Part shown: one piece after another, positions 1-64,000 of the stretch
Numbering within the stretch: the first letter of the stretch is position 1
How the letters are laid out: each line of letters starts with the position of its first letter
NCBI GenBank assembly: GCA_013368315.1
Contig: JAACJM010000179.1
Location: forward strand, 1-64,000
Direction of reading: 5' to 3'
DNA length: 64,000 nucleotides
Source of the DNA: Tetrapyrgos nigripes
Lineage: Eukaryota > Basidiomycota > Agaricomycetes > Agaricales > Campanellaceae
The notes under the pieces: generated by a model
Told to the model about the DNA's origin: nothing
Database searches by the model: none
The model's input: the letters and a program-made list of their open reading frames with translations, nothing else
Translations under genes and position numbers: made by a program

Positions 1-418
1 GCCACATCAGTCGAGGCATTGAGCAACTTGTAAGCATCTTTTCAAATCGAGCGAAGCGATACTAGACGATCATTCAACAATGCGTACTCAAGAAGTATGC
101 GAAACTGATCGTTCGCATTACTTTTACCCGACAGAGGCATAAAGGGATTTATTAGGTGCTGATCATAAAAGTACTTTAGTGGAGAGCGGATATCTACCAT
201 CGTAAGTACGCGATTGGAGAGTCCATAAATACGTGCAACGTAAAAAGGACATCGATGCATAAAAAACTGGATCAAGACAGAAGAAAGAAATGAGGCAGAG
301 ACAGAGAGAAAGAAATGGATGAGACACAGAGGATATAAAAAACACACAGTTAGACAATAAGACACTTTTGAGTGAGAGTGATGGAACCGGAAAAAAAAAA
401 AAAGAGGAGGACAAGAAA
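1..418. repeat. Left copy of a duplicated 3' flank of a small secreted protein gene
   Basis: Bases 1-418 match about 2842-3258 closely, with only small indels such as a 3-bp difference near position 20. The right copy lies directly downstream of the second small secreted protein gene, so the left copy is probably the downstream flank of another family member lying just outside the window. The block is purine-rich on the plus strand and gives long open frames on the minus strand, which I take as composition artefacts. Homology stops where the left copy continues with sequence related to the family promoter. Confidence 0.75.
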
Positions 419-699
419 AATCCCTTGAACTTTGACCGCCATCTAGTGTACAGTGTGGATCGCTTGTTACTACACAACTCCTTCAGACTGATCCAATATT
501 TTACCAATGCTTCAAATGTTCGCACAATATCAGATGACTGGGTGTTTCCAGGACTACACACGAAATGTCAAGCGCATATAGTACGAGACTGTCTCCACTC
601 GTTATGAACAATTACTAAGCGTCACAGGCTGATGGAAGAAGTATGTATGTTTATCATCCGCAGCAAAATTCTACACAGCAGTCTGGTCATTCTAAAAGC

Positions 700-916
700 C
701 CTACTGATTCCAGCTGATCAGTTCAACAAGGAGAACTCCTAGAAGACTAAGAAGATTTTTGCCAATGAATGTGCAAGCAACAGAACCTGCCACAGAAAAC
801 GGTCTCAGTCTCCCGTCTAGTAGCATGAGGAAGTACCATTGACTTGGTGGTATAAAAGGTGGCAAAGTCGAGCCTGACTGACATCCATCGACTCCGCAAA
901 CCAATACACTACCAGC
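700..916 (+). promoter_or_regulatory. Promoter of secreted-protein gene 1, TATA box at 851-857
   Basis: A TATAAAA box at 851-857 lies 60 bp upstream of the ATG at 917. The surrounding sequence, including GGTGGTATAAAAG and the following CTGACATCCATCGA, is conserved in the second copy at about 2010-2187. The two genes therefore share a duplicated core promoter and leader as well as coding sequence. Confidence 0.6.
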
Positions 917-1469
917 ATGTTCTTCAGCGCCACTGTTCTCAGCATCGCCGTTGTTGCTGCCACAGTCGCAACGGCTGCGTCAGCCAAGCCAACCCCATCT
1001 TTCAAACGCCAGGACGAGGGAAATTTGACTTCCTGCGTGATGTCCTTGACTGCCGATAAGGACGTTGGCAACATCGACTTTCAACGCGAGCTCAATTTCG
1101 GTCAGTCTCTACGATGTATCCTTCTTTCTGCAGCTCACTAGACATTGTGATAGTCATCGCTTCTTCGCTCAACATAGCGACAAACACTCCCATTTTCGTA
1201 CGTGCTCCTAGTAGTGATCTAAAACATCAGGATTGACATAACCCAAACCTCTTTTTCAATACCTGTAGAACTTGGGTGTGGTCATCACAGACGTCGAAGG
1301 CTCTACTTTCACCGTTCAGGACGATCTTTCTGTCGACAACTTCACCGCTGCTGAGACTGCAGCTATTCTCACTGGCTTTGTCAGTGAAAGTCATCCAGGG
1401 GAAGGAGGTGTCATAGAGTGGACTTTTGACTCTGTGAACTGCGAGGACGCCACCAGCACTAGCGAGTAA
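917..1469 (+). CDS. Small secreted protein, paralogue 1 (unknown function)
   Basis: Exons are inferred at 917-1100, 1154-1197 and 1269-1469, giving about 142 residues. The N-terminus is a hydrophobic signal peptide (MFFSATVLSIAVVAATVATA) followed by a short pro-region ending in KR at the sequence FKRQDEG, a likely Kex2 cleavage site. The mature part would be about 110 residues with only two cysteines (LTSC and NCED), enough for one disulfide. The segment DVEGSTFTV and the HPGEGG motif are shared with the paralogue at 2188. Exon phases were chosen so that the middle exons of both paralogues align. I do not recognise the family. An extracellular role is likely from the signal, but the function is unknown. 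Confidence 0.7.
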
Positions 1470-2187
1470 TTCGAACCAGCTTGCAGAGACGGAGCCATGG
1501 ATATGTAATAACTAAGAACTTGTAAATCGAATTATGCAAAGAAATTCAAGATTGCGATCACAGTTTCGTTCAGTCACATCATTTTGGCAACATGAAGTGA
1601 GATGTATACAGTGCATATATTGATCAGCTTACATCGTCTTCGAAAGGATTTCTGTAGCCTGCTGCGGAGCCATACTGATACTGACACCACCGTGCTTCCA
1701 ACCTCATATTATCTGAGTCAAAAGCCTTTCAGCCTGAGAAGAACCACTTGAAATTTCTCCGTAACTTGAATCAACAGAGAAAAGGATCCGAAAAATTAGC
1801 TTCGGCTCCCGCTCAACAAAATGTTGACAAAACGCTGTCGTAAATGTATAACGGAGGGGCGATCATAGAACAGGCGTCTCTAAACTACCACACGAGAAAT
1901 GTCAGAGACATATGGTACGAGATCTGTTAAGAACAACCAATATCTCAAGTGTTCCTGGTCCGCAGCAAATCTGTATACTTGGAATTCCGGGGATTGTAAA
2001 TATCCTGCTGATGCCAGCTGATCAGGGCGACGAGGAAGAGTGCTCAAATATCACTAAATTGCAGGAAACGGCTTCAGTTTTCCGTCTAGTGGCACCAAAA
2101 TATCATCGATTTGGTGGTATAAAAGCTGGAAAAGCTCGAAGACTGACATCCATCGACCCCGCCTATCGATATTACACTCGAAGCAGC
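1470..2187. other. Intergenic region between the secreted-protein paralogues, with the duplicated promoter
   Basis: About 1470-1850 holds nothing recognisable. From about 1870 the sequence resembles 545-916 upstream of paralogue 1. It includes the stretch around CCAGCTGATCAG and a TATAAAA box at 2118-2124, 64 bp before the ATG at 2188. Confidence 0.6.
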
Positions 2188-2735
2188 ATGTTCTTCAAAA
2201 CCAACTTCGCCACGATTCTCAGCATCGCCGTTGCTGCTGCCACACTCGCCACCTCAGGTTCGGCCAAACCACTCACCATCAAACGCCAGGACGAGGGCGA
2301 TTTGACTTCCTGCGTGATATCGTTGACTCCTGATCAGGACGTTGGGATCATTAACCTTCAGCGCGAGCTTAACTTTGGTCGGTCCCTACGATGCATCCTT
2401 ATTTCCTGTCGAGCTCATTTTGACATTGCAGCCATTGGACATGCTCTCAGCGAAGCGGCTGGTAATAGTCTCATTTTCGTACGTCTCATTCATCATCGCC
2501 AGCCTGATAGATCTAACGCCATCGTCTTTCTAATTTCGTAGGGCTCGGGGTCGTCGTCACCGATATCGAAGGCTCTACTTTCACTGCTGAAGGTGATTTT
2601 TCCGTCGAAAACTTCACCGCAGCTGAAACTGCCGCTACCCTCACTGGCCTTGTCGGTGAAACTCATCCAGGAGAAGGAGGCACCATACAGTGGACCTTTG
2701 ACTCTGTATCTTGCGAGGACGCCACCAGCGAGTAA
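2188..2735 (+). CDS. Small secreted protein, paralogue 2 (unknown function)
   Basis: Exons 2188-2377, 2432-2461 and 2542-2735 give about 137 residues and keep frame across phase-1 introns of 54 and 80 bp. The product has a signal peptide (MFFKTNFATILSIAVAAATL) and a Kex2-like KR in TIKRQDEGD. Its mature domain is collinear with paralogue 1 (LTSC, DIEGSTFT, HPGEGG, SCED). The first intron starts GTCGGT, a weak donor that corresponds to GTCAGT in paralogue 1. The gene is close enough to paralogue 1 for recent duplication, yet the middle exon has drifted, which fits a fast-evolving secreted protein. Function is unknown. Confidence 0.7.
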
Positions 2736-3591
2736 TTTGAAGAGGTTTTGAGAGATATTCCGAATTTCCACTGTGCCATGGATATGTAAATGACTAGTCA
2801 CCTCGTTGTGTAAAGAAAACCAAAATTGCCAATCTTGTTCAGCCACATCAGTCGAGGCATCATTGAGCAACGTGTAAGCATCTTTTCAAATCGAGCGAAG
2901 CGATACTAGACGATCATTCAACAATGCGTACTCAAGAAGTATGCGAAACTGATCGTTCGCATTACTTTCACCCGACAGAGGCATAAAGAGATTTATTAGG
3001 TGCTGATCATAAAAGTACTTTAGTGGAGAGCGGATATCTACCATCGTAAGTACGCGAATGGAGAGTCCATAAATACGTGCAACGTAAAAAGGACATTGAT
3101 GCATAAAAAACTGGATCAAGACAGAAGAAAGAAACGAGGCAGAGACAGAGAGAAAGAAATGGATGAGACACAGAGGATATAAAAAACACACAGTTAGACA
3201 ATAAGACACTTTTGAGTGAGAGTGATAGAGCCAGAAAAAAAAGAGGAGGACAAGAAAAAAGAAGCTTATGTAGGCGAAGATGAAAAGGAGGAAAGGAAAG
3301 AGTGGATAATACACAGCTTCAGGTCGCCTAGTCGCAAAGCCCAAGATCAGTCGCATATGTAGGTAGGTATTGGAACAGTTCAAGATATCAAAAGTCGTTT
3401 TTGGACGCCAAGACATATTCAACATGAGAAGAACAAAATTATGCCTGGGAGAGTCAAAAAGTCAGAAACCGGTCAACATAAATACAAATTGGAGCAACTC
3501 ACACAATGGAAGATGAACCTACAAGCCTCGAGTCATAGGTGAGAAATGACATCCTATCAACGTCATGACCCACCCCTCGGCCACAAATCTA
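2736..3591. repeat. Right copy of the duplicated flank plus unassigned sequence
   Basis: About 2842-3258 repeats 1-418. The remainder up to the stop of the minus-strand gene at 3592 shows no coding feature I can support. Confidence 0.65.
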
Positions 3592-6500
3592 CTACAGTTC
3601 CTCTCCTCTCCTCTTAGTCGACAAAGCCGCACTTCTGTCAGCAGGGTGCACCGTACTCGCCGTTGAGTTGACACTTGTTCCCAACAAATCCAACCCTGCA
3701 TCCCTTCCTACGGAGCCATCAAGAGACATCCTGACCTGTCTTCCAACAGTCAATGGTTGACGTTTCACCACACCCTCAGTATCACTCCTTATAACCTTGG
3801 GTCGAGGCCCAGAAGATTCCTCACCGCTCGCACTAGCACCAGAAGCAGCTCTTCCCCTTCTCCTATCGACCATCTGCTGTTGCTGCTGCAACCCCGTCAA
3901 AGCATTCACAGAAACAGTCGATGATCTCGAAAAGGTTACTGTCGTTCTCGGAGCAGACTTGTCAGAGTCGGTACGGGAAAGTGGAAAGGCTAGTTTATCC
4001 CCAGCTCGATCTCGATCCCTGTCTCGTCCATCCAGAGGCGAATCCATTACTCTACCAGTATTGGAAACGTGATGAGTCGTGAGCTGGGTTGTAGGTAAAT
4101 TAGGGGTTGAGAGGGCAGGAAAGGAAGGGCCACGGACAGTAGCAGAATGCGGAGTGGTTCTACGACGGGAAAGAGACGCAGAGGAGGGGTTGGATTTATT
4201 TGCAGGTTCAGAAGGTTGTCTTCTTGATTTTGCTTGGGCTTGCGAAGGAGTTTTCGTTTCAGAGGGTAGAGTAGGAAGGGGTTTGGGGATAGATATAGGT
4301 GGAAGGGTTCTCGACCTCTCGATGTTCGTGTTTGTATTACCGCCTCTAGTCTGGCGAGAAGCGGGTGTTGGTGAAGGGTCATAGCCCTGGATCGTCTCCT
4401 GTGAGTCAAACGTGCTGAGGATGCCTGGCGCAGTCCCATTTAGCCCGTTTCTAGAGAGCGCTCTACCTGCCGAAAGAGACGCAGACTTGGATGCGGATGA
4501 AGAAGATGCTGAAGAACCTCCAGTAGTAGGAGCAAGCCCATTTACCCCAGACTGACCCTGGGTTTGTGCCTGCCTGGACAAAGCTCTGGCCGGCGGTGGA
4601 GTCTCGTATCTCTCCTCCCGTTCCCGCTCTCTATCCCTCAGATTAAACGCTGAAGGTGGCCTTGACCCTGCCCCACTACTACCCCGTGCACTACCAGCCC
4701 TTCCCAAACCATCAACATCAGGACTCAAACTTCCCCTTCCTCCATCCAACCCAGCTCTACTCCTAGCCCTAACCACCACCTCATCCAAACTGACCGACCT
4801 GCCATGCTCGAAACCACCATTCATATCCTTGACGGCTTTCCCAACACCAAGCAAGAAATCCGTGACAGCTCGTACAAGCTCGTCAGATACTCTGACACCC
4901 TCTCTATACTCCCCGCCTACTTTTCTCCAAACCTCTGCTAGTGCGTCTGGGAAGGGCCAGACCCAGACCCATTCCCAGCGTAATCAACTTCGACCTCTGC
5001 CTCAATCTGATTTTCCAAAGCCTTTTGGTTCGCTTCTCTCAGCCACATACTGAGTTTTTCACTCCCAGTAACGATAGTTTGTGCGTTCCTTAGGAGATCA
5101 GTGACGGAAGCACTGGTTGTTGAAGGCATACGAGAAACGTTGGATTCAAACATGCGCAGAGATTCGTGGAGCAGAGAGTAGTGGTCGGTTCGGGTGTGAC
5201 CAATGGAACTTCGATTGCGAGGTAGTGTGTTTTGATGAGACTGTAGAAAGAAAATGTTCGTTGAAAAAAGTCAGATAAAAGAATAATAATAATAGTAATA
5301 AAAACTCACACTCAAAGCAGAAGGTGCTCTCTCCCTATCAGAATCCTATTCCCATCAAAATCTCTCTCCCTCCTCTCCAGACCCCTCCCAAGCGGTAAAG
5401 GATATGAGCTATTATACGACCTCAACGTTGGAGGAGCCGTCAAAGGCTCGTCACTCCGTGTTGACCCATTAATTCTGATCACGCTTTCCTCCTGATCTCT
5501 GTCTCTGTCTCTATCTCTCGCCCTCTCACCACCTCTCCCTCCACCCCAATCTCTATCCCTATCCCTATCCCGGTCCCGGTCCCTATAATCAGTCATAGAC
5601 GTAACAGCCCTAGGCCCAACTATAGTCCCAGCCCTCGTCCGTTCTCGTTCTCGTTCTCGTTCTAACCGACTCCCACTCCTCTCCCTATCTGCATCATAAT
5701 CCAAATCACCACCACCATCTCCAAACGAATCATCATCCCACCCAGCTCTACTCCGACTTCGATTCTGATTCCTACTCGTACTTCTCTCTCGGTCTCGGTC
5801 TCGAAGAGGAGTATCATCGAATACATCTCTCGCACCTACACCACCACCACCACACCACCACCACCACTAATCAACGCTCTCATCCCACCTTTCCTCCCCA
5901 CCGTTTTGGATCCTGAGCTTAAACCGGGATGATTACTAGGTCCTGGACCATTACCCCCAGCCAACGTAGCAGTCAACGCCGAATCTGCACTCCCTGTCCC
6001 TCTCACCGCTTGTTTTCTTCCTCCAGAGCCTGTGCCTACATCTGGGCTAATCAAGTCATCACCATCTCTATCTCTATCACCACCAGTAGAAGACATATCT
6101 TCAGAGTACCATCTTGTTTGGTGTCCGTGTCTTCTTATTGATCCTGCCCCCGACCCAGATGTCGATGAACCTGCTCCTACTCCGAGACTTGACAAAGTAG
6201 ACGAACGACCTATGGTCACTCTATCTCTATCTCGATCACGAAGAGATAAAGATGCAGTAGAGTCCCGGCGTTCTCGTCCTCCTCGGTCCCGGTCACCCAA
6301 AACGTTCCCGAGAGAGTTATTAAGGTTTCTTTGTAATCTGGGTGAGAGGTTGAGGGAAGGTCTGGAGGTATGGCCTTGTGGACGATGGGGTGTCATTGGT
6401 TCGTTTGAGAACTGGTAAAATGGAATGAAAGGAAGTATGAAAGGAAGAGTGATTTTAAGGAAAATGAATGTGAAAGGTTGGAAGAAGCCCAAGTAAAAAT

Positions 6501-8090
6501 GTGTAGGTAGATTCCGGAAAAAAAAGTAATGGAACGATAGGTATATGCGGGGGTAGTGTAGGTGCAGGTAAGAGACAATTGTGGACGATGAAGAGATGAA
6601 TGAAACATGAACAAAGGACCAAAGGACGCATGTATGAATGAAAGAAAAAGAGAAGAAAGGGAAAAGGTCAGTCAGCCTTTAAACTAATCACAAAGAGAGA
6701 AAAGAACACTCACCCTACCACCATTCCCACTTCCACTCCGATGTACACCACTGACCCTACTTCGCCTATCATCCTCCCTCTCATCATCATCCTCTTCATA
6801 CCCCCTACTAACACTACTACTCACACTACTCCTCCTCGAAACACTGCCGCCACTTCCCTTTGCCGCTGACGACGAAGAACTCGAAGTCGAAGCCTCTCTA
6901 AACTCCCTCGGCAAAGGTTGCCTAGTCCTCGTGCCTGTAGCAGACCCTGATCTCGTAGACGCAACAGCCGCCAACGCAGCTTGAGCAATATCATCAGCTC
7001 GCATTTTTGACCTCGAAGGCGTTTCATAGTCATAGCTATAATCCCCGTCTGCGTCGGCGTCATCATAACCATTTCTGTTTCTACGATGCTCTGGACTATA
7101 CACCCTCCTCATACTCCCATTTCCATTCCGCAGTTCAGCAAGGTCAGACATGGCCATGGATACACGTTTTCTGGGTGAGTCGGATACGTTGGATTGGGAT
7201 GAGGAAGAAGACCCCGCAGCTCGTAATTGTAAAGCTTTCGCAGGTGACGCAGGTGCGGAGATGAGACGGGTTCGAGTGGTGCGTTGTGTACGAGGTGTAG
7301 TGGGTCGGTTAGAGTTGCTAAGAATGGAAGATATGGAAGTGGTAGGTAAATCGGGAGAACGGGAATGATGAGACCCATCGCCACGGACGGATTCGCGTTC
7401 TGTTTCGGACCCTGAACGGTCGGGAGTGTGGTTTTGGTTTTGGTGGATGGAAGACTGATTTTGGAGCCGGGAAGAGCGGGTGTTTGATGTCGAGGAAGAG
7501 GGTCTGTGGTTGGAGGAAGAGGGAGTAGGAGGTTTAGGTGAAGGACTGGAAAGCCTGGATATGGACGATAACTTGTCCAGAGCCATTCGGTTCCTTTCTG
7601 TAAGACTCTTGACACGTTCTAGCGTCTGCGAGTTTTCGCTCGAGGTAGGCGACCTCAACGATTGTCTCCGAAGTAACTTGGCAGTATGGTCCCCTCCATC
7701 TTCGTCATCGTCCAAGTCGTCGTCGTTAATGTCATGATAGTCGTCGTTATCTGGAGCAGAGGAGGAGGAGGAGCTGGAAAAAGCGGTATGGAATGTTTTT
7801 ACATTTGATTCATTGAGCATATTGTTGTTGCTGTTCCTGTTTCTCAGCGCGATACTCGCTGGGTCGCCTGTGCTGCCGCTGCCGGTGGAGTTTGTGGCAG
7901 GAGGGGAAGGCAGGCCCGAGTCCCTGTCTGATTCCGACTCGTCAAAGTCGGCGGGATAGGCGTCGTCGGGGGGTTCTGGGAGATCTGGGATGCCTGGAGG
8001 GGTAGAGGCGAGTTTGCGGAGGAGCGGGTCAGTGCCGATGTATACTGCAGAATTGGGTCGACTGTGTTTGGGTTTTGGGCGGGTCGTCAT
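3592..8090 (-). CDS. Large Ser/Arg/Asp-rich low-complexity protein with a conserved helical segment; apparent frameshifts
   Basis: The start is at 8090 (MTTRPKPKHS) and the first exon runs to 6714, ending at a GTGAGT donor. The next exon opens at 6411 after a 302-bp intron and runs to about 5320. A last part begins at about 5220 after an acceptor CTACAG and ends at 3592. Exon 1 is rich in Ser, Asp and Arg. The middle exon holds long Asp-Arg dipeptide runs near 5500-5700. The best conserved-looking segment lies near 4830-5210: LLHESLRMFESNVSRM, a helical stretch with LLRNAQTIVTGSEKLSMWL, then ALAEVWRKVGGEYREG and VTDFLLGVGKAVKDMN. Three reading-frame shifts, each repaired by one extra base, are needed near 5841-5868, 5325-5375 and 4940-4980. 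The gene is therefore either damaged or mis-sequenced in repeats. I do not recognise the family; the layout suggests a scaffold or cytoskeletal protein, but that is inference. Confidence 0.6.
5480..5660. repeat. Hexanucleotide-type microsatellite coding for Arg-Asp runs
   Basis: Tandem variants of CTCTATC / CCTATC / TCTCGT repeat through this stretch and encode alternating Arg-Asp and Arg-Glu on the minus strand. It lies in the second exon of the Ser/Arg/Asp-rich gene and probably changes length easily. Confidence 0.7.
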
Positions 8091-8301
8091 TGAAAAAAGG
8101 CGAGAACGATGTCACGACCATGTGAAAAGAACGAAACTGAAAGGAAAGAGACGACCGCCGTCGACCTCGGCGACGACAGCGACGATGAGAAAGAGGGCAG
8201 ACAACGGCGAGCACGACGACAAACACAACCCGTATGGTTTTCGACGTCGCGGTGGGAACTAACAGGCACGTGTTACCCTGTAACTATATATGTATGTATG
8301 A

Positions 8302-9737
8302 CTACCAAAGCTTTTCCTGTCCAGCTACTAGTCCTCCGAAATAGCACGTCAGTGCCTTCAGTTTAGTCCCACTCCATTCCTCTTCCACCTCGACATATCC
8401 CTCTTCCTCGCCCACCAGTTTCCCAACCTCATCCAAATCCATATTCCTCGGCAGGTAATACGCAACATTTGGCGTCATTTCCCTCGACATTTTGAATAGC
8501 TCTGCTCCATGAATGGGCTGGATCGATGAGAGCGAATACAGCGCATGTTGCTCCTCAGACGCCACCACTCCGTCCAGATAATCAGGCCCTCCCCACGGCG
8601 GACTCAAAAACACCACATCAATCTTCCTCTTATCCTTCCATCTTTTAGCAGACCCCTTTGCAAACTGCACATAATCACCAAGCACAAACTCAATCCTCTC
8701 CTCGACTCCATAAATCATCGCATTATGTCTCGCTAACGCTAATCTCGTCGCATTAGTGTCCATCGCTATTACTCGGTTACATCGGAGAGCAAATTGGATG
8801 GCGTTGCCCCCGACTCCGCAAAAGGCGTCTAGGATGGTGTCGCATCTGTTGTGAGCATTGATGGGTGTCAGCGTTTGGAAGACTGTTTCGGATACGCACC
8901 GACATCGTTCGGCTATTCTTGCGGCGATGGCTTCTGGTGTGACAGAGTACCAGCCCTCATCATCTAGAAGACATCCAGGAGGCGAAGAATAGAGAGAAAA
9001 TAGTTTATAGCGTTGATAAAAGTCTGCAACGGTCAAATAAATGTCAGTTTAGAAAAAATGAGCCTTGAAGTGACTCACACTTCCTCAACCCCTCATTCTC
9101 CCCAACGAGAGGCTTTTCCTTCCCTTTTCCCTTTCCTTTCTCTTCCTACCTCCCACCTCATCCTCACCGTCCAAACTATCCAAATGCCTCACAACCCCAC
9201 TCATATCATACTTCTCTATCCATCCTCCTACTCCCCAACCTGCATCACCTCATCGTGTTCAGGATATACATCCGAGCGTTTCTTCTTCTGAACCACCTTC
9301 CTCGATATAACGACACCATTGGTGTTGATTTGGGTTGAAGTACTGGCACCAGCAGTACTCGCTTCCACGTCACCATCAACACCAACACTCGTACTTGTAC
9401 TACCCTGACCCGACCCAGACGGTAACAGAGCTGCTTCCGCTTGTATCTCTTCCTTTTCCTCTTCCTCCTGTTCATCTCTCTCCACTTCCACGTCAACGTC
9501 TACCCTCCGCCTCTTCACGATCCTCTCTTCATCCATTCCCTCAACTCTCACCACCTCCACCCCATCCGCTTTCTCCTTCTCCTTCTCCCCTTGCACCTCC
9601 TCAACTCTTACCAACCCATCCGCCTTCTCCTCCACTTGCCCCTGTCCCTTCAAAACAGCCAAAACACCTCCCAAACCCCCAAATGTCGATTTAGATTTGG
9701 ATCTAGAGTTATTGGGGTTGGAGCGTTTTTTACCCAT
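8302..9737 (-). CDS. TGS1: Trimethylguanosine synthase (cap hypermethylase), exon 1 apparently frameshifted
   Basis: The product would be an S-adenosylmethionine-dependent methyltransferase that converts the m7G cap of snRNA and snoRNA to m2,2,7G in the nucleus. The start is at 9737 (MGKKRSNPNN). The N-terminal part is acidic and basic low complexity and leads to KKRSDVYPEHDE. The catalytic domain follows, with YQRYKLFSLYSSPPGC, DDEGWYSVTPE, the SAM-binding DAFCGVGGNAIQFA and the catalytic LSPPWGGPDY, all hallmarks of TGS1. Introns are at 9024-9078 and 8846-8899; removing the second restores CRCDTILDAFCG. In exon 1 the frame shifts twice, near 9225-9235 (GTTGGGGAG) and 9140-9150 (GGTAGGAAG). 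Each shift is repaired by one extra G and then reads ...WIEKYDMSG... and ...ENEGLRKYFYQRY. The catalytic core itself is uninterrupted. Confidence 0.85.
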
Positions 9738-12146
9738 TAATTCTGTTTGTCGTTTGTCGTTTGTCGTTGAGCGTGGTTTTGGGTTTTGGTTTTGATTTCT
9801 ACTTCACGGTGGTACTGTTGTTGTTGTTGAGTAGAGTGTAGATAGTAAACAGTAGAGAGTAGAGATTGGAGATTGGAGAGTAGACCGCGTACGTCGCGTA
9901 AAGACGTACTTGATCTTTGGGTAATACACCGTGAATGACAGGACAGGATTCTCCGAGTCGGGATAAAGCTGAGCCTAGTAGAGCCACTACCAGCAGCTCA
10001 GAAGCCCAGACTGCGAGGCCAGTCCCGTAAAGATACTGAGATAATAGTCTTGGAGTAGATTTGAAGAAGAACTCACAACGTCCGTCGTAACTCGTCCTGA
10101 GGAGCGGTCAACCTGATTCCTGATTCGCAGGTAAAGACGTTGACCGTTATTGAGACCTCTAGTCTAGTCTAGTCCAATCTGTTTGGAGAGACGATGACGA
10201 TGACGATGAGAAGGCGAAGTTATCGTGCAAGTTACTGACAGTGAGTACGTAAGAAAAGATATTCGTGTCATGATCGCGTTATACGGCACTTTGGACGGCA
10301 ATTCCAAGTTTTTCTTACCGGTGCACCGTGCCATGATGATCATGTCACTTACATGTAGACTCAAAAAGTAGAAGCCTAGAAGAAATAGCTGAGTGTGTTG
10401 GACTTGAGGCTGAGGCTAGTGAGCCAAGCAATCAGCTATGCATATTGGCTCTAAAAACTAACCTGTGACAAATTACAAAGCTGATCCAGTCTGAGTCAGT
10501 CCCTTGCTTGAGCGACTGATGTGTCTCCCCATTCTTGGCATCTGATCGAATCTCACGATTGTCTCCATTCTTGATATCATGCAACTTCTGCACTTCTACA
10601 GGACCCCTTAGAGGCTCCAAGTCCGGATTTGGCTTACGGCTTATCACTCTCTCAGAACCTCAGTGCTATTTTTTTAGTTCCTTATTCGCCTAGCACGACA
10701 CCCATCGATTACGCTCAGGCTTCAACTTTAGTGAGAACTAACACCTATCAAGGCCTGTCCACAGCGTCTGGCCCCGAGGGTACCTGACAGAGAAGACTGT
10801 CATGCCACAAGGCAGTATTAGTAGTGTCCGTGCTGTGCGAGAGTAAGTTATAGTGTGTAGAGTCAGAGAGAAAAAAAAAAAAAATCTATCAACCTAAGTG
10901 CTATTAGTGCTTGTAGTAGTTACTATACCTGCTGTCTAACTTTCTTGATTCATTGAATGACCTATGTTTTAGTAGGCCAGATAAAAATTCCACATCATCA
11001 AAGCCAGAAAGCCCCGAAGTCGTAGGCTGGTAGGTATCATCGCCAACCACTGCCTCTTTTCGATCTCGTGAGTCATTGCTCGAAAGAGCTCAATTTGCCG
11101 AAAGTCAATGTGAGAACTTTCTAGCAGGATGCGGGCTGACTTGATGGTCAAACGAACCCTCGAAGAACCAACAACGGATTCGGAACTAGACTCGAGCCAG
11201 TCACTTCTGCAAGTTTGATGAAAGGTCAATCAAACTTGACAAACCGCTTGGTTCTTGATCGACTTTTCATCAAACCTTTGCAAAAGAGTGGTTCGAGTCT
11301 AACTCGAAACCAACAATCTCCGCACTGCGGTCTTTGGGTGCAAAGGCACCTATAGCAAGCCATATTTCTTTCCACGGCATATCACATTTCTTTGGTTCTC
11401 TAGGTTCTCTAGGAACCTCTGCGTTGTGCCACTTCTACATTACAGCTGCGTCAAGGTATCATTTGATGTTCTTTTGCCCGATCCTTGCCCCTCATCGAAC
11501 TGATTTTGAAGGCTAGGGCTCAGCTAACGTCAGATTGTCGCCGTTTCCCCGTTTTGTGGGGCACATCGTAAGTTCTGAGGGCCTAAGCCGCTTGTTGACA
11601 TACACTGGATTCTTGGAATCCAAGATTTTGGGAAGAGGTTCACCGTTGGAGAACCGGGCCCAACCGCTTCATATCTTCTCTATCCTCATAATTCATGTCT
11701 ACGCCGTCAGTCATGGACCATTGCGAACCAAAATTATCATGTCGGCTTCCTATCACTATATCCTCCACCAGTAGGGATCGATAGTCCCAACGAAAAGGAG
11801 CTTAAAGAACTTAAATTAGCCTCTGACTCCATGGGAATGGGAGCTGCCAGGCTTTGAAGCGGCCATGACTCACGCCATCATTGGATGTAAGAGAGTCAAG
11901 TGTCACAGTGGATATGCCATTACATCTGAAGCCATATGAAGATCGCAGAGTTATCACCCCAGATTTCAGGATGGAACCTCCCAGATACATATAAGACCCA
12001 CATTCATAGCTTGCCAGACGTACAGCGAAAAAACAGCCATCCTTCTAGGTCGCTTTGGCCGTCAAGTTCTCGCAGTTATTCAAGTATGCTACTCTCTTCC
12101 ATTGCTCAGTCCCGGAGTTAGTGATGCTAATCCCGTCCAGTAAACG
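9738..12146. other. 2.4-kb intergenic region with a possible orphan exon pair and a foldback
   Basis: No complete gene is visible. On the minus strand, 10139-9920 contains a segment that could be two exons. One reads RIRNQVDRSSGRVTTDV up to a GTGAGT donor near 10075. The other starts after CTCAG near 10037, reads YLYGTGLAVWASELLVVALL and on to LPKDQ, and ends at a GTACGT donor near 9912. No further exon was found on either side, so this stays tentative. GTAAAGA recurs three times nearby (about 9898, 10027, 10131). A 14-base A run lies near 10871. The foldback at 11168-11315 is listed separately. Confidence 0.4.
11168..11315. repeat. Imperfect inverted repeat (foldback) of about 50-bp arms
   Basis: The left arm at about 11176-11232 contains GACTCGAGCCAGT...TTTGATGAAAGGTC. 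Its imperfect reverse complement at about 11262-11312 contains GACTTTTCATCAAA...GGTTCGAGTCTAACTCG. The loop is about 30 bp. It could be a degenerate foldback element; there is no coding capacity. The GGTTCGAGTC in the right arm resembles a tRNA B box, but no matching A box or cloverleaf is present. Confidence 0.5.
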
Positions 12147-13539
12147 ATGTCGTCAGGAAAGCTATCCGTGACTGCGGGTATTCCATCCATTCCAGGCGTA
12201 ACGACTGCCAAGACCCTTCGACCTGGTGCTCAGTCGTTCCGAAACTCAGGATGGCTGCCCAGGAGCAAAGAAGCCTTCGACAAATTCCTCCTGGATTTGA
12301 TCAAGACAATCGAGTTACCGATCTATACTACGGACAGTCCAACGCTTTTGCCGCCCGTGCAAGAGTTCAAGGACTTCATCGAGAACGACCCGACCGTATT
12401 CCTCGAGTTTAACCGTATGTTTGACAACATACCCGACACTGAACGTGTACGCATTCTTCTCGTGCTTTATCGTCCGACAGGGATGCTCATGTCCGATCGG
12501 ATAGCCCAAAAACTATATCGAACTCGTCAGCATGTTCAACGAGATATTCAGGACGGCTCCTGACTTTGGGTCACTCGGTCCACCTGTATACATGATCATG
12601 GCCAACATCATGAACAGCGAGGGCGGTTTTTCCGCGTTCACGAAGGACAAGCTGAACTTCCACTTCAAAAAGATGTTTGAGACGTGGACATTGTACCTCA
12701 CGTCGAAGGACTCCCGCAGTGTACTCAACGCGGGTACCAACGGATGGCTCAATCCAACCGCACTTACCGCCATGATGAAAGAGTTCCCTAACCGCACTTT
12801 TGATCAAGTTTTCATCTGTGACACGTCTGCCGACTATTACGGATACACATCGTTCGAGGACTTTTTCAATCGACGATTCCGTGACCCTCAGACAGATCGA
12901 CCTACAGGCCCCATTGATGACCTCCGTCTCATCAGCGCTGCCTGCGAATCCACCTCGTATGCCTATCAGGAGAACGTAAAACGCTCCGATCCACTGTTCA
13001 TCAAGGACGAGGCATATTCCCTTGTTCATCTCCTCGCCGATAACTACGTCGACATCTTCGAAGGCGGAACTATCCTACAGGGCTTCCTTAATACCACCAG
13101 CTACCATCGCTGGCATGCCCCTGTAAATGGCGTCATCCAAAAGATCGTAGACGTACCCGGTACCTACTTCGCCCAAGCACCTTACACAATCGGACTGCCC
13201 ACGGACGACGACAACGACGCACCGCCGTACCTTAAATCCCTTCGCTTCTTCGCCAACACCGCTGCTCGCCAGCTCATATTCATCCAATCCGACAATCACA
13301 AACTGGGCCTCATGTGCTTCATCGCGATCGGAATGACAGAGATCTCTTCTTGCCAGGCAACCGTCTACGAGGGCCAGCATGTGAAACGAGGTGATGAACT
13401 GGGGATGTTCCATTTCGGAGGATCATCTTCTGCTCTTGTCTTCCGCAAAGCTGCGAACGTTCAGATGGATGATGACTATAAAGTCCCGGAAGTTGCCTTG
13501 AAGATTAACGCACCTATCGCTACTGTTTCCGCCGTCTGA
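12147..13539 (+). CDS. Phosphatidylserine decarboxylase-family enzyme (PsiD-like)
   Basis: Two exons, 12147-12446 and 12505-13539, are separated by a 58-bp intron (GTACGC...GATAG) and give 444 residues. This is close to the length of fungal PsiD-type decarboxylases (about 440). The N-terminal third matches the PSD-related helical domain common in basidiomycetes (FKDFIENDPTVFLEF, then PKNYIELVSMFNEI). The C-terminal part has the PSD fold, with SFEDFFNRRF, the histidine motif YHRWHAPVNGVI near residue 300, and FHFGGSSSALVF near residue 405. In this family the serine of the Gly-Ser site undergoes self-cleavage to form the pyruvoyl cofactor. No mitochondrial or membrane anchor is obvious. The substrate may be phosphatidylserine or an amino acid such as tryptophan; sequence alone does not decide this. 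No other psilocybin-pathway gene (kinase, methyltransferase, P450) lies nearby. Confidence 0.85.
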
Positions 13540-16267
13540 ACACATGGTCCGTCTTTTACCCTGACTTTCCGCTTTTGTCTGACTCATGAATCCGGATTTA
13601 GGTCGTTCGACGCTCGAGGCGAAGGCCTGGGGAATATGAATTGTTTTAAAATCTAATGTACTTGTACTCTTACGAAGAAAAATGGACACACTGTACATAT
13701 GATGCGCAAATGTTAACTCTCCATGCGCCTCGACGTGATGTTACTGCGAGTAGCTATGCAGCCATGTTACGTCTGTGGAAGGTGAGCTCCGTCTTCCATG
13801 CATATCTCAGAAACGCAAGGACTAGTCTATATATACTGTATATGTCCTGGTATCACATACCCAGCGAGAAATGATAATACTACATAGCCAACATACACAG
13901 AAGACCATCCGCATATTCTCGCCTCCCATTAACCAGACGTCAGTCTGAATCCCATAATAGATCGCCCTCGAGCTCGTCGTCACTAGGGACTCCGAAGCCC
14001 CCGAACCTTTCCAAAGCGTGATCCTTTTGCGGAATGACACGATGCCTGAAAGGGGAGAAATGCGTCAGTAAACCAGTAGATAGTAAGATGCTGTTGGAGT
14101 AAACAAGCTATGTAGTCCTCGTAGGGGTCTATAAATGCTTTGCTTCTTAATTTCGTTTGAGGACTATATTATGACTTAGAGCACATTTCTATCTACATAT
14201 AGATAACGAATATTCTACATCGGAGTGCTACTTAGATTATATCTGTATCTGGATCGCTTCATCGAGAATGCCTCACAGAATGCCTCACAGCTGGCAGATG
14301 TGGTGGTGGCATGAGAATAGTAGAGATAAAGAAACGAAAAAATCTCGTAGTATCAAAGACAGAATTAAGTATAGATAGAATACGAGAATATGAATAATAT
14401 TAAAAAGTGAAAACAGAAAAAATAAGAATGGTCACTCTGTAGTATCGAAACAGAGTCTCTAAGTAAGCTAAAATATATATAAATACACTACTAAAGAAAA
14501 AAAAAAAAAAAAAAAAAAACGTATCATGAGGTTGATGCGTCTGCTCTATTCACGTGTATTTCGTCATACCCGACAGCATGAGTAGAAGAACAACATCTTA
14601 CCGCCCTTAACGGTGGTAAAGATCGGTCAGGTAAAGTTTCGGATGATGGTGCAGTATGGAAAAAACTGATGAGGAACACGCCGTCTGAAATGTTCAGTGA
14701 AAGTCCTAATTACCTGTTTGTGCGTGTCACAATTGTAAAATGACGTTGTCCGAAGTCGCAGGCGTCGTCCTAGTGGCTATGTGAGTAAGCGAACTTGGCG
14801 TTCCAGGCGAAACGACCAGTTGGTGCTAGCTATGAACCAACCGATTATAACTCGGAAGAGATGGTGGAACAGGGACGCCGTATTGGCGACACTATTGCTT
14901 TAGCCTGTCGGAACGATTGATGTAGATTTTAGGACATTTCGGTCAAGGATTGGTCTCCCCTTCGAAGTTTTCGCTGGTGCAAATAAGTTGAATGTGTAAG
15001 AGGATTGATAGTCCTAGTAATATACTAGTACTGATAAAGTGGCGGTGTTACTATATGCACTTTAAAAGCGAGAATTTCCGAATGGGTATAAGAGCACTGG
15101 CGGTGGTTGCAGTCTGGGCATCGTGACCGTAACGTAGACCTCGTCCTTCATGTTATCCTTTGTTTGTAGCGCAATCTCAATTCATCTCCTTCCCTGGCAC
15201 CGAAATGCTATAGACGGCCTCAATGGAATGAAGAGATATTATTATATTCGAAGAACTACCTACTAGGAAACAAACAGGTTGAACTGTGGAGAACTACTGT
15301 TACTTTACTGACCAAGCTTGGACCAAGCCAATCCGTCGTCCAGCCTTCCAGAGACTTACAGGTCACACATGCATGCTTCAGCGCTTCAGCTTTCATCGGG
15401 CACTCCCCCTCATCCACGGTACGTCTGCCTAGTCGTGTTTATGGGAGTGACTTGGCTCATAGACAGAAACCTTTCTCCGACTTCCCAGATAACCAAACAC
15501 GATGACTCTCACCAGGACGATACTTTCCTAGTATTCTCCCATCGGCCAACCGCTAGCCTATTATATGTATTATTTTTTTTTTTTTTTTTTTTTTTTTTCG
15601 CTGTATGTATACCCTTTCCAAAAAAAAGAACTACTCGAAGTGGGGCGCGGGGTAATTCCTGTGTGGAGGCGGAGAAACTGCCCTCCGCATTTTGATAAAT
15701 TTTGATTGGTCAACTGTGTGAGCCGCCGGTCAATTTTTAGTGGATACATACCTTTTACTGACCTATGTATGACCCTCCATGCTTTCAGGATGTATATTTT
15801 TCTGGGTCCTGAGGAACGCTGGAGCTTCAGTCTCCAAGGTTGTCTTTCCAGGACAAACTGGACGCACACTGTCATTTGCAACCAGGACATGCATGGATCG
15901 CTCAGCTCTCGCTACTAGCTAGTAGTATGGCAGCTCCTAGCCAATCAGAATTCGTCTATTTTTTTTCGCACCGGATCGCCTGAAGTATCCAATCGTCATC
16001 GATATCTTTCCCCATTTACAAGAGTTTACGTGTTTACGACCAGAAGCGGGTCAAAGATAAATACGCCAACCAGTCTCCAGGATGCGGATAATCTTTGCTT
16101 GACCCGTCTCGTCTCTTCCTTTGACCGCTCGTCCACCCACACTCTGCGGTACACATCCATATCCACCAACGCTACGTTGCTGCTTACTGTGACGCGGAGT
16201 AGCGAACTTTTACGCCAGCTAAAAGCACGGCCTAACGAGTGGACATTGGTCTGAAAAAATTTTCCCG
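13540..16267. other. 2.7-kb intergenic region, AT-rich with A and T homopolymers
   Basis: No coding feature can be supported. It contains an A23 run at 14497-14519 and a T26 run at 15573-15598, with AT-rich sequence around 14340-14500. The opposite homopolymers 1.05 kb apart could mark poly(A)-type retroelement relics, but no element sequence is recognisable. Confidence 0.5.
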
Positions 16268-18580
16268 ATGGGCTTCAAAATAGTTCATGACCCAAATACC
16301 CCTCACGAGATATATAACGCTCGTATATATGCTACTGCTGTAAGCACTCCCGTCCTCTTTTTGACATCCACGAGTTGCATTGACACCCTGCCTTTTGCAG
16401 ATCGTCATATCTTTCGGAGCGCTACTCTTTGGATACTGTGCCTCGTAAGCTTCTCCATTACTAGTCGAGAAAAGAAGCTGACTTTTGTCTTTCCAGCTTC
16501 ATTGGCACCACAATAACACTCACCGCTTTCAAGGAAGATTTTGGACTTGCAGACTTGTCAGAAACAGCGAGGAATAGTATTAACTCGAATATTGTGGGTC
16601 TGATTGGAAATATATGAGTGTATTCTTCTCATGCCCATCTGATGTTGTGCGCAGGTATCGGCTTTCCAAGCATGTGCGATTGGAGGAGCATGTACGTCTC
16701 TCGTCTTCCAAGTACCTTAGTAATTTACCCATGGCTTAGATGTCTTTCTACAGTGTTCGGGTACCCCGTCATGGAAAAATTCGGCCGGAAGGTGATTTGA
16801 CGCGTTGTTCCAACCTTGGGTCTCTCATCATCCATCCTGACGTGAATTTTTACTCTGACCTGCCTAGGTCTGCCTTCAAATCGCCGGTCTCATATTCATG
16901 CTCTCTGCCATCTTGCAAGTCGCTGCTACCAATAACTTGGACACGATTTACGCTGGTCGAGCAATTGGAGGTTTCTCTGTCGGAATTGTCACGACTGTCT
17001 GTCCCGTTTATTTAGCTGAAGTGTCTCCTCCTTCTATACGTGGTCGCCTTGTTGGGTTTTGTGAGTCTTTTTCATGGAGAAAGTCAACTTTTATTGACCT
17101 TTCCTCATTCAGACGAAATTGCATATCAGCTTGTTGCCGTGGTTGGATTCTGTAAGTTGTCTCTGGTTTTCAGGAGGTTTGTAACTCAGCTCAATGCGCA
17201 GGGATAAATTACGGCATCAGGGAAACGATGGAAGAGCACAAAAGTTCCACCTGGCGCATACCTATGGCGGTGCAGCTCATTCCTGGCGGGATGCTGCTCC
17301 TCGGGAGTGTATGTTGCTTTCATCGTCCTCACTTCTTACCGAACTACGCCTAACCTCACGACCACTGTACTCTTCTCTAGCTCTACTTGAAGGAGTCTCC
17401 TCGCTATCTCTTGAAGAGGGAGAAAACCGAACAAGCTAGCAAGATTCTTGCTTACCTTCGCAATCTTCCTCCGAATCATGATTATATTGAGAATGAGCTT
17501 TCAGCTACGGTTATGCAGATTAATCGTGAGCGAGAGGTTACTGCTCGGTATAAGGGGAATGCGGTGCCGAAATACTTCAAAGGGTTCGTGGCATATGTAT
17601 ATTGGTTCTCACCGTGATCCTCAAACGTCGATATTTTCTAGGATGTGGAACGAAGTCTCTAAGAAGGGTATCAGAAATCGGATGATTATCGGAGCGTATG
17701 TCGTTTCTGCTCTATTTCTCTGATGTACATAGACTGAGGTGCTCGTACATAGTTGGATCATGATTTGGCAAAACATGTCAGGGATTAATGCTATCAACTT
17801 TTACTCGCCTACCCTCTTCGCCGACATTGGTGTTTCCGACACGTCATTCTACACCGGGATCTATGGCGTTCTCAAAGCAGTAGCCTCTCTTGTATTCTTC
17901 GCCTTCCTCGTAGACTCTCTTGGGAGACGTCTTCCTCTCCTCATTGGTGCTACGCTGTCTGGCTTCTGGTAAGTCAACTGTAACACGTCCTCACCCCTCT
18001 CAACTAATCATGACCATTAGTCTCCTCTACGTCGCCATCTATGTCAAAATCGGCCATCCCGCAACCCAAGAAGTCATCAGCGCCAGTACCGCAGCAGGTG
18101 GTCGAGGTGCCATCGCTTTCATCATGCTCTTCTCTATATTCTACTGTATGGGCTGGAACGGTCTCGCGTGGGTCATTTGCGCAGAAATCTACCCAACTCG
18201 TATTCGTGGCTTTTGTGCTGCATGGACAGCGTTTTGGCAATGGGTAATGCAACTGGTCATTGTCAGGACCACAACGACTATGTCGGAGAATTTGGGCTGG
18301 GGCATGTTTTTGTTGTTTGCGCTTTTCAATTTTGCGTCGGCTGTGTTTACGTACTTCTTTATACCTGAAACGGTGTGTCCTTTCTTTCTTCTCGTTTCGG
18401 TGGTATGGTTGCTGAGCTCCTTGTTTGGTCATGTAGAAAGGGAGGACGCTCGAGGATATGGATGTTGTCTTCGGTTATACGCGTTATGACAAGGCAGTGG
18501 AAGAAAAAGAATCGCGCGAGATGATTGAAAATGTCAGAAAGGAAAGCGTACCCCGAAAAGGGGATCAAAAAGCGGTCTAG
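16268..18580 (+). CDS. MFS sugar/quinate-type transporter
   Basis: This is a 12-TM major facilitator of the sugar porter family, probably a proton symporter of a sugar or quinate-like compound in the plasma membrane. About 13 exons were followed: 16268-16339, 16401-16444, 16497-about 16599, 16655-16691, 16754-16791, 16868-17060, 17113-17151, 17202-17308, 17381-17583, then from 17642 with one uncertain junction near 17700-17750, up to 17968, 18021-18372 and 18437-18580. Family marks are FGALLFGYCAS in TM1, FGYPVMEKFGRK after TM2, GRAIGGFSVGIVTT, the central LKESPRYLLKR, SGINAINFYSP in TM7, VDSLGRRLPL, and the closing PETKGRTLEDMDVVFG. The start MGFKIVHDPNTPHE is typical for this subfamily. The PSD-like gene upstream is 2.7 kb away, so a functional link is speculative. 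Confidence 0.85.
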
Positions 18581-18910
18581 CAAGGGAGCATGAAGCTGGG
18601 CGATACTGATGATATGTAGAGATGAAGCTCGTGTACTGTTGTATTATATGCATATAGAGAGAGTGCAGTATCTTTGAGTACCTTTTTACACCCTGATCGT
18701 TTCATCAACCTCAACTTCCTCGCCGAGTCAGACAGATATATAAATATCTAGGCTACTAGAAAAACTTTTCCATTCCGAAATTAGGTCATCATCATGGAAC
18801 GCGCTGGAACCCTGAAACTTGATATTCGCAGAGAATTCCTATCAAAAATACTTACATACAGAGAAAAGTCCTTGTTTTTTAGACTTGGACCTCAACCATC
18901 ACCACTGCCC
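18581..18910. other. Intergenic, 330 bp
   Basis: This separates the transporter stop from the preferred start of the next gene. It contains AT-rich sequence (TATATAAATATC near 18736) that could serve as a promoter. An in-frame ATG at 18794 could extend the next gene upstream. Confidence 0.35.
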
Positions 18911-20655
18911 ATGTCCACGCAATCTGCACACCGAGATACCCCGAGTGTTGATGAAACAGAAGTGACTCATGACCAAGATGAAGATGATCTCGTCGAAGTC
19001 AATTCGACCGTGACGGGGACTCTCAAGAAGCAATTCGCCCATGAATATCGTCGACATGGCAGTACGAAAGAAAGGAGATCGTGGATCAAAAAAAATACGG
19101 AACTTGTAAGTCTCTTACCATGAGATTCCAGTCCTCTTGTCGAGAAACGGAGAATGAAATCGAACTAATCAACACTAACTTCACCAGTGTTGTACAGCCT
19201 GCATCCAGGCAAACGTACCTTGCATCCCTTCTCAAGATTTCCCTCGCTGCCAGACATGTAAGACTAAGAAAAGATCGAGCTGCAGTCGTGTTGCACAAGA
19301 ACGGAAAGAACGCCTGATGAGCGTGCTGGATATTGACGAGACGACTTTTGAAGCATTGCATAGCTGGTATGAAAAGTCGTCTTTTGCCAAGTCGGAGACC
19401 GCGAATGCGAATGGGACTCGGAAGCCTAGGGGGGCAGCGGCAGTGGCGACTGCGAGTACTGCTGCTCGGAATGCGCCAACCAATGGGAAGTCGACTGCCA
19501 ATGGAAAGAAGAAAACCGTACCGCAGGTTCTGTCAATGCTCAAGCTGAAGACTAAGGTCCCAGAGTCCCGACCAGCAGCGGTCAATCAGGCAAATCAAGT
19601 GCCTCAGCAAAGCAGGCGGGTCATGGTCGTGGTGGACTCTGCTCCAGCAGCGACAGGTATGGTTAAGAAGGTATGGCATTCTCTATGGAATGTGACAGCG
19701 AACGAACTTTGTGCTAATGACAGACTGTCCTCAACGATTTCAGCCGAAACCTCAGCCTCCAAAACCCAGCAGCATTATGAAGCCTCGATCAACCACTGAG
19801 TCCCAACGAAACCATGTCAGGGCTCCTCCTATATCTGAACCCCCAAAAATCAGGCAAGTAAGCCCGAAACATCAACGAAAAGTATTAACACCCACCTGTG
19901 TTCTAGTCTTTCCGAGTCGTCTGCAAAGCCACCGACCGGGAGAAACCATCCAGCTAGTCAGAGCACAAATTCCAATCATAGTTCTTCTAAAGATAGGGTC
20001 CGTCCAATCAGAAAAGGCAGCGTTCCAGCTATACCAGCAAAATTTAGGGACTTGGATAGGGAAAACAGCGAGGAAGAGGAAGAGGAAGAACAAGGCGAGG
20101 GAAATGACAGCGGTGATGACGGTTACGAGGAGGAGGGTCAACGCAATCATGAAGACGAAGTGGACTACAACGAAGTGAACGAGACTCTGAGAATAAAACA
20201 AGAGATGATAAATGGTCAGTATCTTCCTTGGACCATTTCTACCTTACTCGACGTTTCTGACACGTTCGACAGACCAAGTTGCAGCACTATCTCCTACAGC
20301 CATGACTCGTACTGAGCAGATGAAGAGTTTTATCCAGCTGCATGTCTACAAACGCAAACTCGAACTTGGGATGAGGCAGGTACCTCCTGGGAGTGCATTG
20401 AGGGATACACTGGGAGATGTTGTGACAGGCTTAGGAAATCTTGCGTCTGTGCACCTTGACGCTATGGCATTGGGCTTTGAACAAGGTTCTACTCTGCCTA
20501 GTCCCAAATCTTCACAAGCAGGTAGTAATCGAAGACCTAGGTCCCAGGTGATAGACGACGAGATTGACGAGATTGACGAGCTCCCAGAAAGGAAGGGTCC
20601 AGCTAGGAAGAAGTTCAGAAAGGAGGTCAGGTTTTCCAGAATCAGAGAAGATTGA
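18911..20655 (+). CDS. Cysteine-cluster protein of unknown function (possible zinc-binding)
   Basis: Exons 18911-19105, 19188-19670, 19744-19853, 19907-20214 and 20273-20655 keep one frame. After an acidic N-terminus, exon 2 opens with the cluster CCTACIQANVPC...CQTCKTKKRSSCS, a spacing (C-x2-C-x6-C-x8-C-x2-C-x7-C) that looks able to bind metal. It is similar in style to fungal zinc-cluster DNA-binding modules but is not a standard Zn2Cys6 domain. The middle is basic and low complexity, followed by an acidic stretch (ENSEEEEEEEQGEGND). The C-terminus has a helical segment (EQMKSFIQLHVYKRKL) and a basic tail (GPARKKFRKEVRF). The composition suggests a nuclear protein. The start at 18911 (MSTQSAHRDT) is preferred; an upstream ATG at 18794 is in frame. 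Intron 19854-19906 has a GC donor. Confidence 0.65.
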
Positions 20656-20792
20656 AGAAAGTCGAGATGGACAATCTTTGTGCAACACTTATTTGTTATT
20701 GTTTGAAATGAAAGATATTGTCTTTGCAGTATGAGCCGGCAATTTTTTGCAAAACATTTTTGCGGCCATTCCATCCGGGATTTATATCCAAC

Positions 20793-22304
20793 ATGCCTTC
20801 ATCTACGAAGCCTTCAAAAGGCTCGAAATCTAATGCAAAATCTCCGTCCTCATCTAAAGGATCCAAGAAGAAAAATGCGGACGTGAAGGTGGTACCCGTT
20901 CCTGAGCCTACTGTAGAGGAGGACGAAAGCCAGGACGAAGACTACGAAGAAGGTGGAGATAAAGATGAAGAGGAGGAGAGTGGTGAATCAGAAGATAGCG
21001 AGGACGATGGAGGAGTGGACGAAGAAGGGATGGAAAGGCTGATAAAGGCTCTCGGAGACGATGGACTAGACGAATTTGACCAGGCACAACTTGGGGTGTT
21101 GGCTGGAGATGATGATGACGAAGACGATGATGATGCTGAGGAAGGAGACGAAGATGCAGAGATTCAAGGCTTTGACGCTGAAGAAGAAGAAAACGACTCA
21201 GTCTCTGGAGAAGAAGACGACGAAGAGGCAAATTCTGATGATAACCAAGACGAAGATGAGGAGGCTGACATCCCACTGGAAGACGCAGAAACCGTCGACG
21301 AGGACGCTATTGCGCGAAGAAAAGTCGAAATTGACAATGAAGTATGAGTCCTTATTTTTTCTTGTCGATTTATTTTCTCATATAGGTTCTCTATAGCCTG
21401 CCATGGCGCGTATCAGAGAATCAATCCAACTCGACTCATCATTATCATGGACCGAGACGCTAGTCGTGTCCTACCCCTACACAATTGACGTGGATGTCGA
21501 AGACGACCTCAACAGAGAGCTTGCCTTGTAAGTCTTGCGACCCTACTCACTTTGCACGTTTTGGTCTAATCGAATTCTTTTGCGCAGCTACAAACAAGCT
21601 CTACAAGGAGCTACCGAAGCCCGCAACCTTGCAGCAAAACATAGCTTCCCATTCACAAGACCGTCAGACTATTTCGCCGAAATGGTGAAAAGTGACGCTC
21701 ATATGGAACGTATACGACAACGTCTCCTAGACGAGAGTTCATCTATCAAAAAGAGCGAAGAGAAGAGGAAGGAAAGGGAGGGCAAGAAATTTGGCAAGCA
21801 GGTGCAGCTTGAAAAATTGAAGGAGAGAGAAAGAGGCAAGAAGGAGATGGAAGAAAAGTTGAAGGGTCTTAAGAGGAGTAAGAGTCCTTGTTTTTTCGTT
21901 GATGGGTATCGTCGTACTGACTGGATTTTTTCCTCCGTTTTCCAGAGAGAAAAGACATCCTCGACAACCCCGACGCAGACGACGACGCTTTCGACGTCGC
22001 AGTCGAAGACGCCATTTCTGACCGTCCTGCCAAACGTGGACGGGGCGGTGGCTCTGCCGGCGGTTCTAAACTTCCTCGACATGCTCGAGACAAAAAGTAT
22101 GGCTTTGGTGGTGCAGGAAGGCGATCAAAACAGAACACTAAAGATTCTACGGACAACTTTGACTTTGGGTCTAGGAAGGGTGCGAGTGGTAGTGGAAGGG
22201 GCGGGAAAGGTGGACGTGGAGGAGGAGGACGAGGACGAGGACGAGGAAGACATAGCTCAAACCGACTGGGCAAGTCGAGGAGGATGGCCGCTCGTGGCAA
22301 GTGA
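20793..22304 (+). CDS. EBP2: rRNA-processing protein EBP2 (EBNA1-binding protein 2 homologue)
   Basis: EBP2 is a nucleolar factor needed for 27S pre-rRNA processing and 60S subunit assembly. Exons 20793-21341, 21397-21527, 21588-21877 and 21946-22304 join cleanly across introns of 55-68 bp. The N-terminal half is highly acidic, as in fungal EBP2. The conserved domain starts at MARIRESIQLD and includes ELAFYKQALQGATEARNL, PFTRPSDYFAEMVKSDAHM, the coiled-coil KKFGKQVQLEKLKERERGKK and KRKDILDNPDADDDAF. The tail is Gly/Arg-rich with an RGRGRGRH stretch, typical of nucleolar proteins. The start MPSSTKPSKGSKSN was chosen because upstream codons lack family character. Confidence 0.93.
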
Positions 22305-22708
22305 TGGGTAATTCTTTCTAATAGCTGTGTGGTACCTTCGTGCAGGGTCTTCACAATAACATTTCGTCGGGCTATGTCCAGGTGTCCTCTTCACTAAGTC
22401 ATTCATCATTCATGAAGCAAACATAATACGGAAATCTAGGTGTACAAACTATTGAACAAAGACATACACACCACAGGAGCGCGTCGAAAGACATCTCTCT
22501 GCAGTGAGTATTGCAATACTGGGCCGTCGCGCAAACACAACGTGTGTTATATCCCATGCGCATCACACCCGCATAATGCATCTAGAGCGCCAAAGCGCAG
22601 ACCAGTCCCAAGAAAGGCCCAGCGACGGTAATGGGCGAATCGATATCATGGTCAATGCGACCAAGATCTCGAAGAGGGAGTCTGTCCACCAACGGCACAG
22701 ATCTACAT
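22305..22708. other. Convergent 3' region between EBP2 and the minus-strand transporter
   Basis: About 400 bp lie between two facing stop codons. Nothing else is seen; it presumably contains both 3' UTRs. Confidence 0.5.
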
Positions 22709-25700
22709 CTAGTGTACAATCACCCTCTGCCCACCATTCGCCTTCCCAGCATCTCCAGCGTCTTCTTTCAGGAACAGCACACAAGTCCCAGCTAGACAGA
22801 ACACAACGACACTAGTATACACAGGAACCGCTCTGTCTATGCTTAAAAGCACACCACCCAGTAAGGGGGCGATCATTCCGCCACTATCAAGAGGGACGCG
22901 TTAAAAAAAATGGTTAAGATGCTAAAACAGAGATGAAACGTACACTCTCGAAAGGGCTGAAGCAATTCCACACGCCGTTCCGCGGACTATATAGAGAAAT
23001 CGATCAGTAGGTTGCGCACAGATCAGAAATCCCTCAACCCAAACCCACCTTCAGTACCAAAAATTTCCGGTGTCCAACCGTACAAAACTGCCCACATCGC
23101 CTAAAAGACATTAAAGACATTTTCGTCAGTTTGTACGAAACATGTACAAGTGGTCATAATTATGGACGTACCGTAGCACTCAAACTAATGCCCACTGTCG
23201 TGATCCTCACTGCCCAAGTACTCTCTACCCAAACGAACACAACGCAGAAAAACGCTGTGACGAATGTGCTGCTGGCGAGAGACCAACGTCTACCTAGGGA
23301 GGAGTTGACCATGTATGCACCGAGCTAGATCGAGGATTGAAAGATAAGGATAGAAGGAAATGTCACGTCAGTACGGGGTCTATTCGCATCCAACCAAAAG
23401 CCAAAGGTGATGCGAGCCTGATACCGGGCGGACGCGAGAAGAGTGAAAAGAGAAAAGTAGATGAGGAAGAGGAAGAAACGAGGATGACAAAAAGTAGCGA
23501 TATGATACGAGATGAGATCATGACCCACGACGCCGAAACCAAATTTCCAACGCGAAAAATGGGTGGCCGAAACAAAATAGAACAAGAAGACTCACAATAG
23601 CTCCAGGACATCCTCCAATCGTAAAAATAACCACATCCCACAAACTTGCTTCCAGGGATTTCTCCTGTGGCTCGGTGACACTTGATCGTGACCCTGATTC
23701 CAAGAGCTTGGGTAGGAAGACGTTGAACATTGTGTATGCTGGATAAACAGGTGATCAGTACAGTTATTACTCAGTGACCATTCATCAATCAATCCAGAAG
23801 CCGGCAGCCAGCCTAAAGGAGCTAGCTGCCAGCCTCAGTGAAAACGATTACGAAGGGTCAGGAAGAAACATCCGGTTAGCCTGTGAAGAGGGAGGCGGAA
23901 GTAATAATAGGGGGGCAAAACGGAGATAGAAGAACAGGACGGGATAGCGGACGTCCCGAGCAAGGTCCAAAAAGCTTTACCCGGGGACCAAATGACGGCA
24001 AGAATTCAAAGCAGAAAAACCAGAGAAGGAAGAAGAGAAAGAAGAGAAAAACACCCACCCAAACTCATCCCAAACCAAGCTCCCCAAACCAACAACGTCG
24101 TGGATAACCACTCTGGGGTCAACACCATCATAACTCTATCCCACCAAGCCCACAGAGGTTTCCTAATCCATCTAGGAAGGGCAGTACACAGCCTTCTTTC
24201 ATACACTGATGAACGACGTCTTGATAACATCGAAGCCCTCGACGTAATGCGTGACCGCCGACCTGGCCGTATAGGGCGAGGGGTACGCGTGTAGGACTCT
24301 TCCTCTTGCCTATGGCCGTCTTGGCGCACCCCAGTACCCTCAGCATCCGTCCCAGGAAGATTAGCCTCCACTTTAGGTGGCGAAGTAGTAATAGACGCAT
24401 AGTTGACGACCGTATCAGTTCCTGCTCGATTCAAAAGGTCCGCGCTAGACAACGTCGACGTACGAAGATCGGGGCCTCCCAATGATTCTGATTGAGATTG
24501 AGATTCTTGGATTGGATCTCGTCGTTCTTCGGCCTCGAGGTCTTCCGTGGATTTTCTCGCGAGGAAAGGTTGGTTTTCTCCGTCTCCTTGATTTTCTACA
24601 CTGGTACTTTGCTGAGGACTGGTCACTATCCCCGTGCCCGGACCTGCGGCACCCTGGCTAGGTCTCTCGTCATTTACGTCTCCCAGATCAAGCTCGAGAT
24701 CTGATCCGTTAAACTTTGAAATCATCTGTAAACTTTCCAAAGCTTCTTGATGTCGACCGGCGTGGACGAGATACCGCGGTGATTCGTGCAGACGGAAAAA
24801 GACTATCCGTGCGAGGAACATGGAGAGGGTCTGGTATGCATAGTGGTTTTGAGTATGATATGAAACAACAGGAAAAGTTGGTATATGCGCTCACAGTCAA
24901 ACCGAGTGCTCCCAAAAGATATTTCCATCCTTTATTTTGGGTTTCTACGTCGCAGATGACTCCAGGCTCTGGATTCAGAGGACAAGAATTTTGAGGAACC
25001 ACCAATAGAGCGACAACGGCTGACAAGACAGCACCAAAGGAAAAGAAGACCGAGAGGGCTGTGACGAGATATTGCTTGCCATTGGGCATATGTTCAAGCA
25101 GGAGTGTGCCATCTGTTGGCATTGAGCCCTATGAATGAAAGTCATTAATGCAGGAGATTGGAAGGATGCGTTGCATACCCCAACAGCACTTCCTAGGAAG
25201 AAGAGAATGACGCATATAGTCGTGAATGAATTGGCTAACGAAGCCAATAGTCCAAATGAAGACGTGAAGAAAAGCGTCAGGTTGAAGGCAGCACTCCGAC
25301 CCATAAGATCTGAGCCTGTAGAATGGTGAGACATGGCAGTATCCATCGATATGATAAAAGCACGTACAGGTTCCCCAACCCACGGCACCAAACATCATCC
25401 CAGCAAACATGGAAGAAGAGAGCGTTCCAATGTAAGCGTCTGACACTGTAAAAGAGGGTACGTCAGAGAGACATCCAGAAGAGAATGGAAAGGCTCGCCC
25501 AATGGCGGACACGCGCACGCACCAGAGTAATGTTGCTGGACACGAGGAAGGATAATAGCGACGGCTTCAATCCACATCTATAGTATGCATATTACGAGTA
25601 AGTCCAAGCATAGATGAACCAAAAGTACGTTGTCAGCCATCCATCCTGCAATAGATGCTCTGTTAGTATCTGCAAATGAAGAATTGCGCAGGTGATACTC

Positions 25701-25936
25701 ACCGAATCCGCACAGAGATAACAAAGTCCATTGGTAGCTTCCCATTCCAATGCGATCTATAGTCCTATCAAGCTACGAATCTAATCAGCAAATCTTTCCG
25801 AGACGAGATACGTTGCGCTCACTGGTGTCCGCCCGTCATTGAGCAGCTGCTCCTCCACATCATCGTCGTCGAAGTCGTTAAAGGACATGTCTGGATCAGA
25901 CCAGAAGACAGAAGCGCGGGGAGTAACAGACGCCAT
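22709..25936 (-). CDS. MFS transporter, SV2/SVOP-like
   Basis: The start at 25936 gives MASVTPRASVFWSD with an acidic lead (FNDFDDDDVEEQLL). Many short introns follow. Ordered family marks are RIGMGSYQWTLLSLCGFGW, MADNMWIEAVAIILPRV, YIGTLSSSMFAGMMFGA, DLMGRSAAFNLTLFFTSSFG, PTDGTLLLEHMPNGKQYLV, FRLHESPRYLVHAGR, SLGRRWSLASSTFVTAFF and FGTEVRGTACGIASALSR. The last residues are GGQRVIVH before the stop at 22709. This is the SV2-related general-substrate MFS branch, with about 12 TM segments; the substrate cannot be told. The central cytoplasmic loop (about 24100-24720) is unusually long and hydrophilic, rich in Ser, Glu and Arg, and may be a regulatory phospho-region. Confidence 0.82.
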
Positions 25937-26261
25937 TCCATTTATGTATGGTGCAATACCCGCTCGATCTCTGAGTAAGACTGACTGAGGAAATTGTCAG
26001 CTTGTACTAAGGCTTAGGCAGCGCGCGAGCAGGCCGTGCGTGAGAACCAGTTGCCTTTTCCAGAGTGAGAAACCAGGTTTCCTTTTTGGAATAATTTTGA
26101 CGTCAGGACTCAGCACCCTCCACAGTCCACTACGGCTCTCCACCGCGATGGAGAAGAGTTTTCCCCTCTCCGACTCACCTGAACGCTTGTTTTTTATTTA
26201 TTCCCGGTATTCCAGCTCAAAATAACCCCCCTGCACGCCCGCTCTGCCGTAAATTAGCTCG

Positions 26262-26344
<83 letters not shown>

Positions 26345-26647
26345 GCAGGGGGGGGGGGGGGGGGGGGGGGTCAAAGGTAGGGGTACTCTTCTGTCTTACG
26401 CCCGTGTCTGTCTGTCAATGTCGGAGGCCTTCCAAAAGAGCAAATTCCGACGACAGCCTCACAAAGTGAACACAAGGACATCCATGGATTCTAAAAATAC
26501 CCTCTCCTAAATCTATCGATCTATTCATAGTCCGAAAAGCATAATGGTATCAGGGTGCAGGTATAAATACCTCTCATCCTTTACTACGATTCACCTCGCT
26601 TTACAACCTTCCATCACCCCCCTACCCAGCGTTCCACTACCGAAACC
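25937..26647. promoter_or_regulatory. Divergent promoter region containing an A81/G23 homopolymer pair
   Basis: This region lies between the minus-strand transporter and the cysteine-rich peptide gene. A TATAAAT box at 26562-26568 is 80 bp upstream of the peptide ATG. The 81-base A run and 23-base G run are listed separately. Confidence 0.6.
26262..26370. repeat. A81 tract, CTGCA, then G23 tract
   Basis: A is uninterrupted from 26262 to 26342, followed by CTGCA and an uninterrupted G run from 26348 to 26370. The junction reads as a PstI site, CTGCAG. It sits in the shared promoter region of two divergent genes. Confidence 0.9.
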
Positions 26648-27372
26648 ATGAACCCTACCCAATCCGACGCAGCAAAGACCACCCAGCCTCAGGCTGCTAT
26701 TCAAATGAGTGAGTTTTCTCTCCCATAATCCGGTCTCAAAGTCTCCAAAGCTCATCGTCATCGACAAATATTTTCTAGGCGTCGTGAACCCCGCTCAACC
26801 CTCAGGAACTCAGCAGGAACAGGAACACAATCACCATCAACATAAAGTCTCTCGTCTGCGTGGTGGAGGTGCAGGCAAGGTGCGTTTGCTCTACCAGTCT
26901 TTTTCCGCTCAAAGTCCACCAATATTGATGCTCATGGCTTCGTGCTTTCCACCCAATTAGGATTGCTTCCTAGGATTATTCGGATGTTTCCTTTGTTTTG
27001 GTACGTCCCCACCTGCTTTCCCAAAAATATACACACGCTCATTAGTATGCTCTAGAGTGTTGTGAGGTGTGTATCATCTGCCAGTCGGTGGTTTTTTTCT
27101 TCCTATGTCAAAATCGGGGCTACTGTATCCCTCGTACCTGAGAATGACTGGACTATCTCCACGTCTATTTTCTATTCTTATACGCATCTATCTATTTACA
27201 TTTCATCAACGCCTGACTGACTTCCGCCCTTTCCTTGTCTCCATAGGGCTGCTGCGACTGCATCGCAGACATCATTTGTGCGTCTCTCGACCGTCTAGCT
27301 CCTTGTCAGTGCACTAAATCCTTCGTCCCCTTTCAACTATTTGTAGGCTGCCCATGCGAGGTTTGCTGTTAA
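26648..27372 (+). CDS. Small cysteine-rich CYSTM-like peptide, six exons
   Basis: Exons 26648-26708, 26779-26879, 26961-27000, 27056-27066, 27247-27277 and 27347-27372 total 270 nt, 89 residues. The N-terminal half is polar (Gln, His, Asn) and ends in RLRGGGAGK. The C-terminal 35 residues contain 13 cysteines in the pattern DCFLGLFGCFLCFECCEG then CCDCIADIICCPCEVCC. This resembles cysteine-rich transmembrane-module (CYSTM) tails, which in other eukaryotes sit at membranes and are linked to stress responses. The fourth exon is only 11 nt long; without it the frame is lost. Exon joins are strongly supported because each adds cysteine-rich sequence in frame up to a TAA. A TATA box lies 80 bp upstream. 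Confidence 0.85.
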
Positions 27373-29509
27373 ACATCCCCATATGGATCAAGCTCCCGCT
27401 GCGTTTCAGCATCCTCGGCGCCGTACGAGGACATACTTACGCAGTCCACATGTACACAGCATGTACCTCCCCGAGATCCGGTCATCGCTGCTGCTAGTTC
27501 AATTTACTCCTTTTTCACTTACATTTTCACCACGACGAATCACAATCGTGTTCTCGTCATGCCATGTCGGGCGCCGGCTCTTCTATTTCTGTATGATGTC
27601 TGCTGTATTATTGTCTTGTTTGCTCGATGCATCCTATCAATTTCTACGCGAACTTCTAACCATGAACCATAACCAAGACCAAAACCAAATCGCATAGCAT
27701 TCTGAATGCAGATGGGGCGCGACCCACATTTCAGCCGTCAAGAACTGATAAACATAAGGCCTACATGGTCGGTCACCCCTAGTCCGAGGGCTAAGACTTG
27801 CGGTTTTTCGACTAGCCCCAACCAACCCACCTCTCTGCCTGACGTACGCGGAGCTCCGGTCATTTCAAAATTGTCAATTTCTTTTTTGGTATGGAATTAG
27901 CGATATGCAGTACTAGTGATCATTGAGGCCAAAGTGAGGCGCAGACTCAACGTCACTTTCATTCAACTGGGTATTATTAGGGGCCTCTCTTATCTCAAGG
28001 TTCTGTAGTTTGCTGTAACCTTGGAGTCAAAGCTGGGTCAAATTGAAAGCGCAGCTCTGCAGCGAAGGTGTCGGCGAAGCGTCAGAAATCAGTAACTGAC
28101 GTACGTCGACTGTAAAACTAGCTAGTTTGAATTCGAAGCAAAGGAGATCTCCGTCATCCTTGTGGTATACGCAGTCATTTTAATTATTACTGTCAGTGAT
28201 AGTGATCAGCGGTCCAGCGCTACACTAGTAGTACTACTATAAGTACATAGTGGTGAATGATACAAATTATGACGAGGAGTTGACAATGACGGGCTCGGGA
28301 AGCTGAGAGGCTAGGCATGTACATGTGGCCAACATGTGGCGGCTTTACTTATAGCCTACCCTAGTAGCGAGTAGCGCTAACACTTCCAATTTTGGCGGTA
28401 ATACATACATATGCACGCATCCAAACTCCAGTATTATTTTTAGCCATCAGTGAAAGCCCGGATAGCCCCGAAACGTGTATAAATAGAATTACGCCGGCTC
28501 ACAAAAGCTACATAAGGCTACATAGATAGATTACACCGGGACCGGACTAAACTACTGATACTTTTACACAGTAATGATGCGCGAAGTAGCTAACCGTGGA
28601 ACCAATTACTGAATCACCGGGGCAACCAACAAGGCAATAGGGGCAACGTCCTGGAGAAGACCAGGGTAGACCGTCTACCACCTTGAAGCGCTATAAGGCG
28701 GCGCAGAGACAGAGGACGTTAGGTACAATTGCAACGTAGACATGTCCATTACCACTGTACCGTGACGGAAGGTCGGACTATGTATACCGGTACCGAAGTA
28801 CATACTACTGCTACTATTGCAAAAATTCCCAAGCAGAATTTGCCGAAGCCTCAGGCCCTAGCTTCGTTAGGGTCTGGCTGTGAGAGACTAGCCTCGGGCT
28901 TTTGTTTGACTGGTTCTCCCAACTCTAAAGTTTGAATCATTCCTAATCTTAGTTTCTCAGGGAGTCGTCGAGTCTTTGAGCCAATTTCGCGATAGATATT
29001 TCCATATTCCCTAGTCAAGAGCGATGACCACAAGATGACCAGGACATTCCTAGGATCAAGCTATACTCAGGCCGGAAGTCCGTGAACGGTAACGAGTGGC
29101 ATGTTCGTTGTAATACTAATTGAGAACTTAGGACCACGGGTATCTCCAGAACCTGAAGACATTACTACGATCTCAGATAAATACATTGTACATAGGAATT
29201 TGAAAAACGGAGCTAATAGCGCTATGTAGCACATGTACATAGTATATAACTACAACAATGAGAAGACAAGAAGTACAGAAGGCAGTTAGTTTCTTTTGGA
29301 TTTATATTTGTACATGAGACGACGCTCGATAACCGGACAGGCCTGGATCCATCAATGCCACGACACTTTGCATTTCGCTTTCTCTCTGCAAACCCATATC
29401 CACAGTCGCTTCCCAGTGGCAAGCAAATCAAATCTTCTTTTCCATCTTCACAGAGTTGCGCAGAACGCTTGCTATTCCCTCCGTACCCTTTCCCAACCAC
29501 AGTGAAGAC
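27373..29509. other. 2.1-kb intergenic region, no gene seen
   Basis: This includes the 3' region of the cysteine-rich peptide gene. Short open frames occur on both strands but have no splice support, composition or motifs. I see no transposon ends or RNA gene. Confidence 0.5.
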
Positions 29510-32025
29510 TCAATCCTCAGGCTCTCTGGGATACTTCCTACGGTACTCCAAAAACTCATTGAGATCCTCAAGCTCAAACTCTGCCGGTTTAGTCAAATTA
29601 TGAACATCCGCGCCATGTTCTTCGAGTACTTTAAGACGTTTGGCTGTGTCTGGACGAGAACGGTTGACAGAATAGATTTTGATACGGTGGCAGGAGGAGG
29701 TTACATGGAGGTCCCAGCTGCGAGAAGGCAGGTGTTAGAAGTGTTAGGAGTGGTGAGGGAAAGGAAAGGAAAGGAAACCAAAATATGAGGATGGAAGGGA
29801 TGAAGGAGACGAGAAGAGAAGCATCTACTCACTTCCATGCAGATCTCACAAACGTAGGTTCAGTATTATTTGACGAATCCCAAGTACGCACGCAGAACTC
29901 GAGCCAACCTTCAGCGTCTGTCGGGAGATCGATCTTCCAGAGTCTCCAAGCGTGGTAGTGCTGTGGATGTGGATAGTATTTAGCATAGGCCAAGCCTAGG
30001 TACAGCGTAAGGTACTCACCTTCTGCGTCATATTTTCCTCCGGTACTGCGTACCATACACTTCCGCTGTTAGAAGGATAGGATATGAGTACGTATGCAAA
30101 CTCGAAGAATGGCTGGAACGCAACCCACCCATCATTAGAAACCTCAACTCTCTGTACCCAATTTCCACCGCCACTGTAAGCCCATCCTTTCAATGTGACC
30201 TTCCCATCATGAACAATGACTTGTTTATCGAGAGGGAAGATGATGGCGCTCCTAGAGAGGAAGAACGTGTCAGTAAGATAGTTACACGCATCAAGTAGGT
30301 TATAGCCATTAATGATAGAAAAAGGGAATGCCTTGACGGCAGAGAGGTAGTAAGTGGGATCTAATGTACTCACGAAACAGGCATCGCTTGGATAGAGAAC
30401 CCATTCGAATATTTGACGTTCTGTTTTCCTATCTAGTTATGTAAATTGAACGCAAAAGTCAGCATATGTAAGAACTTCTCCAATAACGACAGTAAACAGG
30501 TCCTCCAGGCTCCAATGCCGAGAGACTCACCTGCGGCGTATAATACAAATACTCCTGGCTCTGTACCGGTCCCAAACTCGGTTCAGCTAGAGCATTAATC
30601 CTATAAACCCATTTACAGCTCCTTGCACCGATGTACCCCGTAACGACAACGCGTAGTGGGTACCCGTGAATCTTGGGAAGAGGTTCCCCGTTCATTTCCC
30701 AAGCGAGTAGGACTTCTTCGTTATGGCGAACTTTGCGCCAGGGGACGGAGACGGCGTAGTTGTAGACATTGTTTTTCCTGGAGGTACATGGGCAGAGGAA
30801 AGGATGAGAGGTTTGGGAGAAGGGGATTGCAGGAAAAGACCAAAACAAGAAACGCAAACGCACTTGAAGTAGGTATCAGCACCGATAAACTCGAGGTGCT
30901 TACACTCAGGAAGAATACCGCCGCAAGCAATCTTGAGGACTTTCTTCAAAGCGACACCACGATATACGGCAGTTCCACTGGTAGGTATGTGATTCAACGT
31001 CAACAGGAGGCTTATATCACTAGCAGTAACAAGAAGGTCAACGTACATAGCACCTTCACCTGTGTACGTGGTACGAAGGTTAGCCAGAATCCTGAGATGG
31101 ACAGGGATGAAACGTACCCCAAGGAGCGTTAATCAATTCGTCTCCGTCTCCTGGGTATTGCTGGATTTGCTCGATACGGCGCTGCAAAACAAAGCACAAG
31201 GCTGTCAGCATGTTCAGAACTTGGTAGATAACAGCGGCAGAGCTCACAGTTCCACTGCATTGGAGAGTAACGGTAACTGTCTCTTGCCTGAAGCGGGGAC
31301 GTTATTAGTCCAAACGCACACAGCAAGAGAAATATTGACAGCAACATACGGGAATTTGGAAGGGTCCTTCAAGTCTTTGAATGATATCTTGACGGGGTTC
31401 TTCACCAAACCTCCAACTTCGATCTCGAAAACGTCTTCGTTGATATCTGGGACTCCACCGTGGTTACGGATACTACATCTTGTTGTCAATCCACTGGGAT
31501 CGAATGACAGAGAAGTCAACTCACAAATGACACTTATTCGATGTAATCTTCCCTTCCATAAGCTGGTCTCTCCTCGTCTCACCATTATACGGGAAATCCA
31601 GCAAATGAATCATGTCGGGTTTTTCCTTCTGGACAGTTTCCCAGCTAAAGTCGACGATGCCCTTGAGTCCAAGGACTTCGTGATATTCTTTCCAGCGATG
31701 ACCGATGAGCACGGGGTTTGTGTCTGGAAGAGGAACGAATTGGAATTCTGGGTATGGGTAAATCGTCAGTGTCAGTTCGGTTGAGATCTAGTCTGCATAC
31801 CTGGGATGGGAGTGAACTTCTTAGTATCAAGTATACGCTTCGCAAGGGCCTTTTTCTCTGGGTACTTCTCCCATTCGACGTAGCTAAGCGAGAGAAAGAT
31901 GTCATTTAAGGACACGCACACCTTGACAGAGCAAAATTCCCAAAAACGTACCCCGTCCAGCCTGCTGTCTCCTCAGCAAATTCCTTCTTGACGTCGACAC
32001 TGTTCAGGTCGATATCGCTCAACAT
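29510..32025 (-). CDS. SUOX: Sulfite oxidase-family molybdenum enzyme
   Basis: The enzyme oxidises sulfite to sulfate using a molybdopterin cofactor. The assigned start is MLSDIDLNSVDVKK at 32025, but open frame extends upstream to an acceptor near 32085 (STYHPGLSTLQPASN), so another 5' exon is possible. Ordered marks are TAGWTGYVEWEKYPEKK, NPVLIGHRWKEYHE, HLLDFPYNGE, the Moco-domain entry IRNHGGVPDI, VTVTLQCSG with the molybdenum-ligating Cys, RRIEQIQQYPGDGDELINAPW, and, after removing a short intron near 30990-31050, GEGAIGTAVYRGVALKKVL. GYIGARSCKWVYRI follows. The dimerisation domain then has LKGWAYSGGGNWVQRVEVS and ends LNEFLEYRRKYPREPED. No cytochrome b5 domain is visible, as is common in fungal members. 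The gene is transcribed away from the F-box gene. Confidence 0.87.
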
Positions 32026-32756
32026 GTTGCTTGCAGGTTGCAAAGTCGAGAGTCCTGGGTGATAGGTACTGAGATAAGCTAGAGCAGGAGAGTGTTAGAT
32101 GGTTCCAAGTAATGGCAGAGGACCCTCAAGATGTCAAGAAATTTCGAACGGATGACGTTGGTTAATACGTGGGGGTTGTGCAATTTGGCTATTCTTATAG
32201 GTGTAGTCCTCTTGTTCTTTGTCCCAGGGTTATCCCACCCAAGACCGTATGACCGTTGTACATGTATTGAGTGAAGATATCGATGGATTTCGTATTCGTC
32301 GAAGGATGTCATTCGGCCATGAATGACACTGATTCCGTATCATATTGGTGAAATTGTGAAATTGGAGAAGCTGGATTGGCAGTTGGACCGCTCTATGACC
32401 AAGTTCCAGAAGATAAGAGATAACAGAAACAAGTCCCAAGGCAGGATAGCAGGGCAAATCATCGATGAAAGCTTGAGTAGCAACCTTGCAACGTTGAGGT
32501 ACTAGTAGTAGTCTGAACAGAATTCGGAACCGACTTTGAACAACTGCACCATTTTACGTTTTATCCTTTCCTACTACGTTAGTTCAATACCTGGCCTCAA
32601 ACTTGGAAACATCTCCTTACCAGTGCCACTCCCTTAGCCTATGTTTCCAACGGACAACGCCTTTGTTGATGATGTCAGAATGAATTTCCGGCTTACTCAC
32701 CTTTCACCTTGACGGGCTCCTCTGCTCGGCTCGCTACCTGCCCAACTCTGCAACAC
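32026..32756. promoter_or_regulatory. Divergent promoter region of the sulfite oxidase and F-box genes
   Basis: The region is about 730 bp. Minus-strand open frame around 32312-32079 (MTSFDEYEIHRYLHS...) might be a 5' exon of the sulfite oxidase gene, since a plausible acceptor (CTCTAG) lies at about 32085. It shows no family motif, so I leave it unassigned. Confidence 0.4.
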
Positions 32757-34284
32757 ATGAAGCTCCATGAACTACCTATAGAAACCATTGAAGAGGTTTT
32801 TCGCCTCTGTGATCCCCTAGAAATCGGTGCATTAGCCCAATGCTCCAAGTTCTTCTCCACACTAACCAATGACCAACATCTCTGGCGCGAACTCTGGTCT
32901 GCCCAGCCCTTTGACGACCCTCTCACTTGCGTCTCTCCAATAGGAAGAAGGCGTACAGACCCATTTGACTGGAAAGGCGAACTCCAAATTATCATTCGTG
33001 CTCGGACAATCTTAGAAAATATATCCCTGTGTAAACCCCACGAACGGTGTACGACCCTCCAAACTCTCCTAAACCTTGCTTCTTGGGTACCTCCTTTGAA
33101 AACTCAATCCGACAATGACAATGTCTCGCAGAATATACTCTGGGTATTTGCATTGACTCGAGGAGGCAATTTTATCGACCATAGGAGGATTCCGTGGGAG
33201 CAGGATGAGGAGGAGAGACAGTTACGGGCAAAGTTGCATACGATTCTAGGGATCCTGCCTATGGATTTAGAGAATGAAGCGATTATCCAGGCGAGGGCGG
33301 TTGTGTATAGTATGAGGAATTATACGTGGGCAAACGAGTTTGGACCGTTCAAAGCGGATGGGAGGGTTAACTGGGAACATGTCAAGGCCATACATCATAC
33401 TATATCCATGCATTTGCTGCCTCCGATTGAGGATATGGATTTTTTGATGTTGCTGTATCCATTGAGTGCCCCGCGGTCGCAGATTGTGATTCCGCAGGGT
33501 GTGGATTTGGATCAGGAAGATGATTGGGCTGGGGTAGAAGGGTATTGGAATGTTTCATTTTGTTTTTGTGATCATCATTTGCTTATTCGTGAGTGCTGGC
33601 TGTTTTTCGGATTGCTTCGTGTTGACTCTGATTCTTTGCGTAGGGTATAATTCGTCTGCGGCACCACCGGCTCCATTGGACAATATGTATATCTCAGACC
33701 CTCTCTTTAGAGAGGTCTTTCGGACGTTGGAAGTCAAGCTCCATGTCACAAGAGTGGTGCCTGATAGCAAGCACCCAGGGCGTCCACAGATATATTTTGT
33801 GGGTGTCATGTCCCATCCATCCACTTCTATCATGAACGGCTATGTCAAGATGACGGATGACGGTCATGTTCGATGGCATTTTGTGAGTGGTCATACACAT
33901 CTTTCAAAAGTTGGCGTTTTGTGTCAGACCACATACTGATGCTGTCTCGTGTCGTAGGTCTCTGGTGAATCGGGTAATGCTATCTGGAGGTATGTCACTT
34001 ATGGCTGCTCGGGAGCTCGAGCTAACCTTGTCCTTTTTTTGGTTAGCTGTGAAGGTGTACAAGTTGGTGGTGTACGCTCTGCGTACGGTGTTCTGGGATC
34101 ATGGACGACTATCTTTCATGATGTTGACGACCCAGTTGGTGAGTTACCCTTCCCCTATTTCTAATAAGTCGGGCTCATCCTGATAACTCTCTTTCTGTGT
34201 CCTGTAGGACCATTTTTACTACAAAAGCTAGAAATACCAGATCTAGCTGGAGTTGAGCCCGCGGGTCCCGCTCATGGTCATTAG
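32757..34284 (+). CDS. F-box protein
   Basis: The chosen start MKLHELPIETIEEVFRLCDP puts the F-box at the very N-terminus, as usual. It is followed by LEIGALAQCSKFFSTL and HLWRELWSAQPFDDP. F-box proteins dock targets onto SCF ubiquitin ligases through Skp1. An in-frame ATG at 32709 would add 16 residues. A long first exon runs to about 33590. Shorter exons then give YNSSAAPPAPLDNMYISDP, a beta-rich region (VVPDSKHPGRPQIYFVGVMS, NGYVKMTDDGHVRWHF), CEGVQVGGVRSAYGVLGSW and the end at PAGPAHGH. The C-terminal half resembles the substrate-side domain seen in many basidiomycete F-box genes. The target is unknown. Confidence 0.8.
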
Positions 34285-34588
34285 ACCCGTAGCTTGGCTT
34301 AGCTTGCAACGATCTGCCGCCATATCTACATCTTATTTAGCTATGTACAATGTACTTTCTACAGCTTTCATCAAAGCGCGGTCGCGACCAGGTCGCGAGT
34401 CGTCTGCAATTCGTGAGAAAGTCCGGTATCCCCATTTGGATTACTCCTCCAGCCTTAGCTTTCCATACCATAAGTACCTCAGGGTCACTGCCAACGCCTT
34501 CATAGTCATCTCAGATTGTAACATCCGTCGGCCCGCCTATCCAGCCATCTATCCACGCAAATCTCTCTAACAGACATCGTGTAGTCCG
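34285..34588. other. Intergenic, 304 bp, promoter side of the BBC1-like gene
   Basis: This lies between the F-box stop and the BBC1-like start. No repeat or RNA gene is seen. Confidence 0.4.
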
Positions 34589-37500
34589 ATGTCTGATCAA
34601 CCATCACCACCCAAACCCAAACCAGGCTCTCTTCGCGACAGGATCGCTGCCTTTGAGAAACCCGCTCAACAGGCCTCGTCCAATGCTCCTCCACCACCTC
34701 GTCCCAAACCCGGTAACATCCCATGGAAACCCAGACAACTATCTCCACCGACTTCGCCTGCTGCTGCGGACGATTCTACCTCTGCCTCTGGTTCGGGCTC
34801 GGGTTCAGGCTCAGGCGCGACTGAAGGCTCCAGCTACAAGAAATTCGGAAGCGGAATGTCCGCATCCGATGCCAAAGAGAGTATCACTAAAGGCGGAGGA
34901 GGAAGTTTGAAAGAACGTATGGCTGCGTTGCAGGGTAAAGGTGGTTTTGGTGCACCACCGCCGCTTGCACCAAAGCCTGCTGTGGAGAAGCCAAAGTGGA
35001 AGCCTCCGCCTCAGGTTGTGAAGGCGGGTGGTGATGATGATGATGATGATAACGAAGATGGTAACAAGCCCAAGCCTGTGGACACGGAACCGAAGGATAA
35101 AGAGGAAGGTGGCGAAGAGCGTGTCAAGTCGCCTGATGCAAGCTCAGTTAAATCTGGGGAAGAGAGCGTCGGTGCCGAGGCTGATGCTAGTGAAGAGGCT
35201 GGTGAACCGGATCCGGAAGAAGAAGAAAGACAAAGGCGAGCGGCGATAGCTGCTCGTATGGCGAAGTTGGGAGGTGCTAGAGTCGGTATGGGTCCTCCGG
35301 TGTTCGGTAGACCTATGGTTCCCAAGAAACCTGAGGTGATGAAATCACCACCAGCAACACAACCAACGCCATCTCAAGAAGTTAAAGAAGAAGTCAAAGA
35401 GGATGTCTCGAATACCGAACCCTCTGCTGCTGCTGCGGATGGAGGTGAGTATGCATATACTCAGTTATTTCGCGTCAAAATGCTCATATATGCGCGTTTT
35501 CTCTACATTTGGTACTTCCCTATCTCGACCAGAGCCTCTCAAGTCACCACCGAGTATTGTCGAAGAAGCTGGTACAGCGGAAGAGAAAGACACTACCAAG
35601 TCAGGTATGTTCTATTCTTTATCTTTAACATCTCTTTCAACTCTATGTATGCGGTTATTCTGACATCCTCTCACTACTAGAATACTTCCCAGTTCCAGAC
35701 GAAGAACGCAAAGCTTCAGCAGCAACGGACTCTTCTTCCCTGCTTTCCCCCGATTCCAACGCTTCGTCACCGCCTGCACGTACTACACCTACATCGATGC
35801 CCTTGCCAGCTGCACCTAGACGTGCTGGACCTCCCAGGAGAAAAGTCAAGTCTCCTGTTCCTGAGCCCGAGCCTGAAGCTGTGTCAGAGCCTGTTGCCGA
35901 GCCTGCGTCAGAGTCATTGGCCATTGGCACAGAAGAAGGCGATATCACAGCGGCTCCGGACAAGGAACCGGAAGAGTCTACCACTACCAAGGAGGAACGA
36001 GAACGCGCACACGCAGAGCCTTCGACACAGACACGAGATTCTGTCGATTCTGGTTCAGCTGCTGCTGGTGGTCCTCCTGGAGGAGGAGTCGAAGAAGAAG
36101 AAACTGGTCACGCCCCACCAATACACGCACATATGGAATCTGCGCCAGAATCGCCCGAGAAGGTACTCAGTGATGAGAAACTCGTTGCTGAGGAGCCGAA
36201 ACCTGTAGCCGAGGAACGGGACACGTCTGTGGATATTGTTGAGCAGCACAAGGACGCTGGAGAGTTAGAACAGCAGTTGGAGTCTGAAGAAACACGCGAG
36301 GAAGAGATAAAGGGATCAGCTGCAGAGCCTGTTGCTGCTGGAGAAAGAGAAGTAGAAGAGAAACACGAGTACGAACAATCAAAGGAACAGGAACAAGTGC
36401 ACGAAGAAGAAGAAGAGGACGAAGAAACACGCCGTAAACGCATAGCCGAGCGTGTAGCAAAGATGGGGGGTTTCAACCCGTTCTCTCTACCTCCTAAGCC
36501 TCAACGCAGACCCAGTGAGGATCCGTCTTCACCTGTTTCTGTTTCTTCAACCTCTCAGAAACGCACCAGTGGGATTAGTTTGACGAAAGAGGAGAGAGAA
36601 GGTAGCATTGGGTCTGTCGAGCAACAGAACATCAGAAAGTCGTCCATGGATTCGAGCTCGGGCTCATTCCCTCCACCACCCGTTCGTCGAAGTTCGCAGA
36701 TGAGTGCCAAGTCTGTATCTGTCGCTTCGCCTACGTCGCCTCCCGCGAGGAAGCCGAGTGTTGATTCTACGCATCTGGAAGGAGTAGGAAAACAAGGCGA
36801 TGGTAATTAATTTTTCTTCTCTGTCTCCAACTCTCCAACTCTCCAATGCCCACTTCCGATTAAACATAAACACAAACACATTTCTGCGTACTGCTTTAAG
36901 TTTCTGTCTTCTTTATCGTGAAATCAAAGTGATTGTGATTGTTGATTATCGTCATTTTTCTTAGACCACGCATTGAGCGCCGCCGCTAGCAAGCACATAA
37001 CTCCATCTGGAATCACAGAGGAACCACATGATGATGAAGATGAAGATGATAGCATTCCGGTTCCAGTGCATAGGGCTTCGATTTCTGAGAATAAAGCGAC
37101 CGAGGAACACGAGGATGATACTCGGTTTAGGAACCTCGAAGGCAAAGACGAGTCTGCACCAAGACCCGCGTCTATCTCATCACCGCCTCCAATGAATCTG
37201 TCGAGTAGACCGCCGGCACCAGCCAGACAGGCTTCGACGTCGTCCAATGCTAGTGCAGCCCCGATTTTCGTTCCTCCACCTCCACCGAAGATGTCACCTC
37301 CTGATGATGGTGCTGCGGCTGTCTCTTCACCGCAAAGCGACAGAGCTGTACCGCCTCCTCCAGCTGTACCAGAGGATTATGATGTCGAGGAACCTGCACC
37401 TCCAGTCCCACAAAGGAGATCTATCCCTCCCCCTCCCAGAATGATTCCACAACCCTCAGAAGAGCAAGAATATACTGATGCGGAGGCTGAAAGGAAAGAA

Positions 37501-39997
37501 CCACACACTGCTGTATCTCATGGGCATGTGGAAGAATCGGCATCACCAATCGCAGTACCTGTACCCGAACCACGTCGACTTCCTCCTCGACGAGTCCATG
37601 ACGATGAAGGCGAGAACAGCGATAGTTCTGTGCCGTTGCCTCATCCTCATCGTCGATCCATTCCGACCTTGGCTCCTTCTCAAGCAAGTGATGTCGAGGA
37701 CGATGTCGCTGCCAAGGTTATACTTCCTAGACGGATGGTACCGCCGCCACCGCCAGTATCAGCAATTGAACCGGGGAGTGATGATGATGATGACGATGAA
37801 GAGGTTCCACATGCAAGAGAAGAAAAAGAGGAAATTTTGCCAACACCGCCCAGGCGAGCCGTTACCCCTGAACGGCGGTCGCCTCAACAGGAACCCTTGA
37901 TAGTCCCACCTCCACCGGTGCCAGCACAGACTCGTCCTGATTCCATAGCGGAGCGTCGATCCGTGCCAGTACCCGCCATACCACAGGCGAGAGTTGCTGC
38001 CGAACCCGAGTCGGTCCAGCCGTCAGTATTGTCGCCTTCGTTATCTGTTTCTGAGGAAGATTCGGAGGTGTTGGATGAAGATGAAGGAGGTATGTCACTG
38101 ATTCTTATATCGTTTCTATCGCCAGCGTACTCATCGATATGTATTGACGCAGATCCAATCGACCCATCTTTCCATAGTCCGAGCAGGCGAGCTTCGGCAT
38201 TGAATTTACAAAGCGCATCTCCACCTCCCTCTGCTCCTTCCTTCGGTACTGAGCCTGCTCCGGCTGCACAACCCGAAGAACCAGTTGAAGATGAAGAAAC
38301 TGTACGTCGACGCACTATAGCTGAACGAATGGCAAAATTGGGCGGTATCAGGTTTGGAGCAGCTCCAATACCAACAAGTCGTCCTGCACCACCACCGAAG
38401 CGTGCAACAGAAGATGATGAAGGCCAGTATGAAGATGTAGCAGAGGAAGCTCCTTCTGAATTGACGGAAGAGGAAGAGGAAAGAGCGCGTAAAGAGAGGA
38501 TTGCTGCCAAATTGGCGAGCATGGGTGGAATGCGTATTGGTATGATGCCTGGGACGATGCCACCTCGACCTCCTCCAGTTCGGACGCCTTCTGTTCCCGT
38601 CGAAAGCCCTACGTCGCCTGCTAGTGCTAGTGCTGCTCCTAGAGTGCCTCCTCATCGCGCAGTACCACCTCCAGTACCACAATCACTCTCTCATTCCCAG
38701 GAGTTCGATTCCGAACATGAAAGTCAGGCTAATTCTGAAGACGGAGTCAAAGTTGAAGCTGAGGAAAGTGAAATAGAAGAGGTTAATTACGAGGATGTGG
38801 AAGAAGAGGCTCCACCGCCGCCAGTACCCACTCGTGAAGGACGCCGTGTGCCTTCTGGCGACCATGCCGGAAGACCGACTCAGCCATCTTCTCGACCACC
38901 TGTACCTACAGCACTACCTCGTAGGACAAGCACGGATACAACGACGACTAGAAAGTCTTCTACTGGTTCTACCCAAAACTACCAAACTGCCTATCAGAAA
39001 CCTCACTCTGATTATGTAATGGTGGAAGATCCAGAACCGGCAGAGCCTGTCCCACCTAGAATCACCAGCCGACCACCGCCAGCTAGAGCTCCACCTCCGC
39101 CTGGACCACCTTCAGCTGGAATAGACCCTTCTGATTCTCAGTGGGAGATGCCCTCTGCTCCAACAGCAGAATCTGTTGCAGCACCTAAGAGAACTTCTGG
39201 CCGACCTCCTGCTCGAGCTCCTCCCCCACCTGGCCCTTCTTCTCCGGGAATGGAGCCTGCAGAGTCTCAGTGGGAAATGCCCACCATTCCCAGTGTTGAC
39301 TTTGGAAGGAACGCTGACTTGTCTTTGTCATGGAACGAGTCTGATATCCCTGCACCAGTGAAGGAACCGTCGGCACCCCCGGCACCGGCTGCCAATCAGG
39401 TTCTCTCCTCTGACGATCTCATGGCCATTTGGGGTCGCGTGGGAGTACAGATTTGCGAAGTTGCGACTGCCTTGCATGACAAGTCTAAGAAAGCACTTAT
39501 CGGTGATGGAACATATCACGGTTTTGTCACTGCGACTTTGAAGGAGGTTCCAAATACTGCCCCCATCTCACCCAATTCCTATGGCTATCTGATATACCAG
39601 CAGTCAGGTAGCGCGGTACAGAAGAGGGTCAGTGACATTTTACCCGGAGACATTCTTTGGATGCAGGATGCAAAACTGAAGGGGCATAAGGGTATCCAGA
39701 CGTATCATCAGTCTGTGGGTGTTGGCGATCCGTTAGTCGGTGTCGTGAGTGAATTTGAGGCGAAGAAGTTTAAGGTTAGGGTCTTCCAGGCCAACCAGCA
39801 TGTTGGGCAGCAGGTGAGTTCTGCGCTGTCGCGTGAAGGATGAAGCTCACGCACTCCTTGATAGACCGTTGAATCAGTCAGCTACCGGTTGGAGGACCTG
39901 AAGAGCGGGTCAGTGAAGGTGAGGCTACATCAATCCTTTGTGTCCTTTTAAACACTAATGGATCTTCTGTAAGGTTTATCGTGTGTTGGAAGCATAA
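34589..39997 (+). CDS. BBC1: BBC1/MTI1-like myosin-tail-interacting actin-patch protein
   Basis: Bbc1/Mti1 proteins regulate Arp2/3 and type I myosin at endocytic actin patches. The start is MSDQPSPPKPKPGSLRDRIAAFE. The long body is rich in Pro, Glu and Ser with many PPPPP-type SH3 ligands. A motif repeats four times: IAARMAKLGGARVGMGPP, IAERVAKMGGFNPFSLPP, IAERMAKLGGIRFGAAP and IAAKLASMGGMRIGMMP. A further tandem is RPPPARAPPPPGP...SQWEMP, present twice near 39080-39290. The C-terminal globular domain (about 39400 to the end) contains SSDDLMAIWGRVGVQICEVA, YHGFVTATLKEVPNT, LPGDILWMQDAKLKGHKG and VESVSYRLEDLKSG, matching the conserved BBC1 C-terminal domain. Introns lie near 35443-35530, 35606-35680, 36803-36964, 38090-38151, 39813-39864 and 39919-39974. 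No N-terminal SH3 domain is encoded here, unlike yeast Bbc1. Confidence 0.85.
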
Positions 39998-40618
39998 GCA
40001 ATGAGAAGATAACAGATTACACTTTGCATATGTCAAGTTTGTACTTTAATTCAGGATTGGAGGCTTGGAAGGTGGATTTACACATTGCATTTGTATAAAA
40101 TTCGTTCTGTACCATTTTGGCTATGTAGGACATTCGAGACTGTACAGCTTACAGAATCTTTCGGATATAGTGGTGTCACTGTCTTGCTCTTGAAAGTTGA
40201 AGTTGAAACGGATGAGGTCGACTGCGGATGCCTCTAAGGCTGATTTTCCACTTTTTTGGTGCTCGGAGCATGAAGCTGAAGGATGGGGTCCACGAAAGTC
40301 CATGTATTGAAGCGTAGGGAAGATGGTACAAAGCTAGAAATCAAACTATCGATGGATTTGGAAGGGATTGTGTGCTACTGCTTGTTGACTGATATCCGTA
40401 CTTCTGCGAACTGGACTGCGCATCACGCAGCCTATACGAAGTCAATACAAAACATGAATGCTCAAAGGACAAAAACATACGCTTCATCCACAATAATAGC
40501 AGGAGTAGGAGCCCGAATCCCCCACTCGTCTACCGGGCCACAGCTACTAGATGAAGGATATAATTGCGACCTTGAGGGAAACCTGTTAGAATGCTGAACT
40601 ACTTGACATCATACAGAC
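39998..40618. other. Convergent intergenic region, 620 bp
   Basis: This lies between the BBC1-like stop and the stop of the DUF6534 gene. Open frames here have no supporting features. Confidence 0.45.
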
Positions 40619-42072
40619 TCACGAAATCGAAGTCAAGGCCGAAATCTTGGTGTTTTCAGGCCTCGAGCTAGAAGCATTCCCAGACCCAGACCCTGACCCT
40701 GACCCTGTTCGTGTGGAGCGGTCTGACAGGCTGAGACTTTCAACATTGAGTGTCGTGCTGCCTCGCCGCACACTAAACCGAACGTTGAGGTTATATAGAA
40801 GTGTCAGAGAGTATAGCCGGCCAATGCAGAAGCAAATTGTAAAGATGGCTGGGAGTGACGGCTTATATGATCAGGTAAGCAGAAAGAAATACAATGAACG
40901 TACCATTGGTTTGACGATTGGTAGCGTAAACGATGGTGCTCGCCACTGCAAATACGGATGTGATCGTACCAGTCTTCAGAGAAAGTATGGCTAGTCGACG
41001 TCCTAGCCTAGACGGGGATCTAAATCAGCCCCATTCAACAGTGGGAGGTGCCCTCTAACCTTTTGGAAACGGAAGGAATTTCGGTAGATGCGAATTGAAT
41101 GCCTAGAGCGATCGCAATGACTATATCTGCTGCCGCACTCGAGATGAGCCATACGCTGATCAAAAAACATTAGCCAGTTTTTGGAAATCTAAGCATTGGT
41201 GACCCACTGAGCCGGAACAATAGTTCGAAACCGCTGAGAATTACTCGAATATTTGCCTGTCAGTGCTGCTACCATCATCGAGCCAACGAGCTAAAGTCTA
41301 GTATATCAGTGTGTACATTTACAGTGATAGCCATTAGTGCACCTACAGCCGTAATGACCATCAGCGCAATGCCACACGCCAGAGCAACTCTTCGCGTGCT
41401 TGACAAGAAAATTCCAGTCAATTGTAGGACTCCGTAGATAGTGGAAGTGACATACAGGACCCAAAACCGGTGCAACATGAAGACTTGCACAATCAACGCA
41501 GTTATCCCTGTTGAGGCCACATAGACTGGGATAGGCCTGGAAGCATGGACGAAATATTCAGAAACAAATATGTACCGTTTTCAGAAAGGACGTACCACGG
41601 CATTCCATTCATGTAATCGGGCTCTCCTAGAACGAAAGACGGATATATGGATGTAGCTCTGCAAATTAGCTGGAACAAAATACCAGCTCACCCCAGTGTA
41701 CAACGGAATACTGCAACAGCACTGACCGTTAGAAATAATCAGAGGGAGATGACGCGACGCACAAGGTAGAATGCTGCACATTCTGCTATTGTACACACTG
41801 TATCCACGAGGAACACTATTATCACTGCAACTTGGAAGACACGTCGATCAGAACTGTAATAATGTGTAAAATATTTGTATATCTGGAAATCGATAAAAAC
41901 CTCGCTTGATTGATCATGATTGTTGAGGATACGCACCTGTATAATCTCCAACATGTACAACATAACGTTCACCCATGTGCCTATGAGTGTTGTCCTGTAT
42001 GAAGTCTGGATGAGCAGGAGCAGATACAGCATTTACGACATATACGTACCCGAGCATCGCGTTCACATCCAT
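40619..42072 (-). CDS. DUF6534 seven-helix membrane protein
   Basis: The start is at 42072 (MDVNAMLG). The first splice joins to TTLIGTWVNVMLYMLEIIQ and then IYKYFTHYYSSDRRVF, the opening usual for the basidiomycete DUF6534 family. TM segments follow: QVAVIIVFLVDTVCTIAEC, STGITALIVQVFMLHRFWVL, TIYGVLQLTGIFLSS and ACGIALMVITAVGALMAITV. The DUF6534 signature comes late, with LKTGTITSVFAVASTIVYAT, then IFTICFCIGRLYSLTLLYNL and a short cytoplasmic tail. The tail ends with a Gly-Ser repeat (TGSGSGSGSGNASSS) and TSIS before the stop at 40619. Family members are thought to be receptor-like or transport-like plasma-membrane proteins, with no established function. Confidence 0.8.
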
Positions 42073-43339
42073 TTTGCAGCCTTTGGTCACGACAGTTTAG
42101 TTGGGCGTTGAACGATGGGAGAGGCGCGTATATTGGGGGTGCTCTCCTAAGGTCCAGATTACGACCTCTTGACGACTTATATATCTAGCCGCGGGAGCAT
42201 GTGGCGTCGCTAAAATGTCTGGATAATATTGAATAGAATAGACTTCGACCGTCCAATAAGATCCTTCGCCGTCGGGGCACGACTGCACAATACACACCTC
42301 CGACCCGATGAAGTGATCTACGACAAGTTCGTCAAATATTTGACATCAACGGTGACACAGAGCGAAGAATGTCGGCGGTCGTAGACGTGAATAAGTGGAC
42401 AAGAGCCTCAATTGGTGCTCCGAGTACTTAGTTCCATATATCCAACTTCGGTCTACTGCCCGTCTACTCTGGGCCTCACAAAGAGTCAAGGAACGATAAC
42501 ATCAGGGTTACTTCAGCAGCATGCAACCACACGCCCCATGTTAAAAAAGGTTATTTGGTTAATTTGCAATTGTTGACACGGCGAGAAACAGAGATGAGAT
42601 GCCTGGCATCGAGCTCCGTTGAGTCTGGTCTGTGGCGTTCTGTGGCGAGAATTCGTGTTGACAACGACAGTAGGGTACATTTTCAAAGACTTCACGCTAG
42701 GGACTGTATGAAGGCATCTAAATTGATTGATGATTAAAAGATCAGGCGAAGAGCCCAAAAGGGAAAGAACATTTGGGGATTCTCACCTCGAATAACCAAG
42801 GGTCGACGGGATCAGCTGTCCAAACCAATAATCTCCAGATCCCATTCCGATTCATGCCTATGAGCAAAGTTGCGGGGAACCCGTGCTCCAGGGAGAGGAC
42901 ATATATGCGTATGGTTCTAGAAAGATTTACTGAGAACCAGACCCAGGAGAAGAGGTAGTGACGCACGAATAAATTCAATATTGACAGATCCTGTCTGGAT
43001 GTTGATCAAACACAAACTGGGCCAGAGCGACAGAGAAAGAAGACAGAAAGATAAGAATAGGGAACGAGGCAAATCGTGTATGTTGCAACGAGTCCGAGAG
43101 AAGTTGAAAAGAGAAAGTGTTTTCGACCAAGCGAAAGACTCAAAGGTAAAGAAGAAGGCGAGGGACCAGCCCCCAGCTTCCTCAACTGGCACAACGTGCT
43201 TATATACCCTGCGACGGACCCGGCTCGTTCATGTTTCGTGACATCACAATTTACAAATCAGCGGTTCTCTTTTTTCCGGCCAGTGCAGTGTACCTATCTG
43301 GCCATGCACATTACGAGGTGTACTGGCAGAACGGGTTGC
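42073..43339. other. 1.27-kb region with a possible isolated minus-strand exon
   Basis: A minus-strand segment at about 42929-42785 is bounded by TTCTAG and a GTGAGA donor. It reads IRIYVLSLEHGFPATLLIGM and further to DPWLFE without stops. It could be a 3' exon of the membrane protein upstream or part of an unrecognised gene. No convincing partner exon was found. Confidence 0.3.
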
Positions 43340-44248
43340 TCAGGATTGCGCAAAGGAATTGACCACCCAGCCTAACGACCATAATCTCCATAACATGTAC
43401 AGCCCAACTCCTGCCCAGCAGACTCTGAACACGAGTACGGGCATGTGGCTGGCAGTTTGTCGATTGTAGAGAAACGACAACCACTCAAGAAGCTCGAACA
43501 GCCCAATGATGACGTTTTTGAGAAAAACAGGGAACACCGGCAACTCAGCCGCATTATTGCTCGAGTAATACTCAGATATGGAAGAGACTAAAACGAAATT
43601 AGACAGTGAATGAGGTGCAAGCTCTTAACCCACCTGAGGCCGATGCCAAGCCATGAAGCAAGAATAATGAAAGGAAGACCAGGTGTATAATGAGATTCTG
43701 AACGGCGACTATCGGCAAGGCGAACGACTTGGGACCAAAAAATGCGACGATGGACACTGAGAGGATCAAGTAGGGAACCCAAGGATGTTGTAGCACTAGA
43801 ATCACTTCAGCGTCCCGACCGAAAACTGAAACAATGAAGGTTCACTATAGATGTCCAAGTTGGCATAAAAACGCAGGGGCCACTCAGCAGGTACGGAGAA
43901 TAGGTATCTCGCGCAGTCAACTTTGTAAAGCTTTAGTTTTCCACTCAAGTAGGACAAAAAGTTCAAACCCTCACTGAGTTGAGGCAGTCTAGCGAGCAGG
44001 TACGTCAATATGACAAATGCAATCTGCAGTAACGCATTGCCTATAGAAGTAGAATCAGAAGCTGAGGACTGGTGTAATGTGGCTTCCTTACGTGTGCTAG
44101 GAGTAGCTTCTGCCTCCACAGACTGACGACTTGCACTGTCCAAAAATGTAGAGGTATTCAGATACATATTGCAGTTATGCAGGTTCAGGAACACGGTGCA
44201 AGTGCAAAGAGCAAAACGGGATGCACGGATGTATTGGAAGAAGTCCAC
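43340..44248 (-). CDS. Multi-pass membrane protein of unknown function, apparent frameshift
   Basis: Minus-strand exons give a Ser/Thr-rich N-terminal part, then NALLQIAFVILTYLLARLPQ, LEWLSFLYNRQTASHMPVLV and VCWAGVGLYMLWRLW near the end. Between them lie VLQHPWVPYLILSVSIVAFF and NLIIHLVFLSLFLLHGLASA. At least four membrane segments are likely. Introns occur near 44094-44040 (GTAAGG...TATAG) and 43636-43590. Near 43823-43827 the frame must shift by one base in CAGTTTTCGG to join ...EPSLFQF to FGRDAEVILVLQHP. One extra T would do it. The start at 44248 is uncertain. I do not recognise a family. Confidence 0.5.
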
Positions 44249-44620
44249 GCATAAACAGCATTGTCAAACTGTACTCGTGCTAAGTATACTGGGATCGTCG
44301 CAGTAGCAGAAATTAAAACTTACTTCTGCGTAAGCTCAAAAGCAAAAGGACCTTTCAGACAACTTCGACGCGTATAACTCGGGTTGATCCTTCAGCGACA
44401 TATCAAAGATGAAGTAGCCTGAAGTTCAAAGTTTGAACACTGTCATAGATGGACGTTTGAAAAGAGAGCGGAAGCCTAGACCAAGCCTAGACTTCTCAAT
44501 CATCGATTGAAATCTGAGTGGCGAGGCGGGTCGATATACCCCGGAGCTTGAATATCCCGACTCGGCGCCAGTTAGATTTTCAAATAACCTCTCGATACGA
44601 GCCTAGATAGTAGAAGATAT
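44249..44620. other. Intergenic, 370 bp, left of the hAT element
   Basis: No feature is seen apart from the 8-bp target-site copy GAAGATAT at 44613-44620. Confidence 0.5.
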
Positions 44621-45394
44621 TAGTGTTGCCGGAAGCCAAGGTAGCTCGCACCTTGAGGTGCCTTAAGGTCCCGGTTTCGATGCCGACGATCGGCACTGCC
44701 CAAGGCCTTGAAGGAACTGACAGTCACTCTCCCCAGCTCCGAATTACTAGATGTACGCTTCAACATGTTCTCTCTCCTGGCCGGAGTGGCACAGTTTGAG
44801 TCAGTTTCCGTCTCCGAGTCAGACTCTGGACGTCGATCAGTGAGGACGTCTTTGTGTTGGAATCGATGGGAGCGGTCTTTGCTGGTCAGGACTGGAGTCG
44901 GTCTCAGTCACAGACACACACCCAGCAGTAACCAATATTCACTCGTCAAAAGTTAGTTAGGAAAGGTCAAGCTTTCGAGCGACCAGGAGACTCGTTTGGA
45001 AACTCTGCTTCAGAAATCTATCGGAAGCGGATCCGAGCCAATCGGATCGCTTGCCGAAGGCTTCGGAAATTTCAAGTTTTCGAATCCGTTACCAGAGATT
45101 TGATGTTTCCCAACTAACTTTTGGCCACGGAATATTGGTTACTACTGGGTGTGAGAGTCGTCTGGGTTTACGGGTTGGGCCATGGAGGATTTGGGGTTAC
45201 AAAGAAATCTGCTTTTACTGAGCTATGTACATACTACAGTCTACCGCTTCACCTAATAGTGTGACAGAGCCTCTTTCTTTTTCCGGTTGTCATCCTTGAG
45301 GAGCCTTAAGGAAAAGCCGCCTTGAGGCAACTCAAGGCCGGCGGATCCGTTCGGGAACTTCAGGTCGCCTTGACCTTGGCTTCCGGCAACACTA
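44621..45394. mobile_element. Non-autonomous hAT-type DNA transposon (MITE), 774 bp
   Basis: Perfect 22-bp terminal inverted repeats start TAGTGTTGCCGGAAGCC (44621-44642) and end with the complement at 45373-45394. Both ends are flanked by the same 8 bp, GAAGATAT, at 44613-44620 and 45395-45402. An 8-bp target duplication and a TAGTGTTGCC-type end are typical of hAT elements. Subterminal CCTTGAGG and CCTTAAGG motifs recur near both ends, as is common in hAT transposase binding regions. An internal inverted repeat pairs about 44908-44961 with 45108-45163. There is no transposase coding capacity. Confidence 0.9.
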
Positions 45395-45417
45395 GAAGAT
45401 ATGAAAGGCTCAGAAGT

Positions 45418-46061
45418 TGTGTCAGCTTTACTCTTGACGCTGACGGTCACTCACAAATTTATTATCTCTTCACATTTCCCTTGGGCTTCTTGCTTGCAGA
45501 ATATCACTATTCATCCTCCTTTGTACCTTGAAATGAACGACAAAACCCAAGAGAAGATATCTCGAATGTGGTGATTGATGAAGCAGGAAAATTGAAGTTG
45601 ACCTCTGGTACAATCGGATTCTGCTATGTCTTTTGCTGGTCGCTTCAATTCCGCACCCTAAAACAAGCTCGCAGGCCTTTCTAGGGCAGCCACGATCGTT
45701 TAGAGGTCTTCCAGATTCGGATTTGACCGCGAAGAAAACCAAAACATTTCTATGCATATTGGATTGTGGAACTGTGTTTTCACGTCGACCGACAGTTTTG
45801 AGTACGGTCTCTTTGGACTGGAATTGATATGGGTTAGGTGAAGAACGTTAGACTTGTAGAGCTGTTGGATGTTGGAAAACTTGTTCTCCGAGATGAGTAC
45901 TGTAGGCATACTCGGTTTTTCTGAATCCCCATGCTCAAACGCAGCTCAAACCCACAATTCTGATTCGTCTCAGTCTAGTTTTCCACCCTCTATAATGCCC
46001 AGGCTCCAACTGCTCTCGTGTCTGCGGCACCAATGATTGAAACGTCATTGATTCGTCGCTG
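45418..46061 (+). promoter_or_regulatory. Duplicated upstream region of WD40 gene A
   Basis: The sequence from about 45418 onward matches about 59626-60302 upstream of WD40 gene B with small indels. A TATAATG motif at 45991-45997 is conserved in all three promoter copies (60216-60222 and 63831-63837). Confidence 0.7.
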
Positions 46062-47501
46062 ATGGTTGAGTCAGAACCTATCAAAGCTCATTCATACACT
46101 ACCTTGATTCCGTTACTGATACCACCCACGGATACTATGTCTTCCACGACCAGGTTTTCCTCTGAGCAGTTTTTCGCCAGCTGGAAATTCGAATTGGACC
46201 ACGATTTCACCAAAGACGGTCAACCTGCTACCTTCTTTCCCGGTCATCCGAAGCAATGGGGAGATGAAAACGCTCGGCTTGATCTCCCGAAACTGGAGCA
46301 GTATCAGTCGCGAATCATTGCTTTGAATGAAGATGGCACACTCTTGGGAGTTGGGGTTGGCGGCGATGTGCTCATCTACGACATGGCTTCGCTGTCGCTT
46401 CTTCGTACACTGCGGGGCATACGTCCTCGTTCCATGTCCTCCATCGTCTTTCAGCCCGGCCGCGGGAGGGATGCCAAAGTACTCGTTGGAGCCAACTATA
46501 TCCAAGGACAGCGCTCCAAAACGCTTCCTATATTCAAATGCTGGGACCTAGTAGACGCAGGTTCATCTCAGGATGCCATGGTAGAAGCTGCAAAGGCCTC
46601 GGCCTCCGTTGTTGTTAGGACAATGGTGGGAAAAGGCTCCTGGTCAGAAGGTGATGTCGACGAGTCGAAAGTCCAGCAAGAAATTCTGGACGCGATATCG
46701 TGGACACATCTGGAGCTGGAGTTGCAGAAGGGTCGAGCTTTTGAAGGAACCATCCAGGGGAAAGTCTTCAGCCCTGACGGATCGTTCTTTCTCTTTTTCA
46801 AAGAACGAAACACCGTTGTTGCCATTGACATCGAGAGTCTTCAAGAGTGTTACTCGCTTGTTGGACATACCGGCAATATCATTTGGGCAGAGGCGACCCC
46901 TGATAATAATATCATTGGCACCTCGTCTTGGGACCACACCGTGCGTCTGTGGGATGCTGCTACAGGTCAAGAGATCCGGGTGCTGACTGGCGCAACCAAT
47001 CGATCTTTGTCTGGCGCATTCTCACCTGATGGAAAGCTCATCTGTGCCGGTTGTGAGGATCACCGAATTCGTGTTTGGTCCGTTGAAAGTGGGGGATTGT
47101 TACATACATTGGATGGATATAGGCAACGGGTTCGGAGTCTGGCGTTTAGCCCTGACGGGAAGTCACTTGTTGCTACTGGAGCTTCTGGCGGGAATTTGAT
47201 GGTGTTTGATCTCGAGACAGGGAAGAGTAGACAGAATTGGAAATTGAAGCTGAGCGTTGTGGAAACTCACTTCGTTGCAGTGACCAATCTCCTTTACACT
47301 TCCCGAGGATTGCTGGTATTCAGGGCTGGCGATGGACTGGTGTTCACATATGATGAAAAGACCAACGAGAAGGGTCAATATGAACATGGGCCTGGAGTAT
47401 CGGTATCTTCAAGTGGAGGACACGCAATCGTTACTCCCGATGGCAAAACGTTGATTGTTGCGGACTTTGACGGATGTGTTCGGTTTTGGAGCTTGGACTG
47501 A
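46062..47501 (+). CDS. WD40-repeat protein, copy A
   Basis: This intronless gene encodes 479 residues. WD-type blades are visible, including GTSSWDHTVRLWDAATG, SPDGKLICAGCEDHRIRVWS, FSPDGKSLVATGASGG and the closing TPDGKTLIVADFDGCVRFWS. The N-terminal part carries earlier, diverged blades (LNEDGTLLGVGVGGDVLIYD). WD40 propellers are protein-interaction platforms; no catalytic, NACHT or other partner domain is fused here. The first ATG at 46062 gives 25 extra residues before MSSTTRFSSEQFF at 46137. Both copies keep that extension open, but the flanks are also near-identical, so the true start is undecided. The lack of introns is unusual next to intron-rich neighbours. Function is unknown. Confidence 0.85.
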   Translation: MVESEPIKAHSYTTLIPLLIPPTDTMSSTTRFSSEQFFASWKFELDHDFTKDGQPATFFPGHPKQWGDENARLDLPKLEQYQSRIIALNEDGTLLGVGVGGDVLIYDMASLSLLRTLRGIRPRSMSSIVFQPGRGRDAKVLVGANYIQGQRSKTLPIFKCWDLVDAGSSQDAMVEAAKASASVVVRTMVGKGSWSEGDVDESKVQQEILDAISWTHLELELQKGRAFEGTIQGKVFSPDGSFFLFFKERNTVVAIDIESLQECYSLVGHTGNIIWAEATPDNNIIGTSSWDHTVRLWDAATGQEIRVLTGATNRSLSGAFSPDGKLICAGCEDHRIRVWSVESGGLLHTLDGYRQRVRSLAFSPDGKSLVATGASGGNLMVFDLETGKSRQNWKLKLSVVETHFVAVTNLLYTSRGLLVFRAGDGLVFTYDEKTNEKGQYEHGPGVSVSSSGGHAIVTPDGKTLIVADFDGCVRFWSLD

Positions 47502-47675
47502 GAGTGTTGGAGCTGTGTGAGGCCTTGTACATCCCTGGAACTATGTAGTACTATTGTATGTAATGACAATGAATTCGATGTAAGGACTTCATTTCAATGA
47601 ATGTTACGGAGCATGCGTACGGAGAGCTGGGAACTTTGGGACTCGACAAGCATCACCATGAGCCTAGATTGTACA

Positions 47676-51466
<3,791 letters not shown>

Positions 51467-52100
51467 GATGGTGATTGGGAAGAAGGACGCGTTCGACGCG
51501 TAATCGTCAACGTTGAGGACAAAGGCTCAGAAGAAAAACGTGACCTCGTGTCGTACCACGTGCGTTGTCCTTCTACGGTTCTACCTCCGCACCGTCGGGA
51601 GTTGCTCGTGCCAAGCCTGCAGTCAGAGGAGGCTGTTGATATAGCAGAAGACATCCGTCCACGAAGCATTCATATGTTCGTGCTGCGGGTAGCGGACTTG
51701 CAAAAAATTCGCAAAATGAATGGCCCCACGTGCGAACGAAGAATCAAGATTGCCCACTGCTGAGGAAAATTTGTGGAGCTTGGCAGGACATGTACCTAGA
51801 TGTACCTGTCTATCTATGGACTGGTAGGCAGCGTTTCCAAACTTTCTCATTCGACTGGCCTTGCTAACATCCCTGTACATCAGACTACCCGAAGCCCGAT
51901 GCAGATCAACATTGGATCAACAAGCAAGCATCTCAGCTTGGGAACCCAGAGGCGGAATGGCTAAGTTTCCGAAAAAAAGAAGCATATGACGCATGCAATC
52001 ATGCATCATGCATCATTCTTCAGGTATTTATACATCGGATCTGGAAACCAATGGTCAGAAACACTCGCCTGTCTTGGCCCCATCCTTAACGATCTCTCTC
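51467..52100. promoter_or_regulatory. Divergent promoter region of the RecQ and DUF2235 genes
   Basis: A TATTTATA motif at 52025-52032, about 70 bp before the DUF2235 ATG, is a candidate TATA box. A stretch of repeated ATGCATCATGCAT-like sequence lies near 51985-52015. Confidence 0.4.
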
Positions 52101-54261
52101 ATGTCTTCAGATAACCCGCCTAACCCACGAACTCACGTCCTCTGCTTTGACGGTACTTCCAGCGAGTACAGCTCAGATGTATGTCTCAAACATCGACCAG
52201 TTACCTAGTTCGTTCACATCGAGTATGTTATCACAGAACACCAACGTGGTCAAGTTCTTTTCTCTTCTCAAGAAAGATAATTTTGGGGACCAGTTATGTT
52301 ACTATCAGGTATGGACTCTAGTCTATACACCGACCTGATATCCTCTCCTGATCTTCAAACTTTGCCATCAAGGCTGGGATTGGTACCTTCTTCGCACCAG
52401 GCGTAGTGTCTCCCTTTTCCGAATGGTGTGCCAAAATACTTGACGAGGCGTTTGCTTGGTATGCCGCAAACACACGCTCACGTTGTAATAAGTCGATTAA
52501 ATTGGCTTTTCTTCACAGGTATCTCGATGCACATGTAATGGATGGCTACAGGTTCCTCATGCAGAACTACCGCGCTGGGGACAAGATTTGCTTGTTTGGT
52601 CAGTTCGTAATGTGGTCGGGTTGCGAGATGCTCATGACAATAATGGTGAATAGGTTTCTCCCGTGGGGCATACACTGCTCGTGCATTGGCTGGAATGTTG
52701 TACAAGGTGCTCAGCTCTGCCTATAGCTCACAAACTCCGGTTCTGATTTGCATCTAGGTCGGTCTCCTCCCGCGGGATAACGAAGAGCAAATTGTATTCG
52801 CATATAAGCTGTACACGCGTACAGACGATGAGGGTATCAAGCTGAGTGCGGGGTTTAAGCAGACGTTCTGTCGCGATGTTCGGATTGAGTTTATGGGAGT
52901 ATGGTGGGTTTTCCTCGTCTCCCTCTCAAAAAATTATCCGAGACAAAATTCTATTAGGGACACCGTAGCAGGCGTTGGTGTCGTGATGAGCAAAAGTCTC
53001 CCATTTTCCTTGAACAATACTTCAATCAAGACATTCCGGCATGCTCTGTCTCTCGATGAGGTGATTTCACTTAGCCTCTCAGTCTTAATCTCGTCATTCT
53101 GATACGTATCTCTAGCGTCGAGCCCGTTTTAAACCAGACCTCTGGCATCGTATGCCCTCACCCAGCGACCGCAAGTCTATTGCTGCGGCTGCGAAAGCTA
53201 AGATTCCGCCTAGTCCCGGCAATCCCAGAGACAAATCTGGAAAGCGCAACTCTCTTTCCGAGTTCATGCGCAAGAATATCAAACTCCGTCGCCGCTCATT
53301 CGAGAAGAAATCCGATGAAGAGACGGCTTCGACTTTGGACACGGACACTCCTCAGCCGCCGCCTCCTGACGGAGAGACGGATGTATTGGAAGTGTGGTTT
53401 TCAGGATGCCACAGTGGTGAGGAGAGCTTTTCCCCTGTTTTCCCGAAATATACAAGCAACAAGGGCGTACCAGGATCAGATTTCCGCTGCCCAACCTTGC
53501 TAATCTTAAAACTTTCAAATTTAATCCATCAGGCTCCGTACGCTAACCAGATTTATCTCTCTCGCAGATGTTGGCGGCGGCGAGGTAACCAACGAGACGG
53601 AACACAGCCTGGCCAACATTCCTCTGCGATGGATGGTCCGACAGGTCATGCTATCTGGATGTGGGATTCAATTCGACGATGCTGCCCTGACGAGATTGAA
53701 CATTCCACCGTCGTCTTCGGTTCTCTGGGACGAGCCAGAGCCAGCCATACCTCCCTCTGAGTCTCAGCTGACAGGTCCTGTAGCTGCTCAAGTAAATGGA
53801 ACTGAAGTGAAGGAGAATGGGGATGGGACGTTTTCGTCACCACCTGCACCTCCAAATCCAAACGAAGCTTCTGCAGTGGAACAGGCACGGGGACAAGCGA
53901 TACCGATACCTGTGTCCTCGTTGGACAAGCTCGATGCAAAGATGCCTTTACACGATTCGTTGCAGGAGGATAAACTCTGGTGGCTGCTGGAAGTCCTCCC
54001 TTTGAAGTATGAATGGCAGGATGCCGATGGGAAGTGGCAGACTAGTTGGGGGTGAGTGGCCGTTTTTGTCTCGTCTATTGTTGTATTATGATTCACAAAT
54101 GTACTGACTGGTCATATAGGTGGAATCTTGGAAGAGGTCGGGCCATTGTGTATAATAATCCGAAATTCCACAAGACGGTTCAGGAGAGAATGAACGATGC
54201 CTCGTTGAAGTATACCCCGAAAGCGAGATGGGAAAAGGGCACTGAAGTGTATGTGGACTGA
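52101..54261 (+). CDS. DUF2235 alpha/beta-hydrolase-like protein
   Basis: DUF2235 proteins have an alpha/beta-hydrolase fold; some bacterial relatives are type VI phospholipase effectors, while the fungal role is unclear. The start MSSDNPPNPRTHVLCFDGTS has the family opening CFDGTS. After short introns come NTNVVKFFSLLKKDN, AGIGTFFAPG, the nucleophile elbow GFSRGAYTARALAGML (Ser in G-x-S-x-G), EFMGVWDTVAGVGVV, HALSLDERRARFKPDLW and VWFSGCHSDVGGG, which carries the late catalytic region. A low-complexity insert (about 53150-53380) separates these last two motifs. The C-terminus contains PLRWMVRQVMLSGCGIQFDD and ends GTEVYVD. All expected catalytic-motif stretches are present, so the enzyme is probably active. 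Confidence 0.85.
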
Positions 54262-54464
54262 AGACATACTTGAACTTGGGACTTAAGTTGCGTACTCTCG
54301 TCGTTTTCTATTCCTTGGATCCTTTACCTCGTTCCCTTTGTATTTTGCCGCGCATGGATTTACGACAATATCATAACATTTGTTACAGTTTATATTTTTA
54401 TACCTAATAATTATGCCTGTGATTCTTATGACTCAGTTCAGAAGACCCTCTCTTCTCTATAGCC

Positions 54465-56684
54465 ATGGCATCCCTGGACACGCTTGAGCTAGCAACGCGT
54501 ACTCCTCTCCCTCAATCTACTTCCACTGTACACTCTCATTCTCAGCAACGTCTTCCAGTTGTCAATGGAAACACGAGTCCTGTCTCCACAGTCCCAGACG
54601 CGACCGCGCCCGAAAGAAATGTTGACGATATCAATACAGTTGACGATGACGATCCCAATCTTCCCAGATTAAACGAGTCCTCTTTACCCCCAATGGACGG
54701 AGGATATCATGCTTGGTCTTATGTACGTCGACGCGTCTCGAATTGTTTTTTATCAAGTGCTAATCCAGTTTTTGTGTTTCTGTTTCTGCAGTTGATAGCG
54801 GCCTTCTTCGTGGAGACAATTGTATGGGGGTTTCCCGAAACTTTTGGTGTTTTTCTCGAAGGTAAGTCACGTAACCACCTTTGTAAAATTGGCCTTTTCT
54901 CCTCTTGCTTCCCAATGGAGAACCTCCCCCTTTTACACGGAGATTTCGCATAACCCTTTTTTTCAGATGGTAGTATGGAGATCATGGAAAACTTCAAACT
55001 GACTATTCTATGTTCTTAGATTATCTCTCTGACCCGTCATATGCTTCTCAGCCCAATGCCAACTTCCTCTTACCCCTAATTGGGCCAATCTCCACGGGAA
55101 TAATGTATTGCTCGAGTTAGCCCTCGTTTCTTCTTTGAAAGCATTGTATGTATATCTGACTGGCTCGCGACAGGTCCTTTTCTTGATCCACTCATCACAC
55201 GTTATCCTTACTACAGACAGACGGCAATGCGCATTGGCGCAGTCATATGTGCTGCAGCGTTGTTCGGTGCAAGCTGGGCTAGAAGCGTGAGTCATAGTAC
55301 CGTTTTCCGTGCATGTACCCTGGTGCTCATGTCACTATAACCCACAGGTGCCGCAGTTACTGGTTCTCCAAGGCGTCATCTACGCAATCGGTGGTTCTCT
55401 TCTATACTACCCGACCCTCTCCTACCTCAACTCCTGGTTTCTCGTTCGCAGAGGACTCGCAAACGGCGTCGTCTTCGCGGGAACTTCCACTGGCGGGGTG
55501 CTGCTCCCGCTGGTCATACCGCGTTTATTACAGAGGTATGGGTCTAGAGTCGTTTTGAGATGGCTTGGGGTATCCGTGGGTGTTGGATTGATTCCTGGTA
55601 TGATCTGGATAAAACCACGCGTTCCAGAGAGAGTTGGACCTCGTCCTCCTTCTCGTGCTCCGTCTGCCCCCAGTCGGAGGACGCGCAGTTCAGCAGATGC
55701 GAGTGTATATGAAAGAGTAAAGGAGTGTTTTAGGCAGCGACTTTCCTGGTGGTTTTCTCGTTCATCATTTCTCGTCCTTCTGGCTGCGAATACTGTGCAA
55801 GGGTTTGGATACTATATGCCTCTGATTTGGTTACCCAGTGAGTCATCTCTTGACATGTGCTGGTATCAGGAGAAGCTGCTAACAATGGACGACCAGCATA
55901 TGCTTCCTCGCTCAATCTGGACAAGACAAGATCATCTCTTGCGTTATCTCTTCTCAATGCGGGCGGTTTCATAGGACGTCTCACTTTCGGATTTCTTTCC
56001 GATAAACTCGACCCTTGGGTCCTATCACTTGGGACACTCATCTCAACTACGCTCTCGGTATTTGTTTTGTGGGGTTAGTCTCTGATTTTATGCATTTTAT
56101 TTGTGTTGGTGACTAAAGCATTTCACTCTGAGAAAAGGTGTATGTTCCTCCAATCTGGCAGGTTTACTGTCGTTTGGCTTGACGTACGGAATCGTCGGTG
56201 GTGGTTGGGTGACTGTGTGGGCCGGTTTTATCAAGAGGAGTGTCAGACCTGGGACTAACGAACGAAGTGCGTCTTACGAGGTCAGTAAGTAATGTTATCT
56301 GATCAAAGGTATCCAGGATCCGGGTATGACGACCCACGTCTGACCTCAACCCTTTTTGGTTACCTCATGCTTTCTCGTGGAATTGGGAATATCTTCTCGA
56401 CTCCGATCTCTTCTGTCCTTTCTTCCACCTCCAATGATTCCAGCAATGTCACCAGTTTGTCAAGCTCACTCTCCACGATGAACAAGATCTTTTTGACGAA
56501 GAAGCATTATGTCGTGGAAGAGAATGTACACACTGGGTTCTCAGTATCTGATCATCGTTTCCAAAGTCTGATTGTGTATGTGGGGACGTGTTTTGCAGCG
56601 TCGGCGGTGATTATGCTGGTGGGATGGGGCTGGGAGGTGTGGAATTTCCGAAAAACAGGAGGGAGAGCGAATTCCAGGCGATAG
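54465..56684 (+). CDS. Monocarboxylate-transporter-like MFS protein, copy 1
   Basis: The gene starts at 54465 (MASLDTLELATRTPLPQ). A polar N-terminus ends in LNESSLPPMDGGYHAWSY, the usual lead into TM1 of fungal MCT-like carriers (LIAAFFVETIVWGFPETFGV). Other marks are PLIGPISTGIMYCSSPFLD, GVIYAIGGSLLYYPTLSYL, NSWFLVRRGLANGVVFAGTS, a long central loop with PRVPERVGPRPPSRAPS, ANTVQGFGYYMPLIWLP, GGFIGRLTFGFLSDKLDPW and SRGIGNIFSTPISS. The last exon encodes TGFSVSDHRFQSLIVYVGTC before the final TM and stop at 56684. About 12 TM helices are likely; the substrate (monocarboxylate or riboflavin-like) is unknown. It is a tandem paralogue of the gene at 57090. Confidence 0.85.
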
Positions 56685-57089
56685 TAGACGTAACCTTTCT
56701 TACTGTTAACACCAGCAAAGAGCTCAGCATATCGGATACATGTTTCATATACACAATCTATGAAAATCCGTGCACGGTTAGAAATGTCCTCGTGTTTTTC
56801 TCCAGCGTCTGAGTCGCGTCGGTGAGAAAAACTGTAGCCGTATTCTTCTTTGAACTGTCTCGGTCATGTTCTTAGACATCCTGTCTCTTGGACACCATTC
56901 ACTTCTGGGTAAGCGCACTGACAATATCACCATAACACCTCATCATCCGCAAATACTCTGCCAAAAGAAACGAGATGCTCATTTTTCTCGAGGAATTTGA
57001 AAGTGCACACCGGCCCATGCCGTGCGGTTTTCATTTCTTTGCGTCATTCCTTCACCCACAATTCAGAACTCTATACTACTCCTAGTAAC
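56685..57089. other. Intergenic, 405 bp, between the tandem transporters
   Basis: Nothing recognisable is seen. The promoter of copy 2 must lie here. Confidence 0.4.
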
Positions 57090-59449
57090 ATGACTCGGCT
57101 CAGTCTCATTTCTTGCCAGCATGTCTTCTCCAGACATTTTCAAACTGGCGACGCTCACCCTCTCCCAAAATCTTCATCTAACATCCATCTTGCACCGGCT
57201 TCACCTCATTCGACTTCAGACAATAGCCTCACCAACGAACACTGCATTTGTCAACCTCTTGGGCGTGCTACTACTGATAATAACGCTGCAGACACGAGCA
57301 ATGCCGTTGCTCCAGAGGTTGCCCATGCGAGAGACAGGGCGGGGACGGGACTTGACATGGACGAGGATCCTAATATTCCAAGATTGAATGAATCCTCTTT
57401 ACCTCCAATGGATCGAGGTTTCGGTGCTTGGTCTTACGTGCGTTTACTATGTATTTGCAGCGCGGAGATGCTGTTTCTTACCGTATTGTCTATATCTAGC
57501 TCGTTGCAGCGTTTCTCGTTGAAACTATTGTATGGGGCTTTCCCCTCACTTTTGGGGTCTTCTTGGAAGGTGAGTTGCTACCAAACTATCTAATGCTGTT
57601 CCAAAATTACGATTCCAGAATATCTCAGTGACCCAGTATATGCCTCCCAACCTAATGCCCAATTTCTCTTACCCCTGATTGGTCCAATCTCTATGGGCAT
57701 CATATACTGTTCAAGTGAGCTAGTTCTCTCTTACAGAGAGATTGCTGACAGCAACTTGGCTTCAGGCCCTATTCTCAACCCTCTGCTCGTGATTCGTTAT
57801 CCCTATTATCGCCGTGCAGCTATGCATCTTGGCGTCGTCTTGTGTGCCGGATCATTGATAGGTGCAAGTTGGGCTAGAACTGTATGTGAAGCTCATCAGT
57901 TCGAGTCTCTGCTCTTCTCATCGTTTTCTAGATCCCTCAGGTTCTCATTCTGCAAGGTATCATCTACGCCGTGGGTGGCGCTCTCCTCTGGCATCCAACC
58001 CTCTCTTACCTGCCTGCCTGGTTTCTCGAGCGCCGGGGTTTCGCAAATGGGGTCTTTTTTGCAGGTGCGCATGCGAGTACTGGTTTTTCAGTCTCGAATC
58101 ATCGTTTTCAGAATCTCATACTTTACGTCGGGACGTATTTTAGGTGCAGCCGTCGGCGGTGTGATCTTGCCTCTACTACTACCATCGTTGCTTCAAAAGT
58201 ATGGGTCTGCGGTCACCTTGCGATACATTGGGGTTTCTGTCGGCGTGGGGCTGTTCCCAGCTGTGCTTTTGATCAAACCTCGCGTTCCCGAGAGGGGTCG
58301 TCCTCGTCCCCGTCCTCGTCACGCCGCTGACTCAAGATTGCCGGGTTCACAAAGAAAGTCAGTTCTTGAGAGAACAAAGGAAGGCGTCAAGAAAAGATTG
58401 TCGTGGTGGTCCATCCACTCATCTTTTGTCATCCTCCTCATTGCCAACACGGTTCAAGCCTTTGGGTTTTTTATGCCATTGATTTGGTTACCTAGTGAGT
58501 TTCCATTTTCTTGTGTATGACTTGCTCTAACGGTTGCATCAGCTTATGCATCTTCTCTCAACCTGAACAGAACTGAATCCTCGCTTGTTCTTTCTCTACT
58601 GCACGGAGGATCTGTCATAGGACGTCTGGGTCTTGGCTTCCTTTCCGATAAAGTTGACCCTTGGATTTTGGCGGTAGGGACACTCGTCTCTACCACGCTA
58701 TCAGTCTTCATACTTTGGGGCCAGTCTTTTATCAATTGTTTTCTTCAAAGATGATGTACGATGATGCTAATTTGGTTTCTATCATACAGGTATATGTTCC
58801 TTCAACCTGACAGGTCTGTTAATATTCGGCTTGGTGTATGGAACTTTCGCAGGCGGTTGGAGCACGCTATTCACAGGGTTTGTACGGGGCAATGTCAGAG
58901 GTAGAGGTGAAGCTCATGGAAGAGGCGAGTCTTTTACCATTATCGTCGATTACAAAGTGATAATAATTCCTAGCAGCAACAGGACCTGATGACCCTCAGC
59001 TCGCATCTACGCTCCTTGGATATCTAACACTCACTCGTGGGATTGGGAATGTCTTTTCGACACCAATTTCTTCCGTCCTTCAACCATCAAGTTCTCCTTC
59101 CTCTGGATCCAACCCTGGACCTTTCGCCGTCATCAACAGTACCAGTAGCAATACTGTTACCAACCCTCGCATCCCAGTCTTTCCAATATTGACCCGGGGT
59201 TTGCGTTTACTACCTGAGCAAATCCAGGCTCAGGGTAATGCCACTCAAGCTCATGATCAGTTGGCCGCGCATGCGAGTACAGGTTTTTCAGTCTCGAATC
59301 ATCGTTTTCAGAATCTCATAGTCTACGTCGGGACGTGTTTTGCCGCGGCGGCGGTGGTTATGTTGATGGGCTGGAGTTGGGAGAAGTGGAATTTGAGGAG
59401 GAATAGGATTAGTATCGGAAGTGGTAGGAATAGGCCAGGACGATACTAG
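57090..59449 (+). CDS. Monocarboxylate-transporter-like MFS protein, copy 2, with an extra intron
   Basis: This tandem paralogue of the 54465 gene shares TM regions and loops (LNESSLPPMDRGFGAWSY, PLIGPISMGIIYCSS, GASWART, YAVGGALLWHPTLSYL, RYIGVSVGVGLFPAVL, IANTVQAFGFFMPLIWLP, FLSDKVDPWILAVGT) and a last exon with STGFSVSNHRFQNLIVYVG. The ATG matching copy 1 (57121, MSSPDIFKLAT) is out of frame with the rest because of a one-base deficit near 57152-57158 relative to copy 1. The ATG at 57090 (MTRLSLISCQ) is in frame and is used here. Copy 2 has an intron at 58065-58143 where copy 1 has continuous coding sequence; splicing it gives FFAGAAVGGVILPLLLP. Its body is a copy of the last-exon sequence of this same gene. 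Confidence 0.8.
58065..58143 (+). other. Intron apparently created by duplication of last-exon sequence
   Basis: The 79-bp segment starts GTGCGC and ends TTTTAG. Bases 58067-58141 match 59267-59341 in the same orientation with only a handful of mismatches. AGGTGC is present at both junctions (58063-58068 and 58142-58147). Its length is not a multiple of three and it breaks the reading frame if retained, so it must be spliced for a full-length product. Confidence 0.85.
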
Positions 59450-60302
59450 GTTGGACGAGCCAAGACCGGGGACAGATCTAGACTCTTGAGAGGTTTCTAG
59501 TTGTGTTCGTCTTATGTTTCCTGATCTAAACTGCTACAGCGTACGTAGAAGATGTAAATAAATATAAAAGGCTCAGTGGCCTCCTGTAGACGTAGAGTTC
59601 CTCAAGAATATGTTTATGTCTCATTTGTGTCAGCTTTACTCTTGCCGCTGACGGTCACTCACAAACCTTCCCTTGGGCTTCTTGCTTGCAGAATATCGCT
59701 ATTCATCCTCCTTCGTACCTTGAAATGAACGACGAGACCCAAGAGAAGATACTTCGAATATGGTGATGGATGAAGCAGGAAAGTTAAAGTTGACCTCTGG
59801 TTACAATCTGATTCTGGTATGTCTATAATAATAAATTCTATTGCTGGTTGCTTCAATTCCGCACCCTAAAGGCTAAAACAAGCTCGCAGGCCTTTCTAGG
59901 GCAGCCATAATCGTTTAGAGGTCTTCCAGATTCGCTAGGAAACCCAAACATTTCTATGCATATTGGATTGTGGAACTGCGTTTTTAACGTCGACGGTTTT
60001 GAGGACGGTCTTTTTGGATTGGGAATTGGCATGGGTTGGGTGCAAGTTGGATGAAAAATGTTAGACTTATTATAGAGAGGCTGTTGGATGTTGGAAAAAT
60101 TGTTCTCCGAGGTGAGTACTGTGGGTATACTCGGGTTTTCTGAATCCTCATGCTCAAATGCAGCTCAAACCCGTCAATTCTGATCCTCGGTGTCTCAGTC
60201 TAGTTTTCCAGCCTCTATAATGCCAAAGCCCCCACTGCTCTCGGGTCTTCGGGTCTGGCGGCGCTAATAATTGAGACGTCATTGATTCGTCGCTGAGCGC
60301 TG
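59450..60302 (+). promoter_or_regulatory. 3' flank of transporter copy 2 and duplicated promoter of WD40 gene B
   Basis: From about 59626 the sequence matches the upstream region of WD40 gene A. It contains the conserved TATAATG at 60216-60222. The hAT element present beside copy A is absent here; the related stretch reads GTAGAAGATG...AAAGGCTCAG near 59547-59576. Confidence 0.65.
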
Positions 60303-61742
60303 ATGACTGAGTCACCTATCATATATCAAAGCCATTCATACACTACCTTGATACCGTTACTAATACCACCCACGGATACTATGTCTTCCACGACCAGGTT
60401 GTCCTCTGAGCAGTTTTTCGCCAGCTGGAAATTCGAGTTGGACCACGATTTCACCAAAGATGGTCAACCTGCTGCCTTCTTTCCCGGTCATCCGAAGCAA
60501 TGGGGAGATGAAAACGCTCGGCTTGATCTCCCGAAACTGGAGCAGTATCAGTCGCGAATCATTGCTTTGAATGAAGATGGCACACTCTTGGGAGTTGGGG
60601 TTGGCGGCGATGTGCTCATCTACGACATGGCTTCGCTGTCGCTTCTTCGTACACTGCGGGGCATACGTCCTCGTTCCATGTCCTCTATCGTCTTTCAGCC
60701 TGGCCATGGGAGGGATGCCAAAGTACTCGTTGGAGCCAACTATATCCAAGGACAGCGCTCCAAATGGCTTTCTATTTTCAAATGCTGGGACCTAGCAGAC
60801 GCAGGTCCATCTCAGGACGCCCTGGTAGAAGCCGCAAAGGCTTCAGCCTCCGTTGCTGTTAGGACAATGGTGGAAAAAGGCTCCTGGTCAGAAGGCGATG
60901 TCGATGAGTCGAAAGTCCAGCAACAAATTCTGGACGCGATATCGTGGACACATCTGGAGCTGGAGTTGCGGAAGGGTCGAGTTTTGGAAGGAACTATCCG
61001 GGGGAAAGTCTTCAGCTCTGACGGATCGTTCTTCCTCTTTTTCAAAGAACCGAACACCGTTGTTGCCGTTGACACTGAGAGTCTCCAAGAGCGTTACTCC
61101 CTTGTTGGACATACCGACAGTATCATGTGGGCAGAGACGAGTCCCGATGATAGTATCATTGGCACCTCGTCTTGGGACCACACCGTGCGTCTGTGGGATG
61201 CCACTACAGGTCAACAGATCCGAGTGCTGACTGGCGCAACCAATCAGTCTTGGTCTGGCGCATTTTCACCTGATGGAAAGCTCATCTGTGCCGGTTGTGG
61301 AGACCGGCAAGTTCGTGTTTGGTCTGTTGAAAGTGGGGAATTGTTGCATACATTGGGAGGATATAAGCAATGGGTTCGCAGTCCCGCATTTAGCCCTGAC
61401 GGGAAGTCACTTGCTGCTGGAGCTGCTAGCGGGACTTTGAGGGTGTTTGATCTCGAAACAGGGGAGAGTAGACAGAATTGGCAAGTAAAGCTGAGGCCTC
61501 TGGAGAGTAGCTTCATTGAAGTGGCTGATGCCCTTTACACTTCCCGAGGATTGCTGGTATTCAGGGCTGGCGATGGACTGGTGTTCACATATGATGAAAA
61601 GACTAACGAGAAGGGTCAATATGGACATGGGCCTGGAGTAGCGGGAAGTATAAGTACTGGAGGACACGTTGTCACTCCTGACGGCAAAACGCTAATTATT
61701 GCGGACTTTGACGGATGTGTTCGATTTTGGAGCTTGGACTGA
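60303..61742 (+). CDS. WD40-repeat protein, copy B
   Basis: This intronless 479-residue gene is collinear over its whole length with copy A at 46062, with scattered substitutions concentrated in the second half (for example CGDRQVRVWSVESGELL against CEDHRIRVWSVESGGLL in copy A). Blades include GTSSWDHTVRLWDATTG and the end DFDGCVRFWSLD. The upstream 25 residues again precede an internal MSSTTRLSSEQFF at 60378. The duplicated block spans about 59626-61860, matching about 45418-47640, so promoter, gene and 3' flank moved together. Differences cluster in predicted surface loops of the propeller, which could reflect diversifying binding, but this is inference. Confidence 0.85.
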   Translation: MTESPIIYQSHSYTTLIPLLIPPTDTMSSTTRLSSEQFFASWKFELDHDFTKDGQPAAFFPGHPKQWGDENARLDLPKLEQYQSRIIALNEDGTLLGVGVGGDVLIYDMASLSLLRTLRGIRPRSMSSIVFQPGHGRDAKVLVGANYIQGQRSKWLSIFKCWDLADAGPSQDALVEAAKASASVAVRTMVEKGSWSEGDVDESKVQQQILDAISWTHLELELRKGRVLEGTIRGKVFSSDGSFFLFFKEPNTVVAVDTESLQERYSLVGHTDSIMWAETSPDDSIIGTSSWDHTVRLWDATTGQQIRVLTGATNQSWSGAFSPDGKLICAGCGDRQVRVWSVESGELLHTLGGYKQWVRSPAFSPDGKSLAAGAASGTLRVFDLETGESRQNWQVKLRPLESSFIEVADALYTSRGLLVFRAGDGLVFTYDEKTNEKGQYGHGPGVAGSISTGGHVVTPDGKTLIIADFDGCVRFWSLD

Positions 61743-62550
61743 ATGCTGGAGCTGTGTACATTCTTGGAACTATGTAGTACCATTGTATGTAAAGATATGG
61801 GTTCGGTGTAAGGGCTTCATTACAATGAATGTTACGGAGCTCCGAGAACTTCGGAACTGGTCTTATTGTCTGGAATTAGCGGTTAAACGCAATCCCAACG
61901 TCTCTTAATAACCCAAACCTGTCTCCACTCATACGTCTTCTTAACACGAAAACCGTACAGCTCAAGGAGTTCTACGCTGACATCTCAATCTATGCCAACC
62001 AGAAATGTGGGCCCCCATATATGGTGGCAAGTACGAGCCCGAAAATCAGCAAATGGTGGCTATACTGTATTATTTTGAGCTTATGAACAGGGATAGGAGC
62101 CAAACATGCCGAGATATTTGAAGACACACGGCGGTATTTGTAGGCAGAGGGTTTGTGACACATCATTAGGTGTGGTCAAAGTGTGGGGAAAAAATCCATT
62201 GATCCTTGTTGGTTTTATTCGAAGCAAAGTTCAGCGAGGTCGTCCTAAATGACTTACAAGATGTAGTATTTCAAATTTAGTTCCTTTTCTGTCACATGTG
62301 GCAAGATGGACCTCATCCGTGAACTGCCTTTTCTAGGTCACTTGTTCTTTCTTTTATTTCCGCTTTGGTCATATACTTAGTGTACTCATAGCCACAGTAA
62401 CCTCAGCATTGTCTCTTCATATCGCTGAGATTAGTAAGTATTCATACTTATTCTTCTATTTAGTCTTACTTACGCAACATACAGCGAAGTCTTTTGTATT
62501 AGACTCTGAAGAGAAAACCTCAAGTCCTACACAAGAAAGCTCATAAAGCA
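61743..62550. other. Intergenic, about 800 bp
   Basis: The start still matches the 3' flank of WD40 copy A up to about 61860. Beyond that no gene or repeat is recognised. Confidence 0.5.
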
Positions 62551-62709
62551 AATGATTAACAAGGTCACAAGCCAGAGAGCCAGAGGGCCAGATGGTGGCT
62601 GTGTGGACACAGAACGTACAAACAGAAAGCAAATAAAAATGGTCAATTAACGAGGCCACAAAAGCCCGGTGGCTGTGTGACAAACAGAAAGCAAACAAAA
62701 AATGTTTGA

Positions 62710-63018
62710 TTACAGCAAATTGCATATCGATAGACCAGTTTTGTCAGAAAACTCTTTACGATTTTTGTTTGTAGTGGCGCTTAGACCAAACAAACATTTT
62801 ACGGCAAGACTTCGGCACCTGTGTAATCTATTTAACTGACGTCCTCCCCGCTGGTTCCGAATTACTGAACCGGTTACAAGTACAAGTTTCTTGACCCGAT
62901 TCACGGTCCTATGACTGACATGAAATGATCGGGCTATCTCACTAGACTTCGAATACGGCGTTGCTGCATATATGCGCTCCTTAACGCTGGGGTGAATGAA
63001 TCGTCGATTGCTGACCAT
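62710..63018 (-). pseudogene. Truncated transposase, N-terminal helix-turn-helix only
   Basis: The minus-strand frame starts MVSNRRFIHPSVKERIYAA and contains a helix-turn-helix of Tc1/mariner type (SSEIARSFHVSHRTVNRVKK). It then runs into the terminal inverted repeat and stops. The DDE/D catalytic domain is missing, so it cannot transpose itself. It may still bind the long inverted repeats. Confidence 0.7.
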
Positions 63019-63154
63019 GATGCGAGAAGGGAATGTAATGTTTGAGTATTTTTAGCTACAAACCCGCCTCATGTTGTTTGGTTCGAGCGCCACTACAAAC
63101 AAAAATCGTAAAGAGTTTTCTGACAAAACTGGTCTATCGATATGCAATTTGCTG
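62713..63154 (-). mobile_element. Short Tc1/mariner-type element with 68-bp perfect inverted repeats
   Basis: The ends at 62713-62780 and 63087-63154 are exact reverse complements for 68 bp, beginning CAGCAAATTGCATATCG. TA flanks both ends (62711-62712 and 63155-63156), the hallmark of Tc1/mariner insertion. Imperfect similarity extends about 15 bp further inward. The interior encodes the start of a transposase on the minus strand (listed separately). Confidence 0.9.
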
Positions 63155-63660
63155 TAACGAGGCCAAAAGCCAGAGTGGAGGTGGCTGTGTGACGCGGAAC
63201 ATACAAACAGAAAGCAAACAAAAATGTTTAGAGGCAGATGGTGGCTGTGTGGACGTGGAATGTACAAAGTGAACCAAACAAAAATGTTCGATTAACACGG
63301 CCAAAAATCTGAGGTATAAGACTCCTCATTTCATTCGGACTCGTAAAATGCTGCTCCAGCTCCAAAGCACTCCTCGACTCCGGGAAAGGAATGGATCCTT
63401 GTGATGTTGAGCTGATACCTCAAGCTACTTCCATCTGCCCAGGATGCTTTATCATGGATGACCGAGCCTGCTGTACGCAGAGCTACTCACAATGCAGCTG
63501 GCACTGGGATGATTGAACTTAAGAGTTGGTTATGGGGAAGTCTTGCCCACTACTCTCCTGATCATGGAGGCTCTGACTTGCCGTTTGCCAAAGGTTTTGC
63601 TTTAGTACTTGGCTTTGATGGGCCAGTTGCAAGGTTTGATTTTTTTTACCAGTAGACAAA

Positions 63661-64000
63661 CTTAGGGTTGGGTGAAAAATGTTAGGCATATAGAGCTGTT
63701 GGATGTTGGAAAACTTGTTCTCCGAGGTGAGTACTGTGGGTATACTCAGGTTTTCTGAATCCTCATGCTCAAATGCAGCTCAAACCCGTCAATTCTGATC
63801 CTCGGTGTCTCAGTCTAGTTTTCCAGCCTCTATAATGCCAAAGCCCCCACTGCTCTCGGGTCTTCAGGTCTGGCGGCGCTAATAATTGAGATGTCATTGA
63901 TTCATTGCTGAGCACTGATGACTGAGTCACCTATCATATATCAAAGCCCATTCATACACGAGCTTGATTCTGCTACTGTACCACCCATGGATACTGTACT
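63661..64000 (+). promoter_or_regulatory. Third copy of the WD40 promoter region, cut by the window edge
   Basis: The sequence from about 63661 matches the upstream regions of WD40 genes A and B, including TATAATG at 63831-63837 and the stretch ending TACCACCCATGGATACT. Where A and B read ATACTATGTCT at the internal start codon, this copy reads ATACTGTACT. It also has an extra C near 63949, which shifts the upstream ATG frame relative to B. Confidence 0.75.

Follow-up and report, generated by a model that had tools for sequence, protein, structure and literature searches.

The locus examined here raises the question of how a protein-coding gene may acquire a new intron, and from where the sequence of that intron was taken. 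The window (the whole stretch of DNA analysed, 64 kb in length) belongs to contig C175 of a 98-Mb, 587-contig assembly of Tetrapyrgos nigripes, a member of the Campanellaceae (Agaricales, Basidiomycota). On its plus strand, the window carries two MFS transporter genes in tandem, copy 1 at 54465-56684 and copy 2 at 57090-59449. The exon boundaries of copy 2 were set by hand (exons 1-5: 57090-57437, 57500-57569, 57619-57714, 57766-57881 and 57932-58064; exons 6-9: 58144-58494, 58543-58719, 58790-58924 and 58983-59449), and the spliced model forms a single open frame of 630 aa. Annotated T. nigripes proteins D9758_003844 and D9758_012014 were placed on contigs C20 and C108, respectively, each of which carries a paralogue of copy 2. 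The MFS_1 domain (PF07690) was found on the relatives P0007 (the public model of the C20 gene), P0009 (that of the C108 gene) and P0001, and by analogy with P0001 and P0006, both labelled 'MCT family' at their source, copy 2 may be a monocarboxylate-type MFS transporter. The first codons of copy 2 exon 1 (57090-57170) are in another frame than those of the C20 and C108 genes before the shared frame begins, as if two compensating indels had occurred. GC-AG introns are part of several models: introns 7 and 8 of copy 2 (58720-58789 and 58925-58982) and the same two in C20, where the C108 gene has introns beginning with GT, and intron 2 of C108 (L027 2665-2729), which begins with GC in the model. 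The C108 paralogue also has an exon frameshift, or an assembly error, near L027 3307-3330, which P0009 bypasses by means of an intron some 56 nt long by hand count. The Gly codon where this intron begins is also the one where the new copy 2 intron begins.

According to the original prediction, intron 5 of copy 2 (79 bp, 58065-58143, gtgcgc...ttttag) was born from a copy of the gene's own last exon, and the sequence comparison agreed with this. Bases 58067-58141 are identical to 59267-59341 in the last exon at 71 of 75 positions (BLAST E 8.7e-27), differing at 4 bases; as the 75 include two shared junction bases, GC, the copied intron body comprises 73 bp (58069-58141), with its source at 59269-59341. 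The predicted AGGTGC was present on both sides, at 58063-58068, where it contains the GT donor, and at 58142-58147, where it contains the AG acceptor. Apart from this repeat, the match to the source ends at both junctions; the left junction has GC in common with the source and the right junction has no shared bases. Because the GC of the left repeat could derive from either target or source, only AGGT of the repeat is unambiguous. In an in-register comparison with 28 introns of four paralogues, serving as a local control, the boundary repeat was 6 bp at the gained intron, while none of the 28 reached 6 bp and the longest was 3 bp. Excision of 58065-58143 restores FFAGAAVGGVILP within the open 630-aa frame, and copy 1 is uninterrupted at the homologous site, 55480/55481 (VFAGTSTGGVLLP), both as had been anticipated. 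Between them, the two window genes have 15 introns and 17 exons, and intron 5 of copy 2 was the only intron to match any of these exons. Whole-genome matches to the query stretch (at least five) comprised the locus itself, the C20 paralogue, two last exons and a fragment on contig C340; no sign of high-copy relatives of the intron body was seen among the matches listed, all of which came from this gene family.

The paralogues provide a relative date for the insertion. The C20 gene, 91.4% identical to copy 2 in coding sequence, carries the same insert, 78 bp in length and different from that of copy 2 by two substitutions and one indel. The flanks of the two genes do not match within the stretches compared, and the C20 gene was therefore regarded as a dispersed duplicate and not as an allele. 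The C108 paralogue (68% identical to copy 2) is uninterrupted at the insert site, as is P0001, a JGI ORF which was taken as unspliced because it seems to start and stop in neighbouring introns. A protein tree of 15 chosen rows (12 of the 120 listed proteins together with copy 1, copy 2 and P0001 joined to P0006) placed copy 2 and the C20 gene in one clade (100/100) within a larger clade (100/99) containing C108 and P0001/P0006, the branching order inside which was not settled by these 15 rows. The insert is thus confined to one clade, with the outgroup copy 1 and C108 both without it, a distribution explained if the intron was gained once, on the stem shared by copy 2 and C20. Gain rather than loss, as originally proposed, is supported by the two intron-free paralogues together with the tree. 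Since the insert is common to copy 2 and C20, the gain is older than the C175/C20 duplication, for which dS was approximately 0.20, yet young enough for the source to have stayed plain; the description of the gain as recent consequently holds in a relative sense, the insert being older than it at first seemed. Gene conversion between C175 and C20 near intron 5 was considered, as intron 5 differs at 2 of 78 sites and the remaining seven introns together at 31 of 380 (P 0.04); no such claim was made because introns 1, 6 and 8 differ equally little (2/62, 2/48 and 1/58, respectively). The insert reads CTT (Leu) where the modern last exons of both copy 2 and C20 read GTC. A comparison by eye of eight homologous last exons gave Leu in five (C108, P0008, P0010, P0012 and P0013), Val in two (copy 1 and P0011) and Ile in one (P0006), which is only suggestive of the insert having preserved an ancestral Leu codon.

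The history that we consider likely, and hold with good confidence, is that of a staggered break at AGGTGC, repaired by a patch from the gene's own last exon, with the patch spliced out and the gene later duplicated to C20. A break with a short staggered overhang would have opened exon 5 of the ancestral copy-2 gene at AGGTGC, and the gap would then have been closed during repair with a copy of approximately 73 bp of the gene's own last exon, which lies 1.2 kb downstream, the copying probably having begun on the two shared bases GC. Filling of the overhang on both sides would have duplicated AGGTGC, so that one copy of the repeat provided a GT donor (GTGCGC) and the other an AG acceptor; the copied exon would by chance have brought along a branch-like site, CTCAT. 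With donor and acceptor supplied by the repeats and a branch-like site by the patch, the spliceosome could have removed the patch and the old reading frame would have survived; the intron-bearing gene would subsequently have been duplicated to contig C20. The absence of shared bases at the right junction counts against a break-repair patch. As a template drawn at random from the genome would fall within this 2.4-kb gene only about 2 times in 100,000, nearness or co-transcription mattered. A bolder version, in which the gene repaired itself via its own transcript (or downstream exon) and the staggered AGGT break made the patch an intron in one step, is offered as a conjecture of low confidence. 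If local self-patching were general, it would constitute a route of intron birth in which the bodies usually go unrecognised after divergence.

An identical end product would result from a head-to-tail duplication of the 1.2-kb unit from AGGTGC (58063) to 59341, at that time still lacking the insert, followed by a deletion between short GC matches that removed nearly the entire first unit and left its last 73 bp. Such a history, for which tandem duplication as a documented route of intron gain provides precedent (PMC3443670, PMC4974935; each represented here in part), would need no staggered break to account for the two flanking copies of AGGTGC, and would also account for the 2 bp (GC) matched at the left junction. 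However, it requires two events and an intermediate that was either broken or endowed with a very long intron, and no other remnant of the duplicated unit was seen among the 19 non-self pairs of the 64-kb window self-comparison. We regard it as the strongest of the competing accounts, and as unlikely. Simple tandem duplication from an adjacent source was rejected, the source being 1.2 kb off and the similarity not extending into the flanking exon, although a later deletion could hide it.

Next in rank, and improbable in our judgement, is a patch for which RNA of the gene itself, or a cDNA made from it, and not DNA served as the template. Patch and source lie on one transcript in the sense orientation, with the source inside a single exon, and the low chance given above for a random genomic template would be consistent with such a template, as would RNA-derived patches reported in human break repair in the part of PMC5110952 compared. 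Against this, local DNA templates are equally near, and the patch spans no exon junction, so its sequence does not demand RNA. For the staggered-break repair preferred here, we infer that both the break occurred and DNA was the template.

Repair by such a patch would have left the reading frame intact if the patch was spliced, and the segment at 58065-58143 has the parts of a GT-AG intron: a donor, an acceptor (albeit weak), a branch-like motif and a length of 79 bp relative to 48-158 bp in the 28 control introns. One repeat copy contains the GT of the donor GTGCGC, and the other contains the AG of the acceptor TTTTAG. Sites were scored with a matrix trained on 28 introns from four related genes, which are therefore not independent, and one of which (56267-56316) was picked from three possible copy 1 introns. 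The donor was in the lower middle of the range (9 of 28 training donors scored no higher), while 2 of 114 exonic GTs scored at least as high, and intron 2 of the C20 gene begins with the identical hexamer. The acceptor was weak, with 3 of 28 training acceptors scoring no higher in C175 and 0 of 28 in C20, and 14 of 88 exonic AGs scored at least as high as the acceptor of the gained intron. An internal AG at 58111 outscored it, but no YTNAY motif is found upstream of 58111 inside the intron. The candidate branch site, CTCAT (58115-58119), has its A at 58118, 25 nt from the final base of the intron; it derives from the copied exon and is, of two YTNAY motifs in the C175 insert, the sole one also found in C20.

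Whether the segment is removed or retained was approached through selection on the spliced frame. Between copy 2 and the C20 gene, dN/dS over 580 codons was 0.297 (bootstrap 0.21-0.42), with 0.374 (0.21-0.65) before and 0.257 (0.17-0.40) after the insert; the count leaves out 37 codons with gaps as well as the initial ones, where the N-terminus is in a different frame. Downstream of the insert, the C175 branch had 16 nonsynonymous and 27 synonymous changes (p 4e-7 relative to site proportions) and the C20 branch 18 and 21, respectively (p 2e-4); these totals exclude 22 unpolarised changes (7 downstream and 15 upstream), and the codon counts are of the Nei-Gojobori type with no transition bias, a simplicity which the p values inherit. 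Retention of the 79 bp in C175 shifts the frame and leads to a stop after 342 codons, and this, together with purifying selection after the insert, implies removal there; we infer that the insert is spliced out of the C175 copy 2 transcript. Removal in C20 appears less secure, as its 78 bp are open, in frame and in the source's own reading frame (26 aa), so that selection cannot separate splicing from a 26-aa insertion. The public C20 model P0007 does exclude the segment, but lends weak support because it misreads a nearby GC-AG intron of the same gene, reading through intron 7.

The segment could accordingly be read as unspliced in both genes, that is, as a 26-aa coding insertion in C20 and, in C175, as a frameshift that disables copy 2. 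The open 78 bp of C20 would suit such a reading, as would the weak acceptors and the two GC-AG introns in each of the copy 2 and C20 models, which could be a sign of generally imperfect splicing. It is at odds with the strong constraint on the C175 branch after the insert, with the homologous C-termini that the spliced frames of copy 2 and C20 both reach, and with the two substitutions between the inserts, both of which would by our reading be amino-acid-changing if the segment were coding. Furthermore, 105 of the 107 annotated homologues with the site motif have zero extra residues at the insert site, these 107 being themselves spliced models that include P0007, with 19 of 126 proteins left out as being without the motif. 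Retention is, on this evidence, quite improbable. The two exceptions among the 107 were P0009, a faulty model, and P0117 (Flagelloscypha sp.), which has five extra residues exactly at the site of the new intron, perhaps from a mis-modelled intron at the same position.

An assembly artefact joining two places, which the original prediction had named as a possible refutation, can practically be dismissed, given the same insert with differences of its own at a second locus on another contig and the 4 base differences between insert and source. Three other origins were also rejected. For an introner or transposon-derived intron, dispersed copies would be expected, and the genome matches listed (at least five) all come from this gene family; for intron transposition by reverse splicing, a resemblance to another intron would be expected, and the matches listed are to last exons or a piece of one, apart from the C20 copy of this very intron; and for intronization of an exon, neither copy 1 nor C108 has additional sequence at the position.

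Several other copied or duplicated sequences were noted in the genome. A detached piece of the copy 2 last exon with 3' UTR adjoins high-copy repeats on C340 (L008 4553-4848), and approximately 125 bp of the last exon of copy 1 is included in a mosaic on both C101 and C44 (L028 3321-3445 and L029 3299-3423), which are 99.7% identical to each other over 6.3 kb. These observations hint that short exon copies may be scattered through the T. nigripes genome. Within the window, an inverted repeat pair of 84 bp (96% identical; 62710-62793 and 63074-63157) bounds approximately 448 bp, of which a 100% identical copy is found at C197:82224-82671, and 62710-63157 is probably a MITE-like element that moved recently. 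A second local duplication (45417-47612 and 59625-61840, 86% identical over approximately 2.2 kb) contains a gene that is WD40-like by our reading of its ORF, with a further copy (91%, 1.5 kb) just past the window at C175:64144-65648.

Sources of new introns have rarely been found where the question is addressed in the parts of the literature compared (PMC4202315, PMC3443670, PMC3296678, PMC3629103, PMC9169325, PMC4683709, PMC2395259, PMC5110952, PMC12124190, PMC3584928, PMC2809761, PMC4974935). In the sections drawn on, a source is given for 0 of 168 gained introns in Caenorhabditis (PMC9169325), for 2 of 62 from fission yeasts (PMC3629103) and for 2 of 98 from Dictyostelium (PMC4683709), and for none of the introns of basidiomycete alpha-amylase genes (PMC3584928). 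One criterion proposed for a strong case of gain is that a clear phylogeny be accompanied by a source element (Logsdon et al., cited in the part of PMC4683709 compared). Boundary repeats are in themselves a less telling sign: one survey reported direct repeats of 4-30 bp for each of the 213 introns that it examined, either at the borders or close to them (PMC11782384), gained introns in Drosophila (PMC3443670) and in fission yeasts (PMC3629103) had no repeat excess over conserved ones, and in Caenorhabditis an excess was seen at 3-5 bp and none at 6-8 bp (PMC9169325), as far as the excerpted portions of these papers go. Such surveys weaken the value of the boundary repeat as evidence.

Compared with described routes, likewise on the basis of partial texts, introners also give rise to new introns with recognisable bodies, but copy themselves into many genes (PMC9860276), whereas the copy 2 body is without high-copy relatives among the matches listed. 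Human templated sequence insertions of class 2 similarly close a break with a copied patch and microhomology, without the target duplication seen at copy 2; those of class 1 do have a target duplication (at least 5 bp), along with LINE-1 features, poly(A) among them, none of which was seen in the copy 2 insert, and neither class is described as introns in the part of PMC5110952 compared. Tandem genomic duplication with AGGT shares the exon-derived body and the use of a duplicated AGGT for both splice sites (PMC3443670, PMC4974935, PMC3629103), whereas here the source is 1.2 kb away and the similarity does not run into the neighbouring exon. The nearest case met in the literature compared is intron 4 of Dictyostelium DDB_G0273471, the body of which likewise reproduces the 3' end of a coding sequence; the source there is another gene with its 3' UTR, and according to its authors there are no direct repeats (PMC4683709). 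A non-tandem source in the gene's own exon combined with a target repeat was not found in the intron-gain literature consulted in excerpt, mostly outside subscription papers. Introns gained by break repair (Li et al. 2009, as described in parts of PMC4202315 and PMC3443670) likewise have short flanking direct repeats and sequence inserted at the break; for most of their bodies no source is given, with few exceptions such as mitochondrial rDNA, while here the source is the gene's own last exon. Presence in one clade, repeats at the boundaries and an identifiable source, the marks of break-repair gain, were all found at this locus, and an intron with an own-exon, non-tandem source would, as judged from sequence, fit within the known repair-type gain. 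The locus is a rare case in which the source of a new intron, its landing site and uninterrupted relatives are all visible. It combines, in one genome, a clear phylogeny, a source element and a target repeat with two intron-bearing copies and two intron-free paralogues, which makes the break-repair model of intron gain directly checkable.
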